DNA of 64,000 nt from Oscillospiraceae bacterium (GTDB lineage Bacteria; Bacillota; Clostridia; Oscillospirales; CAG-272): the NCBI GenBank assembly GCA_015063305.1, contig SVUJ01000010.1:1-64000 (forward strand). The letters run 5' to 3'. Made by a program: the position numbers and the translations under genes. This document shows, piece after piece, positions 1-64,000 of this stretch. Below the pieces are notes generated by a model that saw only the letters and a list, made by a program, of their open reading frames with translations, made no database searches and had not been told where the DNA came from. The first letter of the stretch is position 1; each line of letters begins with the position of its first letter.

Positions 1-1
1 T

Positions 2-106
2 TGTTATGGTGGCGTTGTTACTGAAAACGGGCAATACTTAAAAATAAAGTATGTTACTGATATTACAGGTAAGAATATAATTTTATATATTGAGCGAATT
101 GAATAA
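2..106 (+). CDS. C-terminal end of an unidentified protein (cut by window edge)
   Basis: Thirty-four codons are open from base 2 to a TAA at 104-106, read in the only frame without an earlier stop. The tail is polar with an Ile-rich stretch near the end (IILYIERIE). It is followed by a strong intrinsic terminator, which supports a real gene end here. Too little is present to assign a family. Confidence 0.5.
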   Translation, partial: CYGGVVTENGQYLKIKYVTDITGKNIILYIERIE

Positions 107-132
107 GGCATCTTTTTTGTCAACACGCGCCA

Positions 133-172
133 AAAAGATAAGCGGTACGCAAAAGCGTACCGCTTATCTTTT
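133..172 (+). terminator. Intrinsic terminator
   Basis: An 18-bp perfect stem (133-150 with 155-172) closes a 4-base AAAA loop and ends in a run of T. It ends the partial gene at the left edge. The A-run on the left arm means it could also work on the minus strand. Confidence 0.85.
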
Positions 173-184
173 TGGAGGCGCTAT
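166..184 (+). repeat. 19-bp direct repeat, copy 1 (copy 2 at 1448-1466)
   Basis: The same 19 bases (ATCTTTTTGG then AGGCGCTAT) occur at 166-184 and 1448-1466, each just after a gene end. They are possibly fragments of a dispersed intergenic element, and they contain a GGAGG that could be mistaken for a ribosome binding site. Confidence 0.6.
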
Positions 185-398
185 CTTTGGACTGGAAGTG
201 CCGAGCAGTGCTCGGCGGTTCTAATCTGAAAGCTAAGCTAAAACGATTAAGTATCGTTTTAGCAACGCTTTTCGCCACAAAGCAAGGAGTATGCCGAGCC
301 GAGCAAGCGCAGGCGAGAGCAGACGACTATGCGACTGGTGCGTCGTGTCGCCGAAGAGGTGGAGAATCGGTGGCCTCTTGGTGTGATTTGATTTTTGA

Positions 399-427
399 TT
401 GACATCCTTTAGCTTTTGAGGTATAAT
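399..427 (+). promoter_or_regulatory. Sigma-A promoter
   Basis: TTGACA at 399-404 and TATAAT at 422-427 with a 17-bp spacer: a consensus vegetative promoter 35 bases before the start codon at 462. Confidence 0.85.
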
Positions 428-461
428 TGTAGCAGAGAAAGCGGCTCAAAAGGAGAAAAAT

Positions 462-851
462 ATGAAAATACTTGAAATAGATTACGATTACTATTATTAT
501 CCTGATGGTATAACTTGTATAAAAGATTTTATTGATTACGCCAACAAGCATTATAGCTCCTTTATTGAATTAAAACAATTCGAAACTGAAAACTGCGTTT
601 TCCCTTATCTTATAAAAGAAGATACGAAGAAAGTTTATATCAATATCGCAAACTTGAACAAAATTCAAGAAGTAGAAGCAACCGTATTGTACCGCTTTGA
701 GTATAATGTTCGTTTGGAACAAATTGTAGAAATGAAATGCACGGATTGTATCCACTATAATGAGGATATAGAGGAAGATAATTTAGAAGGGCATAGAGGA
801 AAAATTTCCCTTGACGGAAAATGCTCTTGGTATCAGAAAAAAGACGATTAA
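462..851 (+). CDS. Hypothetical protein with C-terminal Cys motif
   Basis: A 129-residue soluble protein that I do not recognise. It starts at ATG 462 behind AGGAG at 451-455 and has its own consensus promoter. The N-terminus is Tyr/Asp-rich. The C-terminal third carries CTDCIHY and, about 25 residues on, GKCSWY. The spacing C-x2-C ... H ... C could make a small metal site, but this is inference. There is no signal peptide or membrane segment. It is probably monocistronic, because the next gene has a separate promoter. Confidence 0.7.
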   Translation: MKILEIDYDYYYYPDGITCIKDFIDYANKHYSSFIELKQFETENCVFPYLIKEDTKKVYINIANLNKIQEVEATVLYRFEYNVRLEQIVEMKCTDCIHYNEDIEEDNLEGHRGKISLDGKCSWYQKKDD

Positions 852-900
852 CCTCATGGTGTTTTTTGAAACGTAATAGGTAAAAGTAAATAGCGAAACA

Positions 901-928
901 TCGACAAAATGCATTTTTATGCTATAAT
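901..928 (+). promoter_or_regulatory. Sigma-A promoter
   Basis: TCGACA at 901-906 and TATAAT at 923-928, spacer 16. The -10 box and leader closely match those of the gene at 2808. Confidence 0.7.
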
Positions 929-954
929 AAACCCGGAAAGGCGATGAAGACATG
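915..954 (+). repeat. 40-bp promoter/leader repeat, copy 1 (copy 2 at 2771-2810)
   Basis: From the -10 region to the ATG, bases 915-954 match 2771-2810 at 35 of 40 positions by eye. Both copies end in the start codon of a small multi-span membrane protein. The shared sequence contains the -10 box, AAACCC and GAAAGGCG. Confidence 0.8.
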
Positions 955-1443
955 AATTTTTACATATACAACATCATATGCGCTATCTTTGCCATTTTTA
1001 TTTATATGGCATTTCGTTTTGGCGTTGATTCGTATTTGCGTGTTAATAAAAACAGTAAAACCTTTATAAAAAAGAACAAGAAGGGGTATGCAAATTATTG
1101 GTTATACAAAAAAATTCATTTGGAAATTGATTTGGGTTTGATTTATCCTTTAAACATTGTTTTAATAGTAGTGACTTTGTTATATTTTATTCTAGCAATC
1201 GGCTTTGGTTGGTTGGAAAATTTTTTCTTGACCATAGCTCTTTGCAATCTGATTCTTTGTGCCATTCAAATTCCTGCGATAATATTTTCCGACATCTATC
1301 AAAATCTCGAATGCAAAAAGAACGCGTTTATCGTTTTTCGTATAGATAAAGAAACAAAAAAGGTTGAAAGCTCTTTTGTTACCGTGCTTGGAATATGCTT
1401 GCTTTTGTTCTTTGCAGTATACAATATTTCATTAGCTTTGTGA
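952..1443 (+). CDS. Small multi-pass membrane protein, unknown
   Basis: A 163-residue protein with about four hydrophobic segments (roughly residues 3-20, 60-85, 88-115 and 143-163). A basic loop follows the first segment (KKNKKGYANYWLYKK) and a Lys/Glu-rich loop precedes the last. I see no catalytic motif and do not recognise a family. Start ATG 952. The promoter and leader are near-duplicates of those of the membrane protein at 2808, which suggests co-expression of the two or a shared origin of their upstream regions. The coding sequences themselves do not look alike. Confidence 0.65.
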   Translation: MNFYIYNIICAIFAIFIYMAFRFGVDSYLRVNKNSKTFIKKNKKGYANYWLYKKIHLEIDLGLIYPLNIVLIVVTLLYFILAIGFGWLENFFLTIALCNLILCAIQIPAIIFSDIYQNLECKKNAFIVFRIDKETKKVESSFVTVLGICLLLFFAVYNISLAL

Positions 1444-1447
1444 TGGC

Positions 1448-1466
1448 ATCTTTTTGGAGGCGCTAT
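1448..1466 (+). repeat. 19-bp direct repeat, copy 2
   Basis: Identical to 166-184. It lies immediately after the stop codon at 1443. Confidence 0.6.
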
Positions 1467-1531
1467 TTTTCAAATTGGAGCGAAAGACAAGGGGAGATTT
1501 TTTGCCTTCCCGGGAATTTTTTCGATCTGCC

Positions 1532-1560
1532 TTGACAAAATTTGCTGTCCGTGGTACAAT
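1532..1560 (+). promoter_or_regulatory. Sigma-A promoter upstream of riboswitch
   Basis: TTGACA 1532-1537 and TACAAT 1555-1560 with a 17-bp spacer. Transcription would start about 1567, right at the 5' edge of the riboswitch aptamer. Confidence 0.85.
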
Positions 1561-1565
1561 ACTTC

Positions 1566-1735
1566 GAGTGAGGGAGTAGTAAGCGCACAAGCGTAGCAAG
1601 TCAACATCCTGGTCTTACGACCTGGCTTGCTTTAAATTGCGAGACTCATGTAAGCAGGCAGCCTACATGGAGTCTTATTTTTACTTCCATGCCAAGTATG
1701 GTTCGCCGTGCTTGGATTTTTTGTTTTTTGGAGGG
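1566..1735 (+). promoter_or_regulatory. yybP-ykoY (Mn2+) riboswitch with expression platform
   Basis: The aptamer spans about 1568-1650. It shows the conserved GGGAGTAG on the 5' side, GTCAACAT in the first internal loop, CTGGCTTGC on the return strand and GCGAGA before the closing helix; TGAG pairs with CTCA to close P1. Downstream, the 3' side of P1 can instead join a hairpin (AGACTCATGTA with TACATGG-AGTCT, about 1642-1675), and a further CATGGA/TCCATG hairpin and the terminator follow. This is an alternative-pairing layout suited to transcriptional control. In known members manganese binding switches expression on. The gene controlled is a CaCA-type exchanger. Confidence 0.85.
1692..1729 (+). 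terminator. Riboswitch-controlled intrinsic terminator
   Basis: A 10-bp stem (1692-1701 with 1706-1715, including two G-U pairs) on a TTCG tetraloop, followed by a T-rich run to 1729. It sits between the aptamer and the ribosome binding site GGAGGG. Confidence 0.85.
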
Positions 1736-1738
1736 AAA

Positions 1739-2752
1739 ATGGAGTTTTTTGGTTTTACACTTTTTGGAGGACTTACGGGCGGCGCACTTCTGGCAACCGC
1801 TGCCGTGATTTTTGTTGTAGGTCTTGTTCTTACCATTAAGGGTGGAGATTGGTTTGTTGATTCGGCGTCCTGGTTTGCTGAGGCAACGGGAATACCGAAG
1901 TTTGTTGTCGGTGCAACTATTGTTTCCTTTGCTACAACACTTCCCGAAATGCTTGTTTCGGTCAGAGCCGCAATGAACGGCTCCGCGCAGTTGGCTATCG
2001 GTAATGCGGTCGGCTCTGTTACCGCTAACACAACGCTTATTATGGGCGTATCCCTCGTTGCTATGGCGGGAGTGATCGGAAGAAAGGAATTTTCTCTCAA
2101 GGGAGGTCTTTTGCTTGCGGCCATCGTGGGTCTTACCGTATTGTCCTTGTCGGGCGCACTGCCTGTTTGGTCGGCGTATATTCTGTGGGCGATATTCCTT
2201 GTATTTATGATCAGCAATCTTATCGAGGGCAAAAAGGGCGCGGCGGAAGAAACGGTAGACGCCTACGAAAAGAAAGTGCTCCCGTCAAAGATCCTCTTCT
2301 TTGTTCTCGGTACAGCTTGTATTGTATTTGGCGCAGAATTTCTGGTTTCCTCAGGCAAAACGCTTGCTGCGGGCTTTGGTGTAAGTGAAGCTATTATAGG
2401 ATTTACGGTCATAGCGCTTGGTACGTCGCTTCCTGAGCTTGTCACCACGCTTACCGCAATCCGCAAGAAAGAAAATTCTCTTTCGGTAGGTAACATCATT
2501 GGTGCAAATATCATTGATGCAACGCTTATCCTTCCGCTTTGTGCGGTTATAAACGGACAAGCACTCCCTGTTGAGAAAATCAACCTTGTATTCGACTTTC
2601 CCGTGTGTATCGCCGCGTGCGCTATTGCAATAGTTCCGACTATAATTCAGGGAAGATTCAAAAAATGGCAGGGTTTTGCTCTTCTCGCGGTATACGCGTT
2701 GTATATGCTGTTTTTGGTTCTCAACGAAACGGGCGTAATTGCTTTGGCATAA
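1739..2752 (+). CDS. Calcium/sodium antiporter family (CaCA), probable cation exporter
   Basis: A 337-residue inner-membrane exchanger of the YrbG/CaxA type, the usual length for the family. Two inverted halves each carry the alpha-repeat motif: TTLPEMLVS with GNAVGS in the first half, and GTSLPELVTT with GNIIGAN in the second; the Glu in each repeat binds cation. A hydrophilic link of about 25 residues (EGKKGAAEETVDAYEKK) separates them. I start it at ATG 1739, eight bases or fewer after GGAGGG; the longer open frame from 1637 runs through the riboswitch and terminator and is not credible. Control by a yybP-ykoY element suggests that manganese export is a relevant function, although relatives exchange Ca2+ for Na+ or H+. 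Confidence 0.9.
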   Translation: MEFFGFTLFGGLTGGALLATAAVIFVVGLVLTIKGGDWFVDSASWFAEATGIPKFVVGATIVSFATTLPEMLVSVRAAMNGSAQLAIGNAVGSVTANTTLIMGVSLVAMAGVIGRKEFSLKGGLLLAAIVGLTVLSLSGALPVWSAYILWAIFLVFMISNLIEGKKGAAEETVDAYEKKVLPSKILFFVLGTACIVFGAEFLVSSGKTLAAGFGVSEAIIGFTVIALGTSLPELVTTLTAIRKKENSLSVGNIIGANIIDATLILPLCAVINGQALPVEKINLVFDFPVCIAACAIAIVPTIIQGRFKKWQGFALLAVYALYMLFLVLNETGVIALA

Positions 2753-2755
2753 CAG

Positions 2756-2784
2756 TTGACACCGCTGAGGTTTTATGCTATACT
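2756..2784 (+). promoter_or_regulatory. Sigma-A promoter
   Basis: TTGACA 2756-2761 and TATACT 2779-2784 with a 17-bp spacer. It begins three bases after the exchanger's stop codon. Confidence 0.85.
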
Positions 2785-2810
2785 AAACCCAGAAAGGCGG
2801 TGGAGATATG
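2771..2810 (+). repeat. 40-bp promoter/leader repeat, copy 2
   Basis: Matches 915-954 at 35 of 40 bases, ending at the ATG of the membrane protein at 2808. Confidence 0.8.
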
Positions 2811-3254
2811 AAATTTGTTCGTTTTCCGATACAGATATTATCAATACTTCTTCAACTGTATTTTTGGATCGAAACGATCCGATTATATACACAAGGATAT
2901 GTCTTATTTTTGGGAGATCCTGTGGAAAACGGTTGGTTTGCACTTCTGACGACCTTGATCATTGTTATTGTATGTGAATTTATATCCTTTTTGGAAGCTA
3001 TGATGTTTGTGGTTTCAACGCGTAGTATAGTTTCAGCACATAGTATATATAGTTATATATATTTGGCGCTTGTGATCATAAATGCGATTTTCTTTAGTAC
3101 TATGATATACTATAGTTCGATTGGTACATATATAGGTTTGACTTTTTACTTAATACTTTTTGTTATTCGTATTCTTAATTGCATACAGAATTTTGTTGGA
3201 ATGTTCAAAAAACGCGCACCGAAGATAGATGGGCCCAATTATCAAAAAGTGTGA
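2808..3254 (+). CDS. Small multi-pass membrane protein, unknown
   Basis: A 148-residue protein with four hydrophobic stretches (about residues 5-24, 40-70, 82-104 and 108-130) and a short basic C-terminal tail (KKRAPKIDG). I see no recognised motif. Start ATG 2808 after GGTGGAGAT; own promoter, and a strong terminator 19 bases after the stop, so it is monocistronic. Its promoter and leader duplicate those of the gene at 952. Confidence 0.65.
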   Translation: MKFVRFPIQILSILLQLYFWIETIRLYTQGYVLFLGDPVENGWFALLTTLIIVIVCEFISFLEAMMFVVSTRSIVSAHSIYSYIYLALVIINAIFFSTMIYYSSIGTYIGLTFYLILFVIRILNCIQNFVGMFKKRAPKIDGPNYQKV

Positions 3255-3272
3255 AAACATAAAAGTCCAAAT

Positions 3273-3310
3273 AAACCCAAAGCACCCCGATTGGGGTGCT
3301 TTGGGTTTTT
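3273..3310 (+). terminator. Intrinsic terminator
   Basis: Stem AAACCCAAAGCACCCC (3273-3288) with GGGGTGCTTTGGGTTT, loop GATT, then T-run to 3310. Confidence 0.9.
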
Positions 3311-3334
3311 ATAATGTTAGAATGGCTGTACTCC

Positions 3335-3363
3335 TTGACAATATGTGGAATTTATGGTAGAAT
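3335..3363 (+). promoter_or_regulatory. Sigma-A promoter
   Basis: TTGACA 3335-3340 and TAGAAT 3358-3363 with a 17-bp spacer, 34 bases before the start at 3397. Confidence 0.8.
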
Positions 3364-3396
3364 AAAAGTGCAAATCCACGGCAAAGGAGTTTTACT

Positions 3397-4671
3397 ATGA
3401 AAAAATTTATTAGTTTGTTTTTGGTCTTTATTTTCCTGTTTTCGTTGATGGCGTGTAATGATACCTCTACCACAAACGATCCCGACCAAACAACCACAGC
3501 ACAGACGACAACACAGACGACAGCACAGACGACGGACAATAACGGCGGTAATTCGTCTACCGGTCAAGGCAAGATCAAAATTGGAGCTACAGGACCTCTT
3601 ACAGGACCTGCCGCGATATACGGTGTTACAGTAAATAACTCGGTCAAGCTTGCGATCGATCAGATAAATGCGATAGCGATGAACGAAGGGGAGCTTGGAA
3701 TGAAGCTTGATTTTCTTATGGTTGATGATGTGCACGATGCCACAAAGATTCCAAATGCTTTTTCACAGCTTATGCAAGCAGGTATGCAGATATCGCTTGG
3801 AACGGTTACAAGTAGACCCGGTCTTGAGTTTAAGAGCCTTTCGGATCAATATAACGTGTTCTTCCTTACCCCCTCTGCAACGGCAGACGAGATAGTGGAG
3901 TTCAGTAACGGATATCAGATGTGCTTCTCGGATTCCAACCAGGGTACTGCCGCCGCAAAGTACTTCAATGAAAACTGTGCGGATAAGAAGATAGGTATTT
4001 TCTACAAGGCAGACCTCGAATACTCTGTGGGCATTACAAACGAATTCAAAGCTGCTCTTTCGGATTCTCTTAAGGCAAACATTATCGAAGCAAGCTTTAC
4101 AGGTTATACTTCCTCATTTTACTCCCAGATAGATGCTCTTAAGGACTGTGATATCGTATTCATGCCTGTCTATTACACAGAAGCTTCTTATTTTATGAGT
4201 CAGGCTAACCTTGTTGACAATTCGATCACGGCATACTACGGATGTGACGGATTTGACGGCATCGACCTTATCGACGGTTTCAATATAAACTATATTCCTC
4301 AGGAAATATGTAGATTTTCTCAGGTAGATATTAATGTCACCGAGGGCGCGGCAAAGGATTTTGTTGATGCTTACGTAACGGCGTACGGAGAAGCACCCAA
4401 TGAGTTTGGCGCTGCGGCATACGACAGCGTATGGGCTATATACGAGGCGCTCAAAGTAGCTAAATCGAAGGGCGCGGATATTTCTCCTACGACCTCTGCA
4501 TCCGATATGTGTGAGATCTTAAAGGGTGTATTCTCAGACGACAGCTTTGTTTTCCACGGAATAACGGGAAAGCCCGAGGCTGACGGAAGATCAAATATTT
4601 CTTGGAATTCCGACGGAACTGTAAGCAAAGAGGCGGTCAAGGTAATTATAAAAGAAAAAACTGTAGGTTAA
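3397..4671 (+). CDS. Substrate-binding lipoprotein, branched-chain amino acid ABC type
   Basis: A 424-residue type-1 periplasmic-binding-fold protein like LivJ/AmiC. The signal peptide ends in the lipobox LMAC with the lipidated Cys at residue 20, so it sits on the outer face of the membrane. A Thr/Gln-rich linker (about residues 25-48) leads to the domain, which opens with IGATGPLTGPAAIYG, the usual ligand-site start of this family. ABC-type amino acid uptake is the family role; the ligand is unknown. No permease or ATPase gene lies beside it: it has its own promoter and terminator. It must therefore use components encoded elsewhere or serve as a sensor. Confidence 0.85.
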   Translation: MKKFISLFLVFIFLFSLMACNDTSTTNDPDQTTTAQTTTQTTAQTTDNNGGNSSTGQGKIKIGATGPLTGPAAIYGVTVNNSVKLAIDQINAIAMNEGELGMKLDFLMVDDVHDATKIPNAFSQLMQAGMQISLGTVTSRPGLEFKSLSDQYNVFFLTPSATADEIVEFSNGYQMCFSDSNQGTAAAKYFNENCADKKIGIFYKADLEYSVGITNEFKAALSDSLKANIIEASFTGYTSSFYSQIDALKDCDIVFMPVYYTEASYFMSQANLVDNSITAYYGCDGFDGIDLIDGFNINYIPQEICRFSQVDINVTEGAAKDFVDAYVTAYGEAPNEFGAAAYDSVWAIYEALKVAKSKGADISPTTSASDMCEILKGVFSDDSFVFHGITGKPEADGRSNISWNSDGTVSKEAVKVIIKEKTVG

Positions 4672-4730
4672 CACATAAATATATTTTGTGTTATTCAAGC
4701 TCGGAGTAAGCATAAAAATATGAGTTCAAA

Positions 4731-4767
4731 AGCCCATTTCGGCAATGCGCCGAAATGGGCTCTTTCT
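4731..4767 (+). terminator. Intrinsic terminator
   Basis: A 13-bp perfect stem (4731-4743 with 4749-4761), 5-base loop, T-rich tail. It ends the binding-protein gene. Confidence 0.9.
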
Positions 4768-4811
4768 TGTTTGAACGATAGATATTAATTGATAGAAATC
4801 CTTGGAATCTA

Positions 4812-4840
4812 TTGACAAAGAAGGCATAATATGATATATT
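4812..4840 (+). promoter_or_regulatory. Sigma-A promoter
   Basis: TTGACA 4812-4817 and TATATT 4835-4840, 17-bp spacer. Confidence 0.8.
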
Positions 4841-4880
4841 GTCCATAGTACTTTATTATTTCCCAAAAGGAGAATTTCTT

Positions 4881-6269
4881 ATGAAAAAACAGGTCAGAGA
4901 AGCCCAGATAAAGGTGGATTTTGAAAAGATAAACGGCAAGTTCAAGCCTATGCACGGCGTTGGACAGCCCCCCAGAACGGGAATTAGCGATACATTCTTC
5001 CCCTATCTTACACGCGCGGGTATCCCTTACTCCCGTCTGCACGACGTTGGAGGCTGGATGGGTGGCGGACTTTATGTAGATATCCCCAACCTTTTCCCGG
5101 ATTTTGACGCCGATGAAAACGATCCCGCATCCTACAACTTCCCCTTCACCGATAAGATAATCGAGGGACTTATCAAGGCAGGCTGCGAACCCTATTTCCG
5201 CCTTGGTGTTACCATTGAAAACGCGCATATGATAAAGGCATTCCGTATATTCCCGCCCAAGGATTTTGAGAAGTGGGCGCGTATCTGCGAACACGTTATT
5301 CGTCACTACAACGAGGGTTGGGCAGACGGATATCATTTTAACATAACCTATTGGGAGATATGGAACGAGCCCGATGACTGCTACAAGGAAAAGACGGCGG
5401 CTATGTGGAAGGGTACTCCCGAGGAATATTACCGCCTCTACTCTGTTACCGCAAAGCACCTCAAGAGCTGCTTTGGCGACACTATAAAGGTGGGCGGCTA
5501 CGGTCATTGCGGAGTATACGAGTACGTTCAGGACACCGAGCTTAAGGGAATAGGACACGAGGATACTTATATATATGAGTTCACTATATCCTTCCTTCAC
5601 GGATTCTTGAAGTATCAGAGAGAAACAGGCGCGCCCCTTGACTTCTTCTCGTGGCACGTATACGATAACTGCCATAAATCGACCGAAGAAGATTTCATCA
5701 TTATAACAGAGCACGCAGATTACGTTCGCCGTATACTTGACCATTACGGATATACGAATACCGAGCATCATCTTAATGAGTGGAATCTCTGGACCGACGC
5801 GCGCCACCGCGATCTTCCCAGATCGGCGGCTAAAACACTTGGCTTTATGCTTATGATGCAGAATACAAGCACCGATATTATGTGCTTCTATGATGCGGGA
5901 ATAGGATTTAGCGCTTATAAGTCGCTCTTCAATCCCGACAACGGATATCCCTACCGCACATACTATTCGTTTATGATCTTCAACGCGCTCTATAAGCTTG
6001 GAAATTCTGCCGAAAGCAGCAGCTCTGACGAGCACGTATTCGTTCAGGCGGGCGTGGACGGAAGAAAGTCGGTTATCGCTCTTGCGAACACCAATAACGA
6101 GCAGGTAAAGATAAACCTTGATCTTAGCGGATTTGAGGCAAGTGACGTTCAGATATACCGCATAGACGAAGAGAACCGTTACACTCTCACAGGCGAGGAG
6201 CTTAAGGATAACTCTATTATGATCCCCGCTAACTCTTGTATTGAGATAAAGATGTTTGATTTGAATTGA
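4881..6269 (+). CDS. Glycoside hydrolase family 39 (beta-xylosidase-like)
   Basis: A 462-residue TIM-barrel glycosidase. The acid/base glutamate lies in WNEPDD (E163) and the probable nucleophile in LNEWN (E300), the arrangement of GH39 retaining enzymes. The HGVGQPPRTG start and the small beta-rich C-terminal part also fit this family, which hydrolyses beta-xylosides or related sugars. There is no signal peptide, so it acts in the cytoplasm on imported oligosaccharides. I start at ATG 4881 behind AAAAGGAG; the frame is open to 4839 but that overlaps the -10 box. It is monocistronic with its own promoter. The exact substrate cannot be read from the sequence. Confidence 0.88.
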   Translation: MKKQVREAQIKVDFEKINGKFKPMHGVGQPPRTGISDTFFPYLTRAGIPYSRLHDVGGWMGGGLYVDIPNLFPDFDADENDPASYNFPFTDKIIEGLIKAGCEPYFRLGVTIENAHMIKAFRIFPPKDFEKWARICEHVIRHYNEGWADGYHFNITYWEIWNEPDDCYKEKTAAMWKGTPEEYYRLYSVTAKHLKSCFGDTIKVGGYGHCGVYEYVQDTELKGIGHEDTYIYEFTISFLHGFLKYQRETGAPLDFFSWHVYDNCHKSTEEDFIIITEHADYVRRILDHYGYTNTEHHLNEWNLWTDARHRDLPRSAAKTLGFMLMMQNTSTDIMCFYDAGIGFSAYKSLFNPDNGYPYRTYYSFMIFNALYKLGNSAESSSSDEHVFVQAGVDGRKSVIALANTNNEQVKINLDLSGFEASDVQIYRIDEENRYTLTGEELKDNSIMIPANSCIEIKMFDLN

Positions 6270-6292
6270 TCTAAAATTACAAATGATATAAT

Positions 6293-6327
6293 GAGATCCG
6301 CACACAAGATTCTTGTGTGCGGATCTC
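6293..6327 (+). terminator. Strong hairpin after the GH39 gene (probable terminator)
   Basis: Seventeen-base perfectly complementary arms (6293-6309 and 6311-6327). The T-run is weak (GTT), so termination is inferred from stem strength and position. Confidence 0.6.
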
Positions 6328-6354
6328 GTTATAATATCGCAAAAAAGGTAAATA

Positions 6355-6376
6355 CTATATAAAGAAATTTATATAG
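6355..6376 (+). promoter_or_regulatory. Leader hairpin before RBS
   Basis: CTATATAAA and TTTATATAG pair across a GAAA tetraloop, one base before AGGAGG (6378-6383) of the next gene. It may steady the leader or expose the ribosome binding site; no known riboswitch class is recognised. Confidence 0.45.
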
Positions 6377-6388
6377 CAGGAGGATCTT

Positions 6389-6823
6389 ATGATCGAACAG
6401 GATACGATAAAATTGCTCCGCGAATGTGACGCGGGGGTAAAAATGGGTGTAGCTTCTATTGATGACGTGCTTGGCTACGTAAAGTCAAAGGAGCTTAAAG
6501 AAACCTTGAACAAATGTAAAGACGAGCACGACAAATTAAACGATGAGATACAGGAGCTTCTTAACAAATACAAGGACGAGGGAAAAGACCCGAATCCCAT
6601 AGCCAAGGGAATGTCGTGGATGAAGACGAATATGAAGCTTGTTGTGAATGAGTCTGACCACACTATCGCGGACCTCATAACCGACGGCTGTAATATGGGT
6701 GTTAAATCCCTCAACAGATATCTCAATCAGTATAAGGCGGCGGACGAGGTGTCTAAGGATATATGCAAGCGACTGATAAATCTTGAAGAGAAGCTGGCGA
6801 TAGATATCCGCGATTATCTCTGA
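6389..6823 (+). CDS. Helical-bundle protein, ferritin-like/DUF2383-like
   Basis: A 144-residue, wholly helical, charged protein. Its layout resembles small four-helix-bundle proteins of Firmicutes (DUF2383/PA2169-like), with a conserved-looking MSWMKTNMKLV helix and a following helix ending DGCNMGVKSLNRYLN. Family assignment is by pattern only. It starts at ATG 6389 after AGGAGG and lies 19 bases before the Rieske oxidoreductase gene, so the two are probably co-transcribed and may act together in redox or stress handling. Confidence 0.6.
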   Translation: MIEQDTIKLLRECDAGVKMGVASIDDVLGYVKSKELKETLNKCKDEHDKLNDEIQELLNKYKDEGKDPNPIAKGMSWMKTNMKLVVNESDHTIADLITDGCNMGVKSLNRYLNQYKAADEVSKDICKRLINLEEKLAIDIRDYL

Positions 6824-6842
6824 GAGGAGAAATAGTAAATTT

Positions 6843-8135
6843 ATGGGGTCAAGCTGTTGGAACGGCAGGGATATTCCAAAATTCGAACGACTTAGCGGGG
6901 ACAAAAAGACAGAGGTATTGATAATAGGCGGAGGAATGGCAGGTCTGCTTTGCGCTTATTGGTTGGAGAAGGCAGGGGTGGATTATATGCTCTGCGAAGC
7001 CGACAGGATATGCTCGGGAATCACAAAGAACACGACCGCAAAGATAAGCTCACAGCACGGCTTGATATACGCGAAGCTCGTGCGCGAGTTTGGGGTGGAT
7101 AAAGCAAAGCTTTATCTTGAAGCAAATGAAGAAGCCGTGAGAGAATATCGCAGAATATGTGAGAATATAGATTGCGGTTTTGAGAATAAGGATTCCTTCG
7201 TATATTCACGTAACAGCCTGAGAGAGATAGAGAACGAGCTGGCGGCAATAGCTAAGCTTGGATATAGAGCCGAGTTTTGTGACAGTCTGTCACTCCCGTT
7301 CAAGGTGGAGGGCGCGGTAAAATTCCACAACCAAGCTCAGTTTGACCCGCTGAAATTCGTGGCGAATATATCAAGGGGGCTTAATATATTTGAGCATACC
7401 AAGATAAAAGAGTTAATAGGGAATACCGCCATTACCGATAGAGGAAAGATAGAGGCAGAAAAAATAATAGTTACAACTCATTTTCCCTTCATAAATAAGC
7501 ACGGATGTTATTTTGTGAAGATGTATCAGCACCGCTCATATGTCATAGCGCTTGAGGGGGCGGAAGATGTGAACGGTATCTACGTTGACGCCTCGCAAAA
7601 CGGACTTTCCTTCAGGAATTACGGAAAATATCTGCTTTTGGGGGGCGGTTCGCACAGAACAGGCAAGAAGGGCGGATGTTGGCAGGAGCTTGAAGATCTC
7701 GCGAGAAAATATTATCCTCACTCGCAGATAAAATACCGTTTTGCAACCCAGGATTGTATGAGCCTTGACGGTGTTCCGTATATAGGTCAATATTCAAAAA
7801 ACACGCCAAATATGTTTGTCGCCACGGGATTTAATAAGTGGGGAATGAGTTCATCAATGGTGGCGGGAAAGCTTCTTTCCGATATGGTTCTCGGAAAGGA
7901 AAATAAATACGCCACAGTATTTGATCCCTCAAGAACTATACTTCGGGCACAGCTTGGCGCAAATCTTTTTGAAACGGCAGTCAATTTTGCCACGCCTACC
8001 ACTAAGCGTTGTCCGCATCTCGGGTGCGCCTTGAAGTGGAACGCGCAGGAGCGCTCTTGGGATTGCCCCTGCCACGGCTCTCGCTTTAATGAGCACGGTC
8101 AGCTTATAGATAACCCTGCTACCGATGATATCTAA
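6843..8135 (+). CDS. FAD-dependent oxidoreductase with C-terminal Rieske domain
   Basis: A 430-residue DadA-like flavoprotein. The dinucleotide-binding motif IIGGGMAGL lies near residues 26-35, followed by the acidic end of strand two. The C-terminal Rieske [2Fe-2S] site is complete: C390-P-H392 and C408-P-C-H411-G-S. Relatives such as B. subtilis YhfW have the same order and are about 70 residues longer, so the part after the Rieske site is short here. Substrate unknown; predicted cytoplasmic oxidoreductase. SD GGAG at about 6824-6830. It forms a two-gene unit with the helical-bundle protein upstream. Confidence 0.85.
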   Translation: MGSSCWNGRDIPKFERLSGDKKTEVLIIGGGMAGLLCAYWLEKAGVDYMLCEADRICSGITKNTTAKISSQHGLIYAKLVREFGVDKAKLYLEANEEAVREYRRICENIDCGFENKDSFVYSRNSLREIENELAAIAKLGYRAEFCDSLSLPFKVEGAVKFHNQAQFDPLKFVANISRGLNIFEHTKIKELIGNTAITDRGKIEAEKIIVTTHFPFINKHGCYFVKMYQHRSYVIALEGAEDVNGIYVDASQNGLSFRNYGKYLLLGGGSHRTGKKGGCWQELEDLARKYYPHSQIKYRFATQDCMSLDGVPYIGQYSKNTPNMFVATGFNKWGMSSSMVAGKLLSDMVLGKENKYATVFDPSRTILRAQLGANLFETAVNFATPTTKRCPHLGCALKWNAQERSWDCPCHGSRFNEHGQLIDNPATDDI

Positions 8136-8168
8136 AGGGCTGTTTCATTAAGATACAGAAGTCGTGAT

Positions 8169-8208
8169 TTGGTTCTCGTCGGCGTACGATTGTACGCCAG
8201 AGAGCCAA
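8169..8208. repeat. Intergenic hairpin
   Basis: Imperfect stem with arms at about 8169-8187 and 8192-8208 (GGCGTAC/GTACGCC core). It lies between convergent genes and lacks a T-run. Confidence 0.4.
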
Positions 8209-8263
8209 AGCGCGGCTAAAAAACACATATAAAAATTGAAATTCGTAAGAATTTCTACCTAAA

Positions 8264-8311
8264 AAACCGCTCTTGCTATCAGATTACGATAGTAAAAGCG
8301 GTTTCCTTTTT
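8264..8311 (+). terminator. Intrinsic terminator
   Basis: AAACCGCT (8264-8271) pairs with AGCGGTTT (8297-8304), with an inner stem TTGCTATC/GATAGTAA, then a T-rich tail. It ends the oxidoreductase unit. The A-run at 8261-8266 would also serve typA on the other strand. Confidence 0.8.
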
Positions 8312-8361
8312 ATTCTGTTTTTGTGTGTTTTTGTTCTGTGCTGAATGAAGCAGTCCTGAAA

Positions 8362-10197
8362 TTATTTTGCTGCTTCGCGTCGAGCCTTCATTACCGCCTT
8401 CATACGAAGCTCGGTATTCAGTATCTTCTTGCGAATTCTTATAGACTTCGGTGTTACCTCGATAAGCTCGTCGTCGGTTATAAACTCGATAGCTTCCTCA
8501 AGCGAGAAGATCACAGGGGGAGTGAGCAAGAGCTTTTCGTCAGCGCCCGCAGAACGGATAGCCGTAAGCTGCTTCTTCTTACAGGGGTTGACCGATATAT
8601 CCTCGTTCTTGGGTGTTTCTCCAACCACCATTCCCTCGTAAACGGGGGTCTGAGGACCAACGAAGAGGTTTCCGCGCTCCTGAGTGTTGTAAAGACCGTA
8701 TCTCGTCGTTTCTCCGTCCTCGGACGCAACAAGAGAGCCTGTAAATCTCATTACTATCTCACCTCTGTAGGGCTGATAGCCGTCGAATATCGTGTTCATA
8801 ATACCCTCGCCGCGGGTCGCGGTGAGAAATTCCGAACGGTATCCGAAAAGACATCTTGAGGGGATAGAATATTCTATTCTCATTCTCGAACCGAGAGGAT
8901 TCATTTCAAGAAGGTCGCCCTTGCGCTGACCAAGCTTCTCAACAACAGCGCCAACGTATTCCGAGGGGACGTCAAGCGTAACCCTCTCCATAGGCTCACA
9001 CTTCACACCGTCTATCTCCTTGAAGAGAACACGGGGGTTGGAGCACATCATCTCATAGCCCTCGCGGCGCATAGTTTCGATAAGTATGGAAAGGTGCATC
9101 TCGCCGCGTCCCGCAACTCTGAATTCCTCGGTGGTCTCACCGTCCTGAACTCTGAGCGACACGTCCTTAAGAAGCTCCTTGTAAAGTCTGTCGCGGAGCT
9201 GTCTTGAGGTAACGAACTTGCCCTCCTTACCCGCAAAGGGACTGCTGTTTACAGAGAAGGTCATTTCCACGGTAGGCTCACTTACCTTTACAAATTCAAG
9301 AGGCTCGGGGGCATTAAGGCTGGTTATGGTATCACCAATGGTGATATTCTCAGCGCCCGAGAAGCAAACGATGTCACCCATCTTGGCGTTCTCAACGGGA
9401 ACTCTTACAAGTCCGTCTATCTGATAGAGCGAAACTATCTTAGTTCTCTTTGGAGCAGCGCCAGAGTGATAGTTACATATATAAGCGTCTTGATTGGTTC
9501 TGATAGAACCGCGCTCTATGCGTCCGATACCTATTCTGCCAACGTATTCATTGTAGTCTATAGAAGAAACAAGAAGCTGGAGCTCTCCCTCCTCGTCGCC
9601 CTCGGGAGCGGGCATATAGTCGAGTATCTTATCAAAGAGGGGAACAAGGTCAACCCCCTCGACATCGGGGTCTTCTGTAGCAGTTCCCGCTCTGCCCGAG
9701 CAGTAGAGCATAGGGCTGTCAAGCTGTTCGTCGGACGCGTTGAGGTCGATAAGCAGCTCAAGTATCTCGTCCTCTACCTCACCGAGTCTTGCGTCGGGCT
9801 TGTCTATCTTATTTATAACGATTATAACTCTGTGGTTAAGCTCAAGAGCTCGCTGAAGCACGAATCTTGTCTGAGGCATAGGACCTTCCGCAGCATCGAC
9901 CAGCAAAATAACGCCGTTTACCATTTTGAGGATTCTCTCAACCTCGCCGCCGAAATCCGCGTGTCCTGGGGTGTCGATGATATTTATCTTCACGTCCTTA
10001 TAGTGTACGGCAGTGTTCTTTGCGAGTATAGTGATACCTCTTTCCTTTTCGAGGTCACCCGAGTCCATAACGCGTGTAACGGTCTCCTGGTTGTCGCGGT
10101 AGATTCCGCCCTGCTTGAGCATCTCATCAACAAGGGTAGTTTTTCCGTGGTCAACGTGCGCTATTATAGCAACGTTTCTCAAGTCATTTCTTATCAC
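8362..10197 (-). CDS. typA: Ribosome-associated GTPase TypA/BipA
   Basis: A 611-residue translational GTPase, the normal length for TypA. G1 is HVDHGKTT (residues 14-21), the switch-II motif [14 protein letters not shown] follows, and G4 is NKIDKPDAR. The EF-G-like domains and the TypA-specific C-terminal domain follow, ending in basic residues. The family binds the 70S ribosome and supports 50S assembly and growth under stress. The start codon is GTG at 10197, placed by AAAGGAG eight bases upstream; the next methionines fall inside the G domain. It stands alone on the minus strand, convergent with the Rieske unit. Confidence 0.97.
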
Positions 10198-10335
10198 AGG
10201 TCAATCTCCTTTTAAAAATTTACTTCCAAAATAATATTATATCACAAAACTTTCCGATATAAAAGACCATATTTTTATAATTTTTGAAAATTTCTGAAAT
10301 AATTTATTGTGTATTTTGACATTCAGGGCGCAATA

Positions 10336-10364
10336 TTGACACATAGGGGTATATGTGTTATAAT
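10336..10364 (+). promoter_or_regulatory. Sigma-A promoter
   Basis: TTGACA 10336-10341 and TATAAT 10359-10364 with a 17-bp spacer, 32 bases before the HAD phosphatase start. Confidence 0.88.
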
Positions 10365-10395
10365 TATTCGGATAAATCAAGAACAGAGGAACACT

Positions 10396-11049
10396 ATGAA
10401 AAAGCTTTTGATATTTGACCTTGACGGCACACTTGCCGACACACTTCCGTCTATCACACGCGCAATAAACCTTGCATCAGAGAAGCTCGGATACCCCCAG
10501 CATAGCTGTGAGGAGGTAAGGGGAGCTATAGGAAACGGGGCGCGAAATCTTGTGCGCCGACTTATGCCCGAAAGTGACGCTACAAATGAAGAAAAGGTAG
10601 ACCGCTTTCTTAAAACTTATGAGGATATGTATGACACCACCTATATGGAAGCCAACAAGTGTTACGACGGAATGAGCGAGGCTATCAGAGAGCTTCACAA
10701 GAGGGGATACGGTATAGCGGTCCTCTCAAACAAGCAGGACGCTTACGTAAAGCCTATCGCGGCGCAGTTGATACCCTCGGATATTCTCGCATACGCCGCA
10801 GGGCAGAGAAAGGAATACCCTAAAAAGCCCGACCCCACAGTGCCGCTTATGATAGCGGGTGAGCTTGGTGTTGCTCCCGAAAACACCGCATTTATAGGCG
10901 ACAGTGACGTTGATATAATCACGGGCAAAAACGCGGGAATGTTCACCGTTGGCTGTGATTGGGGATATCGCGGCAGAGCCGAGCTTGAGAGTGTCGGCGC
11001 TGACAGAGTGATATCGCACCCCACAGAGCTGCTTGAAATATTCAAATAA
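10396..11049 (+). CDS. HAD-family hydrolase, phosphoglycolate phosphatase-like
   Basis: A 217-residue haloacid-dehalogenase phosphatase of the Gph/PGP type. Motif I is DLDGT (D8 and D10 catalytic), motif II lies in VLSNKQ, the motif III lysine falls in YPKKPDPT, and motif IV is GDSDVDI. A helical cap sits between motifs I and II. Likely cytoplasmic removal of phosphate from small phosphorylated metabolites; the name phosphoglycolate phosphatase is by family only. I start at ATG 10396; the longer frame from 10309 overlaps the promoter. Monocistronic. Confidence 0.88.
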   Translation: MKKLLIFDLDGTLADTLPSITRAINLASEKLGYPQHSCEEVRGAIGNGARNLVRRLMPESDATNEEKVDRFLKTYEDMYDTTYMEANKCYDGMSEAIRELHKRGYGIAVLSNKQDAYVKPIAAQLIPSDILAYAAGQRKEYPKKPDPTVPLMIAGELGVAPENTAFIGDSDVDIITGKNAGMFTVGCDWGYRGRAELESVGADRVISHPTELLEIFK

Positions 11050-11090
11050 AAAGATAAGGAGTCCAAATGGAGTCCTTATCTTTTTATTCT
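11048..11090. terminator. Bidirectional intrinsic terminator
   Basis: AAAAGATAAGGA and TCCTTATCTTTT pair around a 12-base loop. It serves the HAD gene on the plus strand, and its right arm contains the last codons of the minus-strand cysteine desulfurase. Confidence 0.8.
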
Positions 11091-12233
11091 TACAAGTGTT
11101 TCTATTCCTTTAGCAAGGGCTTCGCTCAGAGCGTCTACGTCGGATTTCTGATTGTACTCCGAAAAGCTTATTCTCAGTGAGCAGTCTGCCTTGTGCGCGT
11201 CAAGCCCGAAGGCTATGAGCGAGGAGCTTGGACTGTGCGAGTGCGATGAGCACGCCGAGCCACTGGAGACGTATATGCCGTCCCTTGAGAGGAAGTGAAG
11301 CATAGTTTCGCTCTTTATATTCGGAAGCGTGATGTTGAGAATATGGGGCGCAAAAGTGCGGTTGGGAATGTTCAGCGTCACGTCAAGCTCCTGTAATTTT
11401 TCTATTGCGTAGGAGCGAAGCCCGAGCATATGTGAAAGAGTTGCATCAAGGCGAGGATATATGTCTGCAACCGCCGCGCCGAACGCCGCTATTCCTATAA
11501 CGTTCTCAGTTCCCGAACGCCAACCGTTCTCCTGTCCGCCGCCAAGCAAAAAGGGAACTATCTTCTTTGCCTTTATCATCTCGTTGGATATATAAAGCGC
11601 GCCAACTCCCTTGGGGGCGTGTAGCTTATGACCGCTTATCGTAACGAGGTCGGCGTGTATACGAGCCGGGGTGAAGCGGGTCTTCAAAAATCCCTGAACG
11701 GCATCACAATGGGTTATTGCCGACGGATATTTAGCCTTTATCATAGCGAACGCCTCGGCTACGTTATATAAAGCGCCCGTTTCGTTGTTTACCATCATAA
11801 ACGACGCCATAAATATCTTTTTGTTCAAAAGAGAGGATATCTGCTCCAAGTCAAGCACACCGCCGCGTGTGGATATCCTCACCACCTCAAAGCCCTCCTT
11901 CTCAAGTCGGCGCATAGCGTTCTCTACCGAGGGATGCTCGGAGTTGGTGGTCAATATGAGGTTTGCATCTCTGCGCTCCTTAGCAAAGGCAGAGCCGAAT
12001 ATGGCAAGAGAGGATGCCTCTGTTCCGCAAGACGTGAAGACTATCTCTCCGCTCCCCTTAGCGCCAAGCGCGGTAAGGATAGAGCGCCTTGCCTCGCTTA
12101 TCAGCTTTTCTGCCCTCATACCCATATCGTGCAGAGATGAGGGATTTCCGTAATTATCAGCCGCTTCAAGCATTTTTGCCCTTGCCGCCGCCGATATTGC
12201 CGTGGTGGCACTGTTGTCAAGATATATTTCCAT
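11076..12233 (-). CDS. Cysteine desulfurase (NifS/IscS family)
   Basis: A 385-residue PLP aminotransferase-fold enzyme. DNSATT opens the protein, the PLP lysine is in SGHKLHAPKG, and the active cysteine is in GSACSSHSHSPSS. It takes sulfur from cysteine to give alanine and an enzyme persulfide for Fe-S clusters or thiolated tRNA. The short loop around the cysteine and the absence of an IscU gene nearby do not settle whether it is IscS-like or a tRNA-thiolation type. I start at ATG 12233, seven bases after AAGGA; a TTG two codons upstream is also open. The C-terminal codons are part of the shared terminator stem. Confidence 0.92.
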   Translation of the reverse strand: MEIYLDNSATTAISAAARAKMLEAADNYGNPSSLHDMGMRAEKLISEARRSILTALGAKGSGEIVFTSCGTEASSLAIFGSAFAKERRDANLILTTNSEHPSVENAMRRLEKEGFEVVRISTRGGVLDLEQISSLLNKKIFMASFMMVNNETGALYNVAEAFAMIKAKYPSAITHCDAVQGFLKTRFTPARIHADLVTISGHKLHAPKGVGALYISNEMIKAKKIVPFLLGGGQENGWRSGTENVIGIAAFGAAVADIYPRLDATLSHMLGLRSYAIEKLQELDVTLNIPNRTFAPHILNITLPNIKSETMLHFLSRDGIYVSSGSACSSHSHSPSSSLIAFGLDAHKADCSLRISFSEYNQKSDVDALSEALAKGIETLVRIKR

Positions 12234-12252
12234 TTTCAATTCCTTCTATAAT

Positions 12253-12276
12253 GGGGAAGGAAATTTTTCCTTCCCC
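12253..12276 (-). other. Intercistronic hairpin
   Basis: Perfect 11-bp inverted repeat (GGGGAAGGAAA with TTTCCTTCCCC) in the 60-base gap between the lipoprotein gene and the cysteine desulfurase gene. There is no T-run, so it may be an mRNA-stabilising or partial-termination structure. Confidence 0.55.
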
Positions 12277-12294
12277 AAAAAGTTATTCAGTATC

Positions 12295-13296
12295 TTATCT
12301 GAAGGTGAAGACCGATATCATACGGTCAACGTCCTCAATATGAAGTCCAAAGTTGTTTGCTGTTGCGGTGTAGGTTATGCTGTAGAACATATCCGAGTAG
12401 AGAACCACTACCTGTTTTATGTGATATTCCACACCGTCGTAGTTAGCTTTGAATGTAAGGGATATCGCCGAACGTCCCGCAACGAAAATGTCGCCCTTTT
12501 CCTCAATAAGCTCATATCCCGATATGCTTGCGGCATAGCTTTCCTTGATAGACGCAATATAGTCGCCAAGTGAGGTAGCCGTGTCGGGCGAGTATGAGGT
12601 CACCGTGACGTTTGAGCGTTCGCTCTCCGAGTAAAATGCCTCGGATCTTCCGCTCTCGGAATCGCATATCCAATTCTTCGGAACGTAAAATCTGTATTCA
12701 AGATTTTTGTGTGAAGCTATCTTCATTCCGTCGGGTGTCTTCTTGTCAACAAATTCGTCGCCCCCATGCTCGGCTCTGTCGCAAAGCACGAATACGTCGC
12801 TTACAGAGGTTATGGTCGAGGCGTGATTTTCTACCGACTCGGTAGGAATATAGAAGTTGAGCGACACCATATCGCCCTTGTGAAGAACGGATATCTGTGT
12901 GCAGGTATAATCTGTATCGTCTATCTTCGCGGTGTAGGTCATCTTAATAGCATCGAGCCCCGCAAGTACAGCGGCATCGCGCGATTTAAGCTCAAAGGAA
13001 GCGAGAGAGGATGCATAGCCCTGCGCGCAGTAGTCGATATACTCCGCGAGAGTCATATCCGCAGAGGGTGTGAAGTATCTTGCCGATATTATCATTTTCT
13101 CGGGTACGTAAGCAAAAGCGCTTGATATACCGCTTTCGGTATTCACGGTCATCTGCTCGGGAACGTAGAGCTTAAAGGGTTCGCCGCTCACAGATGCGAG
13201 GAGCATTCCTTTCGGCACTTCCTCACGGTCACCGCAGGATGATAAAAGCAAAGTACACAGCATAAGAGCCAGTACCAAAGCTATAAATTTTTTCAT
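12295..13296 (-). CDS. Lipoprotein with two tandem PsbP-like repeats
   Basis: A 333-residue secreted lipoprotein: signal peptide with lipobox LSSC (Cys near residue 21). The mature part is an internal duplication of about 130 residues. Each half runs through FKLYVPEQM or YRFYVPKNW, SARYFTP or TVTSYSP, LAEYIDY or LGDYIAS, the repeat SFELKSRDAAVLAGLDAIKMTY or SGYELIEEKG...AISLTF, and a final VSDVFVL or VDRMISVF. The pattern resembles the PsbP/DcrB-like fold, but the function is unknown. It lies just upstream of the cysteine desulfurase on the same strand, so a shared transcript is possible. Confidence 0.7.
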   Translation of the reverse strand: MKKFIALVLALMLCTLLLSSCGDREEVPKGMLLASVSGEPFKLYVPEQMTVNTESGISSAFAYVPEKMIISARYFTPSADMTLAEYIDYCAQGYASSLASFELKSRDAAVLAGLDAIKMTYTAKIDDTDYTCTQISVLHKGDMVSLNFYIPTESVENHASTITSVSDVFVLCDRAEHGGDEFVDKKTPDGMKIASHKNLEYRFYVPKNWICDSESGRSEAFYSESERSNVTVTSYSPDTATSLGDYIASIKESYAASISGYELIEEKGDIFVAGRSAISLTFKANYDGVEYHIKQVVVLYSDMFYSITYTATANNFGLHIEDVDRMISVFTFR

Positions 13297-13384
13297 TTCA
13301 AAGTAGCCTTTCCTTGATATTTCAACTTATATTATAGCAGATATTTACCCGCATATCAAGAACCATTTGTTAATTTTTACTCTT

Positions 13385-14803
13385 TCAGAGCTCATTTACA
13401 AGCTTTTTGAAAAATCTTCCGCGCTCCTCAAAGTCCGCGAAGGCATCAAAGCTCGCACAGGCAGGGGAGAGGATAACACTATCGCCCGCGCACGCAGCAT
13501 CGTGCGCGGTGGTAACCGCCTCGGCAAAATCGGTTCTCTCGATTATGAGCAGCTTTTCGGGAGAATATTTTTTACAGCCGAGTATAGCGTCCTTTATCTT
13601 TTTTGCGGTAGCTCCCGTGAGAACGGCGCATTTTGCGCTCTCGCAAAGAGATCTGGCAAGGGGCTCAAAGGATATGTTTTTGTCGTATCCGCCGCATATC
13701 ACCACCTTACTGCCGCTAACGGCCGTGAGTGCGGCGGCGGTGCGTGTGGGGGTAGAATCGATGGAGCTGTTGTAATATTTCACGCCGTCAAGCTCACGTA
13801 CAAGCTCAAGACGGTGTTCTACACCGCCAAAGCTTCGGGCTATCTCGGTGTATATATCGGTATCAACAAGACCGTAGGTCAGCGCTATAGCGGTCATATA
13901 ATTTTCGATATTGTGTTTCCCGGGTAATTTTATATCCGATATCTTCAAGAGAAGCTTTTCTGACCTGCCGTCGGAGTATATGATATCGTCGCCCCTTGCA
14001 AAAATGGCGAAAGTATTTTCCATCGAGGGAGAAACTATATCCTCATATGAGCTTTTACTTGAAGAAAACAGCACCATATCTTTTCCGCGTTCACGCGCGA
14101 TATCGGCGGTGACAGAGTTGTCGGCATTCAGAACTAAAAGCCCCGCGCCCACGGAAATTTTTCGCTTTGCAGCTATATATTCTTCCATATCGGTGTGCCA
14201 ATTCAGGTGGTTTGGCGTGATGTTGGTTATCGCGGCTCGCAGAGCAGAGAAATCCATAGTCATAAGCTGAAAGCTTGATAGCTCGATGACCGCGGTGTCT
14301 TTCTCCGACATCTCGGCGCACTTTGAGAGCAACGGAGTACCGATGTTTCCGCCAACGTATGCGCGCCCGCGCGCATATCTCTCGGTCATAGACTTCATAA
14401 AAAGATGTGTGAGTGTCGTGGTGGTAGTCTTTCCGTCGCTACCCGTGATGGCGAGTATGTCCGCCTTTGTAAGGGATACGAAAAGCTCCATTTCCGAGGA
14501 GAGCAGAGCGCCATTCTTCACAGCTTCGGGTATAGAGCCCGCGTCGGGACGTATCCCCGGGGAGCGGAAGATAACCGGGGTGTCTATACCGTCAAGGTAG
14601 CGCTCCCCAAGTATAAAGCTTACGCCTTTTTGCTCAAGGATGTCGCATATACCGCCAAAGGCATCTCGCGTTTTTTTATCGCGCACAGTCACCAAAGCCC
14701 CAGCGCCTATAAGTATATCTATGAGGGGCAGGTTGGATTTTCCCATACCCAATACGTCGCATTTTACGCCCCTTAGTTCTTCAATACCGTTTATCTTTTG
14801 CAC
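13385..14803 (-). CDS. murD: UDP-N-acetylmuramoylalanine--D-glutamate ligase
   Basis: MurD adds D-Glu to UDP-MurNAc-L-Ala in the cytoplasm during peptidoglycan synthesis. The N-terminal Rossmann-like domain has GMGKSNLPL; the ATP loop is GSDGKTTTT; NITPNHLNWH and the carbamoylated-lysine region follow; the C-terminal ligase domain has YNSSIDSTPT and ICGGYDKN. I start at GTG 14803 (472 residues). The open frame continues to an ATG at 14836, but that ATG overlaps the TATAAT box of the gene's own promoter, so it would not be in the mRNA. No other mur genes are adjacent. Confidence 0.93.
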   Translation of the reverse strand: MQKINGIEELRGVKCDVLGMGKSNLPLIDILIGAGALVTVRDKKTRDAFGGICDILEQKGVSFILGERYLDGIDTPVIFRSPGIRPDAGSIPEAVKNGALLSSEMELFVSLTKADILAITGSDGKTTTTTLTHLFMKSMTERYARGRAYVGGNIGTPLLSKCAEMSEKDTAVIELSSFQLMTMDFSALRAAITNITPNHLNWHTDMEEYIAAKRKISVGAGLLVLNADNSVTADIARERGKDMVLFSSSKSSYEDIVSPSMENTFAIFARGDDIIYSDGRSEKLLLKISDIKLPGKHNIENYMTAIALTYGLVDTDIYTEIARSFGGVEHRLELVRELDGVKYYNSSIDSTPTRTAAALTAVSGSKVVICGGYDKNISFEPLARSLCESAKCAVLTGATAKKIKDAILGCKKYSPEKLLIIERTDFAEAVTTAHDAACAGDSVILSPACASFDAFADFEERGRFFKKLVNEL

Positions 14804-14834
14804 TCTTCGACACCGCCCTTTCCTGTATACTATC

Positions 14835-14863
14835 ATTATATACTCAAAAACCCCCTATTGCAA
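14835..14863 (-). promoter_or_regulatory. Promoter of murD, overlapping an apparent ATG
   Basis: On the minus strand TTGCAA (14863-14858) and TATAAT (14840-14835) are 17 bases apart. The last two bases of the -10 box form the ATG of the longer murD frame. Confidence 0.75.
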
Positions 14864-14906
14864 GTAAAATGATGCTAAATTTGTGAAAATAATTGAAAAA
14901 TCCTCT

Positions 14907-14934
14907 TTGCAAAATCAAAAAAATTTGATATAAT
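14907..14934 (+). promoter_or_regulatory. Promoter of the YbaK-like gene
   Basis: TTGCAA 14907-14912 and TATAAT 14929-14934, spacer 16. It diverges from the murD promoter, whose -35 also reads TTGCAA. Confidence 0.7.
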
Positions 14935-14974
14935 GTAAGTTGATGATAATTTGTGGAACGGAGAAAAAATAGAT

Positions 14975-15448
14975 ATGTCTATAGAAAAGGTAAAAAAATA
15001 CTTTGAATCCTACGGAGTGCAGGATAGAGTGCTTGAATTTGACGTTTCAAGCGCAACCGTGGAGCTCGCTGCCGCAGCGCTCGGAACAGAAGGTGCGAGG
15101 ATCGCGAAGACGATATCCCTCGCTAAAAAAGAAGGCGGCTGTATGCTCGTTGTCTGCGCGGGTGACTACAAAATAGATAACAGAAAGTTTAAGGATAAAT
15201 TCGGATTTAAGGCATCTATGCTCTCCCACGATGATGCCCTCGCTATGACGGGACACGCCGTTGGCGGCGTTTGTCCTTTTGCGCTTCCCGAGGACGTTGA
15301 GGTGTATCTGGACGAGTCGCTCAAGCGCTTTGACACTGTATTTCCCGCGGCGGGATCTTCAAACAGCGCGATAGAGCTCAGCTGTGACGAGCTTTTTGAG
15401 TTCTCGCGCGCGGTATCCTGGGAAGACCTCTGCAAGCCCAGAGAATAA
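14975..15448 (+). CDS. YbaK/EbsC family aminoacyl-tRNA deacylase
   Basis: A 157-residue single-domain protein of the YbaK/ProX editing family, which removes wrongly attached amino acids from tRNA (mostly Cys or Ala on tRNA-Pro). It shows the family pattern ARIAKTISL, then KLDNRKFK-like KIDNRKFKDKFGFKA, then TGHAVGGVCPFALP and the terminal AAGSSNSAIELS loop. Start ATG 14975 with GGAG upstream; TTG at 14951 would extend it by eight residues. Which tRNA it edits is not visible. The topoisomerase gene follows 72 bases later. Confidence 0.88.
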   Translation: MSIEKVKKYFESYGVQDRVLEFDVSSATVELAAAALGTEGARIAKTISLAKKEGGCMLVVCAGDYKIDNRKFKDKFGFKASMLSHDDALAMTGHAVGGVCPFALPEDVEVYLDESLKRFDTVFPAAGSSNSAIELSCDELFEFSRAVSWEDLCKPRE

Positions 15449-15520
15449 TCCCGTGGGCGCTCTTCTTTTGGCGATTTTCTTGGGTGTAAGAAAAGCGTAC
15501 AAAAAATGGGAAGGTTAAAG

Positions 15521-17524
15521 ATGGCGGATAAGAAAACAACTGTTAAAAATGATTATAACGACCAAAGCATAAAGGCGCTCAAGGGAGCTGACCGAGTAAG
15601 AAAAAGACCTGCCGTAATATTTGGCTCTGACGGTCTTGAGGGCTGTGAGCATTCATTTTTCGAGATACTCTCGAACTCTGTGGACGAGGCAAGAGAGGGA
15701 AATGGCTCGGAGATAAAGGTAACGGCGTATCTCGACAACTCGATATGCGTTGACGACCACGGACGCGGAGTGCCGCTTGGATATAACGAGGCAGAGGGAC
15801 GCTGGAACTGGGATCTTATATACTGTGAGCTTTATGCGGGCGGTAAGTATGATAACAACAAGGGCGGCTCGGCATACGAATATTCTCTCGGACTTAACGG
15901 TCTTGGCGCGTGCGCCACGCAGTACAGCTCGGAGTATATGGACGTATTCTCATACGACGGCACTAATGAATATAAGATAAGCTTCAAGAAGGGCGAGCCC
16001 GCAAGCGAGCTTATCACAAGAGAGCTTGAGAGAAACGAGAGAAGAACGGGTACTGTGGTGCATTGGAAGCCCGACCTTGAGGTCTTCACCGATATAAGTA
16101 TTCCGAGTGAATTTTTCGTTGAAACGATGAGAAGACAGTCGGTGGTCAACCCCGGCATCAGCTTTGTGCTCAGAATTGAGACCGAAAAGGGAAAATTCAG
16201 TGAGCAGAAATTCGTCTATGAAAACGGAATAATAGATTATCTGACTGAGATGGTAGGCGACACCGCTATGACAGCTCCCGTGCTCTGGCATATGGAAACA
16301 CAGGGACGTGACAGAGAGGATAAGGACGAATATAAGGTCAAGGCAGACTTTTCGTTCTGTGTGTCGAACACGGTAAACACGCTTGAATATTACCATAACT
16401 CAAGCTTTCTCGAGCACGGCGGCGCGCCCGACAAGGCGGTAAAGGTCGCGTTCGTCTATGCCGTTGATAAATATCTGAAAACGGCAGGGAAGTACAATAA
16501 GAACGAGTCCAAGATAACATTCTCGGATATATCCGACTGCCTGGCGCTCGTCATCAACAGCTTCTCGACGATGACCTCTTATGAGAACCAGACCAAAAAG
16601 GCTATCACAAACACCTTTATCTATGAGGCGATGACCGATTTCCTCAAGAAAAATCTTGAGATATATTTCGTGGAAAATCCCACGGCGGCAGAGATACTCG
16701 CAAATCAGGTGCTTGTAAACAAGAGAAGCCGCGAGAACGCCGAGGCTACAAGACTTAATATAAAGAAAAAGCTTACAGGCTCTATCGATATCGCCAATAA
16801 GGTTGAAAAGTTCGTAAACTGCCGCTCCAAGGACCCCGAGGTGCGCGAGCTTTATATAGTTGAGGGAGATTCAGCTCTCACGTCCTGTAAGCTCGGAAGA
16901 AACGCCGATTTTCAGGCGATAATCCCCGTAAGAGGAAAAACGCTCAACTGTATGAAGAGCAGCTATGAGAAGATTTTTAAGAGCGAGATAATCACCGACC
17001 TCTTGCGCGTCATCGGCTGCGGAGTTGAAATAAACGGCAAGATAAAGGGAGATTTCAACCACTTTGATCTGGGTGCGCTTCGTTGGTCAAAGATAATTAT
17101 ATGTACCGATGCCGACGAGGACGGCTTCCAGATAAGAACACTTCTCCTGACGCTGTTCTACCGTCTTCTCCCCACGCTTCTTAAGGAATCCAAGGTGTTT
17201 ATTGCCGAGTCGCCGCTCTTTGAGATAACGGCAAAGGACAAGATATACTTTGCCTACAACGAGTTTGAGAAGGCGGATATACTTAAAAAGCTTGCGGGAC
17301 AGAAATATACCCTCCAGCGTTCAAAGGGACTTGGTGAAAATGAGCCCGAGATGATGTGGCAGACCACTATGAATCCCGCTACAAGACGTCTTATCGCTGT
17401 AACGCCCACCGACGCGGCAAAGACAGAAGAGATATTCGATACTCTGCTTGGAGATAATCTCGCCGCGCGTAAGCAGTTTATTGCCGAGCACGGAACGGAG
17501 TATATAAAAGACGCAGATATATAA
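15521..17524 (+). CDS. Type IIA topoisomerase, GyrB/ParE-like ATPase subunit (solitary)
   Basis: A 667-residue GyrB/ParE homologue. The GHKL ATPase domain has EILSNSVDEA, DHGRGVP and the lid GLNGLGA. The transducer follows, then a TOPRIM domain with EGDSA, PVRGKTLN and DADEDG supplying the Mg-binding acidic residues. It ends in a typical LLGDNLAARKQFIAEHG tail. The TOPRIM sequence departs from canonical GyrB (EGDSALTSCKLGRN instead of EGDSAGGSAKQGRD). No GyrA/ParC-like subunit gene lies next to it. It is probably the second topoisomerase (topo IV-like) of the cell. Start ATG 15521 after GGAAGG; the frame opens five codons earlier. Confidence 0.88.
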   Translation: MADKKTTVKNDYNDQSIKALKGADRVRKRPAVIFGSDGLEGCEHSFFEILSNSVDEAREGNGSEIKVTAYLDNSICVDDHGRGVPLGYNEAEGRWNWDLIYCELYAGGKYDNNKGGSAYEYSLGLNGLGACATQYSSEYMDVFSYDGTNEYKISFKKGEPASELITRELERNERRTGTVVHWKPDLEVFTDISIPSEFFVETMRRQSVVNPGISFVLRIETEKGKFSEQKFVYENGIIDYLTEMVGDTAMTAPVLWHMETQGRDREDKDEYKVKADFSFCVSNTVNTLEYYHNSSFLEHGGAPDKAVKVAFVYAVDKYLKTAGKYNKNESKITFSDISDCLALVINSFSTMTSYENQTKKAITNTFIYEAMTDFLKKNLEIYFVENPTAAEILANQVLVNKRSRENAEATRLNIKKKLTGSIDIANKVEKFVNCRSKDPEVRELYIVEGDSALTSCKLGRNADFQAIIPVRGKTLNCMKSSYEKIFKSEIITDLLRVIGCGVEINGKIKGDFNHFDLGALRWSKIIICTDADEDGFQIRTLLLTLFYRLLPTLLKESKVFIAESPLFEITAKDKIYFAYNEFEKADILKKLAGQKYTLQRSKGLGENEPEMMWQTTMNPATRRLIAVTPTDAAKTEEIFDTLLGDNLAARKQFIAEHGTEYIKDADI

Positions 17525-17525
17525 A

Positions 17526-17570
17526 AACAAAAGAGCTTATGGCAAGTGCCATAAGCTCTTTTTGTTTTTA
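17526..17570. terminator. Bidirectional intrinsic terminator
   Basis: AAAACAAAAGAGCTTATGGC pairs with the complementary arm around AAGT; it is T-rich on both strands. It separates the topoisomerase gene from the convergent ceramidase-like gene. Confidence 0.9.
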
Positions 17571-17572
17571 GA

Positions 17573-19057
17573 TTATTTAAACATCTCGTTTATCTCGGTA
17601 AGTGTCTTGCGAACAAGAAGGTCGCCGCCCTCGTGTCCGGCAGTACCGCTTGAAACGTAAGCCGAGTAGTGGCTTCCGCGCTCAGCCTTTTCGGTGGGGA
17701 GATATCCGTACGATCCGCAGGAGAGCTGAATAAGGAAGGTCTGAGCCGCCTTACTTCTCGCGCGTATCTGATTTCCGTAATCAAGGAAGAGCTCGTAGGG
17801 GCTAGTGGCGAAAGCTACGTCGCCAAGGCGCAATACGTGGAACTCTATCGGGATGGCGTCCATTCTCTCCTGAGTCTTGCTTCTTGCAACAACACCCGCG
17901 TGGACGTGCATTCTGGCGTTGTCCTTAAAGTTGATCGACTTACCCGCATTTTCCTTTGCAAAGTCGGTGATAGCCTTTATCGCAGCTTCGGTTTCCTTGG
18001 GAGTAACTCGGCGGATCGGCATATCAAGAGTAATGACCTTGTGCTTGAATTCTGCCTCGCTTACGTACTCTTCTATATCCTCATAAGCGTAAACTATCTC
18101 ATTCGTTATTCTGCGAGCGATCAGGTTACAGCCCTTAATGTCGAACATAGAGGGATCGGCTCTATGGTTACTTGCGTTTTCACGAACGATATTGGGGTCG
18201 TTGATAGGAGCCTCGGGGTCTACCCATCTTACCAGGTCACGAGGACATTGGTCGCCTGCGGGCGAGCATATAGAGAGAAGGAATATGTCATCTCCAAACT
18301 TTTCGCGAAGCATACCTCTCACCTTTCCGAAATAGTCGGAGGATATGAAGCTTCTATGCTCAAGAACCTGAGCGGGGCAGGCAACGTTAGCTATTACACC
18401 TGTAAGCTTCTTATCGGGCGTAAATGTGAAGAGAAGCTCTATACCGCTGTCATTTCCGCCCTCAAGCTCTGTGAAGGTAGCGGTGTTGGTGTCGCCCCAC
18501 ATCTTTGCGGAGCCGTCGTTATAGCAAACTCTTCTGCACATACCTACAGCCGCGCGCCCAAAGCCTGCGGCATACATACCCTCGGTGCGGTTGTCCCAAG
18601 CCAGCTTAGCAGCCTTAGCGATTCTGTCGGCTACAAAGTTGAAGGCCTCCTCTCCCTGTAAAAGATCATCGCCGTCGTAGGGAGCGAGAGATTCATATTT
18701 AACGCCGGGCATCAATTTTTCAAGCTCTTTGAGGGACGAGTCGGGAGAATCGGATTTAGTAAGATATGATAACGAGGTATGTGTGTGAATAGCGCTTGTG
18801 ATCACCTTATCAACGGGGAAACCGGGGATAGTAGCAAGACGCTCTCTTACCGCCAGTAAAAGCCAATGATTTGTGGAAACCAGGTCGCAGGAGCAGAAGA
18901 TAGCCTGATCGTCACCCGACTCTATAGCGAGAGCGGTAACAGAAATGGGTGTTTCTAGCTCGTCGGATATTCTTTCATAGAACTGACCGCTAAGACTTAC
19001 CTTTTTCCCCTCGGGAACAAGGCTGACCTCGCCCCAGCCTATTTTTATGTTATTCAT
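17573..19057 (-). CDS. Neutral/alkaline ceramidase-like hydrolase
   Basis: A 494-residue protein resembling the neutral/alkaline non-lysosomal ceramidase superfamily. Signs are the opening IGWGEVSLVPEG, the SAIHTHTSLSY motif (His pair of the zinc site), a central NVACPAQVLEH, SICSPAGDQCPRD, and a late SCGSYGYLPTEKA. There is no signal peptide, so true ceramidase activity is doubtful. Cytoplasmic relatives often sit in carbohydrate loci. It is the last gene of a minus-strand operon behind an isomerase and an MFS transporter, which points to breakdown of a sugar-containing substrate. Start ATG 19057 after AAGGAGAT. Confidence 0.7.
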   Translation of the reverse strand: MNNIKIGWGEVSLVPEGKKVSLSGQFYERISDELETPISVTALAIESGDDQAIFCSCDLVSTNHWLLLAVRERLATIPGFPVDKVITSAIHTHTSLSYLTKSDSPDSSLKELEKLMPGVKYESLAPYDGDDLLQGEEAFNFVADRIAKAAKLAWDNRTEGMYAAGFGRAAVGMCRRVCYNDGSAKMWGDTNTATFTELEGGNDSGIELLFTFTPDKKLTGVIANVACPAQVLEHRSFISSDYFGKVRGMLREKFGDDIFLLSICSPAGDQCPRDLVRWVDPEAPINDPNIVRENASNHRADPSMFDIKGCNLIARRITNEIVYAYEDIEEYVSEAEFKHKVITLDMPIRRVTPKETEAAIKAITDFAKENAGKSINFKDNARMHVHAGVVARSKTQERMDAIPIEFHVLRLGDVAFATSPYELFLDYGNQIRARSKAAQTFLIQLSCGSYGYLPTEKAERGSHYSAYVSSGTAGHEGGDLLVRKTLTEINEMFK

Positions 19058-19084
19058 AATATTTTATCTCCTTTTGATTAAGGG

Positions 19085-20344
19085 TTATTGGGTTTGTGTT
19101 TTAGAATCCTCTTTAAAATGATTCCATATTGGAGTTTCTACAGAGGACAGGACCATCGCGATGACTAAAAGTAAAACAACGAAGAGCCAGGTTATCGTCC
19201 AATTGCCAAATTCCGCTATCGCCGTAAGTCCAAAGAGAACGGCTACGAATCCTAAGGATGAAAGAGCGTTCAAAAGACCCGCTACAGTTCCGTCCTTTCC
19301 CCATTGTGCAAAGGATACGGCAATGTAGGTAGTTGTGAAAAATCCCGCGGCGCTTGCCAGAAGAATGACCACAGAGATCGAGGCGACTATTATCCAATAG
19401 TTTATCTTTCCCACCCACAGCGGAACGAGAGCAAAGGGAAAGGCGCAGGTAAGGAGCGTTGTCATAGCAACAAATTCACTTTTGAATATTTTTCTCAGTG
19501 TATTTCCAAGAAGCGGACCCAATGCGGCGCAGACCAAAACTATTATGTTAAGCGCAGTCGCAAAAATAGGACTTACCTCTGCATAGGATTCCTTTATCAT
19601 CGTGGGTATAAGGCTCTTGGTCTGCTCTATTGACGTACGGCAAAAAGCAACTATCAGGATCAATATAAGTCCCGATGTAAGCGAGAGCCTAAAGAATGAT
19701 ATGTGGGTGCGAGCTCTGTGCGAAAAGGAATCGTAAGTTGGCTCGTGTATCTCTTCCTCGCTGATGTTTTTCTTTACAGAACGGAAGGCTATCTCCCATA
19801 TCAAGGCGAGAACTATCAGACCTATACCCGACACAAGGAAGTTGTGCTGCCACTTTCCAACGAGCGCGGCAACGATATAACCCGCCGTAACTCCCATAGG
19901 ATTGGAAAGTGTAACGATGGTAAGGGCTCTGTATCGGTGCTCGGTCGCGAGGAAGGTAGATATCAGCTTAAATGTGGCGGGCCATACGCAAAATTGCGCC
20001 AAAGCATTGAGCACCCAGATCGCGAGTGTCAGCGCATAATTTTCATAGCAGAAATAGACGCCTATATTTGCAAGCGCCGCGCCGAGCATTCCAAAGGTGA
20101 TGAATCTTTCGGGATGCCAGCGGTCAACCGCAACTCCGCCGAATATCTGCATAATGGCGTATACGATGTAAAAGCATCCCGATATGATACCGGTCTCAAG
20201 CTTTGTCATATACCCCTCGTTAACTATAAATACCATAGCTGCCGAGAAGCAGTTTTTGGTCATACATACGAAGGCGTATGCAGATATCAGCGAAATAGCT
20301 ATCAGTAAACTTGCGTGTTTATTAGTTAAAAAACGAGTTTTCAT
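19085..20344 (-). CDS. MFS transporter, sugar-phosphate/organic anion-like
   Basis: A 419-residue major facilitator with twelve predicted spans in two halves of six and a central loop (about residues 185-215, SVKKNISEEEIHEP). FGGVAVDRWHPERF after the second span is the family's loop 2-3 signature. It resembles the hexuronate/glycerol-phosphate branch. It is inserted between the isomerase and the ceramidase-like gene, with gaps of 41 and 27 bases, so it very likely imports the substrate of this operon. Confidence 0.82.
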   Translation of the reverse strand: MKTRFLTNKHASLLIAISLISAYAFVCMTKNCFSAAMVFIVNEGYMTKLETGIISGCFYIVYAIMQIFGGVAVDRWHPERFITFGMLGAALANIGVYFCYENYALTLAIWVLNALAQFCVWPATFKLISTFLATEHRYRALTIVTLSNPMGVTAGYIVAALVGKWQHNFLVSGIGLIVLALIWEIAFRSVKKNISEEEIHEPTYDSFSHRARTHISFFRLSLTSGLILILIVAFCRTSIEQTKSLIPTMIKESYAEVSPIFATALNIIVLVCAALGPLLGNTLRKIFKSEFVAMTTLLTCAFPFALVPLWVGKINYWIIVASISVVILLASAAGFFTTTYIAVSFAQWGKDGTVAGLLNALSSLGFVAVLFGLTAIAEFGNWTITWLFVVLLLVIAMVLSSVETPIWNHFKEDSKTQTQ

Positions 20345-20385
20345 GATGATTTAAAGCACTTTGCGATGTGTGTTCAAGTCCTCCG

Positions 20386-21738
20386 TCAGATAACCTCTAT
20401 GCCGAGAATGTCGCAGAGATCCTCGATAAGAGCTCTGTTCTCACCATAGCAGATTATATAGTGCTGACACATTATGTTCTGAGCAAAGTCCTCAACGTCC
20501 TCAAGCTCTACCTCAAGTCCGGGGAGCTGGGGCGCGGGCTGAGTCCAACCTGCCTCCTCCCACTTCTGAGGAGTTTTGCCGAAGCCGTCTACCATGTGCA
20601 TGTAGTATTCACCGTCAATAGCAACAAGACGGCACATAGTGAGCTTTCCGCCCTTTACCTTACTTACGTTGAGTATACCCTCGGAAAGCTCTCCGAATGC
20701 CGCGGGCATAACGGTGACCTCTCCGTCAACAACTGCTGCGGGAACGTAGTCGGGAACACCTGCAAGAACGCTGTTCTCGAAGAACTCATAGAACTCGAGG
20801 TAGTGCGCAGCCTGACCTGTAAGGTATCTTATCATAAGCTGTGTTACGTTTCCAAGACAGTCGTTCTCGGGAATTGTAGCAAGTCCCGCCTCGTCAGCAA
20901 GGAGCATAAATATGGGAGCCGGGGGGAAGCCGCAAAGCTTCTTCATTCCGTCAACGTCCTTAAGGGAGATAGCTTCGTATCCGCGCTCGTCGCAGATAGC
21001 CTTAGCCGCGAGATAGTATCCAGCAGCCATTTCAAGGCTTTCTCTCTTGGGCTCTTTGAGGAACTTCCACTTGGAGAGCATACAGTTGTCTATAACTGCC
21101 TGCTTTTCCTCGGCGGTCACCTTATTGTAGCGCTGCTCAAGCTCAAGCATCTCAAAGGTCTCGATCTCTGTTCCAACAACTCTCTTGAGAGAGGGGCCGT
21201 CGCACTGAGTACCGTAAAGGTTCATATCGCGGTAACCCGCCATACCTGTTCTGGAGTGACGGAGCTTTGCAGCGGCACTTGCAGCGGTTATGTACTGAGC
21301 CACCTTAGCAGCGCCCGAGGGCTTGCCGATTATGTCGTATACGTATTTGAATGTATAGCCGAGATCGAAGAAGGTCTTGCGGATAGCCGAAGTACCTGCC
21401 TGATCTGCGGTGGTAACGAGTCTGCCGTCGGATTCTATCCAACCGCAAAGACCCCAAAGAACGATAGGCTTTTCTCTGAAATGCTCGGTTACCTTTACAA
21501 CGGCGTGAGTGGGGATCCAACCTGCTATGCAAACTACCAAGCAGTCAAAATCCTGACCCTTGAGAGCGGCAACAGCCTTCTTGATATCCTTCTCTTCATA
21601 GTCGTCGGTAACGGGATAGACCTTCACAAGCTCAACACCCTGAGCCTCGAGATCCTTTGCGGCATTCTCGCACTTTTTGATAATGATGTCGATAGGTGTG
21701 TTTACCTCACCAAATCCAACAAAAGCAGCTTTTTTCAT
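20386..21738 (-). CDS. L-fucose/L-arabinose isomerase family protein
   Basis: A 450-residue member of the FucI/AraA-like superfamily of metal-dependent sugar isomerases. Visible pieces are the N-terminal Rossmann part with VVCIAGWIPTHAVV, the middle GTQCDGP loop, ADEAGLATIPENDCLGNVTQ carrying the likely metal-binding Glu and Asp, and a late NIMCQHYIICYG with the metal-binding His. The reaction is expected to be aldose-ketose isomerisation; the sugar is not known. It is the first gene of the minus-strand operon with the MFS and ceramidase-like genes, behind a good promoter. Confidence 0.82.
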   Translation of the reverse strand: MKKAAFVGFGEVNTPIDIIIKKCENAAKDLEAQGVELVKVYPVTDDYEEKDIKKAVAALKGQDFDCLVVCIAGWIPTHAVVKVTEHFREKPIVLWGLCGWIESDGRLVTTADQAGTSAIRKTFFDLGYTFKYVYDIIGKPSGAAKVAQYITAASAAAKLRHSRTGMAGYRDMNLYGTQCDGPSLKRVVGTEIETFEMLELEQRYNKVTAEEKQAVIDNCMLSKWKFLKEPKRESLEMAAGYYLAAKAICDERGYEAISLKDVDGMKKLCGFPPAPIFMLLADEAGLATIPENDCLGNVTQLMIRYLTGQAAHYLEFYEFFENSVLAGVPDYVPAAVVDGEVTVMPAAFGELSEGILNVSKVKGGKLTMCRLVAIDGEYYMHMVDGFGKTPQKWEEAGWTQPAPQLPGLEVELEDVEDFAQNIMCQHYIICYGENRALIEDLCDILGIEVI

Positions 21739-21801
21739 AATAATAACCTCTCTGATTTTATATATTTTAGATATTAAAAAGTAAAATACTGTCTTTAAAG
21801 A

Positions 21802-21830
21802 ATTTTACCATAAATATCTATCATTGTCAA
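21802..21830 (-). promoter_or_regulatory. Promoter of the isomerase operon
   Basis: On the minus strand TTGACA (21830-21825) and TAAAAT (21807-21802), 17-bp spacer, about 65 bases before the isomerase start. Confidence 0.75.
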
Positions 21831-21960
21831 CGGTTTAACGATAAAATAGGGGGTGAATTTACAATAAATTTGGCCCACAGATAAGAAGTAAAAAGATTTA
21901 CAAAGGGCTCTTGCTGTGTTATAATATCAATAGGAATACAACTCGGGGAGGAGAAGACGT

Positions 21961-22683
21961 ATGAAATTCGCTATTGTAAAAAAATGGTATTTTATTTTGT
22001 TATGCGCCGTTGCGTTGGCGCTGATAGTGTTTGCTATTTATTATTTTGCTGTGATCCGTCCTCAAAAGATCGAACAGAAACGGTACGAGGAGATCTTTCA
22101 AGCATATCACGAGCAGAAATATGAGGAGTATGAAAAAGAAAATCAGAAATATGCTGATTATGAAGTAGATGTTGCCTTTATCGGAGACAGCTTGACGGAT
22201 AGATATGATTTGGAAAATTACTACCCCCAATATATTACCGCAAATCGTGGTATCAACGGCGATACGACCTTTGATGTAGAGAAACGGCTGCAACTCTCTC
22301 TTTATGACCTCAAGCCCAAGGTTGTCGTTATGCTGATCGGAGCGAACAATTTGGACACGATGTTTCAAAATTATGAAGCTATCCTGCAAGGAATACAAGA
22401 AAACCTGCCTCAAACAAAGGTGGTTCTCCTTTCCTTAACTGCAATGAACGGGGAAGAATGGGGGCGTAACAATCCGCTTGCGGCGTATAACAATGTTAAG
22501 ATCAAGCTCCTTGCCGAGCGATACGGATATGAATTTATTGATCTGTTCAGTGCGCTCTACGATGTTTCGGCAGGCGAAGCTTACGCAGACTATACGCTGG
22601 ACGGGGGACATTTGAGCCATCTCGGCTATACCAAGGTGACAGAGCAGATCACCCCTGTTCTTAAAGAACTTTTAGGTAGATAA
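21961..22683 (+). CDS. Membrane-anchored SGNH/GDSL hydrolase
   Basis: A 240-residue esterase. One N-terminal membrane segment (about residues 10-30) is followed by a charged coil (Glu/Lys/Tyr-rich, residues 35-68) that holds the catalytic domain off the membrane. The SGNH blocks are complete: GDSL with S77, G in GINGDT, GANN, and DGGHLS with D214 and H217. Such enzymes remove acyl groups, often from cell-wall or extracellular polysaccharides; the substrate here is not known. It is monocistronic and convergent with tRNA-Ser. Confidence 0.88.
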   Translation: MKFAIVKKWYFILLCAVALALIVFAIYYFAVIRPQKIEQKRYEEIFQAYHEQKYEEYEKENQKYADYEVDVAFIGDSLTDRYDLENYYPQYITANRGINGDTTFDVEKRLQLSLYDLKPKVVVMLIGANNLDTMFQNYEAILQGIQENLPQTKVVLLSLTAMNGEEWGRNNPLAAYNNVKIKLLAERYGYEFIDLFSALYDVSAGEAYADYTLDGGHLSHLGYTKVTEQITPVLKELLGR

Positions 22684-22755
22684 GATCATACAAAAATCTA
22701 ACCACTTTAATTGTTTTTTACTAACAATATCATTTGCCGAAGGCAAGCATCATTC

Positions 22756-22795
22756 AAAAAACGCACCTTTGTCGGTAGACAAAAGTGCGTTTTTT
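22756..22795. terminator. Bidirectional terminator between SGNH gene and tRNA-Ser
   Basis: AAAAACGCACTTTTGTC-type arms pair around a short loop (22756-22795), with A-run and T-run on opposite sides. It can end the tRNA transcript on the minus strand and the hydrolase mRNA on the plus strand. Confidence 0.85.
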
Positions 22796-22797
22796 GC

Positions 22798-22888
22798 TGG
22801 CGGAGAAGGAGAGATTCGAACTCTCGAACCCTGTTACAGGTTACACGATTTCCAATCGTGCGCCCTCGACCAACTAGGCGACTTCTCC
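22798..22888 (-). tRNA. tRNA-Ser (anticodon GGA)
   Basis: Read on the minus strand it begins GGAGAAGTC and ends CTTCTCC-G-CCA with an encoded CCA. The anticodon arm CACGATT-GGA-AATCGTG gives anticodon GGA. A long variable arm and GTTCGAATC T-loop mark a class II serine tRNA. It is 88 bases without CCA. It borders a ParB gene of mobile-element type. Confidence 0.95.
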
Positions 22889-22899
22889 AAATCTATTCG

Positions 22900-23190
22900 A
22901 TTTTTTAACCGTCTGTATCTCAGACCTATGTATTATATCACAAGTGTTTACAAAAATCAAGAGCTTTTTTGCATTTTTTAAAAAATATTTTTAACAAATA
23001 CTCTCTCATTACATATGGATTTTATAACAAAAGTGCTGTCGCTTTTGCGACAGCCCAAATTTCGCTCAATTATTTTCGGAGAGCAGCCTGTGCAGAAAGG
23101 ATAAATTTTATGGTTTTTTTGTCGGGTTTTTCTTGACGATTCCGTTTGAAAAGCTCGAAATTTTACCTTTAAGCAAATAATAGGGGGATA
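22900..23190. other. Non-coding stretch with one hairpin
   Basis: The AT-rich region upstream of tRNA-Ser contains a hairpin GCTGTCGC/GCGACAGC near 23035-23054. I see no gene in it; the tRNA promoter must lie in its left part. Confidence 0.4.
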
Positions 23191-23191
23191 T

Positions 23192-23220
23192 TTGACAATT
23201 TATCGTGTCTGTATTATTAT
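23192..23220 (+). promoter_or_regulatory. Sigma-A promoter upstream of parB leader
   Basis: TTGACA 23192-23197 and TATTAT 23215-23220 with a 17-bp spacer. Transcription would start near 23227. Confidence 0.7.
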
Positions 23221-23245
23221 ATTATAATATAGATGAAATGAAGCG

Positions 23246-23295
23246 AAAGCCGACTTTATCACTACGAAAGTAGAAATAAGGTCGGCTTTTTCTTT
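23246..23295 (+). terminator. Terminator/attenuator in the parB leader
   Basis: A 14-bp stem (23246-23259 with 23276-23289) with an inner CTAC-GAAA-GTAG hairpin and a T-rich tail, lying between the promoter and the ParB ribosome binding site. It either ends a small RNA of about 65 bases or attenuates parB. Confidence 0.75.
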
Positions 23296-23315
23296 TGGAA
23301 AAGGAGATGATTAAA

Positions 23316-24188
23316 TTGGATGATAAGGAAAAAATTGTTATCATTCCCATAAGCGCTATTGATGATTTTTTCGACCACCCATTTCAAGTGCGTGATGATG
23401 AGGAAATGGATCGGCTTGTAAATAGCATCATTAACAACGGTGTTCTAACCCCCGTGATACTCCGTCCAAACGGAGAGCGTTATGAGATTATTTCAGGACA
23501 CAGACGAAAGTACGCTTGTAAAAAAATCGGAATTGTCGGTGTCCCCGCCATTGTTCGTGAACTAACTCGTGAGGAAGCAATCGTTGAAATGGTGGATTCC
23601 AATTTACACCGAGAGCATATACTGCCGAGCGAAAAGGCGAGAGCGTATAAAATGAAGATGGACGCGATGAAAAGGCAAGGAAAACGCACGGATCTAACTT
23701 CCAACCCAATGGGTGGGAAGTTAAAGAGTATGGAAACCGCCAAGCTTATCGGGGAGGAGGCGGGCGAAAGCGCAAATCAAGTACGCAGATATATCCGCTT
23801 GACCAAGCTTATTCTCGGACTGCTGACAATGGTGGACGAGGGCAAAATTGCCTTACGCCCTGCCGTAGAGATATCTTATTTGACTGTTGAGGAGCAGACG
23901 GATTTGCTTGAAACGATCGAGAGCGAGGATTGCACTCCGTCCTACGCACAAGCTATTCGAATGAGAAATCTCAGCAAGGAAGGAAACCTTGATATTGACG
24001 CTATATTCGATATTATGACCGAGCAAAAGGGCAATCAAAAAGAAAAGATCAAAATCCCTATGGAGCGTCTTGATAAGTTCTTTCCGAGAGGTATGCCGCA
24101 GAAGCGGGTCGAGGACACGATTATCAAAGCACTTGCTTTTTACCAAAAACACTTGAATAAAAAGAGAGAGGGCAGAGAGGAAAGATGA
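23316..24188 (+). CDS. ParB/Spo0J-family protein of mobile-element type
   Basis: A 290-residue ParB-like protein. The N-terminal nuclease/CTPase-like domain has NGVLTPVILRP and the ISGHRRKYAC box. VDSNLHREHILPSEKARAYKMK follows, then an HTH with RRYIRLTKL. The insert DLTSNPMGGKLKSMETA is typical of ParB copies carried by Tn1549-like integrative elements of Firmicutes, as I recall the family. No parA, relaxase or integrase is next to it. I choose TTG 23316, nine bases after AAGGAG; the frame opens at TTG 23295, but that overlaps the terminator tail. It is probably a relic or cargo of a transferred element. Confidence 0.85.
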   Translation: MDDKEKIVIIPISAIDDFFDHPFQVRDDEEMDRLVNSIINNGVLTPVILRPNGERYEIISGHRRKYACKKIGIVGVPAIVRELTREEAIVEMVDSNLHREHILPSEKARAYKMKMDAMKRQGKRTDLTSNPMGGKLKSMETAKLIGEEAGESANQVRRYIRLTKLILGLLTMVDEGKIALRPAVEISYLTVEEQTDLLETIESEDCTPSYAQAIRMRNLSKEGNLDIDAIFDIMTEQKGNQKEKIKIPMERLDKFFPRGMPQKRVEDTIIKALAFYQKHLNKKREGREER

Positions 24189-24218
24189 GGAGAAAGAGAG
24201 AAACATAACAAGCCCCCA

Positions 24219-24392
24219 ATGTGCGGCGTTCTGCTTTGCCTTTACACGGATTTTTGGAACGGGGGAGAAGCGAATTGTACATATGTCGAAAACAGGCATT
24301 TTAAGTCGAGTGATATCCTTGGCAAAGCAAATTATAGTATTGGACGAACATATCTCACAAAAAAATACGTCTATGTGGAAAACTATGTATAA
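24219..24392 (+). CDS. Possible 57-residue ORF or remnant after parB
   Basis: Open from ATG 24219 to TAA 24390-24392, encoding a Tyr- and Lys-rich peptide that starts MCGVLLCLYTDFWNGGE and contains YLTKKYVYVENY. There is no good ribosome binding site. It lies where integrative elements often carry short genes after parB, so it may be a decayed neighbour. I cannot assign a function. Confidence 0.25.
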   Translation: MCGVLLCLYTDFWNGGEANCTYVENRHFKSSDILGKANYSIGRTYLTKKYVYVENYV

Positions 24393-24437
24393 AATTTGCA
24401 GAAAAAACCATTCCACAACTTTTTTGTCTTAAAAATA

Positions 24438-24466
24438 TTGACTTTTAACAAAAAAAGTGATATACT
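24438..24466 (+). promoter_or_regulatory. Sigma-A promoter of the type IV pilus operon
   Basis: TTGACT 24438-24443 and TATACT 24461-24466 with a 17-bp spacer. The first pilin starts about 250 bases downstream, giving a long leader. Confidence 0.8.
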
Positions 24467-24489
24467 TATTAACACCAATTCGTCTGTTG

Positions 24490-24595
24490 CTATTTTAGGC
24501 GAACAAAACAACAAGTAAAAGGTTCGTCTAATAGTAATTGATGAGTTGCTTTGACGGTATTCTATGAAAGGCTTAAAAGCCAATGGGAAGATCAA
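24490..24595 (+). promoter_or_regulatory. Structured 5' leader of the pilus operon, class unknown
   Basis: Two structural parts are visible. The first is a long hairpin (24490-24504 with 24522-24534, AGGCGAAC/GTTCGTCT core). The second is a domain closed by TTGAT (24538-24542) and ATCAA (24591-24595), holding a GGCTTAAAAGCC hairpin at 24570-24581. I do not see the hallmarks of c-di-GMP-I or other riboswitches I know. No terminator follows, so any control would be translational or through an unknown factor. Confidence 0.45.
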
Positions 24596-24617
24596 ATAAA
24601 AGGGAACGTTTACACTT

Positions 24618-24725
24618 ATGATCCCGTTGGTTTTGATTCCTATAGCTTTGCTTATTATAGGTATCGTTGTTTTGTTTGTAAATTTATACCCCAAAATTCT
24701 TTTTGAGAAAAGGAGAAAACAATGA
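24618..24725 (+). CDS. 35-residue single-span membrane microprotein
   Basis: ATG 24618 opens a 35-codon frame: a hydrophobic stretch of about 22 residues (from IPLVLIPIALLIIGIVVLF), then NLYPKILFEKRRKQ with a basic end. The TGA at 24723-24725 overlaps the pilin ATG at 24722 (ATGA), so translation would be coupled. Upstream AAAAGGGAACG is a weak, rather distant ribosome binding site. An in-frame TAA lies seven codons before the start. The pilin's own site AAAAGGAG is inside this frame. It may help pilin insertion or assembly; that is inference from position. Confidence 0.6.
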   Translation: MIPLVLIPIALLIIGIVVLFVNLYPKILFEKRRKQ

Positions 24726-25912
24726 AGAAAAATTTGAACAAAAAGGGTTTTACAATCGTTGAGCTTGTAATCGTTATTGTTGTAATTGCGATTCTCGCAG
24801 CGGTACTTATTCCTACGTTTGTAAGTCTTGTGAACAAGGCTAACCGCTCTGCAGATGAGCAGGCAGTAGTACAGATGAACAAGCTTCTAGAAGTTGAGGC
24901 TATTGATGGCCAAGGTCCTCAGAAGATTCAGGACATCAAGAAAATTCTTACTGAAAACGGATACAACCATAAGCTCGATCCTCTCTTCAAGGGATATTCC
25001 TTCGCTTGGATCGCAGAAAAGAATGTTATTGTTCTTGTTGAAAACAACAAGGTTGTTTACCCTAAGGAATACGCAGACTACGATTTTACTAAGGTTGAGC
25101 TCTTTAACGTTGTAAAGGTAGGATCTGCTAATGATATCAAGGATCTTGCCAACGGTACATTTGCTAATATCAACGGTTTGAACTCCATTGTTCTTGAAAA
25201 GGGAATGAATGTTCTTTCTGATGCAAGTGCAAATACTGCGGAAACGAAATACTTGACCTTCAACAACGCAGGCGATATTGAAATTGACGGTAACGGTAAT
25301 ACCATCCAAGGAAACATCGACGTAAGCAGCGGAACTACTCTTACTCTTACAAATGTAACCATAGATGCAACAAACAGTGCACACGAGGATTGCTCCGCTG
25401 TTAAGCCCACCGCTGGATCCGTTTATATCACCGATACAACTATTAAGGGCCAAGTGTTTGGTCTTTGCCAGAATGTTGGTCAGGCTGCTGATGTAACCGA
25501 TGACATCGATTGCACGGTTGAAAACAGCACTATGGATGCTGAGATCGCACTCTATATCGGACATGGTAACTGGACATTTGAAAACTGCACATTTGTTGGC
25601 ACTGTTACTATAGCTGGTGGTGCAAATGTGACGTTCAATAACTGTACCTTTAAGGCAAAAACTGGTGTTGAGTACACTGATGAATCAGAATACACAACCT
25701 CGGGCAGTGGTGCTTTCGTTAGCCAGAATGCTATCGTTATTATAGAAGGTCGTAATGCTACTCAGTATGAGAGCGGCAAGGTAACCTTCACTGGTTGTAC
25801 TGTGACCAATGCAGAAGGCGCCGACGTAAATACTACGGGCGGTGTAAACTATCGTTTCTGCACTTATACCGGATCTGTCAGCGGTAACGATATCACTGTT
25901 GAGTGGAACTAA
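24722..25912 (+). CDS. Type IV pilin with a beta-helix-like C-terminal body
   Basis: A 396-residue prepilin. The leader MKKNLNKKG is cut before F10 and the mature start is FTIVEL with the conserved Glu at mature position 5, followed by the hydrophobic helix VIVIVVIAILAAVLIPTF. After an alpha-beta part (to about residue 140), residues 150-390 consist of short repeats of strand-turn type: NGNGNTI, GTTLTLTNVTIDA, GNWTFENCTF, GANVTFNNCTF, GKVTFTGCTV. This pattern, with Asn/Cys ladders, is that of a right-handed parallel beta-helix, unusual for a pilin and more typical of adhesins or polysaccharide lyases. SD AAAAGGAG; it is the first large gene of the operon. Confidence 0.85.
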   Translation: MKKNLNKKGFTIVELVIVIVVIAILAAVLIPTFVSLVNKANRSADEQAVVQMNKLLEVEAIDGQGPQKIQDIKKILTENGYNHKLDPLFKGYSFAWIAEKNVIVLVENNKVVYPKEYADYDFTKVELFNVVKVGSANDIKDLANGTFANINGLNSIVLEKGMNVLSDASANTAETKYLTFNNAGDIEIDGNGNTIQGNIDVSSGTTLTLTNVTIDATNSAHEDCSAVKPTAGSVYITDTTIKGQVFGLCQNVGQAADVTDDIDCTVENSTMDAEIALYIGHGNWTFENCTFVGTVTIAGGANVTFNNCTFKAKTGVEYTDESEYTTSGSGAFVSQNAIVIIEGRNATQYESGKVTFTGCTVTNAEGADVNTTGGVNYRFCTYTGSVSGNDITVEWN

Positions 25913-25953
25913 TTAATACGTTTCGTATAGCTGGTTGAAAGGATTTAACGACC

Positions 25954-26340
25954 TTGAAAAAGCTTAACAGAAAAGGCTTTACCATCGTAGAACTTGTAAT
26001 CGTTATTGCGGTTATCGCAATTCTCGCAGCCGTTATGATTCCTACTTTCAGCGGAATGATCAAAAAGGCAAATGAGTCCGCAGCATTACAGGAAGCAACA
26101 AATACATACAAGGCTTTGCTTACAGAAGATGAATACAAGGGCGATCTTGATTTGAATGATACGGCTAATGGTGCTGACCTTTATATCAAGGTGAATCAGT
26201 CGAACAAGAACTATTATTTCAAAGTGGTAGATGGAGATATTGCTCTTGATACCACAGTTACGGCTGATCCGGACGGCTACAACGCTCTTACGGGTGAATA
26301 CACGAATGTTTTCGTGTTTACCGAGAAAACAGGAGCATAA
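25954..26340 (+). CDS. Type IV pilin, small (probable major pilin)
   Basis: A 128-residue prepilin. The leader MKKLNRKG is followed by FTIVELVIVIAVIAILAAVMIPTF, nearly the same N-terminal helix as the larger pilin, which suggests they share one fibre. The globular part is short (about 95 residues) and ends in VFTEKTGA. It starts at TTG 25954 after GAAAGGA; no ATG is available before the helix. A strong terminator follows, as expected when pilin must be made in excess of the assembly proteins downstream. Confidence 0.88.
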   Translation: MKKLNRKGFTIVELVIVIAVIAILAAVMIPTFSGMIKKANESAALQEATNTYKALLTEDEYKGDLDLNDTANGADLYIKVNQSNKNYYFKVVDGDIALDTTVTADPDGYNALTGEYTNVFVFTEKTGA

Positions 26341-26387
26341 TTCATTAATAACCTAAGCTAAGCATTTAGGAAAAATTGCTGAACAAA

Positions 26388-26437
26388 CGCAAGCACTCTG
26401 CACTCCTTGCGGGTGCGAGAGTGCTTGCGCCTTTTTT
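26388..26437 (+). terminator. Internal terminator within the pilus operon
   Basis: CGCAAGCACTCT (26388-26399) pairs with AGAGTGCTTGCG (26418-26429), with an inner GCAC/GTGC stem, then T6. It lies after the two large-output pilin genes and before the minor pilins. With no clear promoter after it, read-through would supply the rest of the operon. Confidence 0.88.
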
Positions 26438-26444
26438 AGAAAGA

Positions 26445-27065
26445 ATGAGAACTATGTGCAGAAAAATGTGGAATATCAAAATGCTAAAGGCTCATATCGG
26501 AAAGCGCGGCAAGGGCGGGTTTACCCTTGTCGAGCTTTCTGTTGTTTTGGCTCTTTTGGCTATCCTTATGACTATGATAACATCTTTTTCTGTACTTATG
26601 AACGGCGTTGCAACCGAAAACAAGGCAGAATACGATTTTTTAGAGGATCACGCTATGCTCAAAGAAACACTTGGAGTATGGGTGGCAGAGAACGATGTGG
26701 CGGGTAGCACGTTCAAGGTCAATGAGGACGGAACACTGAGTGTGACCGAAAACGAAATCCCAAAAAACGTGAGCTTTAATGACGGTGTTCTCACGCTTGG
26801 CGGGGATCAGAAGGCGGGGCTTGATGCGATTGACGGTGTAATCTTTACCTCAAACGATAAGCTCATCAAGTGCGTGACCTACCGAATCGCAAGGAACGGA
26901 AAGCGGATCGAGCATAGCTTTGTGTTCTCGCTCCGATGCGGAACGATACAAAACGAGAAGGCTTCATATGAGCTTTGCCATCGTGTGATGTCTGAAAAAG
27001 CTGCAGCGACTTTATCCGATATTTGGGGGCAGGCACTGCCTGCGGAGGTAGCCGATGAAGAATAA
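26445..27065 (+). CDS. Type IV minor pilin / pseudopilin
   Basis: A prepilin with peptidase site KGG before FTLVELSVVLALLAILMTM, Glu at mature position 5. The soluble part is about 165 residues, predicted alpha then beta. The frame is open from TTG 26376, but that start lies inside the terminator. ATGs at 26445, 26454, 26466 and 26481 are all possible, and no ribosome binding site decides between them. I give 26445 (207 residues); the last would leave a 13-residue leader, the usual size. It overlaps the next gene by 11 bases, so translation is coupled. Confidence 0.82.
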   Translation: MRTMCRKMWNIKMLKAHIGKRGKGGFTLVELSVVLALLAILMTMITSFSVLMNGVATENKAEYDFLEDHAMLKETLGVWVAENDVAGSTFKVNEDGTLSVTENEIPKNVSFNDGVLTLGGDQKAGLDAIDGVIFTSNDKLIKCVTYRIARNGKRIEHSFVFSLRCGTIQNEKASYELCHRVMSEKAAATLSDIWGQALPAEVADEE

Positions 27066-27480
27066 AAACAAACGCGGCTATTCTCTTGTTGAGGTCGTGA
27101 TTGCTCTTTCGGTGATAGTGATTGTGAGCATTAGCGCACTTTCCATTATGCTATCCTCTGTAGTGACAAAGGCAAACGCCATCAACAGATCCCACGCCCA
27201 GAGCTTTGCCGATAACGTGTGGGAGAGCTTTAAGGCGGCAGATACGCAGGACGAATTTCTTTCTCTCATTGCCTTTTCGGATGGCGTTTTGCTGACCGAA
27301 GGCGTAACCGATGAGAGCGGAAAAACAATCTATACTTATAATTCCGTGGAAAATAAATTTACGGCAGAAATTGCCGTAAGCTATCAAGAAAACGCACGTC
27401 CCGAATTGGAGCTCATTGTGACCGATAAGAATGGGGACGAGATTATTTCGTTTTCCTACCGAAAGGGGGACGGAATATGA
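27055..27480 (+). CDS. Type IV minor pilin
   Basis: A 141-residue prepilin with leader MKNKNKRG and mature start YSLVEVVIALSVIVIVSISALSIM, Glu at position 5 and Tyr instead of Phe at position 1. The soluble part is about 100 residues. The start overlaps the previous gene by 11 bases and the end overlaps the next ATG by four, a tightly coupled run. The role is probably in priming or tip assembly, as for PilV/GspI-type minor pilins; this is family inference. Confidence 0.85.
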   Translation: MKNKNKRGYSLVEVVIALSVIVIVSISALSIMLSSVVTKANAINRSHAQSFADNVWESFKAADTQDEFLSLIAFSDGVLLTEGVTDESGKTIYTYNSVENKFTAEIAVSYQENARPELELIVTDKNGDEIISFSYRKGDGI

Positions 27481-27866
27481 AATTAAACCAAATACTGAAA
27501 AGCAAACGGGGAATGGCTCTTGAAAACGCTATCCTGTTTATGATAATTATCTTTATGCTTTGCGCTCTACTGACGAGTTTGACCTTGCTTGGACATTACC
27601 AAGTGAAAATTGAAAAAATGACCTTGCAGCAAGATATAGAGATAGATCAGATCGGAGAAGATTATCTTGCAAGCGTCAAAGCGAAAACACCTTTTACAGA
27701 GACCTATGACAATTACGCCTACGAGGTGAGCGAAAACGCACTCACCGTATGGCGAAAAACGGACGAAAACAAAAAGGCGGTGCTTTACGTGGAAGCGGAG
27801 CTTACCGCAGATGAAGAATTGAACGTCAACGTATGGCGTTATTCGCTTCCAACTCAGACAGAGTGA
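27477..27866 (+). CDS. Pilin-like protein with atypical N-terminus
   Basis: A 129-residue protein. The leader MKLNQILKSKRG is followed by MALENAILFMIIIFMLCALLTSL. A Gly-cleavage site and a Glu four residues later mimic the prepilin motif but with shifted spacing, as in PilX/ComGG-like components. The soluble part is beta-rich and charged. It begins at an ATGA overlap with the minor pilin gene. It could be a minor pilin or a membrane partner of PilM; neither is proven. Confidence 0.7.
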   Translation: MKLNQILKSKRGMALENAILFMIIIFMLCALLTSLTLLGHYQVKIEKMTLQQDIEIDQIGEDYLASVKAKTPFTETYDNYAYEVSENALTVWRKTDENKKAVLYVEAELTADEELNVNVWRYSLPTQTE

Positions 27867-27895
27867 TCTGTTACGTTAAAAACGGAGAACAGAAT

Positions 27896-29191
27896 ATGAA
27901 AAAACAAACCTATTCGACAACAATCGCGATCGACTCGGAGCGTTCAGCCATTCATTTTTATTCAATGATCGGCAACGACAAAAGTACGATTGCACACCAT
28001 ATAAAAAGCTATGCGGGCGGTCGGCTTGACGAGCATTTCTTTGATCGCTTTAAGGAAGCCGTAAAGGAGTTTGCACAAAATACACCGTCCGAAACCGTGA
28101 GAAAGGTCACGGTCGTTCTGCCCGACAACGCAGTTCTGACCGATACTGTGCGAATTCCCACGATGAAAGGGCTTGGACAAACAAAAAAGACGCTTGATAT
28201 AACCCTCGGAGGACTTTACCGAAACTATAACGATCTTCGTGTGGTATCTCACGTTGCTGAGCAGAACAAGCAGTATTCCACCTTTTCTATAGCGGCGGTG
28301 CAGAAGAACATCGTATCATCAATTTTCGCCGCTTGCTCGGAAAACAAGCTGCTTGTGGACACGCTGACCTATGCTTCAAGTGCGTCGGTTGGCGGTGCGG
28401 TACAGCTCAATCCCAAGCTGAAAAACGCATCATACTTATTCCTTGATATAAAAGACGTATATTCCCGTTTCGTGTTCGTGGCAAACGGCAAGACGGTTGG
28501 CTATTACACGCTCCCCTTTGGGCTTGAATTTTTGAGAAAACCCAAGGTAACGCAGGAGGATATGTTGTTTGACCATTCTTATGCCGAGCTTACGGTGCTT
28601 AACGCAAGAGAACGGGCGAAATCCCAAAAGCTGACGGTTATGGCTCTTGGAGAAGAATTTGCCGATGCGATTATGGATAGCCAGAGCGATAAGCTTTCGG
28701 AGGAAAGGGCAATCGAAGAGGAGATTTCCGAGGAGCTTACCACCGATGAGGAAGCTCCTGCGGATGAAGAAACCTTAACCGAGGAAGAAGATGAGGGCGA
28801 AGCCGAGGAAATCGCGCCTCTGCGTCCTCAAATCAATCAGAAGATTTTTACAAGAAAATCTCCCCGTAAGCTGCCTAAGTTTATGCAGAGGGGAATTCCC
28901 GAAACCGAAGAGGGAATTGCCTATGAGAATTTCCGTGTATTCGTGAAATGGGCATTGACCTTGATACACGGAAACGAAAAACTCACCGAGATTGGAAAGC
29001 CCGAATTTGTGTGCGTTAATCTTCCGCTTGACCTTGCGAGTGTACTTGATACGGCAAACGAGGAAGCAGAGGAAAACGGAATCACCTTTACCCGTTTGCC
29101 GAGTGAGGGGGAGGGGGCATCGGTAATTTCAAATCTCGAACTGTACGGCGGTTTGTTCCCCAAGCAGATTGCAACGACGGGCAAGTTCTGA
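27896..29191 (+). CDS. pilM: PilM-like actin-fold pilus assembly protein
   Basis: A 431-residue cytoplasmic protein that fits PilM by position and fold pattern: IAIDSERSAIHFY at the start, VTVVLPDNAVLTDTVRIP in the middle, LFLDIKDVYSRFVFV (second phosphate-loop strand). The nucleotide-site Gly-rich motifs of canonical PilM are weak. A very acidic insert of about 45 residues (Glu/Asp/Thr-rich, near residues 265-310) and a basic KIFTRKSPRKLPK stretch divide the second half. Canonical PilM binds the cytoplasmic tail of PilN, yet no pilN or pilO is in this operon. Start ATG 27896 after CGGAGAA. Confidence 0.75.
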   Translation: MKKQTYSTTIAIDSERSAIHFYSMIGNDKSTIAHHIKSYAGGRLDEHFFDRFKEAVKEFAQNTPSETVRKVTVVLPDNAVLTDTVRIPTMKGLGQTKKTLDITLGGLYRNYNDLRVVSHVAEQNKQYSTFSIAAVQKNIVSSIFAACSENKLLVDTLTYASSASVGGAVQLNPKLKNASYLFLDIKDVYSRFVFVANGKTVGYYTLPFGLEFLRKPKVTQEDMLFDHSYAELTVLNARERAKSQKLTVMALGEEFADAIMDSQSDKLSEERAIEEEISEELTTDEEAPADEETLTEEEDEGEAEEIAPLRPQINQKIFTRKSPRKLPKFMQRGIPETEEGIAYENFRVFVKWALTLIHGNEKLTEIGKPEFVCVNLPLDLASVLDTANEEAEENGITFTRLPSEGEGASVISNLELYGGLFPKQIATTGKF

Positions 29192-29201
29192 GGGCGGAAC
29201 A

Positions 29202-29990
29202 ATGGAAAAATTCTATTTGATTTGCGCCTACGTTCTTTCGGGAATATTCGGATTGTGCGTCGGCAGCTTTCTCAATGTGGTCATATACCGTCTGCCGAAC
29301 AAAATGAGTCTTGCAAAGCCAAATTCCCATTGCCCGACCTGCAAGTATGAGCTGCGGTGGTACGATAATATTCCCGTTCTTTCCTACGTGATGCTTGGCG
29401 GTAAATGCCGCAGTTGCAAAACGCACATTTCCTTTCGCTATACGGCGGTGGAGCTTGCCAACACGGTCTTGTGGCTCTTGTGTGCTTTTATCTTTTGGGA
29501 GAGAAGTATTCCGCTTGCTTGTATCTATATGGTCGCCTTTTCGGTCTTTCTTTGTGTGTTCTTTATCGACCTTGAACACCAAATTATCTTTGACCGATTT
29601 CAGATCATTCTGCTCGTTCTCGGCGTGGCAAGTATTTTCTTTGACAAGGACTATGGGTGGCTTTCCCACGTAATTGGCGGTGTTTCGGGCTTTGCGGTGT
29701 TCTATCTTATTTCGTGGGGGTTTGAAAAGCTATGCGGCAAAGAGGGACTTGGCGGCGGCGATGTGAAACTTGCAGGAGTGGTCGGCTTGTTGCTCGGTTG
29801 GGAACGCTTGTTGCTCGGACTTCTGATAGCGACTATTCCCGCAGCCGTGATTATGTTGATTCTTTCAAAGGGTAAAAAGGGAGAGAGCAGACAGTTTCCC
29901 TTTGCCCCGTTCCTTGTGGTCGGTTTCGGAGCTTCTATGCTTTTTGGAACACAGATCATAAGTTGGTATTTATCTTTGCTCGGATTATGA
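29202..29990 (+). CDS. pilD: Prepilin peptidase (PilD/GspO family)
   Basis: A 262-residue membrane aspartyl protease that cuts and N-methylates prepilins. The N-terminal VGSFLNVVIYRLP motif and the zinc pairs CPTCK and CRSCK mark the full-length, methylating form. Catalytic aspartates lie in FIDLEHQ and GGGDVKL. About seven membrane spans. Start ATG 29202 after GAGGG. It would process the pilins encoded upstream in the same operon. Confidence 0.95.
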   Translation: MEKFYLICAYVLSGIFGLCVGSFLNVVIYRLPNKMSLAKPNSHCPTCKYELRWYDNIPVLSYVMLGGKCRSCKTHISFRYTAVELANTVLWLLCAFIFWERSIPLACIYMVAFSVFLCVFFIDLEHQIIFDRFQIILLVLGVASIFFDKDYGWLSHVIGGVSGFAVFYLISWGFEKLCGKEGLGGGDVKLAGVVGLLLGWERLLLGLLIATIPAAVIMLILSKGKKGESRQFPFAPFLVVGFGASMLFGTQIISWYLSLLGL

Positions 29991-30011
29991 AAGAAAGTGA
30001 GGTGAGAGCTT

Positions 30012-31223
30012 ATGCCAACGTATAAATATGTGGCGGTAAATTTGCAGAAGAAAAAATACAAGGGCATATTTATTGCCGAGGACGAAAAAGATCTTGCGGT
30101 GCAGCTTACAAAGCAAAATTTGTATTTGGTTTCTGCTTCGCTCTATAAGGGTGGCACTCCGTCGGCTTTCTTTACGCTTGGTACGGGAAAGGTCAAGCTT
30201 TCGGAGCTTACTACCTTTTGCCGACAGTTTTCCATAATGATTTCAACGGGTATTCCGTTGCTTGGTTGTATTGATAGCTTGAAGCAACAGCCCTATTCGG
30301 GATATTTCAAATCGATTTTGCAAGTCATCAGCGAGGATTTAAAGGGCGGCGCAATGCTTTCCGAATCCCTTGATAAGCACAAAAAAGTCTTTCCCGATTT
30401 CTTTCGCAGTATGGTACACGTAGGTGAAGCAAGCGGAAAGCTCGATAGTGTATTTATCTCTCTTGCTGATTATTACGAATCCGATGCGAAAATAAAGCGA
30501 AAGGTTAAAGGTGCGCTTGCATATCCGTTGATGCTTGCTATGATGACGCTTGGTATCGTTATCATAATGTTGGCTTTCGTCGTACCGACATTTAGAGAAA
30601 CGCTCTCCACGCTTGATGTAAAGCCCGAAGGCATTACGTTAGCGGTATATAACGTATCGGATTTTATTTTGAATTGGTGGCAACTCCTTGTTGCCGGAGC
30701 AATTATTCTTGGTGGCGGCATTTTTCTCTTTTCTCGCACCAAAACGGGGAAAAAAGTATTCGACATTATCAAAATCAAATGCCCCCTAATTGGGCGAATT
30801 CAGATCAATTTGATTACCGCACGTTTCGCCCGTGCGTTCAGTTTGCTTCTGGAGAGCGGAATGGATTTGGCAACAGCACTTGATACCATATCCATTATTT
30901 TGGGCAACAGTTATATTGAAGAACGGTTTAACGAGGCGGCGGAGGATGTTCGACACGGTGTTTCGCTGACAAATGCGTTCCAAAAGCAAAATTTATTTCC
31001 GCAAATGCTTCTGCAAATGATCTCGGTTGGTGAAAAAACGGCTTCTTTGGAGGAAGTGCTGGGACGCTCTTGCGTATTCTTTGACGAGCAAGTGGAGTCC
31101 TCATTGTCCTCGCTTACCTCTAAAATTCAGCCCACGATGCTGATTATTATGGGCGTAGTGATCGGAACTTTGTTTATTGCGGTTTATTCGCCAATGCTTT
31201 CCATTATGAATGGACTTGGTTGA
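30012..31223 (+). CDS. pilC: Type IV pilus inner-membrane platform protein (PilC/GspF)
   Basis: A 403-residue platform protein of normal length with two GspF domains (about residues 65-190 and 265-390). Typical motifs are FCRQFSIMISTGIPLL and PDFFRSMVHVGEASGKLD in the first, and ARFARAFSLLLESGMDL and QMISVGEKTASLEEVL in the second. Three membrane spans. It couples the PilB motor to fibre growth. The start follows GTGAGGTGAGAGCTT. Confidence 0.95.
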   Translation: MPTYKYVAVNLQKKKYKGIFIAEDEKDLAVQLTKQNLYLVSASLYKGGTPSAFFTLGTGKVKLSELTTFCRQFSIMISTGIPLLGCIDSLKQQPYSGYFKSILQVISEDLKGGAMLSESLDKHKKVFPDFFRSMVHVGEASGKLDSVFISLADYYESDAKIKRKVKGALAYPLMLAMMTLGIVIIMLAFVVPTFRETLSTLDVKPEGITLAVYNVSDFILNWWQLLVAGAIILGGGIFLFSRTKTGKKVFDIIKIKCPLIGRIQINLITARFARAFSLLLESGMDLATALDTISIILGNSYIEERFNEAAEDVRHGVSLTNAFQKQNLFPQMLLQMISVGEKTASLEEVLGRSCVFFDEQVESSLSSLTSKIQPTMLIIMGVVIGTLFIAVYSPMLSIMNGLG

Positions 31224-31238
31224 TTTCGGAGGTGGAAG

Positions 31239-32927
31239 ATGAATATAAACAGAGAGCTTTTACAGTTTTACATATACAAAAAGATAATCAAGAAAAAGCA
31301 AGCGGAAAAGATACTTGAAGATTGTGAGCGCTTGGGTGTTTCCGTGAGAGATTATATGCTTGCAAAAGAGTACACTACGGAAGCAAGGGAACTGCCCGTT
31401 TTGGGTGAGTATTACTGTATGCCGTATGTGGAGATTGATATGCTCGATATAGACAAGTCGCTATTTGACTTGTTTACGTTTGAGTTTATGAAGCGGTACA
31501 AGGTCATTCCCGTATCAATGAGTATGGAGGGAAAGTTGCTGATTGCAACCGCAAAGCCGCTTGATTGCTCGTCTATGTCGGCGATCAATTCGCAGATCGT
31601 TTCTCCCGTAGATTACGTTCTCGTTCCCCCCGTTCAGATTGACCGCTATATTGATTCGATAGCCGCAGTAATGTCAACCTCGGCAGCCCTTGACGATTTG
31701 AATACCGAAGGCGATGCCGCTTTGTTCTCAAACCAAAAGGTGCAGACCGATGACGAGATCGTGGAAAACGATGTGCTCAATAACCCGTCCGTGCGATTGG
31801 TGGATTCCATCATCAAGGAAGCCGTACCGTATAGAGCGAGTGATATTCATATTGAGCCATTTGAAAAAGTGGTCAAGGTGCGTTACCGTATTGACGGTGA
31901 CTTGCAAGAGAGAGCAGAGTTCCCGATTAACTCTTATTCCGCTATATGCGCCCGTATCAAGATAATGGCGGGACTTAACATAGCGGAGCGGAGAGTCCCG
32001 CAGGATGGACGAATCAATATGATCGTAGGAGGTAAAGAGTTTGATTTCCGTGTTTCCTCGCTTCCCACGGTGTTCGGAGAAAAATTTGTTATCCGTGTGC
32101 TTGATAAAACCTCATTCAAATTTACGAGAAGCGACCTCGGATTTACAGAAGATGAAAATGTCTTGATTGATAAGATGCTTGCGAAACCTCACGGGATAAT
32201 CCTACTTACCGGTCCAACGGGGTGCGGTAAGTCAACCACCTTGTATTCGTTCTTAAAAGAGGTCAACACCTCTGCCGTGAATATCGTTACTGTCGAAGAT
32301 CCCGTTGAGTATATTATGCCGGGTGTAAATCAGACGCAGGTAAACACAAAAGCCAATATGACTTTCTCGGCGGCGCTCCGTTCCATTCTCCGACAAGATC
32401 CCGATGTTATAATGATTGGAGAAATGCGTGACGAGGAAACGGCAGAGATAGCCGTTAGAGCGGCAATTACGGGACACATTGTGTTCAGCACCTTGCATAC
32501 CAATGATGCAACGGGAGCAATTACCCGTTTGGAGGATATGGGCGTGGCAGATTACCTTGTGGCAGACGCATTGGTTGGTGTTATTGCTCAAAGACTTGTC
32601 AAGAGGTTGTGTCCTGAATGTAAGAAGAAAGGCAAGACAAACGCAAAGGAAATGGAGATACTCGGTATTAACGAGCCTATCGGAATTTACCGTCCGCAGG
32701 GCTGCCAATTCTGCAACGGAACGGGCTACAAGGGCAGAATTGCCGTACACGAAATTATGTATATGAACGAAAATATGCGTAACGCCGTTATCCGTGAGAA
32801 GAATTTGGAGGTGCTTCGTGACCTCGCAAAGCAAAACGGAATGGTGACTCTTTGGACTTCTTGCAAGAATCTTGTGGAAAAAGGTGTAACAAGTATTCAA
32901 GAGCTTGTGACCTTAAATGTTGAATAA
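31239..32927 (+). CDS. pilB: Pilus extension ATPase (PilB/GspE)
   Basis: A 562-residue hexameric secretion ATPase. An N-terminal GspE/MshEN domain (about 1-150) precedes the RecA-like domain: Walker A GPTGCGKST near residue 325, Asp box PVEYIMPGVNQTQ, Walker B VIMIGEMRDEETA, His box FSTLHTN. A tetracysteine zinc site (CPECKKK and CQFCNGTGYKGR) marks extension rather than retraction ATPases. It drives pilin polymerisation at the cytoplasmic face. It is the last gene of the operon, 15 bases after pilC. No pilT follows. Confidence 0.95.
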   Translation: MNINRELLQFYIYKKIIKKKQAEKILEDCERLGVSVRDYMLAKEYTTEARELPVLGEYYCMPYVEIDMLDIDKSLFDLFTFEFMKRYKVIPVSMSMEGKLLIATAKPLDCSSMSAINSQIVSPVDYVLVPPVQIDRYIDSIAAVMSTSAALDDLNTEGDAALFSNQKVQTDDEIVENDVLNNPSVRLVDSIIKEAVPYRASDIHIEPFEKVVKVRYRIDGDLQERAEFPINSYSAICARIKIMAGLNIAERRVPQDGRINMIVGGKEFDFRVSSLPTVFGEKFVIRVLDKTSFKFTRSDLGFTEDENVLIDKMLAKPHGIILLTGPTGCGKSTTLYSFLKEVNTSAVNIVTVEDPVEYIMPGVNQTQVNTKANMTFSAALRSILRQDPDVIMIGEMRDEETAEIAVRAAITGHIVFSTLHTNDATGAITRLEDMGVADYLVADALVGVIAQRLVKRLCPECKKKGKTNAKEMEILGINEPIGIYRPQGCQFCNGTGYKGRIAVHEIMYMNENMRNAVIREKNLEVLRDLAKQNGMVTLWTSCKNLVEKGVTSIQELVTLNVE

Positions 32928-33042
32928 ATCAAAAGCACGCTCGGCTTTAAGACGTTGTTTTGGCTATTGCGATTGCTTTAATTGTTATTTTACCTCTTGC
33001 GTAATGCGCATAGGTAAATAACATAGGTTTTACAGAATTAGA

Positions 33043-33072
33043 AAAAGCGGCAGAGTAATCTGCCGCTTTTTT
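33043..33072 (+). terminator. Terminator of the pilus operon
   Basis: AAAAGCGGCAGA (33043-33054) pairs with TCTGCCGCTTTT (33059-33070) around GTAA, followed by T residues, about 115 bases after pilB. Confidence 0.9.
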
Positions 33073-33183
33073 CTATGAATAGAGATGAATACAACGTAGA
33101 CATTCAATTGGGTGTAAAAAATATATTGGCAAAGCACTCAGATCAAACAATTATTGCTAAGAAACAAGATTTTGGAGGTAAAA

Positions 33184-33228
33184 CAAAAAAAGACGACTCC
33201 GATGAGGATTTTCCTCGTCGGAATCGTC
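33184..33228 (-). terminator. Terminator of ppdK
   Basis: Read on the minus strand, a 17-base stem (33228-33212 with 33208-33192, one mismatch) ends in a run of T (33191-33184). It follows the ppdK stop and makes the small plus-strand frame 33075-33284 unlikely to be a gene. Confidence 0.85.
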
Positions 33229-33285
33229 AAATTATACATATAAATCAGTATCGGTCGCTCTTTTGTGAAAAGTTAACCCGTTGAT

Positions 33286-35907
33286 TTATTTCAGGGCTGC
33301 CTGTGCAGCAGCAAGACGTGCTATCGGAACACGGAAGGGAGAGCAGGATACGTAGTCAAGACCAAGCTTGTGGCAGAACTCAACAGATGTGGGGTCACCG
33401 CCGTGCTCGCCGCAGATACCTACGTGGAGGTTCTTGTTTGCGGGTCTGCCGAGTGAGATTGCCATCTGCATAAGCTTACCTACGCCGTTCTGGTCAAGTC
33501 TTGCGAAGGGATCGTTCTCGAATATCTTTGCATCATAGTATGCATCGAGGAACTTACCTGCGTCATCACGGGAGAATCCGAAAGTCATCTGGGTGAGGTC
33601 GTTTGTACCGAAGCAGAAGAAGTCTGCGTTCTGTGCGATCTCATCAGCAGTCAGACAAGCTCTGGGAATCTCGATCATAGTACCTACTTCGTATGCAAGC
33701 TCAACACCTGCAGCAGCGATCTCAGCATCGGCTGTAGCAACAACTACGCTCTTAACGTACTTAAGCTCCTTAACGTCGCCAACCAGAGGAATCATGATCT
33801 CGGGTCTTACGTTCCAATCGGGATGAGCCTTCTGAGTGTTTATAGCTGCGCGGATAACAGCGGTTGTCTGCATCTTAGCTATCTCGGGATAGGTAACTGC
33901 AAGACGGCATCCTCTGTGACCCATCATGGGGTTGAACTCGTGGAGAGATGCGATGATAGCCTTGATGTCCTCAACGCTCTTTTTCTGTGCCTTAGCAAGG
34001 AGAGCGATGTCTTCCTCGGTGGTAGGAACGAACTCGTGGAGCGGGGGGTCAAGGAATCTGATACAAACGGGTGTTCCCTCGAGAGCCTCGTAGAGAGCCT
34101 CGAAGTCGTTCTGCTGGTAGGGAAGGATCTTAGCAAGAGCTGCCTCTCTCTCCTCCGCAGTATCAGCACAGATCATCTCTCTGAATGCTGCAATTCTGTC
34201 AGCCTCAAAGAACATGTGCTCTGTACGGCAAAGACCGATACCCTCAGCGCCGAGCTCACGAGCCTTCTTAGCGTCTGTGGGAGTATCAGCGTTGGTTCTA
34301 ACCTTGAGCGTACGGAACTCGTCAGCCCAGCCCATAATAGTGCCGAAGTTGCCCGAGATCTCGGCGTCAACGGTAGGAATGATACCGTCGTAGATAGCGC
34401 CTGTAGAACCGTCTATAGAAATGAAGTCGCCTTCTGCGAATGTCTTACCTGCGAGAGTGAACTTCTTGTTCTCCTCGTCCATATTAATGTCGCCGCAACC
34501 GGAAACGCAGCACTTACCCATACCACGAGCAACAACTGCTGCGTGAGATGTCATACCGCCGCGAACGGTGAGTATACCCTGAGCAGCCTTCATACCTGTG
34601 ATATCCTCAGGAGAGGTCTCAAGTCTTACAAGAACTACCTTCTTGCCTGCGTTGTTCCAAGCCTCTGCGTCCTCAGCGGTGAATACTACCTGACCGCAAG
34701 CAGCACCGGGGGATGCGCCAAGACCTCTACCCATAGGAGTAGCAGCCTTAAGAGCCTTTGCGTCGAACTGGGGATGGAGAAGTGTGTCAAGGTTTCTGGG
34801 GTCGATCATAAGAACGGCCTCTTCCTTGGTCTTGTGACCCTCAGCAACGAGGTCAACAGCTATCTGGAGAGCTGCGGGGGCAGTTCTCTTACCGTTACGG
34901 GTCTGGAGCATGTAGAGCTTCTTATTCTCTATAGTGAACTCCATATCCTGCATGTCGTGGTAGTGGTTCTCGAGGATGCCGCAAACCTTCTGGAATTCAG
35001 CAAAAGCCTCGGGGAACTTGTCTGCCATCTCAGCGATGGGCATAGGAGTACGAACGCCTGCAACAACGTCCTCACCCTGAGCGTTTACAAGGAACTCACC
35101 CATAAGCTTCTTCTCGCCGGTAGCAGGGTCACGTGTGAATGCAACACCTGTTCCGCAGTCGTCACCCATATTACCGAATGCCATTGCCTGTACGTTTACA
35201 GCAGTACCCCAGCTGTAGGGAATATCGTTGTCACGGCGGTAAACGTTAGCGCGGGGGTTATCCCAGCTGCGGAATACTGCCTTAACAGCGCCGATGAGCT
35301 GCTCCTTGGGGTCGGAGGGGAAGTCAGAGCCGATCTTAGACTTGTATTCAGCCTTGAACTGCTCAGCGAGCTCCTTGAGGTCGTCAGCGGTAAGGTCAAC
35401 GTCGTAAACAACTCCCTTAGCCTCTTTCATCTTATCGATGAGCTCCTCAAAGTACTTCTTTCCAACTTCCATAACGACGTCGGAGTACATCTGTATAAAT
35501 CTTCTATAGCAGTCGTAAGCCCAACGAGCGTTGCCGGACTTCTTAGCCATAACCTCAACAACTTCCTCGTTAAGACCGAGGTTAAGAATGGTATCCATCA
35601 TACCGGGCATGGATGCACGAGCACCGGAACGAACCGAAACGAGAAGGGGATTCTCGAGGTCGCCGAACTTCTTGCCTGTAACGCCCTCCATCTTTACGAT
35701 GTAGTCCATGATCTCAGCCATTATTTCGGGGTTGATCTGTCTGCCGTCCTCATAGTACTGAGTACAAGCTTCGGTAGAGATGGTGAATCCCTGAGGAACA
35801 GGAAGACCGATCTTGGTCATCTCTGCAAGGTTAGCACCCTTACCGCCGAGGAGCTCACGCATGCTTGCGTCGCCTTCGGAAAAGAGATAGCAATACTTCT
35901 TTGCCAT
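33286..35907 (-). CDS. ppdK: Pyruvate, phosphate dikinase
   Basis: An 873-residue PPDK, the full normal length. It interconverts pyruvate, ATP and phosphate with PEP, AMP and PPi, a key glycolytic or gluconeogenic step in many anaerobes. The ATP-grasp part has GGKGANLAEM near the start; the swivelling domain has the phosphohistidine in GGMTSHAAVVARGMGK (near residue 455); the PEP domain has CRTEHMF, GTNDLTQM and the HVGICGEHGG loop with the catalytic Cys. Start ATG 35907 after TTTGGAGG. It is monocistronic with its own terminator. Codons are strongly biased, as expected for a highly expressed gene. Confidence 0.97.
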   Translation of the reverse strand: MAKKYCYLFSEGDASMRELLGGKGANLAEMTKIGLPVPQGFTISTEACTQYYEDGRQINPEIMAEIMDYIVKMEGVTGKKFGDLENPLLVSVRSGARASMPGMMDTILNLGLNEEVVEVMAKKSGNARWAYDCYRRFIQMYSDVVMEVGKKYFEELIDKMKEAKGVVYDVDLTADDLKELAEQFKAEYKSKIGSDFPSDPKEQLIGAVKAVFRSWDNPRANVYRRDNDIPYSWGTAVNVQAMAFGNMGDDCGTGVAFTRDPATGEKKLMGEFLVNAQGEDVVAGVRTPMPIAEMADKFPEAFAEFQKVCGILENHYHDMQDMEFTIENKKLYMLQTRNGKRTAPAALQIAVDLVAEGHKTKEEAVLMIDPRNLDTLLHPQFDAKALKAATPMGRGLGASPGAACGQVVFTAEDAEAWNNAGKKVVLVRLETSPEDITGMKAAQGILTVRGGMTSHAAVVARGMGKCCVSGCGDINMDEENKKFTLAGKTFAEGDFISIDGSTGAIYDGIIPTVDAEISGNFGTIMGWADEFRTLKVRTNADTPTDAKKARELGAEGIGLCRTEHMFFEADRIAAFREMICADTAEEREAALAKILPYQQNDFEALYEALEGTPVCIRFLDPPLHEFVPTTEEDIALLAKAQKKSVEDIKAIIASLHEFNPMMGHRGCRLAVTYPEIAKMQTTAVIRAAINTQKAHPDWNVRPEIMIPLVGDVKELKYVKSVVVATADAEIAAAGVELAYEVGTMIEIPRACLTADEIAQNADFFCFGTNDLTQMTFGFSRDDAGKFLDAYYDAKIFENDPFARLDQNGVGKLMQMAISLGRPANKNLHVGICGEHGGDPTSVEFCHKLGLDYVSCSPFRVPIARLAAAQAALK

Positions 35908-36217
35908 TTGGTAATACCTCCAAAAAAATATAAAATTTTTGACAAAAGTTAAGAAGCTGTACGACGAAATAACAACTCGTCAAAAACAGCACCACATATT
36001 ATATCATATAATCGTACAAAACACCACCCTGTTTAACCATTTTTAACCACAAAAATTGTAAATTTTTTGTTAAGGCGCTCTAAAATGGATATCGTTTGTT
36101 GATTTTTTTACGCAAGTGTAATATAATTTATACGTTGGTGATAAGCCGAAAAATAGACTTTGAAGCGGGGGCGCAAATGCGAAACCCGCCTATTGTCGTA
36201 TAAATAAGAGGATAGAA
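35908..36217. promoter_or_regulatory. Divergent intergenic region ppdK/pth
   Basis: For pth, TTGATT 36099-36104 and TATAAT 36122-36127 with a 17-bp spacer form a good promoter. For ppdK, a TATAAT on the minus strand (36003-35998) is the likely -10, but no clear -35 is visible. The rest is AT-rich and empty of genes. Confidence 0.6.
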
Positions 36218-36856
36218 ATGGCAGACATATTTGAGCTTTTCAAGAAGATATCAAGCGGCGAGGATAAAAAGCGCGCCCCCGTAACTCATATCGTGGCGGG
36301 ACTTGGAAACCCCGGAGATAAGTATTATCTTACAAGACATAACGCGGGATTTCTGGCGATGGATTATATATCGCAGAAATACGGCGCGAAAATAGACAGA
36401 GTAAAATATAAGTCGCTCTGCGGCGAAGCGACCGTAGGCGGCGTGAGCGTTCTGCTTATGAAGCCGCAGACCTTTATGAATAACTCGGGAGAGGCTATAG
36501 CCGAGGCGGCTAACTTTTATAAGATACCGCCCGAGAACATAATCATAATATGTGATGACGTCAATCTCGACGTTGCAAGACTTCGCGTTAGACGAAAGGG
36601 AAGCGACGGCGGACAGAACGGACTTAAGAGCATAGTCAACCACCTTGGAAGCGATGCTTTTCCGAGAATAAGGATAGGAGTGGGTCAGAAGCCGCATCCC
36701 GATTACGACCTTGCCTCCTGGGTGCTCTCGGAGTTCAAAGCAGAGGATAAGGAAAAGCTTTTTGATTGCTTCGGACGCGTTTGCGACGGGCTTGAGAAGG
36801 TCATCGCGGGGGACGTTGACGGCGCGATGCAGATATGCAATAGCGCAAAAAATTGA
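36218..36856 (+). CDS. pth: Peptidyl-tRNA hydrolase
   Basis: A 212-residue Pth that frees tRNA from peptidyl-tRNA dropped by ribosomes. The motifs are GLGNPGDKY, the catalytic His in TRHNAGF, the Asn in TFMNNSG and the Asp in CDDVNL; the substrate loop GSDGGQNGLKS follows. It has about 20 extra residues at the N-terminus (MADIFELFKKISSGEDKKR), helical and charged, before the usual start. ATG 36218 follows AGAGGATAG. It leads an apparent operon with mfd (46-base gap) and a foldase lipoprotein, a common clostridial order. Confidence 0.96.
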   Translation: MADIFELFKKISSGEDKKRAPVTHIVAGLGNPGDKYYLTRHNAGFLAMDYISQKYGAKIDRVKYKSLCGEATVGGVSVLLMKPQTFMNNSGEAIAEAANFYKIPPENIIIICDDVNLDVARLRVRRKGSDGGQNGLKSIVNHLGSDAFPRIRIGVGQKPHPDYDLASWVLSEFKAEDKEKLFDCFGRVCDGLEKVIAGDVDGAMQICNSAKN

Positions 36857-36902
36857 GCGCATTAGTTTGGAGAGGAACGGAGCTTCCGTTTGAGAGAAAA
36901 CA

Positions 36903-39900
36903 ATGAATATACTAACCGATTGCATAAGGTCGGACGGGGAATATAAACACCTTCTGAAGACTATAGCCGAGCAAAGGGCGGCTCGCAATCCTCTGCCGAT
37001 AGCGGCGGCGGGACTTTGCGAGGGGGCGGTCGATGCCGCGTACGCCGCGCTATCCGAGGATATCGCGAGGGTGGCGTGCGGAAAGCACCCCGTTGTGCTT
37101 GTCTGCCCTGAGGAAAAGGAGTGTGTGCGCCTTGCAAATCTTCTTAAGAGATTTGATATACGCGCGGGGTTCTTCGTCACAAGAGATCTTAATTTTTATA
37201 ACATAGTTGCCTCCCATGAGTACGAGCATGAGAGGCTTAAAGTGTTGTCCGAGATACTTTGCGGGGAGATAGACGTGGTCATTACCACGCCCGATGCCGC
37301 GCTCAGCTACACCATACCGCCCGAGAGATTTATCTCGGCTATGATAAAGGTCGAATACGACAGCACCACTATAGATATGGGAGAGTTTGCGAATAAGCTC
37401 TTGGCGGCGGGATACGTCCGCACCGAGCTTGTTGACGCGCCCGGACAGTTTGCTATCCGAGGGGGAATAGTCGATATCTATCCGCCCTGCGCGAGATATA
37501 CCGATATCAACGGCAAGCTCAGCGTAGGCTCATTTCCTATGCGAATAGAGCTTTTCGGCGAGGATATAGACCGAATGGAGCTTTTCGACCCGAACACCCA
37601 GAGAATGACGGTATCTCTTAACAGCGCCGAGATAATTCCCGCGCGCGAGCTTCTCGTTGACGCCCAGATGAGGAGCAAGATACGGGAGGCGATACAGGCG
37701 CAGTTCAAAAAGAGCAAGGACGAGAGAGCCTGTGCTGAGATGGTGTCCGAGATAGCGGCTATCGACGGCGGACTTGATATAAACTTTGCCGATAAATATT
37801 TCACGCTCGTTTATCCCGAGCGTATGTCACTTATAGACTATCTTTCGGGTATAACCTGTGTGCTGATGAGGAATACCTCTGCCTGCTACGACAGGATAAA
37901 GGCATCAGAGTGGCATCTTGAGCAGAGCATAGAGGAGCTTCTTGAGAACGGCACTATAGCGCCCAAATACACCGATTACACAAAGCCCACGTCGGCGTTT
38001 GACATATTCCTTGAGAAGAATCCCACCGTTCACTTTGACGCCTTCGGTCAGGGACTTTCGGGCAAAAAGCTTGCGGCTATGTTCACCTTCAGAACGAAGC
38101 ACATGGTGTCGTACAGCGAAAATTACGAGCTGCTCTGCGAGGATCTTGAGGGGTACAGAAGAGCGGGATACCGCATCATAGTTATGGCGGAGAATGAGAA
38201 TTCCGCCAAGAATCTGCGCGGATATCTTTGTGATAAGGGATTTTCGGCTATGATAGAGGTAGAGTCGGGAGATTTTGCCATAGAAGACCTGCCTAAGAAT
38301 ACAGTTATGATAAAATGGCGGCAGTCGCTCCGCGGATACGAGCTGACCTCGCCTAAGATAGTTGTGCTCTCCACCAATTCCGAGGGCAGAGATATGGGAT
38401 ATTCAAGCGCGGGGCGCTTGCGTACCTCAAGAAAGAAAAAGAGCGCGGCTGAACGCATAATGTCCTATAACGACCTCAACGTGGGAGATTTCGTGGTGCA
38501 CGAGATACACGGAATAGGTCAGTATATGGGCATTGAAAATCTGACGGTCGACGGCGTGAGCCGAGATTATATCAATATAAAATACGCGGGAAGCGACAGG
38601 CTTTTCCTGCCCACCGATAAGCTCGATATGATATCCAAATATATCGGCGCTCATTCCGACGACGGGCTTGTAAAGCTCTCCAAGTTCGGCGGCGGTGAGT
38701 GGACACGCGCAAAGAGTCGGGCTAAAGCGGCGGTCAAGGAGATGGCGAAGGAGCTTATAAAGCTTTATGCCGAGAGAATGAGAAGACCCGGCTTTGCCTT
38801 TCCCGAGGATGACGACCTGCAAAGAGATTTTGAGGCGGCGTTTGAATACGATGAGACCGCGGGACAGCTTGAAGCTATCGAGGATATAAAGAAGGATATG
38901 ATGTCAAGCGTTCCGATGGACAGACTTCTTTGTGGGGACGTTGGCTTTGGCAAGACCGAGGTGGCGCTCAGAGCCGCATATAAGGCGGTGCTTGGTGGCA
39001 AACAGGTGGCGATATTAGTTCCCACCACGATACTCGCGCTCCAGCATTATCAGACGATAAGCAGCCGAACTCGAGGATTCTCGGTGAACGTCGATATGAT
39101 ATCGAGATTCCGCACTCCCAAGCAACAGGCGCAAACACTAAGACGGCTGAAGCGAGGCGAGGTCGACATAATAATAGGAACGCACCGACTTATAGGCAAG
39201 GATATAGAGTTCAAGGATCTTGGACTTCTTATCGTTGACGAGGAACAGCGTTTTGGCGTTGCTCAGAAGGAAAAGCTCAAGCAGATAGCGGGGAACGTGG
39301 ACGTTCTCACGCTCAGCGCGACCCCTATCCCCAGAACGCTCAATATGGCGATGGGCGGTATCAGGGACGTGTCGGTGCTTGATGAAGCTCCGGGCGACAG
39401 ACTTCCCGTTCAGACTTACGTGCTTGAGCACGACGAGCTTATAATAATAGAAGCGATAAAGAGAGAGCTTCGCCGAGGCGGGCAGGTCTTCTATCTGTAT
39501 AATTTCGTTGAGAGTATAGACAGCTGCGCCGCAAGACTTGCAAGGGCTATACCCGAGGCAAGGATAACGGTGGCTCACGGAAAGATGGACAAGGAAAGGC
39601 TTGAGGATATCTGGGCGGATATGCTGAGCGGACAGATAGATATCCTCGTTTCCACCACTATAATCGAAACGGGAGTGGATATTCCGAACGCGAACACTCT
39701 TATCGTAGAGCACGCGCACCGTCTTGGACTTTCTCAGCTACACCAGATAAGGGGACGCGTGGGACGCTCCTCGCGCCGCGCGTACGCCTACTTCACCTTC
39801 CCCAAGGATAAGACGGTGAGCGAGATAGCCACCAAGCGCCTTGAGGCGATAAGAGAGTACGCCGAGTTCGGAGCGGGATTTAAGATAGCTATGCGCGACC

Positions 39901-40493
39901 TTGAGATAAGGGGAGCGGGTAATATTCTCGGGGCTGAGCAGCACGGACATCTTGACGCGGTGGGATACGACCTTTATATCAAGCTGCTCAACGAAGCGGT
40001 GCTTGAGGAAAAGGGAGAAAAGCTGCCCGAGAAGATAGAGACTACGATATCGCTCAAATGCGACGCTTATATCCCCGAAAAATACGTCAGCTATTCCTCT
40101 CAGAGAATGGAGCTTTATAAGAAGATAGCGAATATAGAAACTCCCGAGGACAGAGATGATATCATTGACGAGATGATAGACCGCTACGGAGATATCCCCG
40201 CGCAAACACAAAATCTTCTCACGGTGGCTCTTGTCCGCGCGGCGGCGATAAGATGCGCCATCACCTCTGTGGTAGAGGACGCGAGCGAGGTAAAGATATA
40301 TCCCTCTGCCTTTAACATAGAGATATGGTCGGACCTTGCGTTTGAGTATAAGGGAAGAATGAGGGTCATAATGACCGACAATCCCGGCATCAGAGTTCGC
40401 AAACAGAGCGGCGAGAATGTTCCCGATATGCTGTATAAGCTCTTCTCGAGATATGGTGAGCTTGAAAAAGCGCTGAAGGAGAGCGAGAGCTAA
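36903..40493 (+). CDS. mfd: Transcription-repair coupling factor
   Basis: An 1196-residue Mfd. The UvrB-like N-terminal domains are followed by the RNA-polymerase-interacting CarD-like domain (VGDFVVHEIHGIGQY near residue 525), then a RecG-like translocase with Walker A GDVGFGKTEVALRAA near 677, DEEQRFGV near 780, and motifs TLSATPIPRT, VAHGKMDKE and HQIRGRVGRSSR. A C-terminal D7 domain follows. It displaces stalled polymerase and recruits UvrA to transcribed-strand lesions. It lies between pth and the foldase gene. ATA and AGA codons are frequent, as elsewhere in the core genes here. Confidence 0.97.
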   Translation: MNILTDCIRSDGEYKHLLKTIAEQRAARNPLPIAAAGLCEGAVDAAYAALSEDIARVACGKHPVVLVCPEEKECVRLANLLKRFDIRAGFFVTRDLNFYNIVASHEYEHERLKVLSEILCGEIDVVITTPDAALSYTIPPERFISAMIKVEYDSTTIDMGEFANKLLAAGYVRTELVDAPGQFAIRGGIVDIYPPCARYTDINGKLSVGSFPMRIELFGEDIDRMELFDPNTQRMTVSLNSAEIIPARELLVDAQMRSKIREAIQAQFKKSKDERACAEMVSEIAAIDGGLDINFADKYFTLVYPERMSLIDYLSGITCVLMRNTSACYDRIKASEWHLEQSIEELLENGTIAPKYTDYTKPTSAFDIFLEKNPTVHFDAFGQGLSGKKLAAMFTFRTKHMVSYSENYELLCEDLEGYRRAGYRIIVMAENENSAKNLRGYLCDKGFSAMIEVESGDFAIEDLPKNTVMIKWRQSLRGYELTSPKIVVLSTNSEGRDMGYSSAGRLRTSRKKKSAAERIMSYNDLNVGDFVVHEIHGIGQYMGIENLTVDGVSRDYINIKYAGSDRLFLPTDKLDMISKYIGAHSDDGLVKLSKFGGGEWTRAKSRAKAAVKEMAKELIKLYAERMRRPGFAFPEDDDLQRDFEAAFEYDETAGQLEAIEDIKKDMMSSVPMDRLLCGDVGFGKTEVALRAAYKAVLGGKQVAILVPTTILALQHYQTISSRTRGFSVNVDMISRFRTPKQQAQTLRRLKRGEVDIIIGTHRLIGKDIEFKDLGLLIVDEEQRFGVAQKEKLKQIAGNVDVLTLSATPIPRTLNMAMGGIRDVSVLDEAPGDRLPVQTYVLEHDELIIIEAIKRELRRGGQVFYLYNFVESIDSCAARLARAIPEARITVAHGKMDKERLEDIWADMLSGQIDILVSTTIIETGVDIPNANTLIVEHAHRLGLSQLHQIRGRVGRSSRRAYAYFTFPKDKTVSEIATKRLEAIREYAEFGAGFKIAMRDLEIRGAGNILGAEQHGHLDAVGYDLYIKLLNEAVLEEKGEKLPEKIETTISLKCDAYIPEKYVSYSSQRMELYKKIANIETPEDRDDIIDEMIDRYGDIPAQTQNLLTVALVRAAAIRCAITSVVEDASEVKIYPSAFNIEIWSDLAFEYKGRMRVIMTDNPGIRVRKQSGENVPDMLYKLFSRYGELEKALKESES

Positions 40494-40527
40494 ATGTTAA
40501 TAAAAAGGGAATTTTGTGTTACGGCTA

Positions 40528-40556
40528 TAGACAAAAGGGTATTCGTGTTATATAAT
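40528..40556 (+). promoter_or_regulatory. Sigma-A promoter
   Basis: TAGACA 40528-40533 and TATAAT 40551-40556, 17-bp spacer. The foldase gene therefore can be expressed apart from mfd. Confidence 0.8.
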
Positions 40557-40590
40557 GTCGGTAGTCAGATATGAAAGGAATTTTATATAG

Positions 40591-41889
40591 ATGAAAAAGA
40601 TATTCAAAAAGCTGGTAGCTACCGTGCTTGTATTGGCAGTGTTGGCGCTTTGCCTTGTGGGATGCTCGGGGGGCGGAAATAAAGCCATGAAGCTTGAGGG
40701 CGAGAGCCTTTCGGTCAATATGATACAGCTCTTTCTTTCGAGAATGAAGGGAACGCTTGCTTCCTCTTACGCCTACGGTGAGTCGGCGCTTGCCGATTCC
40801 TTCTGGGATACGGTGGTCAGCGCGGACGGAACTACCTACAACGATCTTTATACAAGCGAGGTCATACAGGACGCCAAGACCTATCTTGCCGCGCTCTACG
40901 CCTTTGAAGAAGAAGGACTTGAGCTTCCCAAGGCAACTATAGATGAGATCGACGAAGAGATAGATAGAATGATAGAGGACGATGCGGACGGCTCGAAGAA
41001 CACCTTTAACTCGATGCTTAAGGCATACGGCGTAAACCACAAGATGCTCCGCGAGGCTTACATTATGGAAGCCAAGATAGCGATGCTGAACGACCATCTT
41101 TTCTCCTCGCTTGATAATTCTCTTATAGAGGAATATTATCAGAACAATTACGTGCGCTTCAAGCAGGTATTTATCTATACCTATGACCTTGTGTATTATA
41201 CCGATGAGAACGGTGACGAGATATATTACGACACCACCGACTCAAAGAGGATATCCTATGATGAGAATGCTATCGTAAAGAAGGATTCCGACGGAAAGAC
41301 CGTTAAGGATGCGAACGATGACGTGGTATACGTTACCGAGGACGGAAAGATAGCCTACGATAAGCAGAACGGAAAGCGTAGCCCCGTGCTTGACGAGAAC
41401 GGATATCAGCAGAAGAGAGAGTATACAAAGGCAGAGCTTATTGAGGCAAGTGATCGCGCTCAGCTTATACTTGAGGAATGTGAAGAAAAGAATTACACCC
41501 TCTTTGACCGTCTTGTTGATGATTACGGCGAGGACGAGGGAATGGTGCAGTACCCGAACGGATATTATATGACCGAGAGCTCCGAGTATGACGTAAAGGA
41601 AGTTTTGCAGAGCGTCTTTGAGATGAAACCCGGAGAGGTAAAGCGTATAGATTCGGATTACGGTATACACATCGTTATGAAGTACGAGCTTGATGAGGGC
41701 GCGTATGATAATAAAGAGAATGCCGATTTCTTTGTGAATAACACAACGGGAAAATACGTTTTCGAGCAGGAGCTTAAAAATGAGCTTTTGGCTAAATATC
41801 TTGAAAAATATATGAATATGATAGTAATTGACGAAAAGGCGCTCGAGGGTGTTGACATAAAGAGCGTTGGAGTGAATTTTTATTATTAA
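40591..41889 (+). CDS. PrsA/SurA-like peptidyl-prolyl isomerase lipoprotein
   Basis: A 432-residue extracytoplasmic foldase. The signal peptide ends in lipobox LVGC (Cys near residue 25). A helical SurA-N-like region (about 30-190) precedes a parvulin-type domain whose C-terminal half reads GYYMTESSEYDVKEVL, FEMKPGEVKRI and DYGIHIVMKYEL. An Asp/Lys/Tyr-rich insert of about 75 residues (near 210-290) splits the region where parvulin normally starts. It probably helps fold secreted proteins at the membrane-wall interface. Start ATG 40591 after GAAAGGAA. Confidence 0.8.
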   Translation: MKKIFKKLVATVLVLAVLALCLVGCSGGGNKAMKLEGESLSVNMIQLFLSRMKGTLASSYAYGESALADSFWDTVVSADGTTYNDLYTSEVIQDAKTYLAALYAFEEEGLELPKATIDEIDEEIDRMIEDDADGSKNTFNSMLKAYGVNHKMLREAYIMEAKIAMLNDHLFSSLDNSLIEEYYQNNYVRFKQVFIYTYDLVYYTDENGDEIYYDTTDSKRISYDENAIVKKDSDGKTVKDANDDVVYVTEDGKIAYDKQNGKRSPVLDENGYQQKREYTKAELIEASDRAQLILEECEEKNYTLFDRLVDDYGEDEGMVQYPNGYYMTESSEYDVKEVLQSVFEMKPGEVKRIDSDYGIHIVMKYELDEGAYDNKENADFFVNNTTGKYVFEQELKNELLAKYLEKYMNMIVIDEKALEGVDIKSVGVNFYY

Positions 41890-41892
41890 GTA

Positions 41893-41921
41893 TTGACAAA
41901 TTTATTTTTATGTGATAAAAT
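41893..41921 (+). promoter_or_regulatory. Promoter of the TPP riboswitch-thiT unit
   Basis: TTGACA 41893-41898 and TAAAAT 41916-41921, 17-bp spacer. Confidence 0.82.
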
Positions 41922-41946
41922 GTGACAGTAAACAACCGCATAGAAA

Positions 41947-42090
41947 TCAGGGGTGCCTATTACGGCTGAGATGGACATAGTCCGAACCCTTTAACCTGAT
42001 ACGGATAATGCCGGCGTAGGGAGATGGTGAATTTCGACATTCGAAATTATATTGACCGCACGGGAGATTTCCGTGCGGTCAAATTTTTTT
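41947..42090 (+). promoter_or_regulatory. TPP riboswitch (THI element) with terminator platform
   Basis: The aptamer, about 41947-42025, has the conserved CAGGGGTGCC, GGCTGAGA, ACCCTTTAACCTGAT and GGATAATGCCGGCGTAGGGA blocks. A perfect AATTTCGA-CAT-TCGAAATT hairpin (42030-42048) and an intrinsic terminator (42052-42090) follow, then the ribosome binding site of thiT. Thiamine pyrophosphate binding is expected to favour termination and so shut off thiamine uptake. Confidence 0.96.
42052..42090 (+). terminator. Riboswitch terminator
   Basis: TTGACCGCACGG pairs with CCGTGCGGTCAA over a GAGATTT loop, followed by ATTTTTTT. Confidence 0.92.
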
Positions 42091-42104
42091 CAGGAGGTCG
42101 GAAA

Positions 42105-42791
42105 ATGAACCGAACATTAAAAACTCAAAGGCTGACGATGTCAGCCGTAATGATCGCGCTGTCGGCAGGATTGGCGATAGTCTGCGCGCTCATTCCTTTT
42201 CTCAATCTGCCATTTGGTGGAAGCTTTACTATCGCGAGTATGCTGCCGATAGTTCTCATTTCCTATATGTATGGGATAAAGTGGGGACTTTTCGTGTCTG
42301 CGACATATTCTGTTTTGCAGATACTTATGGATCTCGCGCTCGGTACGAGCTCGTCTGTAGTAATGGCGCTCTTTATGCCTACGAGCGACGGATATATGGG
42401 CGGATTTGCGGCGGTGGCTATAATCCTTATCGACTACCTTGTGGCATATACCGTTCTCGGACTTGGCGGAATATTCAGAAACCGTTTTAAGAGTAAGTCC
42501 GCGGCGCTCTGTGTCGGAAGTGTTTTTGCGCTCTCGCTCAGATATATCGCTCATATTATATCGGGCGCGATATTTTACGGCGCTTGGGCAGAGTGGTTCT
42601 TCTCTCAGGAGGGCTTTTACGCTGTCGGCGGCTGGATACTCGAGCATACGAGCGGAGGAGCGCTGGCTCTGATATACTCTGTATTCTATAACGGACTTTA
42701 TATGATACCCGAGATAATAATAACCGCGATAGCGGCTGTGGTGGTGTCGAGAATACCGCATATTAAGAAGACGGATATTGATATAAAATAA
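42105..42791 (+). CDS. thiT: ECF-type thiamine transporter substrate component ThiT
   Basis: A 228-residue membrane protein with six predicted spans, the S component that binds thiamine for an energy-coupling-factor transporter. Family features are TQRLTMSAVMIALS at the start, IPFLNLPFGGSFTIASMLPI in the substrate loop, SLRYIAHIISGAIFYGAWA, and a final YNGLYMIPEIIIT helix with the conserved Tyr-Asn. Start ATG 42105 after AGGAGG; the frame from 42024 runs through the terminator. The shared EcfA/EcfT subunits are not in this window. It is controlled by the TPP riboswitch upstream. Confidence 0.93.
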   Translation: MNRTLKTQRLTMSAVMIALSAGLAIVCALIPFLNLPFGGSFTIASMLPIVLISYMYGIKWGLFVSATYSVLQILMDLALGTSSSVVMALFMPTSDGYMGGFAAVAIILIDYLVAYTVLGLGGIFRNRFKSKSAALCVGSVFALSLRYIAHIISGAIFYGAWAEWFFSQEGFYAVGGWILEHTSGGALALIYSVFYNGLYMIPEIIITAIAAVVVSRIPHIKKTDIDIK

Positions 42792-42830
42792 GCATAACTC
42801 CGCTATCGGGTGGTGTACAATCACTAAAAC

Positions 42831-42858
42831 GGTAGGGGTCGGCGCTCTCGACGACCCG
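42831..42858 (+). repeat. Dispersed repeat flanking rnpB, copy 1
   Basis: GGTAGGGG(T)CGGCGC and TCGACGACCC pieces recur at 43689-43716 with a few changes. The two direct copies bracket the RNase P RNA gene. Confidence 0.6.
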
Positions 42859-42869
42859 TAATACTCGTA

Positions 42870-42898
42870 TTGACAAAACTTTATTAATATGCTATAAT
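42870..42898 (+). promoter_or_regulatory. Promoter of rnpB
   Basis: TTGACA 42870-42875 and TATAAT 42893-42898, 17-bp spacer, just ahead of the RNA 5' end. Confidence 0.88.
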
Positions 42899-42905
42899 TC
42901 AAAGG

Positions 42906-43254
42906 TAACTCCGCCGAACGGCCGCGCGGTATGGTGCCGAAAGGTATTACCGTGAGGAAAGTCCGGGCTTCATAGGGCACGATAGCTGATAACGTCAGCC
43001 GGAGGCGACTCTCGGGAAAGTGCAACAGAAATAAACCGCCCGCAAGGGTAAGGATGGAAAGGCGAGGTAAGAGCTCACCCACTCCTATGGTAACATAGGT
43101 TTGCTGTAAACCCTATCGGAAGCAACACCGCAGTCGGACAGTCTGCCCGACACACGTCCGCAGGTGGCACGAGGCATTGCCTCGGAGCTGAATGGTGACA
43201 TTCAGCAAAGATAGATGGCCGTTTAAGACAGAACCCGGCTTATAGACGGGGTTA
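42906..43254 (+). ncRNA. rnpB: RNase P RNA, bacterial class A type
   Basis: The catalytic RNA that cuts tRNA 5' leaders. Conserved blocks are GAGGAAAGTCCGGGCTTC, GTGCAACAGAAA, the AAGGGTAAGG...GGTAAGAGCTCACC region, and the 3' AGATAGATGGCCGTT with ACAGAACCCGGCTTATAG. P1 pairs 42907-42915 with 43245-43253, and P2 pairs AACGGCC with GGCCGTT. The layout, with these P1/P2 ends, fits the ancestral class A. Ends are estimated to within a few bases. Confidence 0.96.
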
Positions 43255-43255
43255 T

Positions 43256-43298
43256 AAAAAACACGCCGTTGGATAGTGTATATCCACGGCGTGTTTTT
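43256..43298 (+). terminator. Terminator of rnpB
   Basis: AAAAACACGCCG with CGGCGTG and a T7 run, extended by GGATA/TATCC, directly after the RNA. Confidence 0.9.
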
Positions 43299-43399
43299 TT
43301 ATTGTAAGACGAAAACCACGCGATAGTGGCGTGGTTCAAAAGAGGCTATTGCAGGTGAGAAAAAGTTAAATAAAAAGATGAGTAAAAATGCTTTTGTGA

Positions 43400-43640
43400 G
43401 GAAGGCTCCCTCCGGGAGGTAGCGAAGCGGCGTGAGCGGAATGAATGACACCACAGTGTGGTGTCAGAACGCGAGCGTGACCGAACCGCAGTGAGACGCT
43501 CCCGACGAAGTCGGGTGAGGGAGAGGGCGTTACAATAAAATTAGCTTAAATTTAACGTTACGCGGGCTCCTTCCACCGCTATGCGGTCCCCCTTCCTCCC
43601 GGAGGAAGGCTTTGGTTAAATCCCGCTCAAGCGGGTTAAC
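43400..43640. repeat. Intergenic repeat cluster
   Basis: Several inverted pieces are visible: CCTCCGGGAGG near 43410 and CCTCCCGGAGG near 43597, ACACCACAGTGTGGTGT near 43450, and CCGACGAAGTCGG near 43503. No open frame of note crosses it. The look is that of dispersed palindromic repeats (REP-like) rather than a mobile element with genes. Confidence 0.55.
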
Positions 43641-43688
43641 GTAATAAATGCATGGCTGACAGGCCAATAAAAAGCGCACTTGTGCGGT

Positions 43689-43716
43689 GGTAGGGGGCGG
43701 CGCCTTTCGACGACCC
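43689..43716 (+). repeat. Dispersed repeat flanking rnpB, copy 2
   Basis: See the copy at 42831-42858. It lies just before the end of the methyltransferase gene. Confidence 0.6.
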
Positions 43717-43766
43717 ATCTGCTATGCCCGAAACTGAAATATCCCTCGTTTTACGGGGGATATTTA

Positions 43767-44888
43767 CTATCTTTTTTTGAAATATTGATATAGATTGCAG
43801 GGTATCATTCCGTTGTACAGCTTACGAACCTTGTCGGCGCGTCTGCTGTAAAGCGACTGAAAATTCTCACAGGACGTGAGAATATATATCTGCCAAGGCT
43901 CAAAGGTGGCAAAAAGCTTTCCCATTTTGCGATACAGGGCCTCGACCTCGGATACCGTCATAAGGCGCTCTCCGTAGGGCGGGTTGCAGACTATAGTTCC
44001 TCTGCGGTCGGGCTTTGATATTGAGAGAGCATCGGAGTGGAAGAGCTTGATAGAGTCGGCAACGCCCGCGCGCTTTGCGCTCTGACGGGCTATTTTCAGA
44101 ACCTCGGGGTCAATGTCCGAGCCCCACGCCTCAAAGGCAGAGTGGGGGAGTATGTCCTCTTTTGCCCAATCTCTCGCTTCTTCCCATATGCTTGAGGGTA
44201 TCTGAGGGAAGCTTTCGGCGGCAAAACGTCGCTTGATACCTGGGGCGATGTTACGCATCATCATAGCAGATTCGATAAGTATAGTTCCCGAGCCGCAAAA
44301 GGGGTCCCAGAGAAGTACGTCCTCGCGGGGTCTTGAGGTCGCGGCTACAGCCGCGGCAAGCGTTTCGCGCAGAGGCGCTGCACCCGCCTCAGGACGGTAT
44401 CCCCTCTTGTGAAGCGGAACGCCCGATGTGTCTATCATAAGAGTTACCTTATCCTTGAGGATGAAAAATTCTATCTGATATTTAACTCCCTCTTCGGAGA
44501 ACCATTTTATGCCGTATTTGTCGGAGAGCCTTGCCACAACAGCCTTTTTGATTATGCTCTGACAGTCGGGGATAGAGAAAAGCTTACTTTTTATAGAGTG
44601 TCCCTTTACGGGAAAGGCGTCGTTCTTACCCACAAAGCATTCCCACGGCAGCGTCTTTGTGCCTTCAAAAAGCTCCTCAAAGCTCTCGGCAGGGAAGCTT
44701 CCCATATTTATAAACACCCTTTCGGCAAAACGAAGGCGGATATTGGCATCGGCAACGGTGTTCTCGTCACCCTCAAAATATACGCGCCCGTCTATCGTTT
44801 CGGTCCGTGTGCAGCCAAGCTCGTCTATCTCCTCGCCCAAAAGCTTTTCAAGTCCGAAAAGACAGGTAGCGACCAATTGCAGTTTCAT
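43767..44888 (-). CDS. THUMP-domain class I RNA methyltransferase (RlmL/YcbY-type)
   Basis: A 373-residue SAM-dependent methyltransferase of the YcbY/YpsC group, which methylates guanine N2 in 23S rRNA. An N-terminal ferredoxin-like plus THUMP region (about 1-160) precedes the Rossmann domain with LLWDPFCGSGTILIE (SAM site) and VCNPPYGERL (catalytic NPPY). Start ATG 44888 after GAGGAA; TTG at 44906 would add six residues. The protein is the length of B. subtilis YpsC, so it lacks the second methyltransferase of E. coli RlmKL. The exact rRNA position is inferred by family. Confidence 0.9.
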   Translation of the reverse strand: MKLQLVATCLFGLEKLLGEEIDELGCTRTETIDGRVYFEGDENTVADANIRLRFAERVFINMGSFPAESFEELFEGTKTLPWECFVGKNDAFPVKGHSIKSKLFSIPDCQSIIKKAVVARLSDKYGIKWFSEEGVKYQIEFFILKDKVTLMIDTSGVPLHKRGYRPEAGAAPLRETLAAAVAATSRPREDVLLWDPFCGSGTILIESAMMMRNIAPGIKRRFAAESFPQIPSSIWEEARDWAKEDILPHSAFEAWGSDIDPEVLKIARQSAKRAGVADSIKLFHSDALSISKPDRRGTIVCNPPYGERLMTVSEVEALYRKMGKLFATFEPWQIYILTSCENFQSLYSRRADKVRKLYNGMIPCNLYQYFKKR

Positions 44889-44955
44889 CGGCAGTTCCTC
44901 TCGCAAGTATATGATATCTTAGATATTATATATCATATCCCGCAAAAAGTCAATA

Positions 44956-45465
44956 TCACGCACCGACTATAACTCCGCAGGCTATGCGTTTACCCGAATT
45001 TCCCGATGGGTCGGTCTTAAGATCGTCGGGAGCTGAGTGGACTATGACCGCTCTTCCCATTATATCCTCGGGAGAAAATCTTCCCGTGAGAAAGGCGCAC
45101 CAGGCATACCCCTCGTTGCCAAAAAGCGGGGGAAGATCGCCCGAGTGCGAGGGGTGAGGACACTCATTCTTTGAAAAATGCGCTCCCGCGTCCGAGAAGG
45201 GTTCTTCGGCGCTTCCCGTGCATTTTCCCGCGTTGTGGATATGAAATCCGTATATCTGGGGGGCGCAAGGGGCGTCCTTGTCGTATGGCAGATCAGACAC
45301 CTCGGCGCTCACCACCACACCCATAGGGGTAGAATAAAATTCAACTGTTCCTGATATTGTCGGGTACTCCGCCGATCCGCGAAGCTCTGCTCTTGCAAAG
45401 GGTCGTCTGCCTCGGAGTAAGGACGAGTACGAGCCGGTTCTGGCTTGGGAGTTTCTGTGATACAT
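44956..45465 (-). CDS. sodC: Cu/Zn superoxide dismutase family protein
   Basis: A 169-residue Cu/Zn SOD-like protein. All metal ligands seem present: GFHIH (two Cu His), GAHF (bridging His), CPHP and SHSGDL (Zn His and Asp) and VIVHSAPDD (fourth Cu His); the active-site Arg is in GKRIACGVI. Two Cys that could form the structural disulfide are in GKC and ACG. There is no signal peptide or lipobox, so it would be cytoplasmic, unlike most bacterial SodC, and is unusual for an apparent anaerobe. Start ATG 45465 after AGGAAG. It ends about 68 bases from the methyltransferase gene start and may be co-transcribed with it. Confidence 0.88.
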   Translation of the reverse strand: MYHRNSQARTGSYSSLLRGRRPFARAELRGSAEYPTISGTVEFYSTPMGVVVSAEVSDLPYDKDAPCAPQIYGFHIHNAGKCTGSAEEPFSDAGAHFSKNECPHPSHSGDLPPLFGNEGYAWCAFLTGRFSPEDIMGRAVIVHSAPDDLKTDPSGNSGKRIACGVIVGA

Positions 45466-45544
45466 ATAGTCTTCCTTTCTGTGTTTGTAAAAGTATGTCT
45501 TCTACAAATATATTCAGAGAAAGGCGTTATGTTTACAGTTTTGC

Positions 45545-45573
45545 TTGACAGAGAAAATAAAATTTGTTATAAT
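45545..45573 (+). promoter_or_regulatory. Promoter of holB-ricT operon
   Basis: TTGACA 45545-45550 and TATAAT 45568-45573, 17-bp spacer. Confidence 0.88.
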
Positions 45574-45619
45574 TATTTTGTATGCTTGGATAAAATAAAA
45601 TGCTCGAAAGGATAAGGAT

Positions 45620-46651
45620 ATGAAACAGTTTATGGAACAGATCATAGCAAACGATTCCCTTCGGCAAAGACTTTGTTCGGACATACTGAATGACAGATTG
45701 TCCCACGCTTATATAATCGAGGGAGTGAAGGGAAGCGGAAAGCATACGATAGCAAGGGCTGCCGCCGCCGCGCTCTCCTGTGAGAACAAAGGAAACGACA
45801 TAATGCCTCTTCCTTGCGGTGAGTGCCGCTCGTGTAAAAAAATACTCGGCTCTATCTCGCCCGACGTTATCACGGTCGGGTGTGGCGACAGAGTTACGAT
45901 GGGCGTTGACAGTATACGGTTTCTCCGCGAGGATATTTACGTTATTCCAAATGATCTTGATTATAAGGTCTATATTATTGAGGACGCCGACAAGATGACC
46001 GAGCAGGCGCAGAACGCCTTTCTCCTGTCGCTTGAAGAGCCGCCGTCATACGTGCTCTTCTTGCTGCTCTGCGAGGATTCAGGGGCGTTTCTTGAAACTA
46101 TAAGAAGCCGCGCGCCCGTGCTCAGAACAGAGCCTGTTTCAAGAGAACAGATAGATGCTTATATATGCGCTACGGACAGAAGAGCCGCGCAGATGAAGAT
46201 GTCAGAGCCCCACAAATATGAGGAGCTTCTTATGTCGGCGGGGAACGGTATAGGTCAGGCGCTTGAGCTTCTTGAGCCCAAAAGCTTCGCTCCCGTGCTT
46301 GAGAGAAGAAAGCTGGTCAAGGATTTTGTAAGCTGCGCTTTGGATAATTCGTCAAGAGAGCAGGCGGTCGCTCTTATGAGAGCCTTTTCAACTAAACGTG
46401 AGGCGCTCTCGCAGGAGCTTGAGCTTATATACTCCGCGCTCAGGGATATCCTTGCGGTCAAGAAAAGCGACACGGTAGAGCTTTGCTTCTATGAATCTAT
46501 GGATACCGCGCTTGAGCTGTCCGAGAGAGTGTCGGCAACAAGGCTTGTTAAGCTGTGCGACGCTGTGTTCGAGATATGTGAGCGAGTGGAGAGAAACGCA
46601 AACGTAAGACTTACCTTACTGTCGCTTCTGTCAAACTTAGAAATGATATGA
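45620..46651 (+). CDS. holB: DNA polymerase III delta' subunit
   Basis: A 343-residue clamp-loader subunit. The P-loop region is GVKGSGKHT, the zinc site is CGECRSCKK (with an earlier Cys), the Walker B-like segment is VYIIEDADKMTEQAQNAFLLSLEEPP, and sensor 1 is FLLLCED. It loads the sliding clamp within the DnaX complex. Start ATG 45620 after AAAGGATAAGG. Followed 50 bases later by ricT, the same order as holB-yaaT in B. subtilis. Confidence 0.93.
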   Translation: MKQFMEQIIANDSLRQRLCSDILNDRLSHAYIIEGVKGSGKHTIARAAAAALSCENKGNDIMPLPCGECRSCKKILGSISPDVITVGCGDRVTMGVDSIRFLREDIYVIPNDLDYKVYIIEDADKMTEQAQNAFLLSLEEPPSYVLFLLLCEDSGAFLETIRSRAPVLRTEPVSREQIDAYICATDRRAAQMKMSEPHKYEELLMSAGNGIGQALELLEPKSFAPVLERRKLVKDFVSCALDNSSREQAVALMRAFSTKREALSQELELIYSALRDILAVKKSDTVELCFYESMDTALELSERVSATRLVKLCDAVFEICERVERNANVRLTLLSLLSNLEMI

Positions 46652-46701
46652 CATATATGACATAATAAATATATTTCGAAAGTCGAAAGAACGGAGAGAA
46701 A

Positions 46702-47892
46702 ATGGAAGAGGAAAAGAATATAAAAAATAACCATAAAAAGTACCACCATCATCACCATCATCATAAGCCCTCTAACCCAAACGCTGTAAAAAATGAGCCT
46801 AAAGAGAATTCGGGCGAGCCGAGAGAGAATAACGGCGCTAAGAATAACGGCGAGAACAGATATCAGGGCAACAGAAACAAAAGACATCATCACAGATATC
46901 ATAACGATCATAGAAAAAATAACCCCACACAGCAAGAGAGTGCTCAGAAGCCTGTAGAGCCTACCGAGGAAAAGCTCCCCGTGACCGAGGAGATCGAGGC
47001 TGTAGAGGCTGTGGCAGAAGAGGTAGCTGTGGTCGAGGAGAAGGCAGAGGATACCGAAGCTGCCCAAAAGAGTGAGGTTCTGGTTGATGTGGTAGGAATA
47101 CGCTTCAAATCATCGGGTAAGACCTACTATTTTGACCCCGCGGGACACAAGCTCACAAAGGGAGCTTACGCTATAGTTGATACGGCGCGCGGACTTGAGT
47201 ACGGCGAGGTGTCCTTGGCAAATACACAGGTCAGCGAGAGCGATATAGTTCCCCCGCTCAGAGCAGTCATAAGGATAGCTACCGAGGCGGACAAGGAACA
47301 TCATCTTGAAAACAAGAAAAAAGAGGAGCAGGCATTCGTCACCTGTAACGAGAGGATATTGGCGCACAAGCTTGATATGAAGCTTATAGAGGCGCAGTAC
47401 ACCTTTGACAACACAAAGCTTTTGTTCTACTTTACCTCATCGGGAAGAGTTGACTTCCGAGAGCTTGTCAAGGACCTTGCATCTGTCTTTAAGACGAGAA
47501 TAGAGCTCAGACAGATAGGTATACGCGACGAGGCAAAGCTGATCGGCGGCCTCGGACTTTGCGGACGTCCGCTTTGCTGCTCGGTATTCCTTTCGGATTT
47601 CGGTCAGGTGTCGATAAAGATGGCAAAGGAGCAGAATCTCTCGCTCAACTCAGCAAAGATATCGGGCGCTTGCGGCAGACTTATGTGCTGTCTGCGCTAC
47701 GAGCACGAAACATATGATTATGAGATAAAGCGCACACCGCCTGTTGATTCGACGGTCAAGACCGACGACGGGATAGGAACTGTTACCGAGATAAGCCCTC
47801 TTGCGGGAACTCTCAAGGTAAGACTTGCGGATAAGCCCGACATTCCCCCGAAAACCTATCACAGAGATAACGTAAAGGTGATAGAGAAATAA
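46702..47892 (+). CDS. ricT: RicT/YaaT (PSP1 domain) regulator of RNA processing and sporulation
   Basis: A 396-residue PSP1-domain protein. The conserved part (about residues 130-380) carries GIRFKSSGKTYYF, DVRLEL-like ELRQIGIRDEAKLIGGLGLCGRPLCC, SGACGRLMCCLRYEHE and a final KTYH motif; the Cys pairs are those that hold Fe-S clusters in the RicA-RicF-RicT complex. In Bacillus that complex aids RNase Y cleavage and sporulation, competence and biofilm onset. The N-terminus is a low-complexity stretch of about 80 residues rich in His, Asn and Lys, with a run of seven His, absent from Bacillus YaaT. Confidence 0.92.
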   Translation: MEEEKNIKNNHKKYHHHHHHHKPSNPNAVKNEPKENSGEPRENNGAKNNGENRYQGNRNKRHHHRYHNDHRKNNPTQQESAQKPVEPTEEKLPVTEEIEAVEAVAEEVAVVEEKAEDTEAAQKSEVLVDVVGIRFKSSGKTYYFDPAGHKLTKGAYAIVDTARGLEYGEVSLANTQVSESDIVPPLRAVIRIATEADKEHHLENKKKEEQAFVTCNERILAHKLDMKLIEAQYTFDNTKLLFYFTSSGRVDFRELVKDLASVFKTRIELRQIGIRDEAKLIGGLGLCGRPLCCSVFLSDFGQVSIKMAKEQNLSLNSAKISGACGRLMCCLRYEHETYDYEIKRTPPVDSTVKTDDGIGTVTEISPLAGTLKVRLADKPDIPPKTYHRDNVKVIEK

Positions 47893-47908
47893 GAACGGAG
47901 CATACGGT

Positions 47909-48130
47909 ATGAAAAAATCAAGTTACCTGTTTACAGGTATCGCAATACTTTTGTCCCATATTATGTGCGCTGTCGTTGCCTATAACTACCGCGATATGCT
48001 TTGCGCTATCGAGCACGGCGGTTATAGCGCTCCCGCGCGAATGGCTTTTCTGTATGCGCTCCCGTTTGCGGTGGCTATTGCTGTGTGTATCGTTTTGGCT
48101 GTCAAATGTCATAAGAAGATAAAAAAGTAA
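47909..48130 (+). CDS. Small two-span membrane protein
   Basis: A 73-residue protein with two hydrophobic segments (about residues 6-26 and 45-67) and a Lys-rich end. It follows ricT by 16 bases with GAACGGAGC upstream, so it is the last gene of the holB-ricT operon. I do not recognise a family. Confidence 0.6.
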   Translation: MKKSSYLFTGIAILLSHIMCAVVAYNYRDMLCAIEHGGYSAPARMAFLYALPFAVAIAVCIVLAVKCHKKIKK

Positions 48131-48145
48131 TATTTTATAAAAGCT

Positions 48146-48174
48146 CCCCGACAGATTTTCAAAATCTGTCGGGG
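48146..48174. terminator. Hairpin between convergent genes
   Basis: Fourteen-base perfect arms (CCCCGACAGATTTT and its complement) around one base. The position fits a shared terminator for the ricT operon and nnrD, though the T-runs are short. Confidence 0.7.
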
Positions 48175-48183
48175 ATAATTGTT

Positions 48184-49035
48184 TTATATTATTATATTTT
48201 CCGCGATGTCCCTTGCCATTACCGAATATTCTCCGCGGGATTCTGCGGCGCGGTCACCGGCTCTCGAGTGGATATAAACGCCGAGCGCGGCGGCATCAAA
48301 GTTTGGGAGGGAAAGGTGAGATTGAGCAAGGAGCGCGCCGATAATACCCACAAGTACGTCGCCCGAGCCACCCGTTGCCATACCGCTGTTTCCCCCTTGG
48401 TTTATATAAACCTTTTCCGAGCCGTCGCTAACGACCGTTCGGTGGTCTTTAAGAACGCAGACAAGCGAATTGTCGGCGGCGAAGCGCTGGGCTGTGACGG
48501 CTGTATTTTCAAGAATATATTCTATGGGCAGACCGCTCAGCCTCGAAAATTCTTTTATATGAGGGGTGATTATCTTCCCACCGAGATATTTATACAGAAC
48601 GGGGTGCTCGGATATCAGATTGAGCGCGTCGGCATCGACCACCGTGGGTACGGTGGAGTTTCTGAGAACTGTTTTCAAAATATCAAGCGATAGAGATGTG
48701 CGCCCAAGCCCACAGCCTATCACCACCGAATCACAGCGCTCGAGAGCGCAGAGAAGCTTGTTTTCATAGGACGAGCTTTCATCGTACACGGTAAGCACAG
48801 CCTCGGGAATGAGTGTCTGCAAAATAATTCTGTTTTCTTCGGGTGCGAAGATCTCAACAAGTCCCGCTCCCGTGCGGTATGCGCCAAGCGCTGAAAGATA
48901 TGAAGCCCCCGCCATACCGTACGAGCCGCAAACACAAAGCACTCGCCCAAAATCTCCCTTATTTGAACGCTCGGGTCTTTTGGGAAGTATCAGTTTGCCG
49001 TCTGAAAAATAAGAAAAGTCTTCGATATATCTCAT
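48184..49035 (-). CDS. nnrD: ADP-dependent NAD(P)H-hydrate dehydratase
   Basis: A 283-residue ribokinase-like protein (YjeF C-terminal domain), which restores hydrated NAD(P)H with ADP as cofactor. Motifs are NKGDFGRVLCVCGSYGMAGA (N-terminal glycine loop), VIGCGLGR, VVDADALNLI, ITPHIKEFSRL and the active-site GGSGDVLVGIIGALLAQ. The epimerase half (NnrE) is absent, so this is the single-domain form. Start ATG 49035. Confidence 0.92.
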   Translation of the reverse strand: MRYIEDFSYFSDGKLILPKRPERSNKGDFGRVLCVCGSYGMAGASYLSALGAYRTGAGLVEIFAPEENRIILQTLIPEAVLTVYDESSSYENKLLCALERCDSVVIGCGLGRTSLSLDILKTVLRNSTVPTVVDADALNLISEHPVLYKYLGGKIITPHIKEFSRLSGLPIEYILENTAVTAQRFAADNSLVCVLKDHRTVVSDGSEKVYINQGGNSGMATGGSGDVLVGIIGALLAQSHLSLPNFDAAALGVYIHSRAGDRAAESRGEYSVMARDIAENIII

Positions 49036-49144
49036 AAATCGCTCTCCTCAGATCAATAATTAAGTTAATTTTATCATATAATCATCAAAAAATAAAGAAT
49101 TTTCTTTTAATTTATCCAAAGAAGAGATAAATTTAAAAAATCTC

Positions 49145-49173
49145 TTGACAAGTGGACAGGAATATATTATAAT
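49145..49173 (+). promoter_or_regulatory. Promoter of yceD-rpmF
   Basis: TTGACA 49145-49150 and TATAAT 49168-49173, 17-bp spacer. Confidence 0.88.
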
Positions 49174-49221
49174 ATCTAATGTCGCATTTTATGTCAATCG
49201 AAAAAAGCTCGGGAGGTAGAT

Positions 49222-49740
49222 ATGGTTCTTGATGCAGGTCCTCTGCTAAGAGGTGAGGTCGGACGTATAGATATTGACTATATGCTCGCGCCCCAAACGC
49301 TTGACGGAATCGTTTTTGATACCGATGCTCACGTGGTCGGCAGTATCACAGATAATGCGGGTTATATGCGCCTGGTCCTCAGGGCAGACCTTCCTTATCG
49401 AGGCGAGTGCGCGAGATGTCTTGCTCCTGTTGACGGGGTTTTCTCTCTTGATTTTGAACGCACCGTGGTTGCTGAAGGAACACTTAGTGATGAGCAGCTC
49501 GAAGAGCATTTTGACGAGTACGCTGTGCTTAAGGGAAGTATGCTTGATATAGACGAGCAGCTTGTAGAAGAGCTTTGCTTGTGTTTCCCAAGTAAGCTTT
49601 TATGCAGCGAGGATTGCCCCGGACTTTGCCCCAAATGCGGTAAACCGCGCAGAGAGGGCGATTGCGGATGTCCCACCAAGGAGATAGACCCGCGTCTGGC
49701 TATCCTTAAAACATTTTTTGATGAAGACAAAAATAATTAA
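49222..49740 (+). CDS. YceD family protein (DUF177)
   Basis: A 172-residue YceD homologue, a family linked to 23S rRNA accumulation and usually found before rpmF. It shows CARCL in the middle and a Cys-rich end (CLCFPSKLLCSEDCPGLCPKCG and GDCGC) with the family ending DPRLAILKTFF. Start ATG 49222 after GGGAGG. The L32 gene follows 48 bases later, so the pair is probably co-transcribed. Confidence 0.92.
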   Translation: MVLDAGPLLRGEVGRIDIDYMLAPQTLDGIVFDTDAHVVGSITDNAGYMRLVLRADLPYRGECARCLAPVDGVFSLDFERTVVAEGTLSDEQLEEHFDEYAVLKGSMLDIDEQLVEELCLCFPSKLLCSEDCPGLCPKCGKPRREGDCGCPTKEIDPRLAILKTFFDEDKNN

Positions 49741-49788
49741 TAATTATAAATAAAGTTGTGTTTTACACGTTTCAAGGAGGTGTAGAAA

Positions 49789-49974
49789 ATGGCAGTACCG
49801 AAGAGGAAAGTATCAAAAGCACGCAGAGATAAAAGACGTTCCAACGTATGGAAGCTCACGCTCCCCGGAATGACGAAGTGCCCCAAGTGCGGAGAGTTCG
49901 TTAAGACCCACCGCGTTTGCAAGGCTTGCGGATATTACAAGGGACAGGAAGTTGTCAAGGTTGAAAACAACTAA
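49789..49974 (+). CDS. rpmF: 50S ribosomal protein L32
   Basis: A 61-residue L32: [18 protein letters not shown] start, zinc ribbon [20 protein letters not shown] with both Cys pairs intact (the zinc-binding form), and [10 protein letters not shown] end. A strong AAGGAGG precedes the ATG at 49789. Confidence 0.97.
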
Positions 49975-49988
49975 TTCTCTAAAGTAGA

Positions 49989-50034
49989 TAAAAGGCTTCA
50001 AGGAAGAGTTAAACTCTTTTTTGAGCCTTTTTTC
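49989..50034 (+). terminator. Terminator of rpmF
   Basis: AAAGGCTTCAAGGAAGAGTT folds with AACTCTTTTTTGAGCCTTT, with an inner AAGAGTT/AACTCTT stem, then a T-run. Confidence 0.82.
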
Positions 50035-50105
50035 TTTTTTTGAAAAAACACTTTAAATAAAGATAAAAGTATGTTATAATTAAAAAAATGGCTATGGGAG
50101 GAAAA

Positions 50106-50744
50106 ATGAAAAAGACAGTATTTTTTCTTGTTGCTATGCTTTTGATAAGCACAATGCTGTTTTCCTGTGGAGATAAAGATAATATACCGGGCGAAACGTC
50201 GGCGGATAACGCGCAGAGCTTAAGGAGACCCGATATATCACAGCTTGAGTTGAGTGAATATATAACACTTGGAAATTATAGCGGACTCGTGATAGTCTGC
50301 GGCTCGGAATCCGAGCGGGGAAACGCCGTTTGGGATAAGGTTGTGGCTGATGCCGAGGTGAAGAAATACCCCGAGGAGCAGGTGAATTACTACTTCTTTC
50401 AGTCAAAGGCTAAATATGAATATCTCGCCAAAAACGGAAACGACAGCTATGAAAATATCATAGCGGCGCTTGGGGTCACCGAGGAGCAGATGCTTGAGGA
50501 CGCGAGAGCGCTCGTTAAGGAAGACCTTTGCTTTTACGCTATAATAAAGGCAGAGGGCATATCGCTCTCCAAAGAGGAAAAATCGAAAAATTTTGATAGA
50601 TACGTCAAAAAATATACCGAAGCCTACGGCTACAGCGAGAGCTACGCGCGAGAGAATATGAAGGAGCAGATATATGAATCGATGCTCTTTGATAAGATGC
50701 TTGAAAAGCTGATAATCCTCAATGAATTCAATATAGAAAATTAA
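50106..50744 (+). CDS. Lipoprotein resembling the trigger factor C-terminal domain
   Basis: A 212-residue secreted lipoprotein with lipobox LFSC (Cys near residue 21). The mature part is helical, with a YNYEEQVNYY-like EEQVNYYF stretch and a region IAALGVTEEQMLEDARALVKEDLCFYAIIKAEGI SLSKEE whose spacing resembles the chaperone arms of trigger factor/SurA. It ends ESMLFDKMLEKLI. Probably an extracytoplasmic holdase or foldase. Start ATG 50106 after GGGAGGA; an ATG at 50088 has no site. dut follows 16 bases later. Confidence 0.65.
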   Translation: MKKTVFFLVAMLLISTMLFSCGDKDNIPGETSADNAQSLRRPDISQLELSEYITLGNYSGLVIVCGSESERGNAVWDKVVADAEVKKYPEEQVNYYFFQSKAKYEYLAKNGNDSYENIIAALGVTEEQMLEDARALVKEDLCFYAIIKAEGISLSKEEKSKNFDRYVKKYTEAYGYSESYARENMKEQIYESMLFDKMLEKLIILNEFNIEN

Positions 50745-50760
50745 ATAGTAGGAGATAGAT

Positions 50761-51201
50761 ATGAAGATAAAGGTGAATATAAAAAAGACAGACCCGAATG
50801 CGATACTTCCGAGCTACGGCTCTGAGTTTGCTGCGGGAGCAGACCTCTACTGTTGCTCCGAGGGAGTAGAGATAGAGGCGGGGAAGACGGTACTCATACA
50901 TACGGGAGTTGCTATCGAGCTTCCCGAGGGCTACGTTGGACTTGTTTACGCGAGAAGCGGACTTGCCTCAAAGCGCGGACTTGCGCCCGCTAACAAGGTG
51001 GGGGTTATAGACTGCGACTATAGGGGCGAGATAATGGTGGCGCTCCACAACCACGGTACGGAGACTCAGAAGGTAGAGCAGGGAGAGAGAATAGCCCAGC
51101 TTGTGATAGCGCCCTATTTCACAGCAGATTTTAACGAGGTCGATGAGCTTTCCGAAACGGTGCGCGGAGCGGGAGGTTTTGGCTCTACAGGTAGGAAGTA
51201 A
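50761..51201 (+). CDS. dut: dUTP diphosphatase
   Basis: A 146-residue trimeric dUTPase that breaks dUTP to dUMP and PPi. All five motifs are present: AAGADLYC, RSGLASK, NKVGVIDCDYRGEI, RIAQLVIAP and the C-terminal RGAGGFGSTGR. Start ATG 50761 after AGGAGA. Followed by a clear terminator. Confidence 0.97.
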   Translation: MKIKVNIKKTDPNAILPSYGSEFAAGADLYCCSEGVEIEAGKTVLIHTGVAIELPEGYVGLVYARSGLASKRGLAPANKVGVIDCDYRGEIMVALHNHGTETQKVEQGERIAQLVIAPYFTADFNEVDELSETVRGAGGFGSTGRK

Positions 51202-51216
51202 TATTTTAAAACATAT

Positions 51217-51247
51217 AAGGCATACAGTTTTGGCTGTATGCCTTTTT
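51217..51247 (+). terminator. Terminator of dut
   Basis: AAGGCATACAG (51217-51227) pairs with CTGTATGCCTT, loop TTTTGG, then T5. Confidence 0.9.
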
Positions 51248-51315
51248 ATATCCATATTAGTATATTTCCCGAGGAATACCGCAAAATATGAGTATAAGAA
51301 GAAGAGGGGGCGGTT

Positions 51316-52677
51316 ATGAGTACGGTTGTATCAAAAATGCAGACGGTCAAGGGGATAGGCGTTGGCAAGAGCGCGGCGATGGGAAAGCTTAGAAGGATAT
51401 GGCGGCAAGAGGAGCTTGAGAGAGCATACAGAACTCAGAGTGAGGAGTGGGCGGAATTTTCAAGAGCCGTGGGGATAGCGATAAGCCGCATAGAGGAAAG
51501 CGTTGAATATCTCGGAGAGGCTATACCGCCCGAAGCGGCTGAGGAATTTTCTTTGATGCTCGGACTTATACGGAGCAGAGAATTCCTCTGTGAGATAAAG
51601 GATATGATCGAGGGCGGTATAAGCGTATCCGATGCGGTCACACATCTTAGAACGGAATATAAGGACGACACCGCGGTAGCAGAGGTGAGTGCGCTTATTG
51701 TGGGTATACTGCAAGGCTTTGCAGAGAACACCCCATATAGCGAGGGGGATATAGCAGTAATAGAGGGGAAGGTAGACATCAGCTCACTTGTTTTTCTTGC
51801 GCGTATGGGAGTGTCGGCGTTTGTTTGCTTTGGAGAGCTAAGCCGAGTATTTGTGCGATTGTGCGACACGCTTAATGTCTCTGTGCTTGTTATTCCCGAA
51901 GAGGAGTTATATAAATGCACAGAGGCCGAGAACGCCATACTGTACCCGGATAAGGGGGCGCTATTCGTTTCGCCCGAGATAGAGATAGTGAGTGATTTCA
52001 GCTCGAAATTGAGAGAGGATCAGGCGAGTGAGATATTCGCCTCATTTTGCAATGAAGGGATATATTCGACGTTTGAATACGGTACGAGAAAATTTTCGGG
52101 ATTTATAATAGACGCAAAAAATATAGACGACGAGGAAAAGCTGTTTATACTTTACAGACGTGTGGCGGAAGCATTTGGCGGTAAGAGCGTTACGGTGTGC
52201 CTTAATGAAAAGAATGAAGCGCTTTTGTGGGAACATCTGAGGGCGGTCTGCCGAGCGGCTGTTTACGGTGAGATCTCAATAGCGGCGCGGGTTAGAGGTG
52301 TTAGAGAGTACGAAAGGATAAAAAGTTGCCTTTGGGGTGTTTGCGATGAGCTGAGAGCAGAAAAAAGGGAATTTGAGGATTCTATATCGCTTGGAGTGAT
52401 GATAGATAATATAGCCTCATTTTTGGTGTTTGATAGTCTGGCAAGGTGCGCGGAGCGAATAACGGTGGATATGAGAGAGATAACAGCGGGGGCGCTTGAA
52501 GAGGATAAGAGGGCTGTGTGCGAGAGCTTTTTGAGGTGGGTCTTAAAAGCGGCATCGCCCGACGTGAGATGTATATCTGTTTTGGGCGAGGCGTGTATAA
52601 CAGAAAATATTCTTAGAGGTATGTGTGACGAAAGAGATATATGGTTTGAAAGAATACAGTTGAGCGACACACAATAA
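51316..52677 (+). CDS. Degenerate PTS enzyme I-like protein (probable pseudoenzyme)
   Basis: A 453-residue protein whose order resembles PtsI: VKGIGVGKSAAMGKL at the N-terminus, a helical HPr-binding-like region (30-150), a swivelling domain (about 160-220) ending VPVVV-like VSVLVIPEE, then a reduced PEP barrel. Where PtsI has the phosphohistidine in GG-x-TSHAAI-x-AR, this protein reads FVCFGELSRVFVRLCDT with no His. The barrel also lacks the GTNDLxQY and Cys motifs. PtsI is normally about 570 residues, so about 120 are missing. It is unlikely to transfer phosphate and may be regulatory. Its own terminator-isolated unit; start after GAGGGGG. Confidence 0.6.
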   Translation: MSTVVSKMQTVKGIGVGKSAAMGKLRRIWRQEELERAYRTQSEEWAEFSRAVGIAISRIEESVEYLGEAIPPEAAEEFSLMLGLIRSREFLCEIKDMIEGGISVSDAVTHLRTEYKDDTAVAEVSALIVGILQGFAENTPYSEGDIAVIEGKVDISSLVFLARMGVSAFVCFGELSRVFVRLCDTLNVSVLVIPEEELYKCTEAENAILYPDKGALFVSPEIEIVSDFSSKLREDQASEIFASFCNEGIYSTFEYGTRKFSGFIIDAKNIDDEEKLFILYRRVAEAFGGKSVTVCLNEKNEALLWEHLRAVCRAAVYGEISIAARVRGVREYERIKSCLWGVCDELRAEKREFEDSISLGVMIDNIASFLVFDSLARCAERITVDMREITAGALEEDKRAVCESFLRWVLKAASPDVRCISVLGEACITENILRGMCDERDIWFERIQLSDTQ

Positions 52678-52709
52678 TTAAAATTAAAAATAAAAAATGA
52701 AAAAAGGTA

Positions 52710-52738
52710 TTGACAATAGTAATAAATTGTGGTAATAT
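52710..52738 (+). promoter_or_regulatory. Promoter of tRNA-Arg
   Basis: TTGACA 52710-52715 and TAATAT 52733-52738, 17-bp spacer. Confidence 0.75.
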
Positions 52739-52764
52739 ATACAGGTACGCGAAAAGCGTAGTTT

Positions 52765-52841
52765 GCGGCGTTAGCTCAGCTGGATAGAGTGTTTGGCTAC
52801 GAACCAAAAGGTCGGGGGTTCGAATCCCTTACGCCGTGCCA
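52765..52841 (+). tRNA. tRNA-Arg (anticodon ACG)
   Basis: A 77-base cloverleaf with encoded CCA. Acceptor GCGGCGT pairs with ACGCCGT (G1-U72 wobble), D-arm GCTCAGCTGGATAGAGT, anticodon loop CT-ACG-AA on a TTTGG/CCAAA stem, T-arm GGGGGTTCGAATCCCTT, discriminator G. Confidence 0.95.
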
Positions 52842-52907
52842 ACAAAAAAGGTGGATGCAATAGCATCCACCTTTTTTGTTGGCACGGCATCATCAAAGGG
52901 ATTCGAA
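52833..52907. repeat. Inverted repeat that copies the tRNA-Arg 3' end
   Basis: Bases 52833-52858 (the tRNA 3' end, CCA and left terminator arm) are perfectly complementary to 52863-52888, 26 bp. After a short non-matching stretch, 52896-52907 (AAGGGATTCGAA) complements the T-loop region of the tRNA. Confidence 0.85.
52844..52877 (+). terminator. Terminator of tRNA-Arg
   Basis: AAAAAAGGTGGATGC pairs with GCATCCACCTTTTTT over AATA. It is the inner part of a longer palindrome that reaches into the tRNA. Confidence 0.9.
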
Positions 52908-53380
52908 GTAGCCCAAAAACGATCCTGTGAATCGGCGGGGAGCCCCCGCGGGCAAAGATCGGGGTAGTCAGCCTTAATCGTTTATTCCAACCCGATGGTG
53001 TGTTTTTTATATAAGCCTTCTCCTGTGGGAGAAGGGGGACCACGGAGTGGTGGATGAGGAGTTGTTTTACGTTTGGTGACACCTCATCCGTCGCCTAACG
53101 GCGCCACCTTCTCCCACTGGAGAAGGCTTCATTTTGTTCGCCTTAATCAGTTATTCCTACCCAATGGTGGGGTTTCGTTTACTTTGCGGACGATTCGTGA
53201 ATCGCCCCTACGTTGTGGGAGGATAATATCCTCCGTTACAATTTGTGAGTGACGTTTGTTTTTCTATATTATATTTTACTTATTTGTTTGTTTCTCGGAG
53301 GCGTCCTCGACTCTCCGCAGCGTTCAGCAAGACAAACCGTCTATAGTTAAAAATAGCTTGAAAAGGTTTGGAGAGGGTCA
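52908..53380. repeat. Intergenic repeats with a 48-bp palindromic element
   Basis: No gene is seen. The clearest feature is a pair of inverted arms, 53013-53060 and 53082-53129: both read AAGCCTTCTCC(T/A)GTGGGAGAAG outward and end GATGAGG at the centre, with a changed middle. The stretch also has GGATAATATCC near 53221 and short runs like those at 63550-63700, suggesting dispersed genome repeats. Confidence 0.6.
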
Positions 53381-53447
53381 AAGGGAGAACCTTTCCTTAA
53401 AAGGTTCTCCCTTATGAAAAAGCCCACCGACAAATGTCGGTGGGCTT
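53381..53447. terminator. Two hairpins downstream of rnhA
   Basis: AAGGGAGAACCTTT/AAAGGTTCTCCCTT (53381-53413) and AAGCCCACCGAC/GTCGGTGGGCTT (53420-53447, AAAT loop). The second follows AAAAA on the plus strand and would act as a terminator for the minus-strand rnhA transcript. The first belongs to a repeat-like type. Confidence 0.65.
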
Positions 53448-53513
53448 GATTGTTTAGATTAAGAAACCTTTTTGGCGAATTTATGGTCAATTTGATAATG
53501 AAAGTATAAAAAC

Positions 53514-53948
53514 TCAAAGACTGTCGGCAAAAGAGGTGGCAAGCTCATCGCATCTTTCGTTGTATTTATGTCCCGCGTGTCCCTGTACCCAAACGAAGCT
53601 CACTTCGTGTACCGAAAGCAGGGCGCACAGCTCTTGCCACAGGTCGATATTAAGCACGGGCTTGCCGTCAGCCTTCTTCCAGCCCTTTTTCTGCCAGGAA
53701 GCAAGCCAGCCCTTTTCGATGGCGTCTATGAGATATTTTGAGTCGGACGTAAGGGTTACAGAGCAGGGCTCTTTGAGAAGCTTCAGCGCCTCGATGGCGG
53801 CGGTAAGCTCCATTCTGTTATTGGTGGTCTCGCGTTCTCCGCCAGATATCTCGCGTTCAAATTCGCCGTATCTCAGCACAGCTCCCCAGCCCCCCTTGCC
53901 GGGATTTCCGCGGCACGCGCCGTCGGTGTATATTTCAACATTTTTCAT
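53514..53948 (-). CDS. rnhA: Ribonuclease HI
   Basis: A 144-residue RNase HI that cuts RNA in RNA-DNA hybrids. The catalytic DEDD set is visible: [20 protein letters not shown] (Glu), [10 protein letters not shown] (Asp) and NERCDELA (Asp); the handle [22 protein letters not shown] is present, so it is the E. coli-like form. Start ATG 53948. No neighbour on the same strand. Confidence 0.96.
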
Positions 53949-54066
53949 AATTACCTCGAATTTATGTGTTATACGATATTTCCATCATAATTATAACATA
54001 AAATAAGCATTTAAACAATCCCTTCTTCAAATTTCTTACGTACTGAAATCGAAATATATTTTTTCC

Positions 54067-54095
54067 TTGATTTTCCGAGAAAAGTATAGTATAAT
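54067..54095 (+). promoter_or_regulatory. Promoter of the nudix operon
   Basis: TTGATT 54067-54072 and TATAAT 54090-54095, 17-bp spacer. Confidence 0.75.
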
Positions 54096-54128
54096 TATAA
54101 GGATAATTGTATTTCCCACGAGGTGCTT

Positions 54129-54701
54129 ATGGATATAGATAAATTTGAAGAAAAACAGGTGGCGTCCGAGCTTTTGTTCGACGGCAAGATACTGCACGTC
54201 TATCGCGACGATATAGAGCTTCCCGATGGCAGAGGTGCTTTCAGGGAATATGTAAGGCATCTGGGGGCGGTATGCGTTGTCCCCGTAACGCGGGAGGACG
54301 AGGTGGTCTGCGTGAAGCAATACAGATACGCAATCGGCAAGGTAGTGCTTGAGATACCCGCGGGCAAGCTCGATTTTAAGGGAGAAGACCCCGAGGCGGC
54401 GGTCCGCAGAGAGCTGCGAGAGGAAACGGGGGCTGTGTGCGGTAAGCTGACCTATATGGGCAAGTTTTATTCCTCACCCGCGATACTTGACGAGTGCATC
54501 TATATGTATCTTGCCGAGGAGCTTGATTTCGGTGAGAACGACCTTGACGAGGACGAATTTATAGAGGTGGTACGTATCCCGATAGAGGAGCTTGCGGATA
54601 TGATATGCCGCGGCGAGATAATCGACGGAAAAACTCAGGCGGGCGTTATGAAGGCACTGTATATAATGAATTCAGACAGGAGAAAGACAAATGAAGCTTA
54701 A
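54129..54701 (+). CDS. NUDIX hydrolase, ADP-ribose pyrophosphatase-like
   Basis: A 190-residue nudix enzyme of the NudF type, which splits ADP-ribose into AMP and ribose-5-phosphate. The nudix box reads GKLDFKGEDPEAAVRRELREETGA, here given as one motif with G, E, RE and EE in the right places. It is preceded by VKQYRYAIGKVVLEIPAG and followed by FYSSPAILDE, both typical of the ADP-ribose branch. Start ATG 54129 after GAGGTG (GTG 54123 is also open). The stop overlaps the transporter start by 11 bases. Confidence 0.88.
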   Translation: MDIDKFEEKQVASELLFDGKILHVYRDDIELPDGRGAFREYVRHLGAVCVVPVTREDEVVCVKQYRYAIGKVVLEIPAGKLDFKGEDPEAAVRRELREETGAVCGKLTYMGKFYSSPAILDECIYMYLAEELDFGENDLDEDEFIEVVRIPIEELADMICRGEIIDGKTQAGVMKALYIMNSDRRKTNEA

Positions 54702-56220
54702 TTACAAGAGAACCTTTTACGTAGGCGCGGCATTTTTCCTTATAACCCTTTTCTGGCAGACCTATGATGCAATAATCCCGAAGATACTTATCGACAAGTT
54801 TGGAATGTCACACTTCTGGTCGGGCGCGATAATGGCGGTCGACAACATACTCGCGCTCTTTATGCTCCCGCTTTTCGGAGCGATATCGGATAAGCACAAG
54901 GGCAAGCACGGCCGCCGTACTCCATTTATAGTTGTCGGTGCGGTAGTGGCTGCAATTGCTTTTCTCGGTCTTTCGGCGGTGGACAGCGTTCAGCTCTCAA
55001 AGCTTGACAGCATATCTGCAGTCACCGATTCGGAGTCGCCCGACTATGAGAGTGCTATGTCAACGCTTTATGATGCCGACCTCACGATAACTGTTGACGG
55101 CAAGAGTGCTCCGCTTTCGTCGTTTATTCAAAAAGAAGAGTTTGTAAAGCTTTCTAACGACAGCGAGGAGTACATCAAATACGTAACGCCCGCAAGACAG
55201 GCGTATGCGGCAGACGTTACCTCGCATAATAAGATAACCCTGATAGCCTTTGTGGGAGTTCTTTTGATAACTCTGATCGCCATGGCTACCTTCCGCTCGC
55301 CCGCGGTGGCGCTTATGCCAGACGTTACGCCCAAGCCACTGCGCTCCAAAGCCAACGCCATAATAAATCTTATGGGCGCGATTGGAGGAACGATTATCCT
55401 CGTTGTGGGAACGGTTTTCGGAACGGGTGAGCCCGAAAACGCGCTGATGAATTACATACCCGTTTTCGCGTTTACCTCGGGACTTATGATATTGGCGCTC
55501 ATCTTCTTCATTATCAAGGTCAAAGAGCCCAAATTCGTTGCCGAGATGGAGGAAACAAGCAAAAAGTACGGTATTGATGAGTCGGAGGACGACGTTGGCG
55601 GAGATAGAAAAATGTCGCGCGCCGAGATGCGCTCGCTCATATTTATCCTTATGTCGGTCGTATTCTGGTTTATGGGATACAACGCTATAACGAGTAAATA
55701 TTCGGTATACGCCTCAAACGTGCTTCAGATGGACTTCAATACGACGCTTATCATCGCTCAGGCGGCGGCGATAGTGGCATATATCCCCGTTGGATTTATC
55801 GCTTCTCGCGTCGGACGCAAGAAGACCATACTCTTCGGCGTGGCGCTTCTGGGCTCTGCGTTCCTTATGGCTTCCTTTATGACGGCGGAAAGTAATGAGA
55901 TATTCGTAAACGCCCTGTTTGTGATGGCGGGAATAGGCTGGGCAACGATAAACGTAAACAGCTATCCTATGGTGGTTGAGCTTTCGCGCGGAAGCAACGT
56001 TGGAAAATATACGGGTTACTATTACACGGCAAGTATGGTGGCGCAGACTATCACTCCCATACTCAGCGGAAAGCTGCTTGACAGCGTTGGAATGCACGTA
56101 TTTTTCCCGTACGGCGCGGTATTCGTTTTCCTTTCGTTCATAACTATGCTCTTTGTAAAGCACGGCGACAGCCGTCCGCAAAAGGCGCGCCCCACCATTG
56201 AAAGCTTTGACGTTGATTAA
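54691..56220 (+). CDS. MFS transporter, GPH/SLC45-like
   Basis: A 509-residue transporter with twelve spans in the glycoside-pentoside-hexuronide/SLC45 style: an early TYDAIIPKILID stretch, DNILALFMLPLFGAISDKHKGKHGRRTPF (loop 2-3 signature), and FRSPAVALMPDVTPKPLRSKANAI. An extra extracytoplasmic loop of about 85 residues (near 100-185, rich in Ser, Asp and Lys) separates spans 3 and 4, uncommon in the family. Second gene of the nudix operon. Sugar uptake is the family expectation; the substrate is unknown. Confidence 0.82.
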   Translation: MKLNYKRTFYVGAAFFLITLFWQTYDAIIPKILIDKFGMSHFWSGAIMAVDNILALFMLPLFGAISDKHKGKHGRRTPFIVVGAVVAAIAFLGLSAVDSVQLSKLDSISAVTDSESPDYESAMSTLYDADLTITVDGKSAPLSSFIQKEEFVKLSNDSEEYIKYVTPARQAYAADVTSHNKITLIAFVGVLLITLIAMATFRSPAVALMPDVTPKPLRSKANAIINLMGAIGGTIILVVGTVFGTGEPENALMNYIPVFAFTSGLMILALIFFIIKVKEPKFVAEMEETSKKYGIDESEDDVGGDRKMSRAEMRSLIFILMSVVFWFMGYNAITSKYSVYASNVLQMDFNTTLIIAQAAAIVAYIPVGFIASRVGRKKTILFGVALLGSAFLMASFMTAESNEIFVNALFVMAGIGWATINVNSYPMVVELSRGSNVGKYTGYYYTASMVAQTITPILSGKLLDSVGMHVFFPYGAVFVFLSFITMLFVKHGDSRPQKARPTIESFDVD

Positions 56221-56233
56221 TAGGAGCTGAAAC

Positions 56234-57064
56234 ATGGGAACAGCTTTGATAATAATTGTCTTCGCGGCGCTTGCGGTTGCGGGGATATACGTATTTCTCA
56301 TAATGCCGCGTGTCGTTGACAGGGCTGACATGGATATGCTTACCGTCGATTACGCGCACAGAGGTCTGTGGGGGGATAAGATACCCGAAAATTCCTGTCC
56401 CGCCTTTGTCAGAGCGGTGAAGGGCGGATACGGAATAGAGCTTGATATCCAGCTCTCTAAGGACAATAAGATAATGGTCTTTCACGATTATGACCTCAAG
56501 AGAATGTGCGGTATAGATAAAAAGCTCTCCGAACTTACTTGCGCCGAGCTGAAGAATATACGCCTTGGAAATAGCGAATACACAATTCCTACACTTGCCG
56601 AGGTGTTGAACCTTGTTGACGGCAGAGTGCCGCTGCTTATCGAGCTTAAGGGAGAGAGCGGCGACGTGCGCCTTTGCCGTATAGCGGCAGAAATGCTTGA
56701 TAAATACCACGGTGCGTTTTGTGTTGAGTCGTTTAACCCGCTCCTTCTCAGATGGTTTAAAAAATACAGACCGAGATACGCCAGAGGTCAACTCGTAACA
56801 AAGCTGAACAAGAAGAACAGAAACGGAAGCGCGGCAGTATCCTTCGGACTTTCGCATATGCTCTTTAATCTGCTTTCACGCCCCGATTTTATAGCCGTTG
56901 ACGGAAAGATACGCCGTTCGTTTATGATAACGGTATGTAAAAAAGCTTTTGGAGCGAAGATATTTGTCTGGACGGTGAAAAATCAAAAGGATTACCAGAT
57001 CTGCCGAAAAGACGGTATGCACACTATATTTGAAAAAATAATTCCACAGAGGACTTTTAAATGA
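56234..57064 (+). CDS. Glycerophosphodiester phosphodiesterase family protein
   Basis: A 276-residue protein with an N-terminal membrane anchor (about residues 4-24) and a GDPD TIM barrel. Motifs are AHRGLWG, PENSCPAF, GIELDIQLSKD, VFHDYDLKRMCG and LLIELKGE; the last part has VWTVKN. His and Glu residues for Ca2+-dependent catalysis are in place. It releases glycerol phosphate from deacylated lipids, likely on the membrane surface. It lies 13 bases after the transporter and overlaps the next gene by four bases. Confidence 0.88.
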   Translation: MGTALIIIVFAALAVAGIYVFLIMPRVVDRADMDMLTVDYAHRGLWGDKIPENSCPAFVRAVKGGYGIELDIQLSKDNKIMVFHDYDLKRMCGIDKKLSELTCAELKNIRLGNSEYTIPTLAEVLNLVDGRVPLLIELKGESGDVRLCRIAAEMLDKYHGAFCVESFNPLLLRWFKKYRPRYARGQLVTKLNKKNRNGSAAVSFGLSHMLFNLLSRPDFIAVDGKIRRSFMITVCKKAFGAKIFVWTVKNQKDYQICRKDGMHTIFEKIIPQRTFK

Positions 57065-58320
57065 GAAAATCTTACTTTGAGGCAGATATACTCTTGCCCG
57101 ATTTCAATAAATACTCCCCCGAAAAATGGGCTGTCGTAGCCTGTGACCAGTTTACCAGCGAGCCCGAATATTGGGAGGGCGCGGAGAAGGTTGTGGGAGA
57201 TGCCCCGTCCACACTCAGAATGATACTTCCCGAGGTCTATCTCTCGCAGAGCGAGGAGAGGATACCCGAAATAAACGCCGAGATGGAAAAGTATACAAGC
57301 GGCGTTCTTGAAAAACACGAGGACGCTATGATATACGTCGAGCGTACTCAGTCGGACGGAAGTGTGCGCCGAGGAGTGGTACTTGCCATAGACCTTGAGT
57401 GTTACGATTACACAAAGGGGGCGGATACGCTCATAAGAGCTACCGAGGCAACTGTTATCGAGCGAATTCCCCCAAGAGTTGCGATAAGAAGGGGAGCCTC
57501 GGTAGAGCTTCCGCACGTTATGCTTCTTATAGATGACCCGAAGAAGACGGTTATCGAGCCTCTGTCAAACACGGTAAATTCCGAGCTGCTGTACGATTTT
57601 GAACTTATGCTCGGCGGTGGGCATATCACGGGAACGCTTATCGGTAAAGAGGATAAGGCAAGGATATCCAAGGCGCTTGATGCCCTTATCACACCCGAGG
57701 CTATGCAGGATAAATACAGCAACTCAGCTCTCGGTGCGCTTTTGTTTGCCGTTGGCGACGGAAATCATTCACTTGCCACCGCAAAGGCTCTTTACGAGGA
57801 GATAAAGGCGGAGATAGGAGAGGACAAGGCGGCAGACCACCCTGCGAGATACGCCCTCGTTGAGATCGTAAATATCCACGACGACGCGCTTAAATTTGAG
57901 CCCATATACAGAATTATGACGGGAGTAGAGCCGATGGCGGTTGTAAACGCTCTTTCGGAGTACGCCTCAAAGCTTTTGGGTGATGGCTCGGCTCAGACTG
58001 TGAACTATATCTTTGGAGATACCAAGGGAAGTATAGTTATCGAAAGACCCGAGCAGCAGTTGGCTGTTGGAACTCTGCAAAACTTCATTGACGAATATAT
58101 ATCACAGCACAAGGGCGCTGAGGTCGATTATATCCACGGTGAGGAGTCGGTCGAGGCTCTTGCCAAAAAGGATAACAGCATAGGCTTTATCTTTGACGGT
58201 ATGGAGAAATCCCAGCTTTTCAAAACGGTTATATTTGACGGCGCGCTCCCTAGAAAGACATTCTCTATGGGACACGCAGTAGATAAGCGCTACTACCTCG
58301 AGTGCAGAAAAATAAAATAA
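57061..58320 (+). CDS. DUF1015 family protein
   Basis: A 419-residue DUF1015 protein, widespread but of unknown function, with kinase-like features proposed for related proteins. Recognisable segments are WAVVACDQFTSEPEYW, YVERTQSDGSVRRGVVLAIDL, LLIDDPKKTVIEP, FAVGDGNHSLATAKALYE and the GEESVEALAKKDNSIGFIF end. Start ATG 57061 overlaps the GDPD stop (ATGA). It closes the operon, followed by a strong terminator. Confidence 0.88.
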   Translation: MRKSYFEADILLPDFNKYSPEKWAVVACDQFTSEPEYWEGAEKVVGDAPSTLRMILPEVYLSQSEERIPEINAEMEKYTSGVLEKHEDAMIYVERTQSDGSVRRGVVLAIDLECYDYTKGADTLIRATEATVIERIPPRVAIRRGASVELPHVMLLIDDPKKTVIEPLSNTVNSELLYDFELMLGGGHITGTLIGKEDKARISKALDALITPEAMQDKYSNSALGALLFAVGDGNHSLATAKALYEEIKAEIGEDKAADHPARYALVEIVNIHDDALKFEPIYRIMTGVEPMAVVNALSEYASKLLGDGSAQTVNYIFGDTKGSIVIERPEQQLAVGTLQNFIDEYISQHKGAEVDYIHGEESVEALAKKDNSIGFIFDGMEKSQLFKTVIFDGALPRKTFSMGHAVDKRYYLECRKIK

Positions 58321-58321
58321 C

Positions 58322-58361
58322 AAAGAGCTCCGAGCGGTTCAAACCGCTCGGAGCTCTTTTA
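58322..58361 (+). terminator. Terminator of the nudix operon
   Basis: AAAGAGCTCCGAGCGGTTT-type 18-bp perfect stem (58322-58339 with 58342-58359) and a T-run. Confidence 0.9.
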
Positions 58362-58395
58362 TCTATTATCTATTATCTTTTATCTTTTATCTTAT
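58360..58395 (+). repeat. Short tandem repeat (TATCTAT/TTTATC units)
   Basis: About five imperfect heptamer units built from TTATCTA and TTTATC lie between the terminator and the aminotransferase stop, reaching its last codons. They may vary in number between strains. Confidence 0.6.
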
Positions 58396-59609
58396 TCCTG
58401 TACGTATCCGTCAAGGAATTCGCCCATTCTTCTCATAGCGTCGCCGAGGATCTCAGGCTGAGGAAGCATTACTATTCTGAAGTGGTCGGGTTCCTTCCAG
58501 TCAAATCCGCTTCCGGGAACCATCAGGATATTGGTTGCGTGCAAAAGATCTCTTGCAAACTTCTTGTCGTTGGTGATGTTGAATTTCTTGATGTCAAGCT
58601 TGGGGAAGAGATAGAATGCCGCGCTGTTCTTAACAAAGGATATTCCATCTATCTTGGAGAGGGCGTTTACAGTAGCCTCTCTCTGCTCGTATATACGTCC
58701 ACCGGGAGATACCATCGACGTGGGAGTTTCCATATCCGCCATAGCTGCGGGGATAACGAGCTGTGCAAGGGCGTTCGCGCAAAGTCTCATAGAGGTGAGC
58801 TTAACGATACCCTGCTTATATTCCGCTGTAAGCTCCTTAGGTCCGCTTATAAGCATCCAACCGCAACGGTATCCGCACAGGCAGTGGGACTTTGAAAGAC
58901 CGTTCATAGTTACGATGGGGAGATCGGGAGCGAGAGCGGCGATAGAGGTATGTACAAGACCGTCCATTACCAAGCGGTCGTATATCTCATCGGAGAAGAT
59001 GAGAATACCAAACTCTCTTGCAAGATCTGCGATCTTGAGGAGGAGCTCATCGGGATAAAGAGCGCCTGTGGGGTTGTTGGGGTTTATCAAAACGATAGCG
59101 CGGGTCTTGGGGGTTATCTTCGAGCGTATATCAGCAACGTCGGGATACCAATTCGAGCTTTCGTCACAGGTATAGAAAACGGGAGTTCCGCCCGCTATAC
59201 GTACAGAGTTGCCCCAAAGCGAATAGCTGGGAGAGGGAACGAGCACCTCGTCACCGGGGTTTATGAGGGGCAGGAGCGCAAAGGAAACGACCTCGCTGAC
59301 ACCGTTACCGATGAAAACGTCATCGGGGTATATATTAACGATACCCTTGCTCTTATGGTACTCACAGATAGCCTCTCTTGCGTCGGGCATACCGCGGAAA
59401 TCGCAGTATCCGACAGCCTTGTTCTCATATCCCTCGATAGCCTTTCTTATGCTCTCGGGAAGACCGAAGCCGAACGCTGCGGGGTTACCTGTGTTGAGCT
59501 TGAGTACGTTTATACCGCGGCTCTGCATCTCCATCGCTTCAACAAAAAGCGGACCTCTGATATCGGAATGGACCTTTTCCATTCTGTCTGCGCAAGTGAT
59601 TATATTCAT
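58392..59609 (-). CDS. Alanine-type aminotransferase, class I/II
   Basis: A 405-residue PLP aminotransferase close to AlaA/YfbQ, which makes alanine from pyruvate with glutamate. It opens with DIRGPLFVEAMEM, has NTGNPAAFGF, PSPSYSLWG, NPNNPTGA (cofactor Asn), SDEIYDRLV and the lysine in NGLSKSHCLCGYRCGW with the carboxylate Arg nearby. The end is PEILGDAMRRMGEFL. Start ATG 59609; its promoter is TTGACT/TACAAT just upstream. Monocistronic. Confidence 0.92.
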   Translation of the reverse strand: MNIITCADRMEKVHSDIRGPLFVEAMEMQSRGINVLKLNTGNPAAFGFGLPESIRKAIEGYENKAVGYCDFRGMPDAREAICEYHKSKGIVNIYPDDVFIGNGVSEVVSFALLPLINPGDEVLVPSPSYSLWGNSVRIAGGTPVFYTCDESSNWYPDVADIRSKITPKTRAIVLINPNNPTGALYPDELLLKIADLAREFGILIFSDEIYDRLVMDGLVHTSIAALAPDLPIVTMNGLSKSHCLCGYRCGWMLISGPKELTAEYKQGIVKLTSMRLCANALAQLVIPAAMADMETPTSMVSPGGRIYEQREATVNALSKIDGISFVKNSAAFYLFPKLDIKKFNITNDKKFARDLLHATNILMVPGSGFDWKEPDHFRIVMLPQPEILGDAMRRMGEFLDGYVQE

Positions 59610-59642
59610 ATAGACACCGTCCTTTAAAAAAATTACTAAATA

Positions 59643-59671
59643 ATTGTAACACAGGCGACAAAAAAAGTCAA
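59643..59671 (-). promoter_or_regulatory. Promoter of the aminotransferase gene
   Basis: On the minus strand TTGACT (59671-59666) and TACAAT (59648-59643), 17-bp spacer. Confidence 0.75.
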
Positions 59672-59766
59672 GAACAACTATAAAATTATAAACACACTAT
59701 ATTGAATATTGGGGTGCTTGCATTTTTGATAAAACAGGGTCAAAATTTTAGTGTATAATTAAAGAA

Positions 59767-59805
59767 AAAAGCAATATCAAACCCGAGAGGGAATGATATT
59801 GCCTT
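59767..59805. terminator. Repeated terminator, copy 1 (end of the regulator gene)
   Basis: GCAATATCA (59771-59779) and TGATATTGC (59794-59802) pair around AACCCGAGAGGGAA. On the minus strand it ends in TTTTTTC, serving the regulator gene. Nearly the same sequence, in the same orientation, lies at 61698-61742. Confidence 0.85.
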
Positions 59806-59808
59806 GTT

Positions 59809-60051
59809 TTATTTTATTTCCTGTTCTAATTTTCTGAATTCCTCTGTATCAAAGAAGTCAATAAGCGAGATTCCAAATCCGTCACAAAGCATTTTTAGCG
59901 TGACTATGCCGGGATTTTGGCTCTTTCCGTAAAGAATATTTTTGATAGATGAAGGGGGAACTGCCGATTCCATAGCTAATCTGTGGATAGACATATTTCT
60001 TTCACCGAGTAATTGTAAAAGCCTGTTTTTTACCGCAGTACAAGTGTCCAT
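59809..60051 (-). CDS. XRE-family HTH transcriptional regulator
   Basis: An 80-residue single-domain Cro/C1-type regulator. The helix-turn-helix lies around MSIHRLAMESAVPPSSIKNILYG (residues about 20-42, helix 2-turn-helix 3), followed by IVTLKMLCDGFGISLIDFF. Start ATG 60051 after AAGGAGG, which fixes it; the open frame continues 49 codons upstream through the divergent promoter and is not coding. It is divergent from a membrane protein gene, and an inverted repeat lies between them, so it probably represses both. Confidence 0.88.
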   Translation of the reverse strand: MDTCTAVKNRLLQLLGERNMSIHRLAMESAVPPSSIKNILYGKSQNPGIVTLKMLCDGFGISLIDFFDTEEFRKLEQEIK

Positions 60052-60081
60052 TTTGTCCTCCTTAAAAATATTTGGTCTAAT

Positions 60082-60114
60082 TATAGCCCATTTCTCTTGA
60101 CAAAGTGGGCTATA
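60082..60114. promoter_or_regulatory. Probable operator of the XRE regulator
   Basis: TATAGCCCA (60082-60090) and TGGGCTATA (60106-60114) form a 9-bp perfect inverted repeat 15 bases apart, enclosing the -35 box. A further half-like TATAGGCTA lies at 60125-60133. Confidence 0.7.
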
Positions 60115-60125
60115 TATGATACAAT
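60097..60125 (+). promoter_or_regulatory. Promoter of the membrane protein gene at 60161
   Basis: TTGACA 60097-60102 and TACAAT 60120-60125, 17-bp spacer. The inverted repeat overlaps it. A minus-strand TATAAT (60085-60080) could serve the regulator gene. Confidence 0.82.
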
Positions 60126-60160
60126 ATAGGCTACAAATAGACTGTCCAAAGGAGTAAGTT

Positions 60161-61219
60161 ATGAAACAAAAAAACAAATTTTCAACTATTTTATACATAT
60201 TCTTGCTTACGGTCGTGCCGCAGGCAGTAGTGCTTTGTGTAGTCGCGAGCGTCGGCTGCTGGGCATATTGGTGGTATAAAACTCAGAATTGGCTTCAGAT
60301 GATGTTGAGCCTTGTTGGCTTTATCACTATGATATTCTTTTTTATATGTGTATCCGTTTTTGTTCATTCCTACGGATTGTCGGTGTTTTCAAGCACGACA
60401 AAAGATCTGAACGCAAGCGATTACGAAGGAAAGCCCGTGAAAGAATATTCACTCCGCGTTGGAAGAAGAAACACGTTGACGGGAAAAACACCCATCTACG
60501 TAAAGGAGCGGGAGAGACGCCGCAACGGTTTACTTGTGATGGTGGGATTTCATGCCATCATTGTTGGTTTGACGGGTGTGTTCAAATTTGTCATTGAGTC
60601 ATTGCGCGTTTCTTTTTCTCGGAGAAGACAGGCGGATTGGGAGACTTGTCGGGAGGATATACAGGACAAGATACTTGGAGAGGGTGTTTTTGGTTTTTTC
60701 AAAATGCCGATCATTTGTACAATGATCTTTTGTATTCTGTGGGCTACGCTCGGTGGACTTACTTGGGGCTTTGAATCAAAGTATTCTCACGAGAACATCG
60801 ACATTGAGATAACAGAGATTTCGCAGGGTGAGCTGAACGGTATGCGAGCTTCGGTATCACTCAAAGCAAAGGTTACGAACAACTCGAAGGAAAAGATAGA
60901 TTATGCTAAGGGCACACTGTACATAAAGGATGCCAAAGGAGATCTTCTCTTCCAGTGTAAGCTCACAATACAGTTGCCATTTAATCACCCAAACGGTGAG
61001 TTTATGGAGAAGTCGCAAACCTATGAGCTTTCTTGGAATCTCAACGGAGATCCAAACAATGAAGGAATGATGACTTTATATAATTCGGAACTTGAGGATC
61101 TGGAAATAAGCTTTGCGTTCCAAGAAATAAAATACGGTGAAAAGACCTTGCTGAGCGATCCCAAAGTCGTTGATCTTTTGGGAAGCGATCCGATAGTGAT
61201 AAAAGAATCCGAAAAATAA
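60161..61219 (+). CDS. Membrane protein with C-terminal Ig-like/LEA-like domain, unknown
   Basis: A 352-residue protein. Four hydrophobic segments (about residues 10-35, 45-72, 120-145 and 178-200), with a basic cytoplasmic stretch between 2 and 3 (RRNTLTGKT, KERERRR) and another (SFSRRRQ). The last 150 residues are a beta-rich domain opening IDIEITEISQGELNGMRASVSLKAKVTNNSKEKIDYA, like domains with LEA14/FxLYD character that lie outside the membrane. I do not recognise a family function. SD AAAGGAG at 60149-60155 and promoter under the XRE operator. Confidence 0.65.
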   Translation: MKQKNKFSTILYIFLLTVVPQAVVLCVVASVGCWAYWWYKTQNWLQMMLSLVGFITMIFFFICVSVFVHSYGLSVFSSTTKDLNASDYEGKPVKEYSLRVGRRNTLTGKTPIYVKERERRRNGLLVMVGFHAIIVGLTGVFKFVIESLRVSFSRRRQADWETCREDIQDKILGEGVFGFFKMPIICTMIFCILWATLGGLTWGFESKYSHENIDIEITEISQGELNGMRASVSLKAKVTNNSKEKIDYAKGTLYIKDAKGDLLFQCKLTIQLPFNHPNGEFMEKSQTYELSWNLNGDPNNEGMMTLYNSELEDLEISFAFQEIKYGEKTLLSDPKVVDLLGSDPIVIKESEK

Positions 61220-61260
61220 CAAGACCCTAAAAAATTCATATAGATAAAAAGGAGACTAAA

Positions 61261-61695
61261 ATGGGAATTAAAGACTTTTTTAAGAAATTGAAAGAAGACA
61301 ATCAAGGATTTTTGTCAACCATGTCACGAATGAACGGCGCGGGACTTCTTGGTGAAGTAAACCACGGAATAAAGGACGGTGATTTTTGGGACGGCGCTTA
61401 CGTGAACATAGAAAAAGACAAAAACGATGGAAAGGAAAAGGGCGTTATCTACGGTTCAGCTCAAAAGGATTATTGGTTTACCAAAGAGGACGTTACCGAC
61501 ATCTCTTTGGTAGAAAAAGAAAAGCTTTACGATGAGCCCGTTATTAATCAAGGTCAAAGTAAGGTTGCAGCTTTCCGTTATCGCATAACCTTTGCAGACG
61601 GAAAGAAGGCTCAGTTCGATATTCTGATGACAAAATTAGAGCGTTTTTCCGATTTCTTTGGCGCGGAGCTTCCTGACATGAGCAAGTATCAGTAA
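61261..61695 (+). CDS. Hypothetical soluble protein
   Basis: A 144-residue protein of unknown family. It opens GIKDFFKKLKEDNQGF (amphipathic, could touch membrane), has a middle DFWDGAYVNIEKD and a conserved-looking IYGSAQKDYWFTKEDV segment, and ends FRYRITFADGKKAQFDILMTKLERF, a beta-hairpin pattern. Start ATG 61261 after AAGGAGAC, 41 bases after the membrane protein, so the two form one transcript under the XRE operator. Confidence 0.6.
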   Translation: MGIKDFFKKLKEDNQGFLSTMSRMNGAGLLGEVNHGIKDGDFWDGAYVNIEKDKNDGKEKGVIYGSAQKDYWFTKEDVTDISLVEKEKLYDEPVINQGQSKVAAFRYRITFADGKKAQFDILMTKLERFSDFFGAELPDMSKYQ

Positions 61696-61697
61696 AC

Positions 61698-61742
61698 AAA
61701 AAGGCAATGTCAAACCCAAGAGGGAATGATATTGCCTTTTTT
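61698..61742 (+). terminator. Repeated terminator, copy 2
   Basis: GGCAATGTC and GATATTGCC pair around AAACCCAAGAGGGAAT, flanked by A5 and T6. It is a close copy of 59767-59805 in the same orientation, ending the membrane-protein operon. Confidence 0.88.
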
Positions 61743-61768
61743 ACGGATTATTTACAAATTGCGTTCAG

Positions 61769-61797
61769 TTGACATATACTCAAAATTTTGATATAAT
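61769..61797 (+). promoter_or_regulatory. Sigma-A promoter
   Basis: TTGACA 61769-61774 and TATAAT 61792-61797, 17-bp spacer. Confidence 0.85.
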
Positions 61798-61858
61798 ATA
61801 GTGACTATCAAAGGTAATTAAGAAGTTTATAGATAATAATTGACAAAAGGGATTTCAG

Positions 61859-62467
61859 ATGAAGGAATTAAAAGAAAAAGCACAAGCCTTAATTGATAAA
61901 TATACTCCCGAGCTTTCGAGTAAAGGCTTAAAAATATTGCTTTCCAAGCGATATTTTGAGTCGGAGGTTGGAGAGAGATCGGGAGGACATGGTGTCTGCG
62001 CAATAATCTTTAATTCAATAGATCGTGCGCGAGATCATAAAGAAGAAAAGAAAAAAGGATATAACTACGAAAAAAACAAATATCATTATTTTATTCTTAC
62101 GCTATGTCCGACTGAAAAAAATGCTTTTAGGCGGGAGGAATGCCGAGAATATGCTTTTATTCTGAAAAAGGTAGAGAGGGCGCATGTTGGACAAGAGCCA
62201 CGCAGAGTTCTTTATCGCGAAGAAAAGATTTTATCAAAAATTGAGAAACAGATACTAAAAATCTTGAAGAAGGCAGAAAAAAGTTCGGCTCAAAAGGTGT
62301 GTCAAAATAATATCATCGATGCTTTCCGATATGCAATGACTGCAAAGTATGAATATAAAGAAAGATTTTTAGGGAAAGAGAGTTTTTCATGGGAAATGAT
62401 ATTTATTTCTGCTTTTTGTGTTTTGGTTTTCGGAAGTATGTTTATAATATGGCTTTTTACAAAATAA
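61859..62467 (+). CDS. Tail-anchored hypothetical protein
   Basis: A 202-residue, Lys/Glu-rich protein with one hydrophobic segment at the C-terminus (about residues 181-198, FISAFCVLVFGSMFIIWLF), so probably cytoplasmic and anchored by its tail. A GHGVCAIIFNS stretch and a RRVLYREEKIL segment may be core strands. No family recognised. Start ATG 61859; the upstream GGGATTTCAG is a poor ribosome binding site, but the promoter is good. Confidence 0.6.
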   Translation: MKELKEKAQALIDKYTPELSSKGLKILLSKRYFESEVGERSGGHGVCAIIFNSIDRARDHKEEKKKGYNYEKNKYHYFILTLCPTEKNAFRREECREYAFILKKVERAHVGQEPRRVLYREEKILSKIEKQILKILKKAEKSSAQKVCQNNIIDAFRYAMTAKYEYKERFLGKESFSWEMIFISAFCVLVFGSMFIIWLFTK

Positions 62468-62567
62468 TTCACACCAATAGACAAACTTTTATTGGGATAT
62501 AGATTACGGAAGATGCTCCGATTGTGCAAAACGGATGAACAGGTAACTCCAAGGAGGTAGAACGATA

Positions 62568-63431
62568 ATGCTCATACAAAAGCAAGATTGCAAAATGGAT
62601 GTTGACGTGGATAAAACAATAGAATATTATCGTGAACACGCTCTTTGCGATTGTCCCGCTTGCCGTAATTTTTATGTACAAGCGGAAACAGCTTTGCTGA
62701 AGCTCAAGGAGTTCTTTTCTGAACTTGGCGTAGATATTTCACGACCCGATGAAACAAGCTGGGATGTGGTGGACGGTATAGCTGACTATTTCTTTGTCGC
62801 TTATACCGTAAGCGGCAAGGTGTTGGAATACGATAAATACGAGATCGATCTGCAAGACGGCGATTTGTTTTTAAATGTCGTTATCGATGATCATTACATT
62901 CCCAACGAGCAGAAGAATGAATATTTCGTTATCTCTGTTTACGGAATTAATCTGCCGTGGGTTTTAGATGAACCGCTTCCTGATGCAAAGCCATTTATGA
63001 AAACTGTTACAGAAGTAAAAAACAGTTTTTGGAGCAAACTCACAAAAATACTTTTCAAGAAAGCAGAAAAATCCAATAATATTCATCAACCTATACCATC
63101 TTGGGAAAATATTGTTGAATGGCTATATGATAAGGATTTAGACGCGTTCAGAGATGAGGTGACACGGGTAATATATTCAAAAGACAAATCTATGCGATAT
63201 GTGATATTAAAAGATGATAAGGGGTATTTTACATATCAGCTTGAAGTAATATATCAATTTAACGAAGAAGAGTGGCAATACATTTGTAAAGACGATACTA
63301 CTTTACCCGCAATGTGGGAAACCTATAGAGGCGCTGGGGGTAAATCGATTTTTAATAGTGAAAGAGAGTTGTTAAAAAGTCTTGCGTTTGAGCCTGAATA
63401 CAAGAAGTATTTTTCGGGCGATGAAATATAG
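62568..63431 (+). CDS. Hypothetical two-domain protein with CDCPACR motif
   Basis: A 287-residue soluble protein. The first part (about 1-145) carries HALCDCPACRNFY then LGVDISRPDET, similar in style to a family of small clostridial proteins with CDCPYCRN motifs that I remember as possible immunity proteins. The second part (about 165-287), joined by a Lys-rich linker, reads VTRVIYSKDKSMRYVILKDDKGYFTYQLEVIYQF, LPAMWETY and a KSLAFEPEYKKYF end, a separate module found alone elsewhere. Start ATG 62568 after AAGGAGG. No toxin gene is seen beside it. Confidence 0.6.
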   Translation: MLIQKQDCKMDVDVDKTIEYYREHALCDCPACRNFYVQAETALLKLKEFFSELGVDISRPDETSWDVVDGIADYFFVAYTVSGKVLEYDKYEIDLQDGDLFLNVVIDDHYIPNEQKNEYFVISVYGINLPWVLDEPLPDAKPFMKTVTEVKNSFWSKLTKILFKKAEKSNNIHQPIPSWENIVEWLYDKDLDAFRDEVTRVIYSKDKSMRYVILKDDKGYFTYQLEVIYQFNEEEWQYICKDDTTLPAMWETYRGAGGKSIFNSERELLKSLAFEPEYKKYFSGDEI

Positions 63432-63472
63432 ACAGCCTTTTAGACTAAAATCAAATACTTTTCGGACAAAAG

Positions 63473-63532
63473 ACTGTTGTCCCTTACCTGACACACTTGT
63501 GGTGAATGTTCTGTAAGGGACAACGGTTTTTT
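63473..63532 (+). terminator. Terminator
   Basis: GTTGTCCCTTAC (in 63473-63487) pairs with GTAAGGGACAAC (in 63513-63527) over a 25-base loop, then T6. Confidence 0.78.
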
Positions 63533-63799
63533 ATTGAATTTTACATTTTGCCAGTAGGGGCGAACTGTGTTCGCCCGCGGGCGTTCAAAGAACGCCCCCT
63601 ACGGGTTTGATAAATCATTTCTTGTAGGGCGGGAGTAAACTGTCAAGAGTAACATTGTAAACCCCCGCCCTACGATTTGCGACGCCGGATTGCATATCCG
63701 CCCGTGTCATCCTTGAGCAAGTCGCCCCACGGGATTCTTCGCTTGCGCTCAAGAATGACTGTCGTGTGGCGATGCCGCGAAGGATCTCGGGCGGCGCGG
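63533..63799. repeat. Intergenic dispersed repeats
   Basis: No gene seen. Inverted pieces: GGGGCGAAC/GTTCGCCC near 63556-63577, GGGCGTTC/GAACGCCCC near 63580-63600, TGTAGGGCGGG/CCCGCCCTAC near 63630-63673. The composition is GC-rich compared with the genes to its left and resembles the intergenic repeats near 53.2 kb. Confidence 0.55.
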
Positions 63800-64000
63800 T
63801 CAGGACGCCAGATCCCCCATTTGATTTAGCATATTCTCAATGAATATTCCGTACCCCGTGGTGGGGTCGTTGATCAGCACGTGGGTCACAGCGCCCACTA
63901 TCTTACCGTCTTGGATTATCGGCGAGCCCGACATTCCTTGTATTATTCCGCCCGTTTTGTTTATCAGATCGGGGTCGGTTATCTTTACCGTGAAGCACTT
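63800..64000 (-). CDS. spoIVB: Stage IV sporulation protein B, C-terminal part (cut by window edge)
   Basis: The last 66 residues of an S55-family serine protease. [14 protein letters not shown] contains the catalytic Ser, and the run [21 protein letters not shown] is characteristic of SpoIVB, which is secreted from the forespore to trigger pro-sigma-K processing. The reading frame runs from the edge to TGA (63802-63800). It is the clearest sign that the organism carries sporulation genes. Confidence 0.93.

Follow-up and report, generated by a model that had tools for sequence, protein, structure and literature searches.

A probable exchangeable, self-repressed envelope cassette in an accessory hotspot linked to spoIVB in an Oscillospiraceae bacterium

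The minimal mobile elements of Neisseria are exchangeable sets of genes at a fixed core-gene location, which have no integrase of their own and are presumed to move by recombination in the shared flanks. The locus described here resembles them, as far as the outline of their description goes, in its exchangeable sets at a core-gene site and in the presumed recombination in the flanks, but its gene set carries a repressor of its own, many sets stand under one operator head, and hairpins or repeats of a gene 3' end lie between the cassettes of tandem arrays. In integrons, arrays are built of small cassettes in one orientation with imperfect palindromes as their bounds, and small cassettes bounded in this way and turned in the same direction are found here as well, although the hairpins in our case look like terminators. 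The dusA islands sit at a core-gene end and carry an integrase (PMC4482086). Compared with the part of that account that concerns the integration site, a core-gene end would be the target here too, since extra copies of the spoIVB 3' end exist, together with conserved end sequences, but the target gene is another one and no integrase was recognised among the few spoIVB-cassette proteins scanned. With regard to function, the envelope-stress operon pspA-ydjGHI of Bacillus subtilis contains an SPFH protein, YdjI, that needs two membrane partners (PMC8581546). As that operon is portrayed in the passages on its make-up, the likeness is that two sister cassettes carry an SPFH/zinc-ribbon operon as their payload; the payload of our own locus differs in having no match to an SPFH or PspA domain in Pfam, and in standing behind an XRE head and not a sigma-W promoter. 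We consider it probable that the locus is an exchangeable, self-repressed envelope cassette in an accessory hotspot linked to spoIVB.

The window, by which we mean the whole analysed stretch of 64,000 nucleotides (contig SVUJ01000010.1), belongs to a genome of 1.58 Mb in 22 contigs that is 94.6% complete. Going from a class I/II aminotransferase gene (58392..59609, minus strand) to the 3' end of spoIVB (63800..64000, minus strand, cut by the window edge), there is a hairpin, an XRE gene on the minus strand, a membrane-protein gene and a small-protein gene on the plus strand, a second hairpin and two further ORFs. The XRE repressor (59809..60051) has 80 aa, and its HTH_26 domain (PF13443) scores 35.7 bits against a Pfam cut-off of 22; relatives of it were found. 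A shared operator-promoter (60078..60142) with TATAGCCCA, TTGACA and TGGGCTATATATGATACAAT, plus a further partial half-site, separates it from the gene for a membrane protein of 352 aa (60161..61219) with, by our count, about four transmembrane helices and a predicted C-terminal Ig-like domain. The soluble protein that follows (61261..61695, 144 aa) has an N-terminal helix and a predicted PH-like domain. The first-pass annotation had thus correctly placed an XRE regulator, a divergent membrane protein and a small soluble protein between two hairpins. The two ORFs outside the hairpins, of 202 aa (61859..62467, plus strand) and 287 aa (62568..63431, plus strand), are of unknown function, and we count their position between the module and spoIVB against the cassette reading. 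Before spoIVB there is also a 49-bp palindrome (63476..63524), of a kind that in the arrays of congeners comes behind spoIVB or behind 3' copies of it; related sequences follow spoIVB or a spoIVB tail in at least seven contigs. No recombinase was matched among the five window proteins scanned with Pfam, NCBIfam, PHROGs and PADLOC, and an Rfam scan of positions 58300-64000 gave nothing at E up to 0.1.

The 9-bp inverted repeat that had been described as operator-like and lying over the promoter is real, with half-sites TATAGCCCA at 60082-60090 and TGGGCTATA at 60106-60114. The motifs TTGACA (60097-60102) and TACAAT (60120-60125), which we read as putative -35 and -10 boxes, lie amid or near it. 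A search with the XRE protein in 395 genomes of the family gave a match at E up to 1e-14 in 142 of them, and 50 matches in 49 genomes, at E 5.5e-37 or better (the next one has 7e-32), are here called close heads. We compared 60 loci, some of them near-duplicates, namely 48 close heads, four weaker ones, L006-L008, L074, L119, L154, L155 and the window. Of the 59 loci long enough for the test (one was too short), 48 have the operator core TGGGCTATATATGATACAAT, matching at 16 or more of its 20 positions, no farther than 160 bp from the XRE start. Nowhere else in the same loci is it found (0/59), and it appears in 2/59 shuffled promoters when the best of 20 shuffles is taken for each. The window has all 20 bases and so combines the XRE gene and the core that define the XRE-head family. 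For 47 of the 59 other loci, the DNA that resembles the window opens close to the XRE stop or inside the XRE gene, and its far edge lies +74 to +121 from the XRE start. In the window itself the payload starts at +110. The other 12 loci show a similarity that stops sooner, or none. The only further DNA matches to the window are the hairpins (L158 and L163) and the start of the small-protein gene (L006-L008). Because the similarity stops near the start of the payload, the conserved unit is the head, about 330 bp with the 80-aa XRE gene and the operator-promoter. The idea of a three-protein module holds in so far as the trio recurs elsewhere, but it is the XRE gene with its operator, not the three proteins, that is conserved as a unit. 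A head of this kind, with back-to-back promoters overlapped by GGGCTATA half-sites, would constitute a self-repressing switch, in which the XRE protein sitting on the operator would hold down both its own promoter and that of the payload.

Contig C11 of G019 repeats the region of the G019 module at 99.98% identity and was rejected as a second copy of that module. It is one of the 50 close heads and was kept among these and in the counts over 59 loci, but we took it out of the tree and out of the statistics on hairpins, direct repeats and payloads. The XRE tree (57 rows and 80 columns, with L156, L155 and L201 left out) is poorly resolved. The spoIVB label is clustered on it, with 6 changes against a mean of 10.2 after shuffling (0/500), and the head of the window groups, with low support, with other spoIVB-site heads that bear unrelated payloads. 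A single XRE clade for all carriers of the membrane and small proteins was not rejected (AU p 0.175 and 0.14), and exchange of this payload between heads is therefore not proven; a clade of LRR payloads was rejected (p 0.002), for a group defined by a loose single-linkage cluster. XRE heads were also seen on two viral contigs, one of them with a lipoprotein-like payload, a large serine recombinase about 1 kb off and a DNA methylase, and the other with an internal stop in the XRE frame.

What stands behind the head is varied. The payload operons, with neighbouring genes partly included, contain 99 proteins that fall into 71 clusters at E 1e-5, and the kinds of payload comprise the membrane/PH-like pair, an SPFH operon, BspA-LRR lipoproteins and zinc-ribbon proteins. 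Among the best 25 of the 44 Pfam families matched by 54 scanned payload proteins were LRR_5, Flg_new and zinc ribbons (at least four each), collagen (at least three), and SPFH and bacterial Ig (at least one each). SLOG families were matched too, in an XRE branch that is further removed and whose promoter has diverged. In 27 of 38 cases the product of the first payload gene looks membrane- or lipobox-bearing; among the remaining ORFs of these loci the figure is 73 of 163 (p 0.004), a modest enrichment obtained with crude rules for hydropathy and lipobox. A role in envelope stress or defence had been proposed for the module; the envelope part fits these payloads moderately, whereas we can only infer the stress or defence.

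The two proteins of the window payload have no significant family in Pfam, NCBIfam, PHROGs or PADLOC, where no payload match is better than E 0.38 and the XRE protein only reaches capH at E 0.0011, and neither has a sequence relative in the PDB at E below 0.03. Viral contigs likewise gave no relative of the small protein. The model of the membrane protein has a mean pLDDT of 59 over its whole length and a weak whole-model fold similarity, the best Foldseek match being a Kir channel at E 5e-4 with a TM of 0.2. Its predicted C-terminus agrees with the Ig-like domain of the first description, with 5ek5 as the best match (Z 8.2, rmsd 3.4 over 111 residues). PH-like chains dominate the fold matches of the small protein (model pLDDT 79), at no Foldseek E below 0.001; the best Z is 6.9, with an rmsd of 2.8-3.1 A over 80-81 residues. 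The co-occurrence that was to be checked is there: the same 4 of 394 genomes of the order contain full-length relatives of the two proteins. The pair is also found in L170, and in L166 the small protein stands alone behind the head. Weak partial matches to the membrane protein, at E 1e-6 to 1e-3, were seen in four other genomes and once more in that of the window. From the predicted folds, the payload statistics and the SPFH payload of a sister cassette we think that the membrane and PH-like proteins most likely are a two-part envelope device that is made when repression is lifted. The membrane protein would turn its Ig-like domain outward with the PH-like protein as a cytosolic partner, an inducing signal would release the repressor, and the device may then protect the envelope against phage or membrane damage.

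The anchor of the hotspot is spoIVB, which was identified by TIGR02860 above cut-off for two congener proteins and by Peptidase_S55 for the fragment in the window, and was detected in 26 of 30 genomes of the genus, including that of the window. More than one match was found in 10 of the 26, the additional ones being copies of the last codons, and where these are on one contig they are spaced by about 1 to 7 kb with cargo between. All 12 extra ends with upstream sequence (two at a contig edge and a short copy in G008 are left out of this comparison) start at the GMSGSP codons or at most one base from them, and all 12 directly follow an end of the type GTTGTCCCT-TTGACCACACTC, of which the TTGACCACACTC part is exact in eight and has one change in four. 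There is a thirteenth extra end of this type in G016. Judged by these junctions, the arrays look like the result of site-specific insertion of small elements with the gene end restored. In addition to the XRE modules, spoIVB contigs carry Phd-Doc genes (in six congeners; Fic/DOC above cut-off and Phd just below), a reverse transcriptase that is closest to the St85 retron model, below the cut-off of that model, a BspA-type LRR protein and an AraC regulator. The accessory hotspot linked to spoIVB has Phd-Doc, retron-type reverse transcriptase and metabolic cassettes as well. A glycyl-radical enzyme was observed on the hairpin-bearing contig C64 of G006, which has no spoIVB match.

Eleven of the 50 close heads have spoIVB or its tail inside the fetched flanks, where we would expect 0.25 by our own estimate, taking about 10 kb per 2 Mb; among the eleven is L201, whose XRE frame is broken and which lacks the operator. 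Two other congeners, G019 and G008, have modules at spoIVB with an XRE identity of 85% and other payloads, which are, in G008, the SPFH/zinc-ribbon operon and, in G019, a protein of 193 aa for which a membrane segment is predicted. The G019 module lies between two hairpins that share 97% identity over 35 nt. Among the matches listed in the open-access literature we found no paper on spoIVB as an integration site, and none in that literature on an XRE gene with variable cargo, both of which are weak absences. On islands that target terminators and on group IIC introns, the same literature offered background only.

The hairpins of the window are, as first noted, near-identical and in the same orientation, and they sit within a direct repeat of 57 nt (59753..59809 and 61686..61742) with 88% identity. 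The XRE gene on the minus strand is probably terminated by the left copy, and the operon by the right one, which has a run of T. Both fold as terminator-like stems; against shuffles the right copy has z -6.4, and the left copy -5.4 on one strand and -8.4 on the other. With up to three mismatches the window has two copies against none in 100 shuffles, the whole 1.58-Mb genome has only these two, and the 29 other congeners searched have no pattern of such close similarity. A looser form, GGCAATATC-N(4-30)-GATATTGCC, which the hairpins of the window fall outside by a stem mismatch in each, was found in 39 places in 18 of 30 congeners, against 0 for the reversed control. Thirty of these places are on contigs bearing spoIVB or a 3' fragment of it; of the other nine, two are within 100 bp of contig ends (G003), one is on the near-identical duplicate contig of G019, three are on C64 of G006, which carries the end motif, and three are in G001, G008 and G022, with no spoIVB match in G003 and G022. 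A frequent subtype, GGCAATATCATTCC...GGTTTGATATTGCC, has unpaired TT/TT inside the stem and 17 exact copies in 11 of 30 genomes, and on spoIVB contigs it has, in our reading, one orientation relative to spoIVB except in G027. The loops are more alike within genomes than between them (mean distance 0.320 vs 0.441, 0/5000 label shuffles) in a set of 41 hairpins, made up of 38 of the 39 without the G019 duplicate contig, one near-match and the two window copies. A common genome-wide terminator in a fixed core context, which the first-pass annotation had named as the finding that would speak against a module, was rejected as an explanation and is contradicted by the two copies in the genome and the spoIVB-linked family.

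The module is patchily distributed among relatives. In G010, spoIVB and the same aminotransferase gene are direct neighbours with one hairpin between them and no module, and the repeat thus occurs alone where the module is absent, although this is one genome, 66% complete, with a loop unlike that of the window, and no more than 2 of 30 congeners have the aminotransferase at E up to 1e-60. As the loop differs, an insertion into that very hairpin is only a possibility. In another family the trio stands after a radical-SAM gene (L006-L008), with unlike terminators at its two ends, and is followed in L006 and L007 by a tRNA-Ser on the opposite strand. The portable and stand-alone character that was first suspected agrees with the absence in G010 and the presence of the trio between other genes in another family. 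The module is also missing in G547, where a radical-SAM protein of 89% identity is directly followed by tRNA-Ser; we have withdrawn this as a clean empty site, since the tRNA-Ser is inverted relative to L006 and L007 and a contig end is close by. Elsewhere the trio has different terminators, which are also unlike one another, and other modules have duplicated hairpins of their own. The hairpin is a feature of the locus and not of the module, contrary to what had been assumed.

Around other modules, a strong flanking direct repeat (E below 1e-6) is present in 9 of 51 testable ones, against 1 of 408 mismatched pairs, and that single match is between two spoIVB-site loci. The repeat is a terminator-like hairpin in the window and in L074, L174, L190 and L200, a piece of the spoIVB end in L157, L119 and L178, and a longer sequence in L181; L198 has a hairpin repeat too, with a right flank too short for the test. 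Outside the spoIVB hotspot the hairpin differs in sequence at each locus. Cassettes could enter, leave and be exchanged by recombination beside terminator hairpins or gene ends, which would leave a direct repeat at both cassette ends. The locus-specific repeats would fit either a local duplication of the hairpin or gene end at insertion, or the integration of circles sharing it; draft assemblies may misjoin repeats.

The same hairpins could instead be plain terminators whose likeness is maintained by selection or gene conversion, with the module as an old chromosomal regulator whose neighbour gene is turned over by regulatory capture and which has no dedicated route of mobility. In favour of this account, the hairpins are well suited to end transcription of the XRE gene and the operon, and the trio with unlike end terminators in another family and the 42 of 51 testable modules that lack a strong flanking repeat agree with it. 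Termination, however, needs no near-identical loops, the flanking repeats are far above the mismatched-pair control, and the patchy presence and the congener site without the module are also difficult to reconcile with it, so we regard it as rather improbable. Unlikely, and less credible than capture, is that the module is a moron borne by a phage or an IME, with an XRE protein like a prophage repressor and a payload that excludes other phages. The two viral contigs with XRE heads, one with the large serine recombinase and DNA methylase on the same stretch, and the retron-type reverse transcriptase and Phd-Doc in the hotspot point in that direction, but the membrane and small proteins have no convincing match to a phage family, the membrane protein has no relative in plasmid or phage records or viral contigs, and bacterial genomes contain most of the heads found. 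A small XRE gene beside an unknown membrane protein, in a hotspot with Phd-Doc genes, might also suggest a toxin-antitoxin pair, in which XRE would be the antitoxin and the membrane protein the toxin. This is very improbable, as this XRE family is paired with many unrelated payloads behind one operator, unlike a fixed cognate pair.

The exchangeable, self-repressed envelope cassette is thus the reading that we prefer. It is possible, and we propose it only tentatively, that such loci form a class of non-autonomous cassettes, unnamed so far, in which a transferable repressor-operator head of about 330 bp can stand before almost any envelope gene, gain and loss go through recombination at terminator hairpins, and one switch governs a strain-variable surface repertoire that is partly stored beside spoIVB. 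We found no earlier description in the open-access literature of a head with exchangeable, often envelope-type payloads, many of them in a spoIVB hotspot. If the reading is true, one conserved switch would be a handle on dozens of unrelated genes for surface and membrane proteins in these Clostridia that are for the most part uncharacterised, and whatever lifts the XRE repressor would reveal their shared trigger. The 3' end of spoIVB would be a hotspot for defence-type reverse transcriptase, toxin-antitoxin pairs and metabolic cassettes, and terminators would offer themselves as exchange points for cassettes without an integrase.

The 3' end of spoIVB, the sporulation protease gene that anchors the accessory hotspot, is duplicated in the congener loci L061-L069, with a conserved end motif directly before the duplicated ends, and small elements have apparently been inserted there at the Met-Ser-Gly codons of the gene (for example at L061:2690-2844 and L064:5981-6135). 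A 49-bp palindrome in the window (63476-63524) is a possible candidate for the other end of these elements. Just after spoIVB in the window there is also a palindromic repeat of the GGGGCGAACTGTGTTCGCCCGCGG type (63557-63598), and repeats of this type are found beside spoIVB in congeners as well.

The cargo at spoIVB includes toxin-antitoxin and retron-type genes. A Phd-Doc toxin-antitoxin cassette (L061:2983-3599) recurs in five further congeners, and is found on the spoIVB contigs of six in all, the Doc proteins of the others being 84-96% identical to that of L061. At L062 a retron-type reverse transcriptase (L062:3053-3976) lies between spoIVB and a Phd-Doc pair, and scores 202.6 bits against the NCBIfam St85 model, under the cut-off of 235. 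Two ORFs separate the module from spoIVB in the window (61859-63431); a family search with both gave no significant match, and both are missing from the module-free site of congener G010.

We read an operon at about G007:C24:29500-33100 (the L064/L109 region) as resembling the SPFH operon of congener G008, but with a different small regulator beside it. Behind more distant XRE heads (L196, L198, L200, L202, L204, L205 and L206) the payloads are SLOG-type (YAcAr/YpsA) proteins; the promoter has diverged, and hairpin repeats flank both ends of the modules at L198 and L200. In another XRE head, on a viral contig (L023:5001-5240), a stop codon interrupts the reading frame; from the sequence we read this contig as also coding for a SIR2-like protein, and another protein of this contig is taken to be the uracil-DNA-glycosylase family match found in the payload-protein scan.
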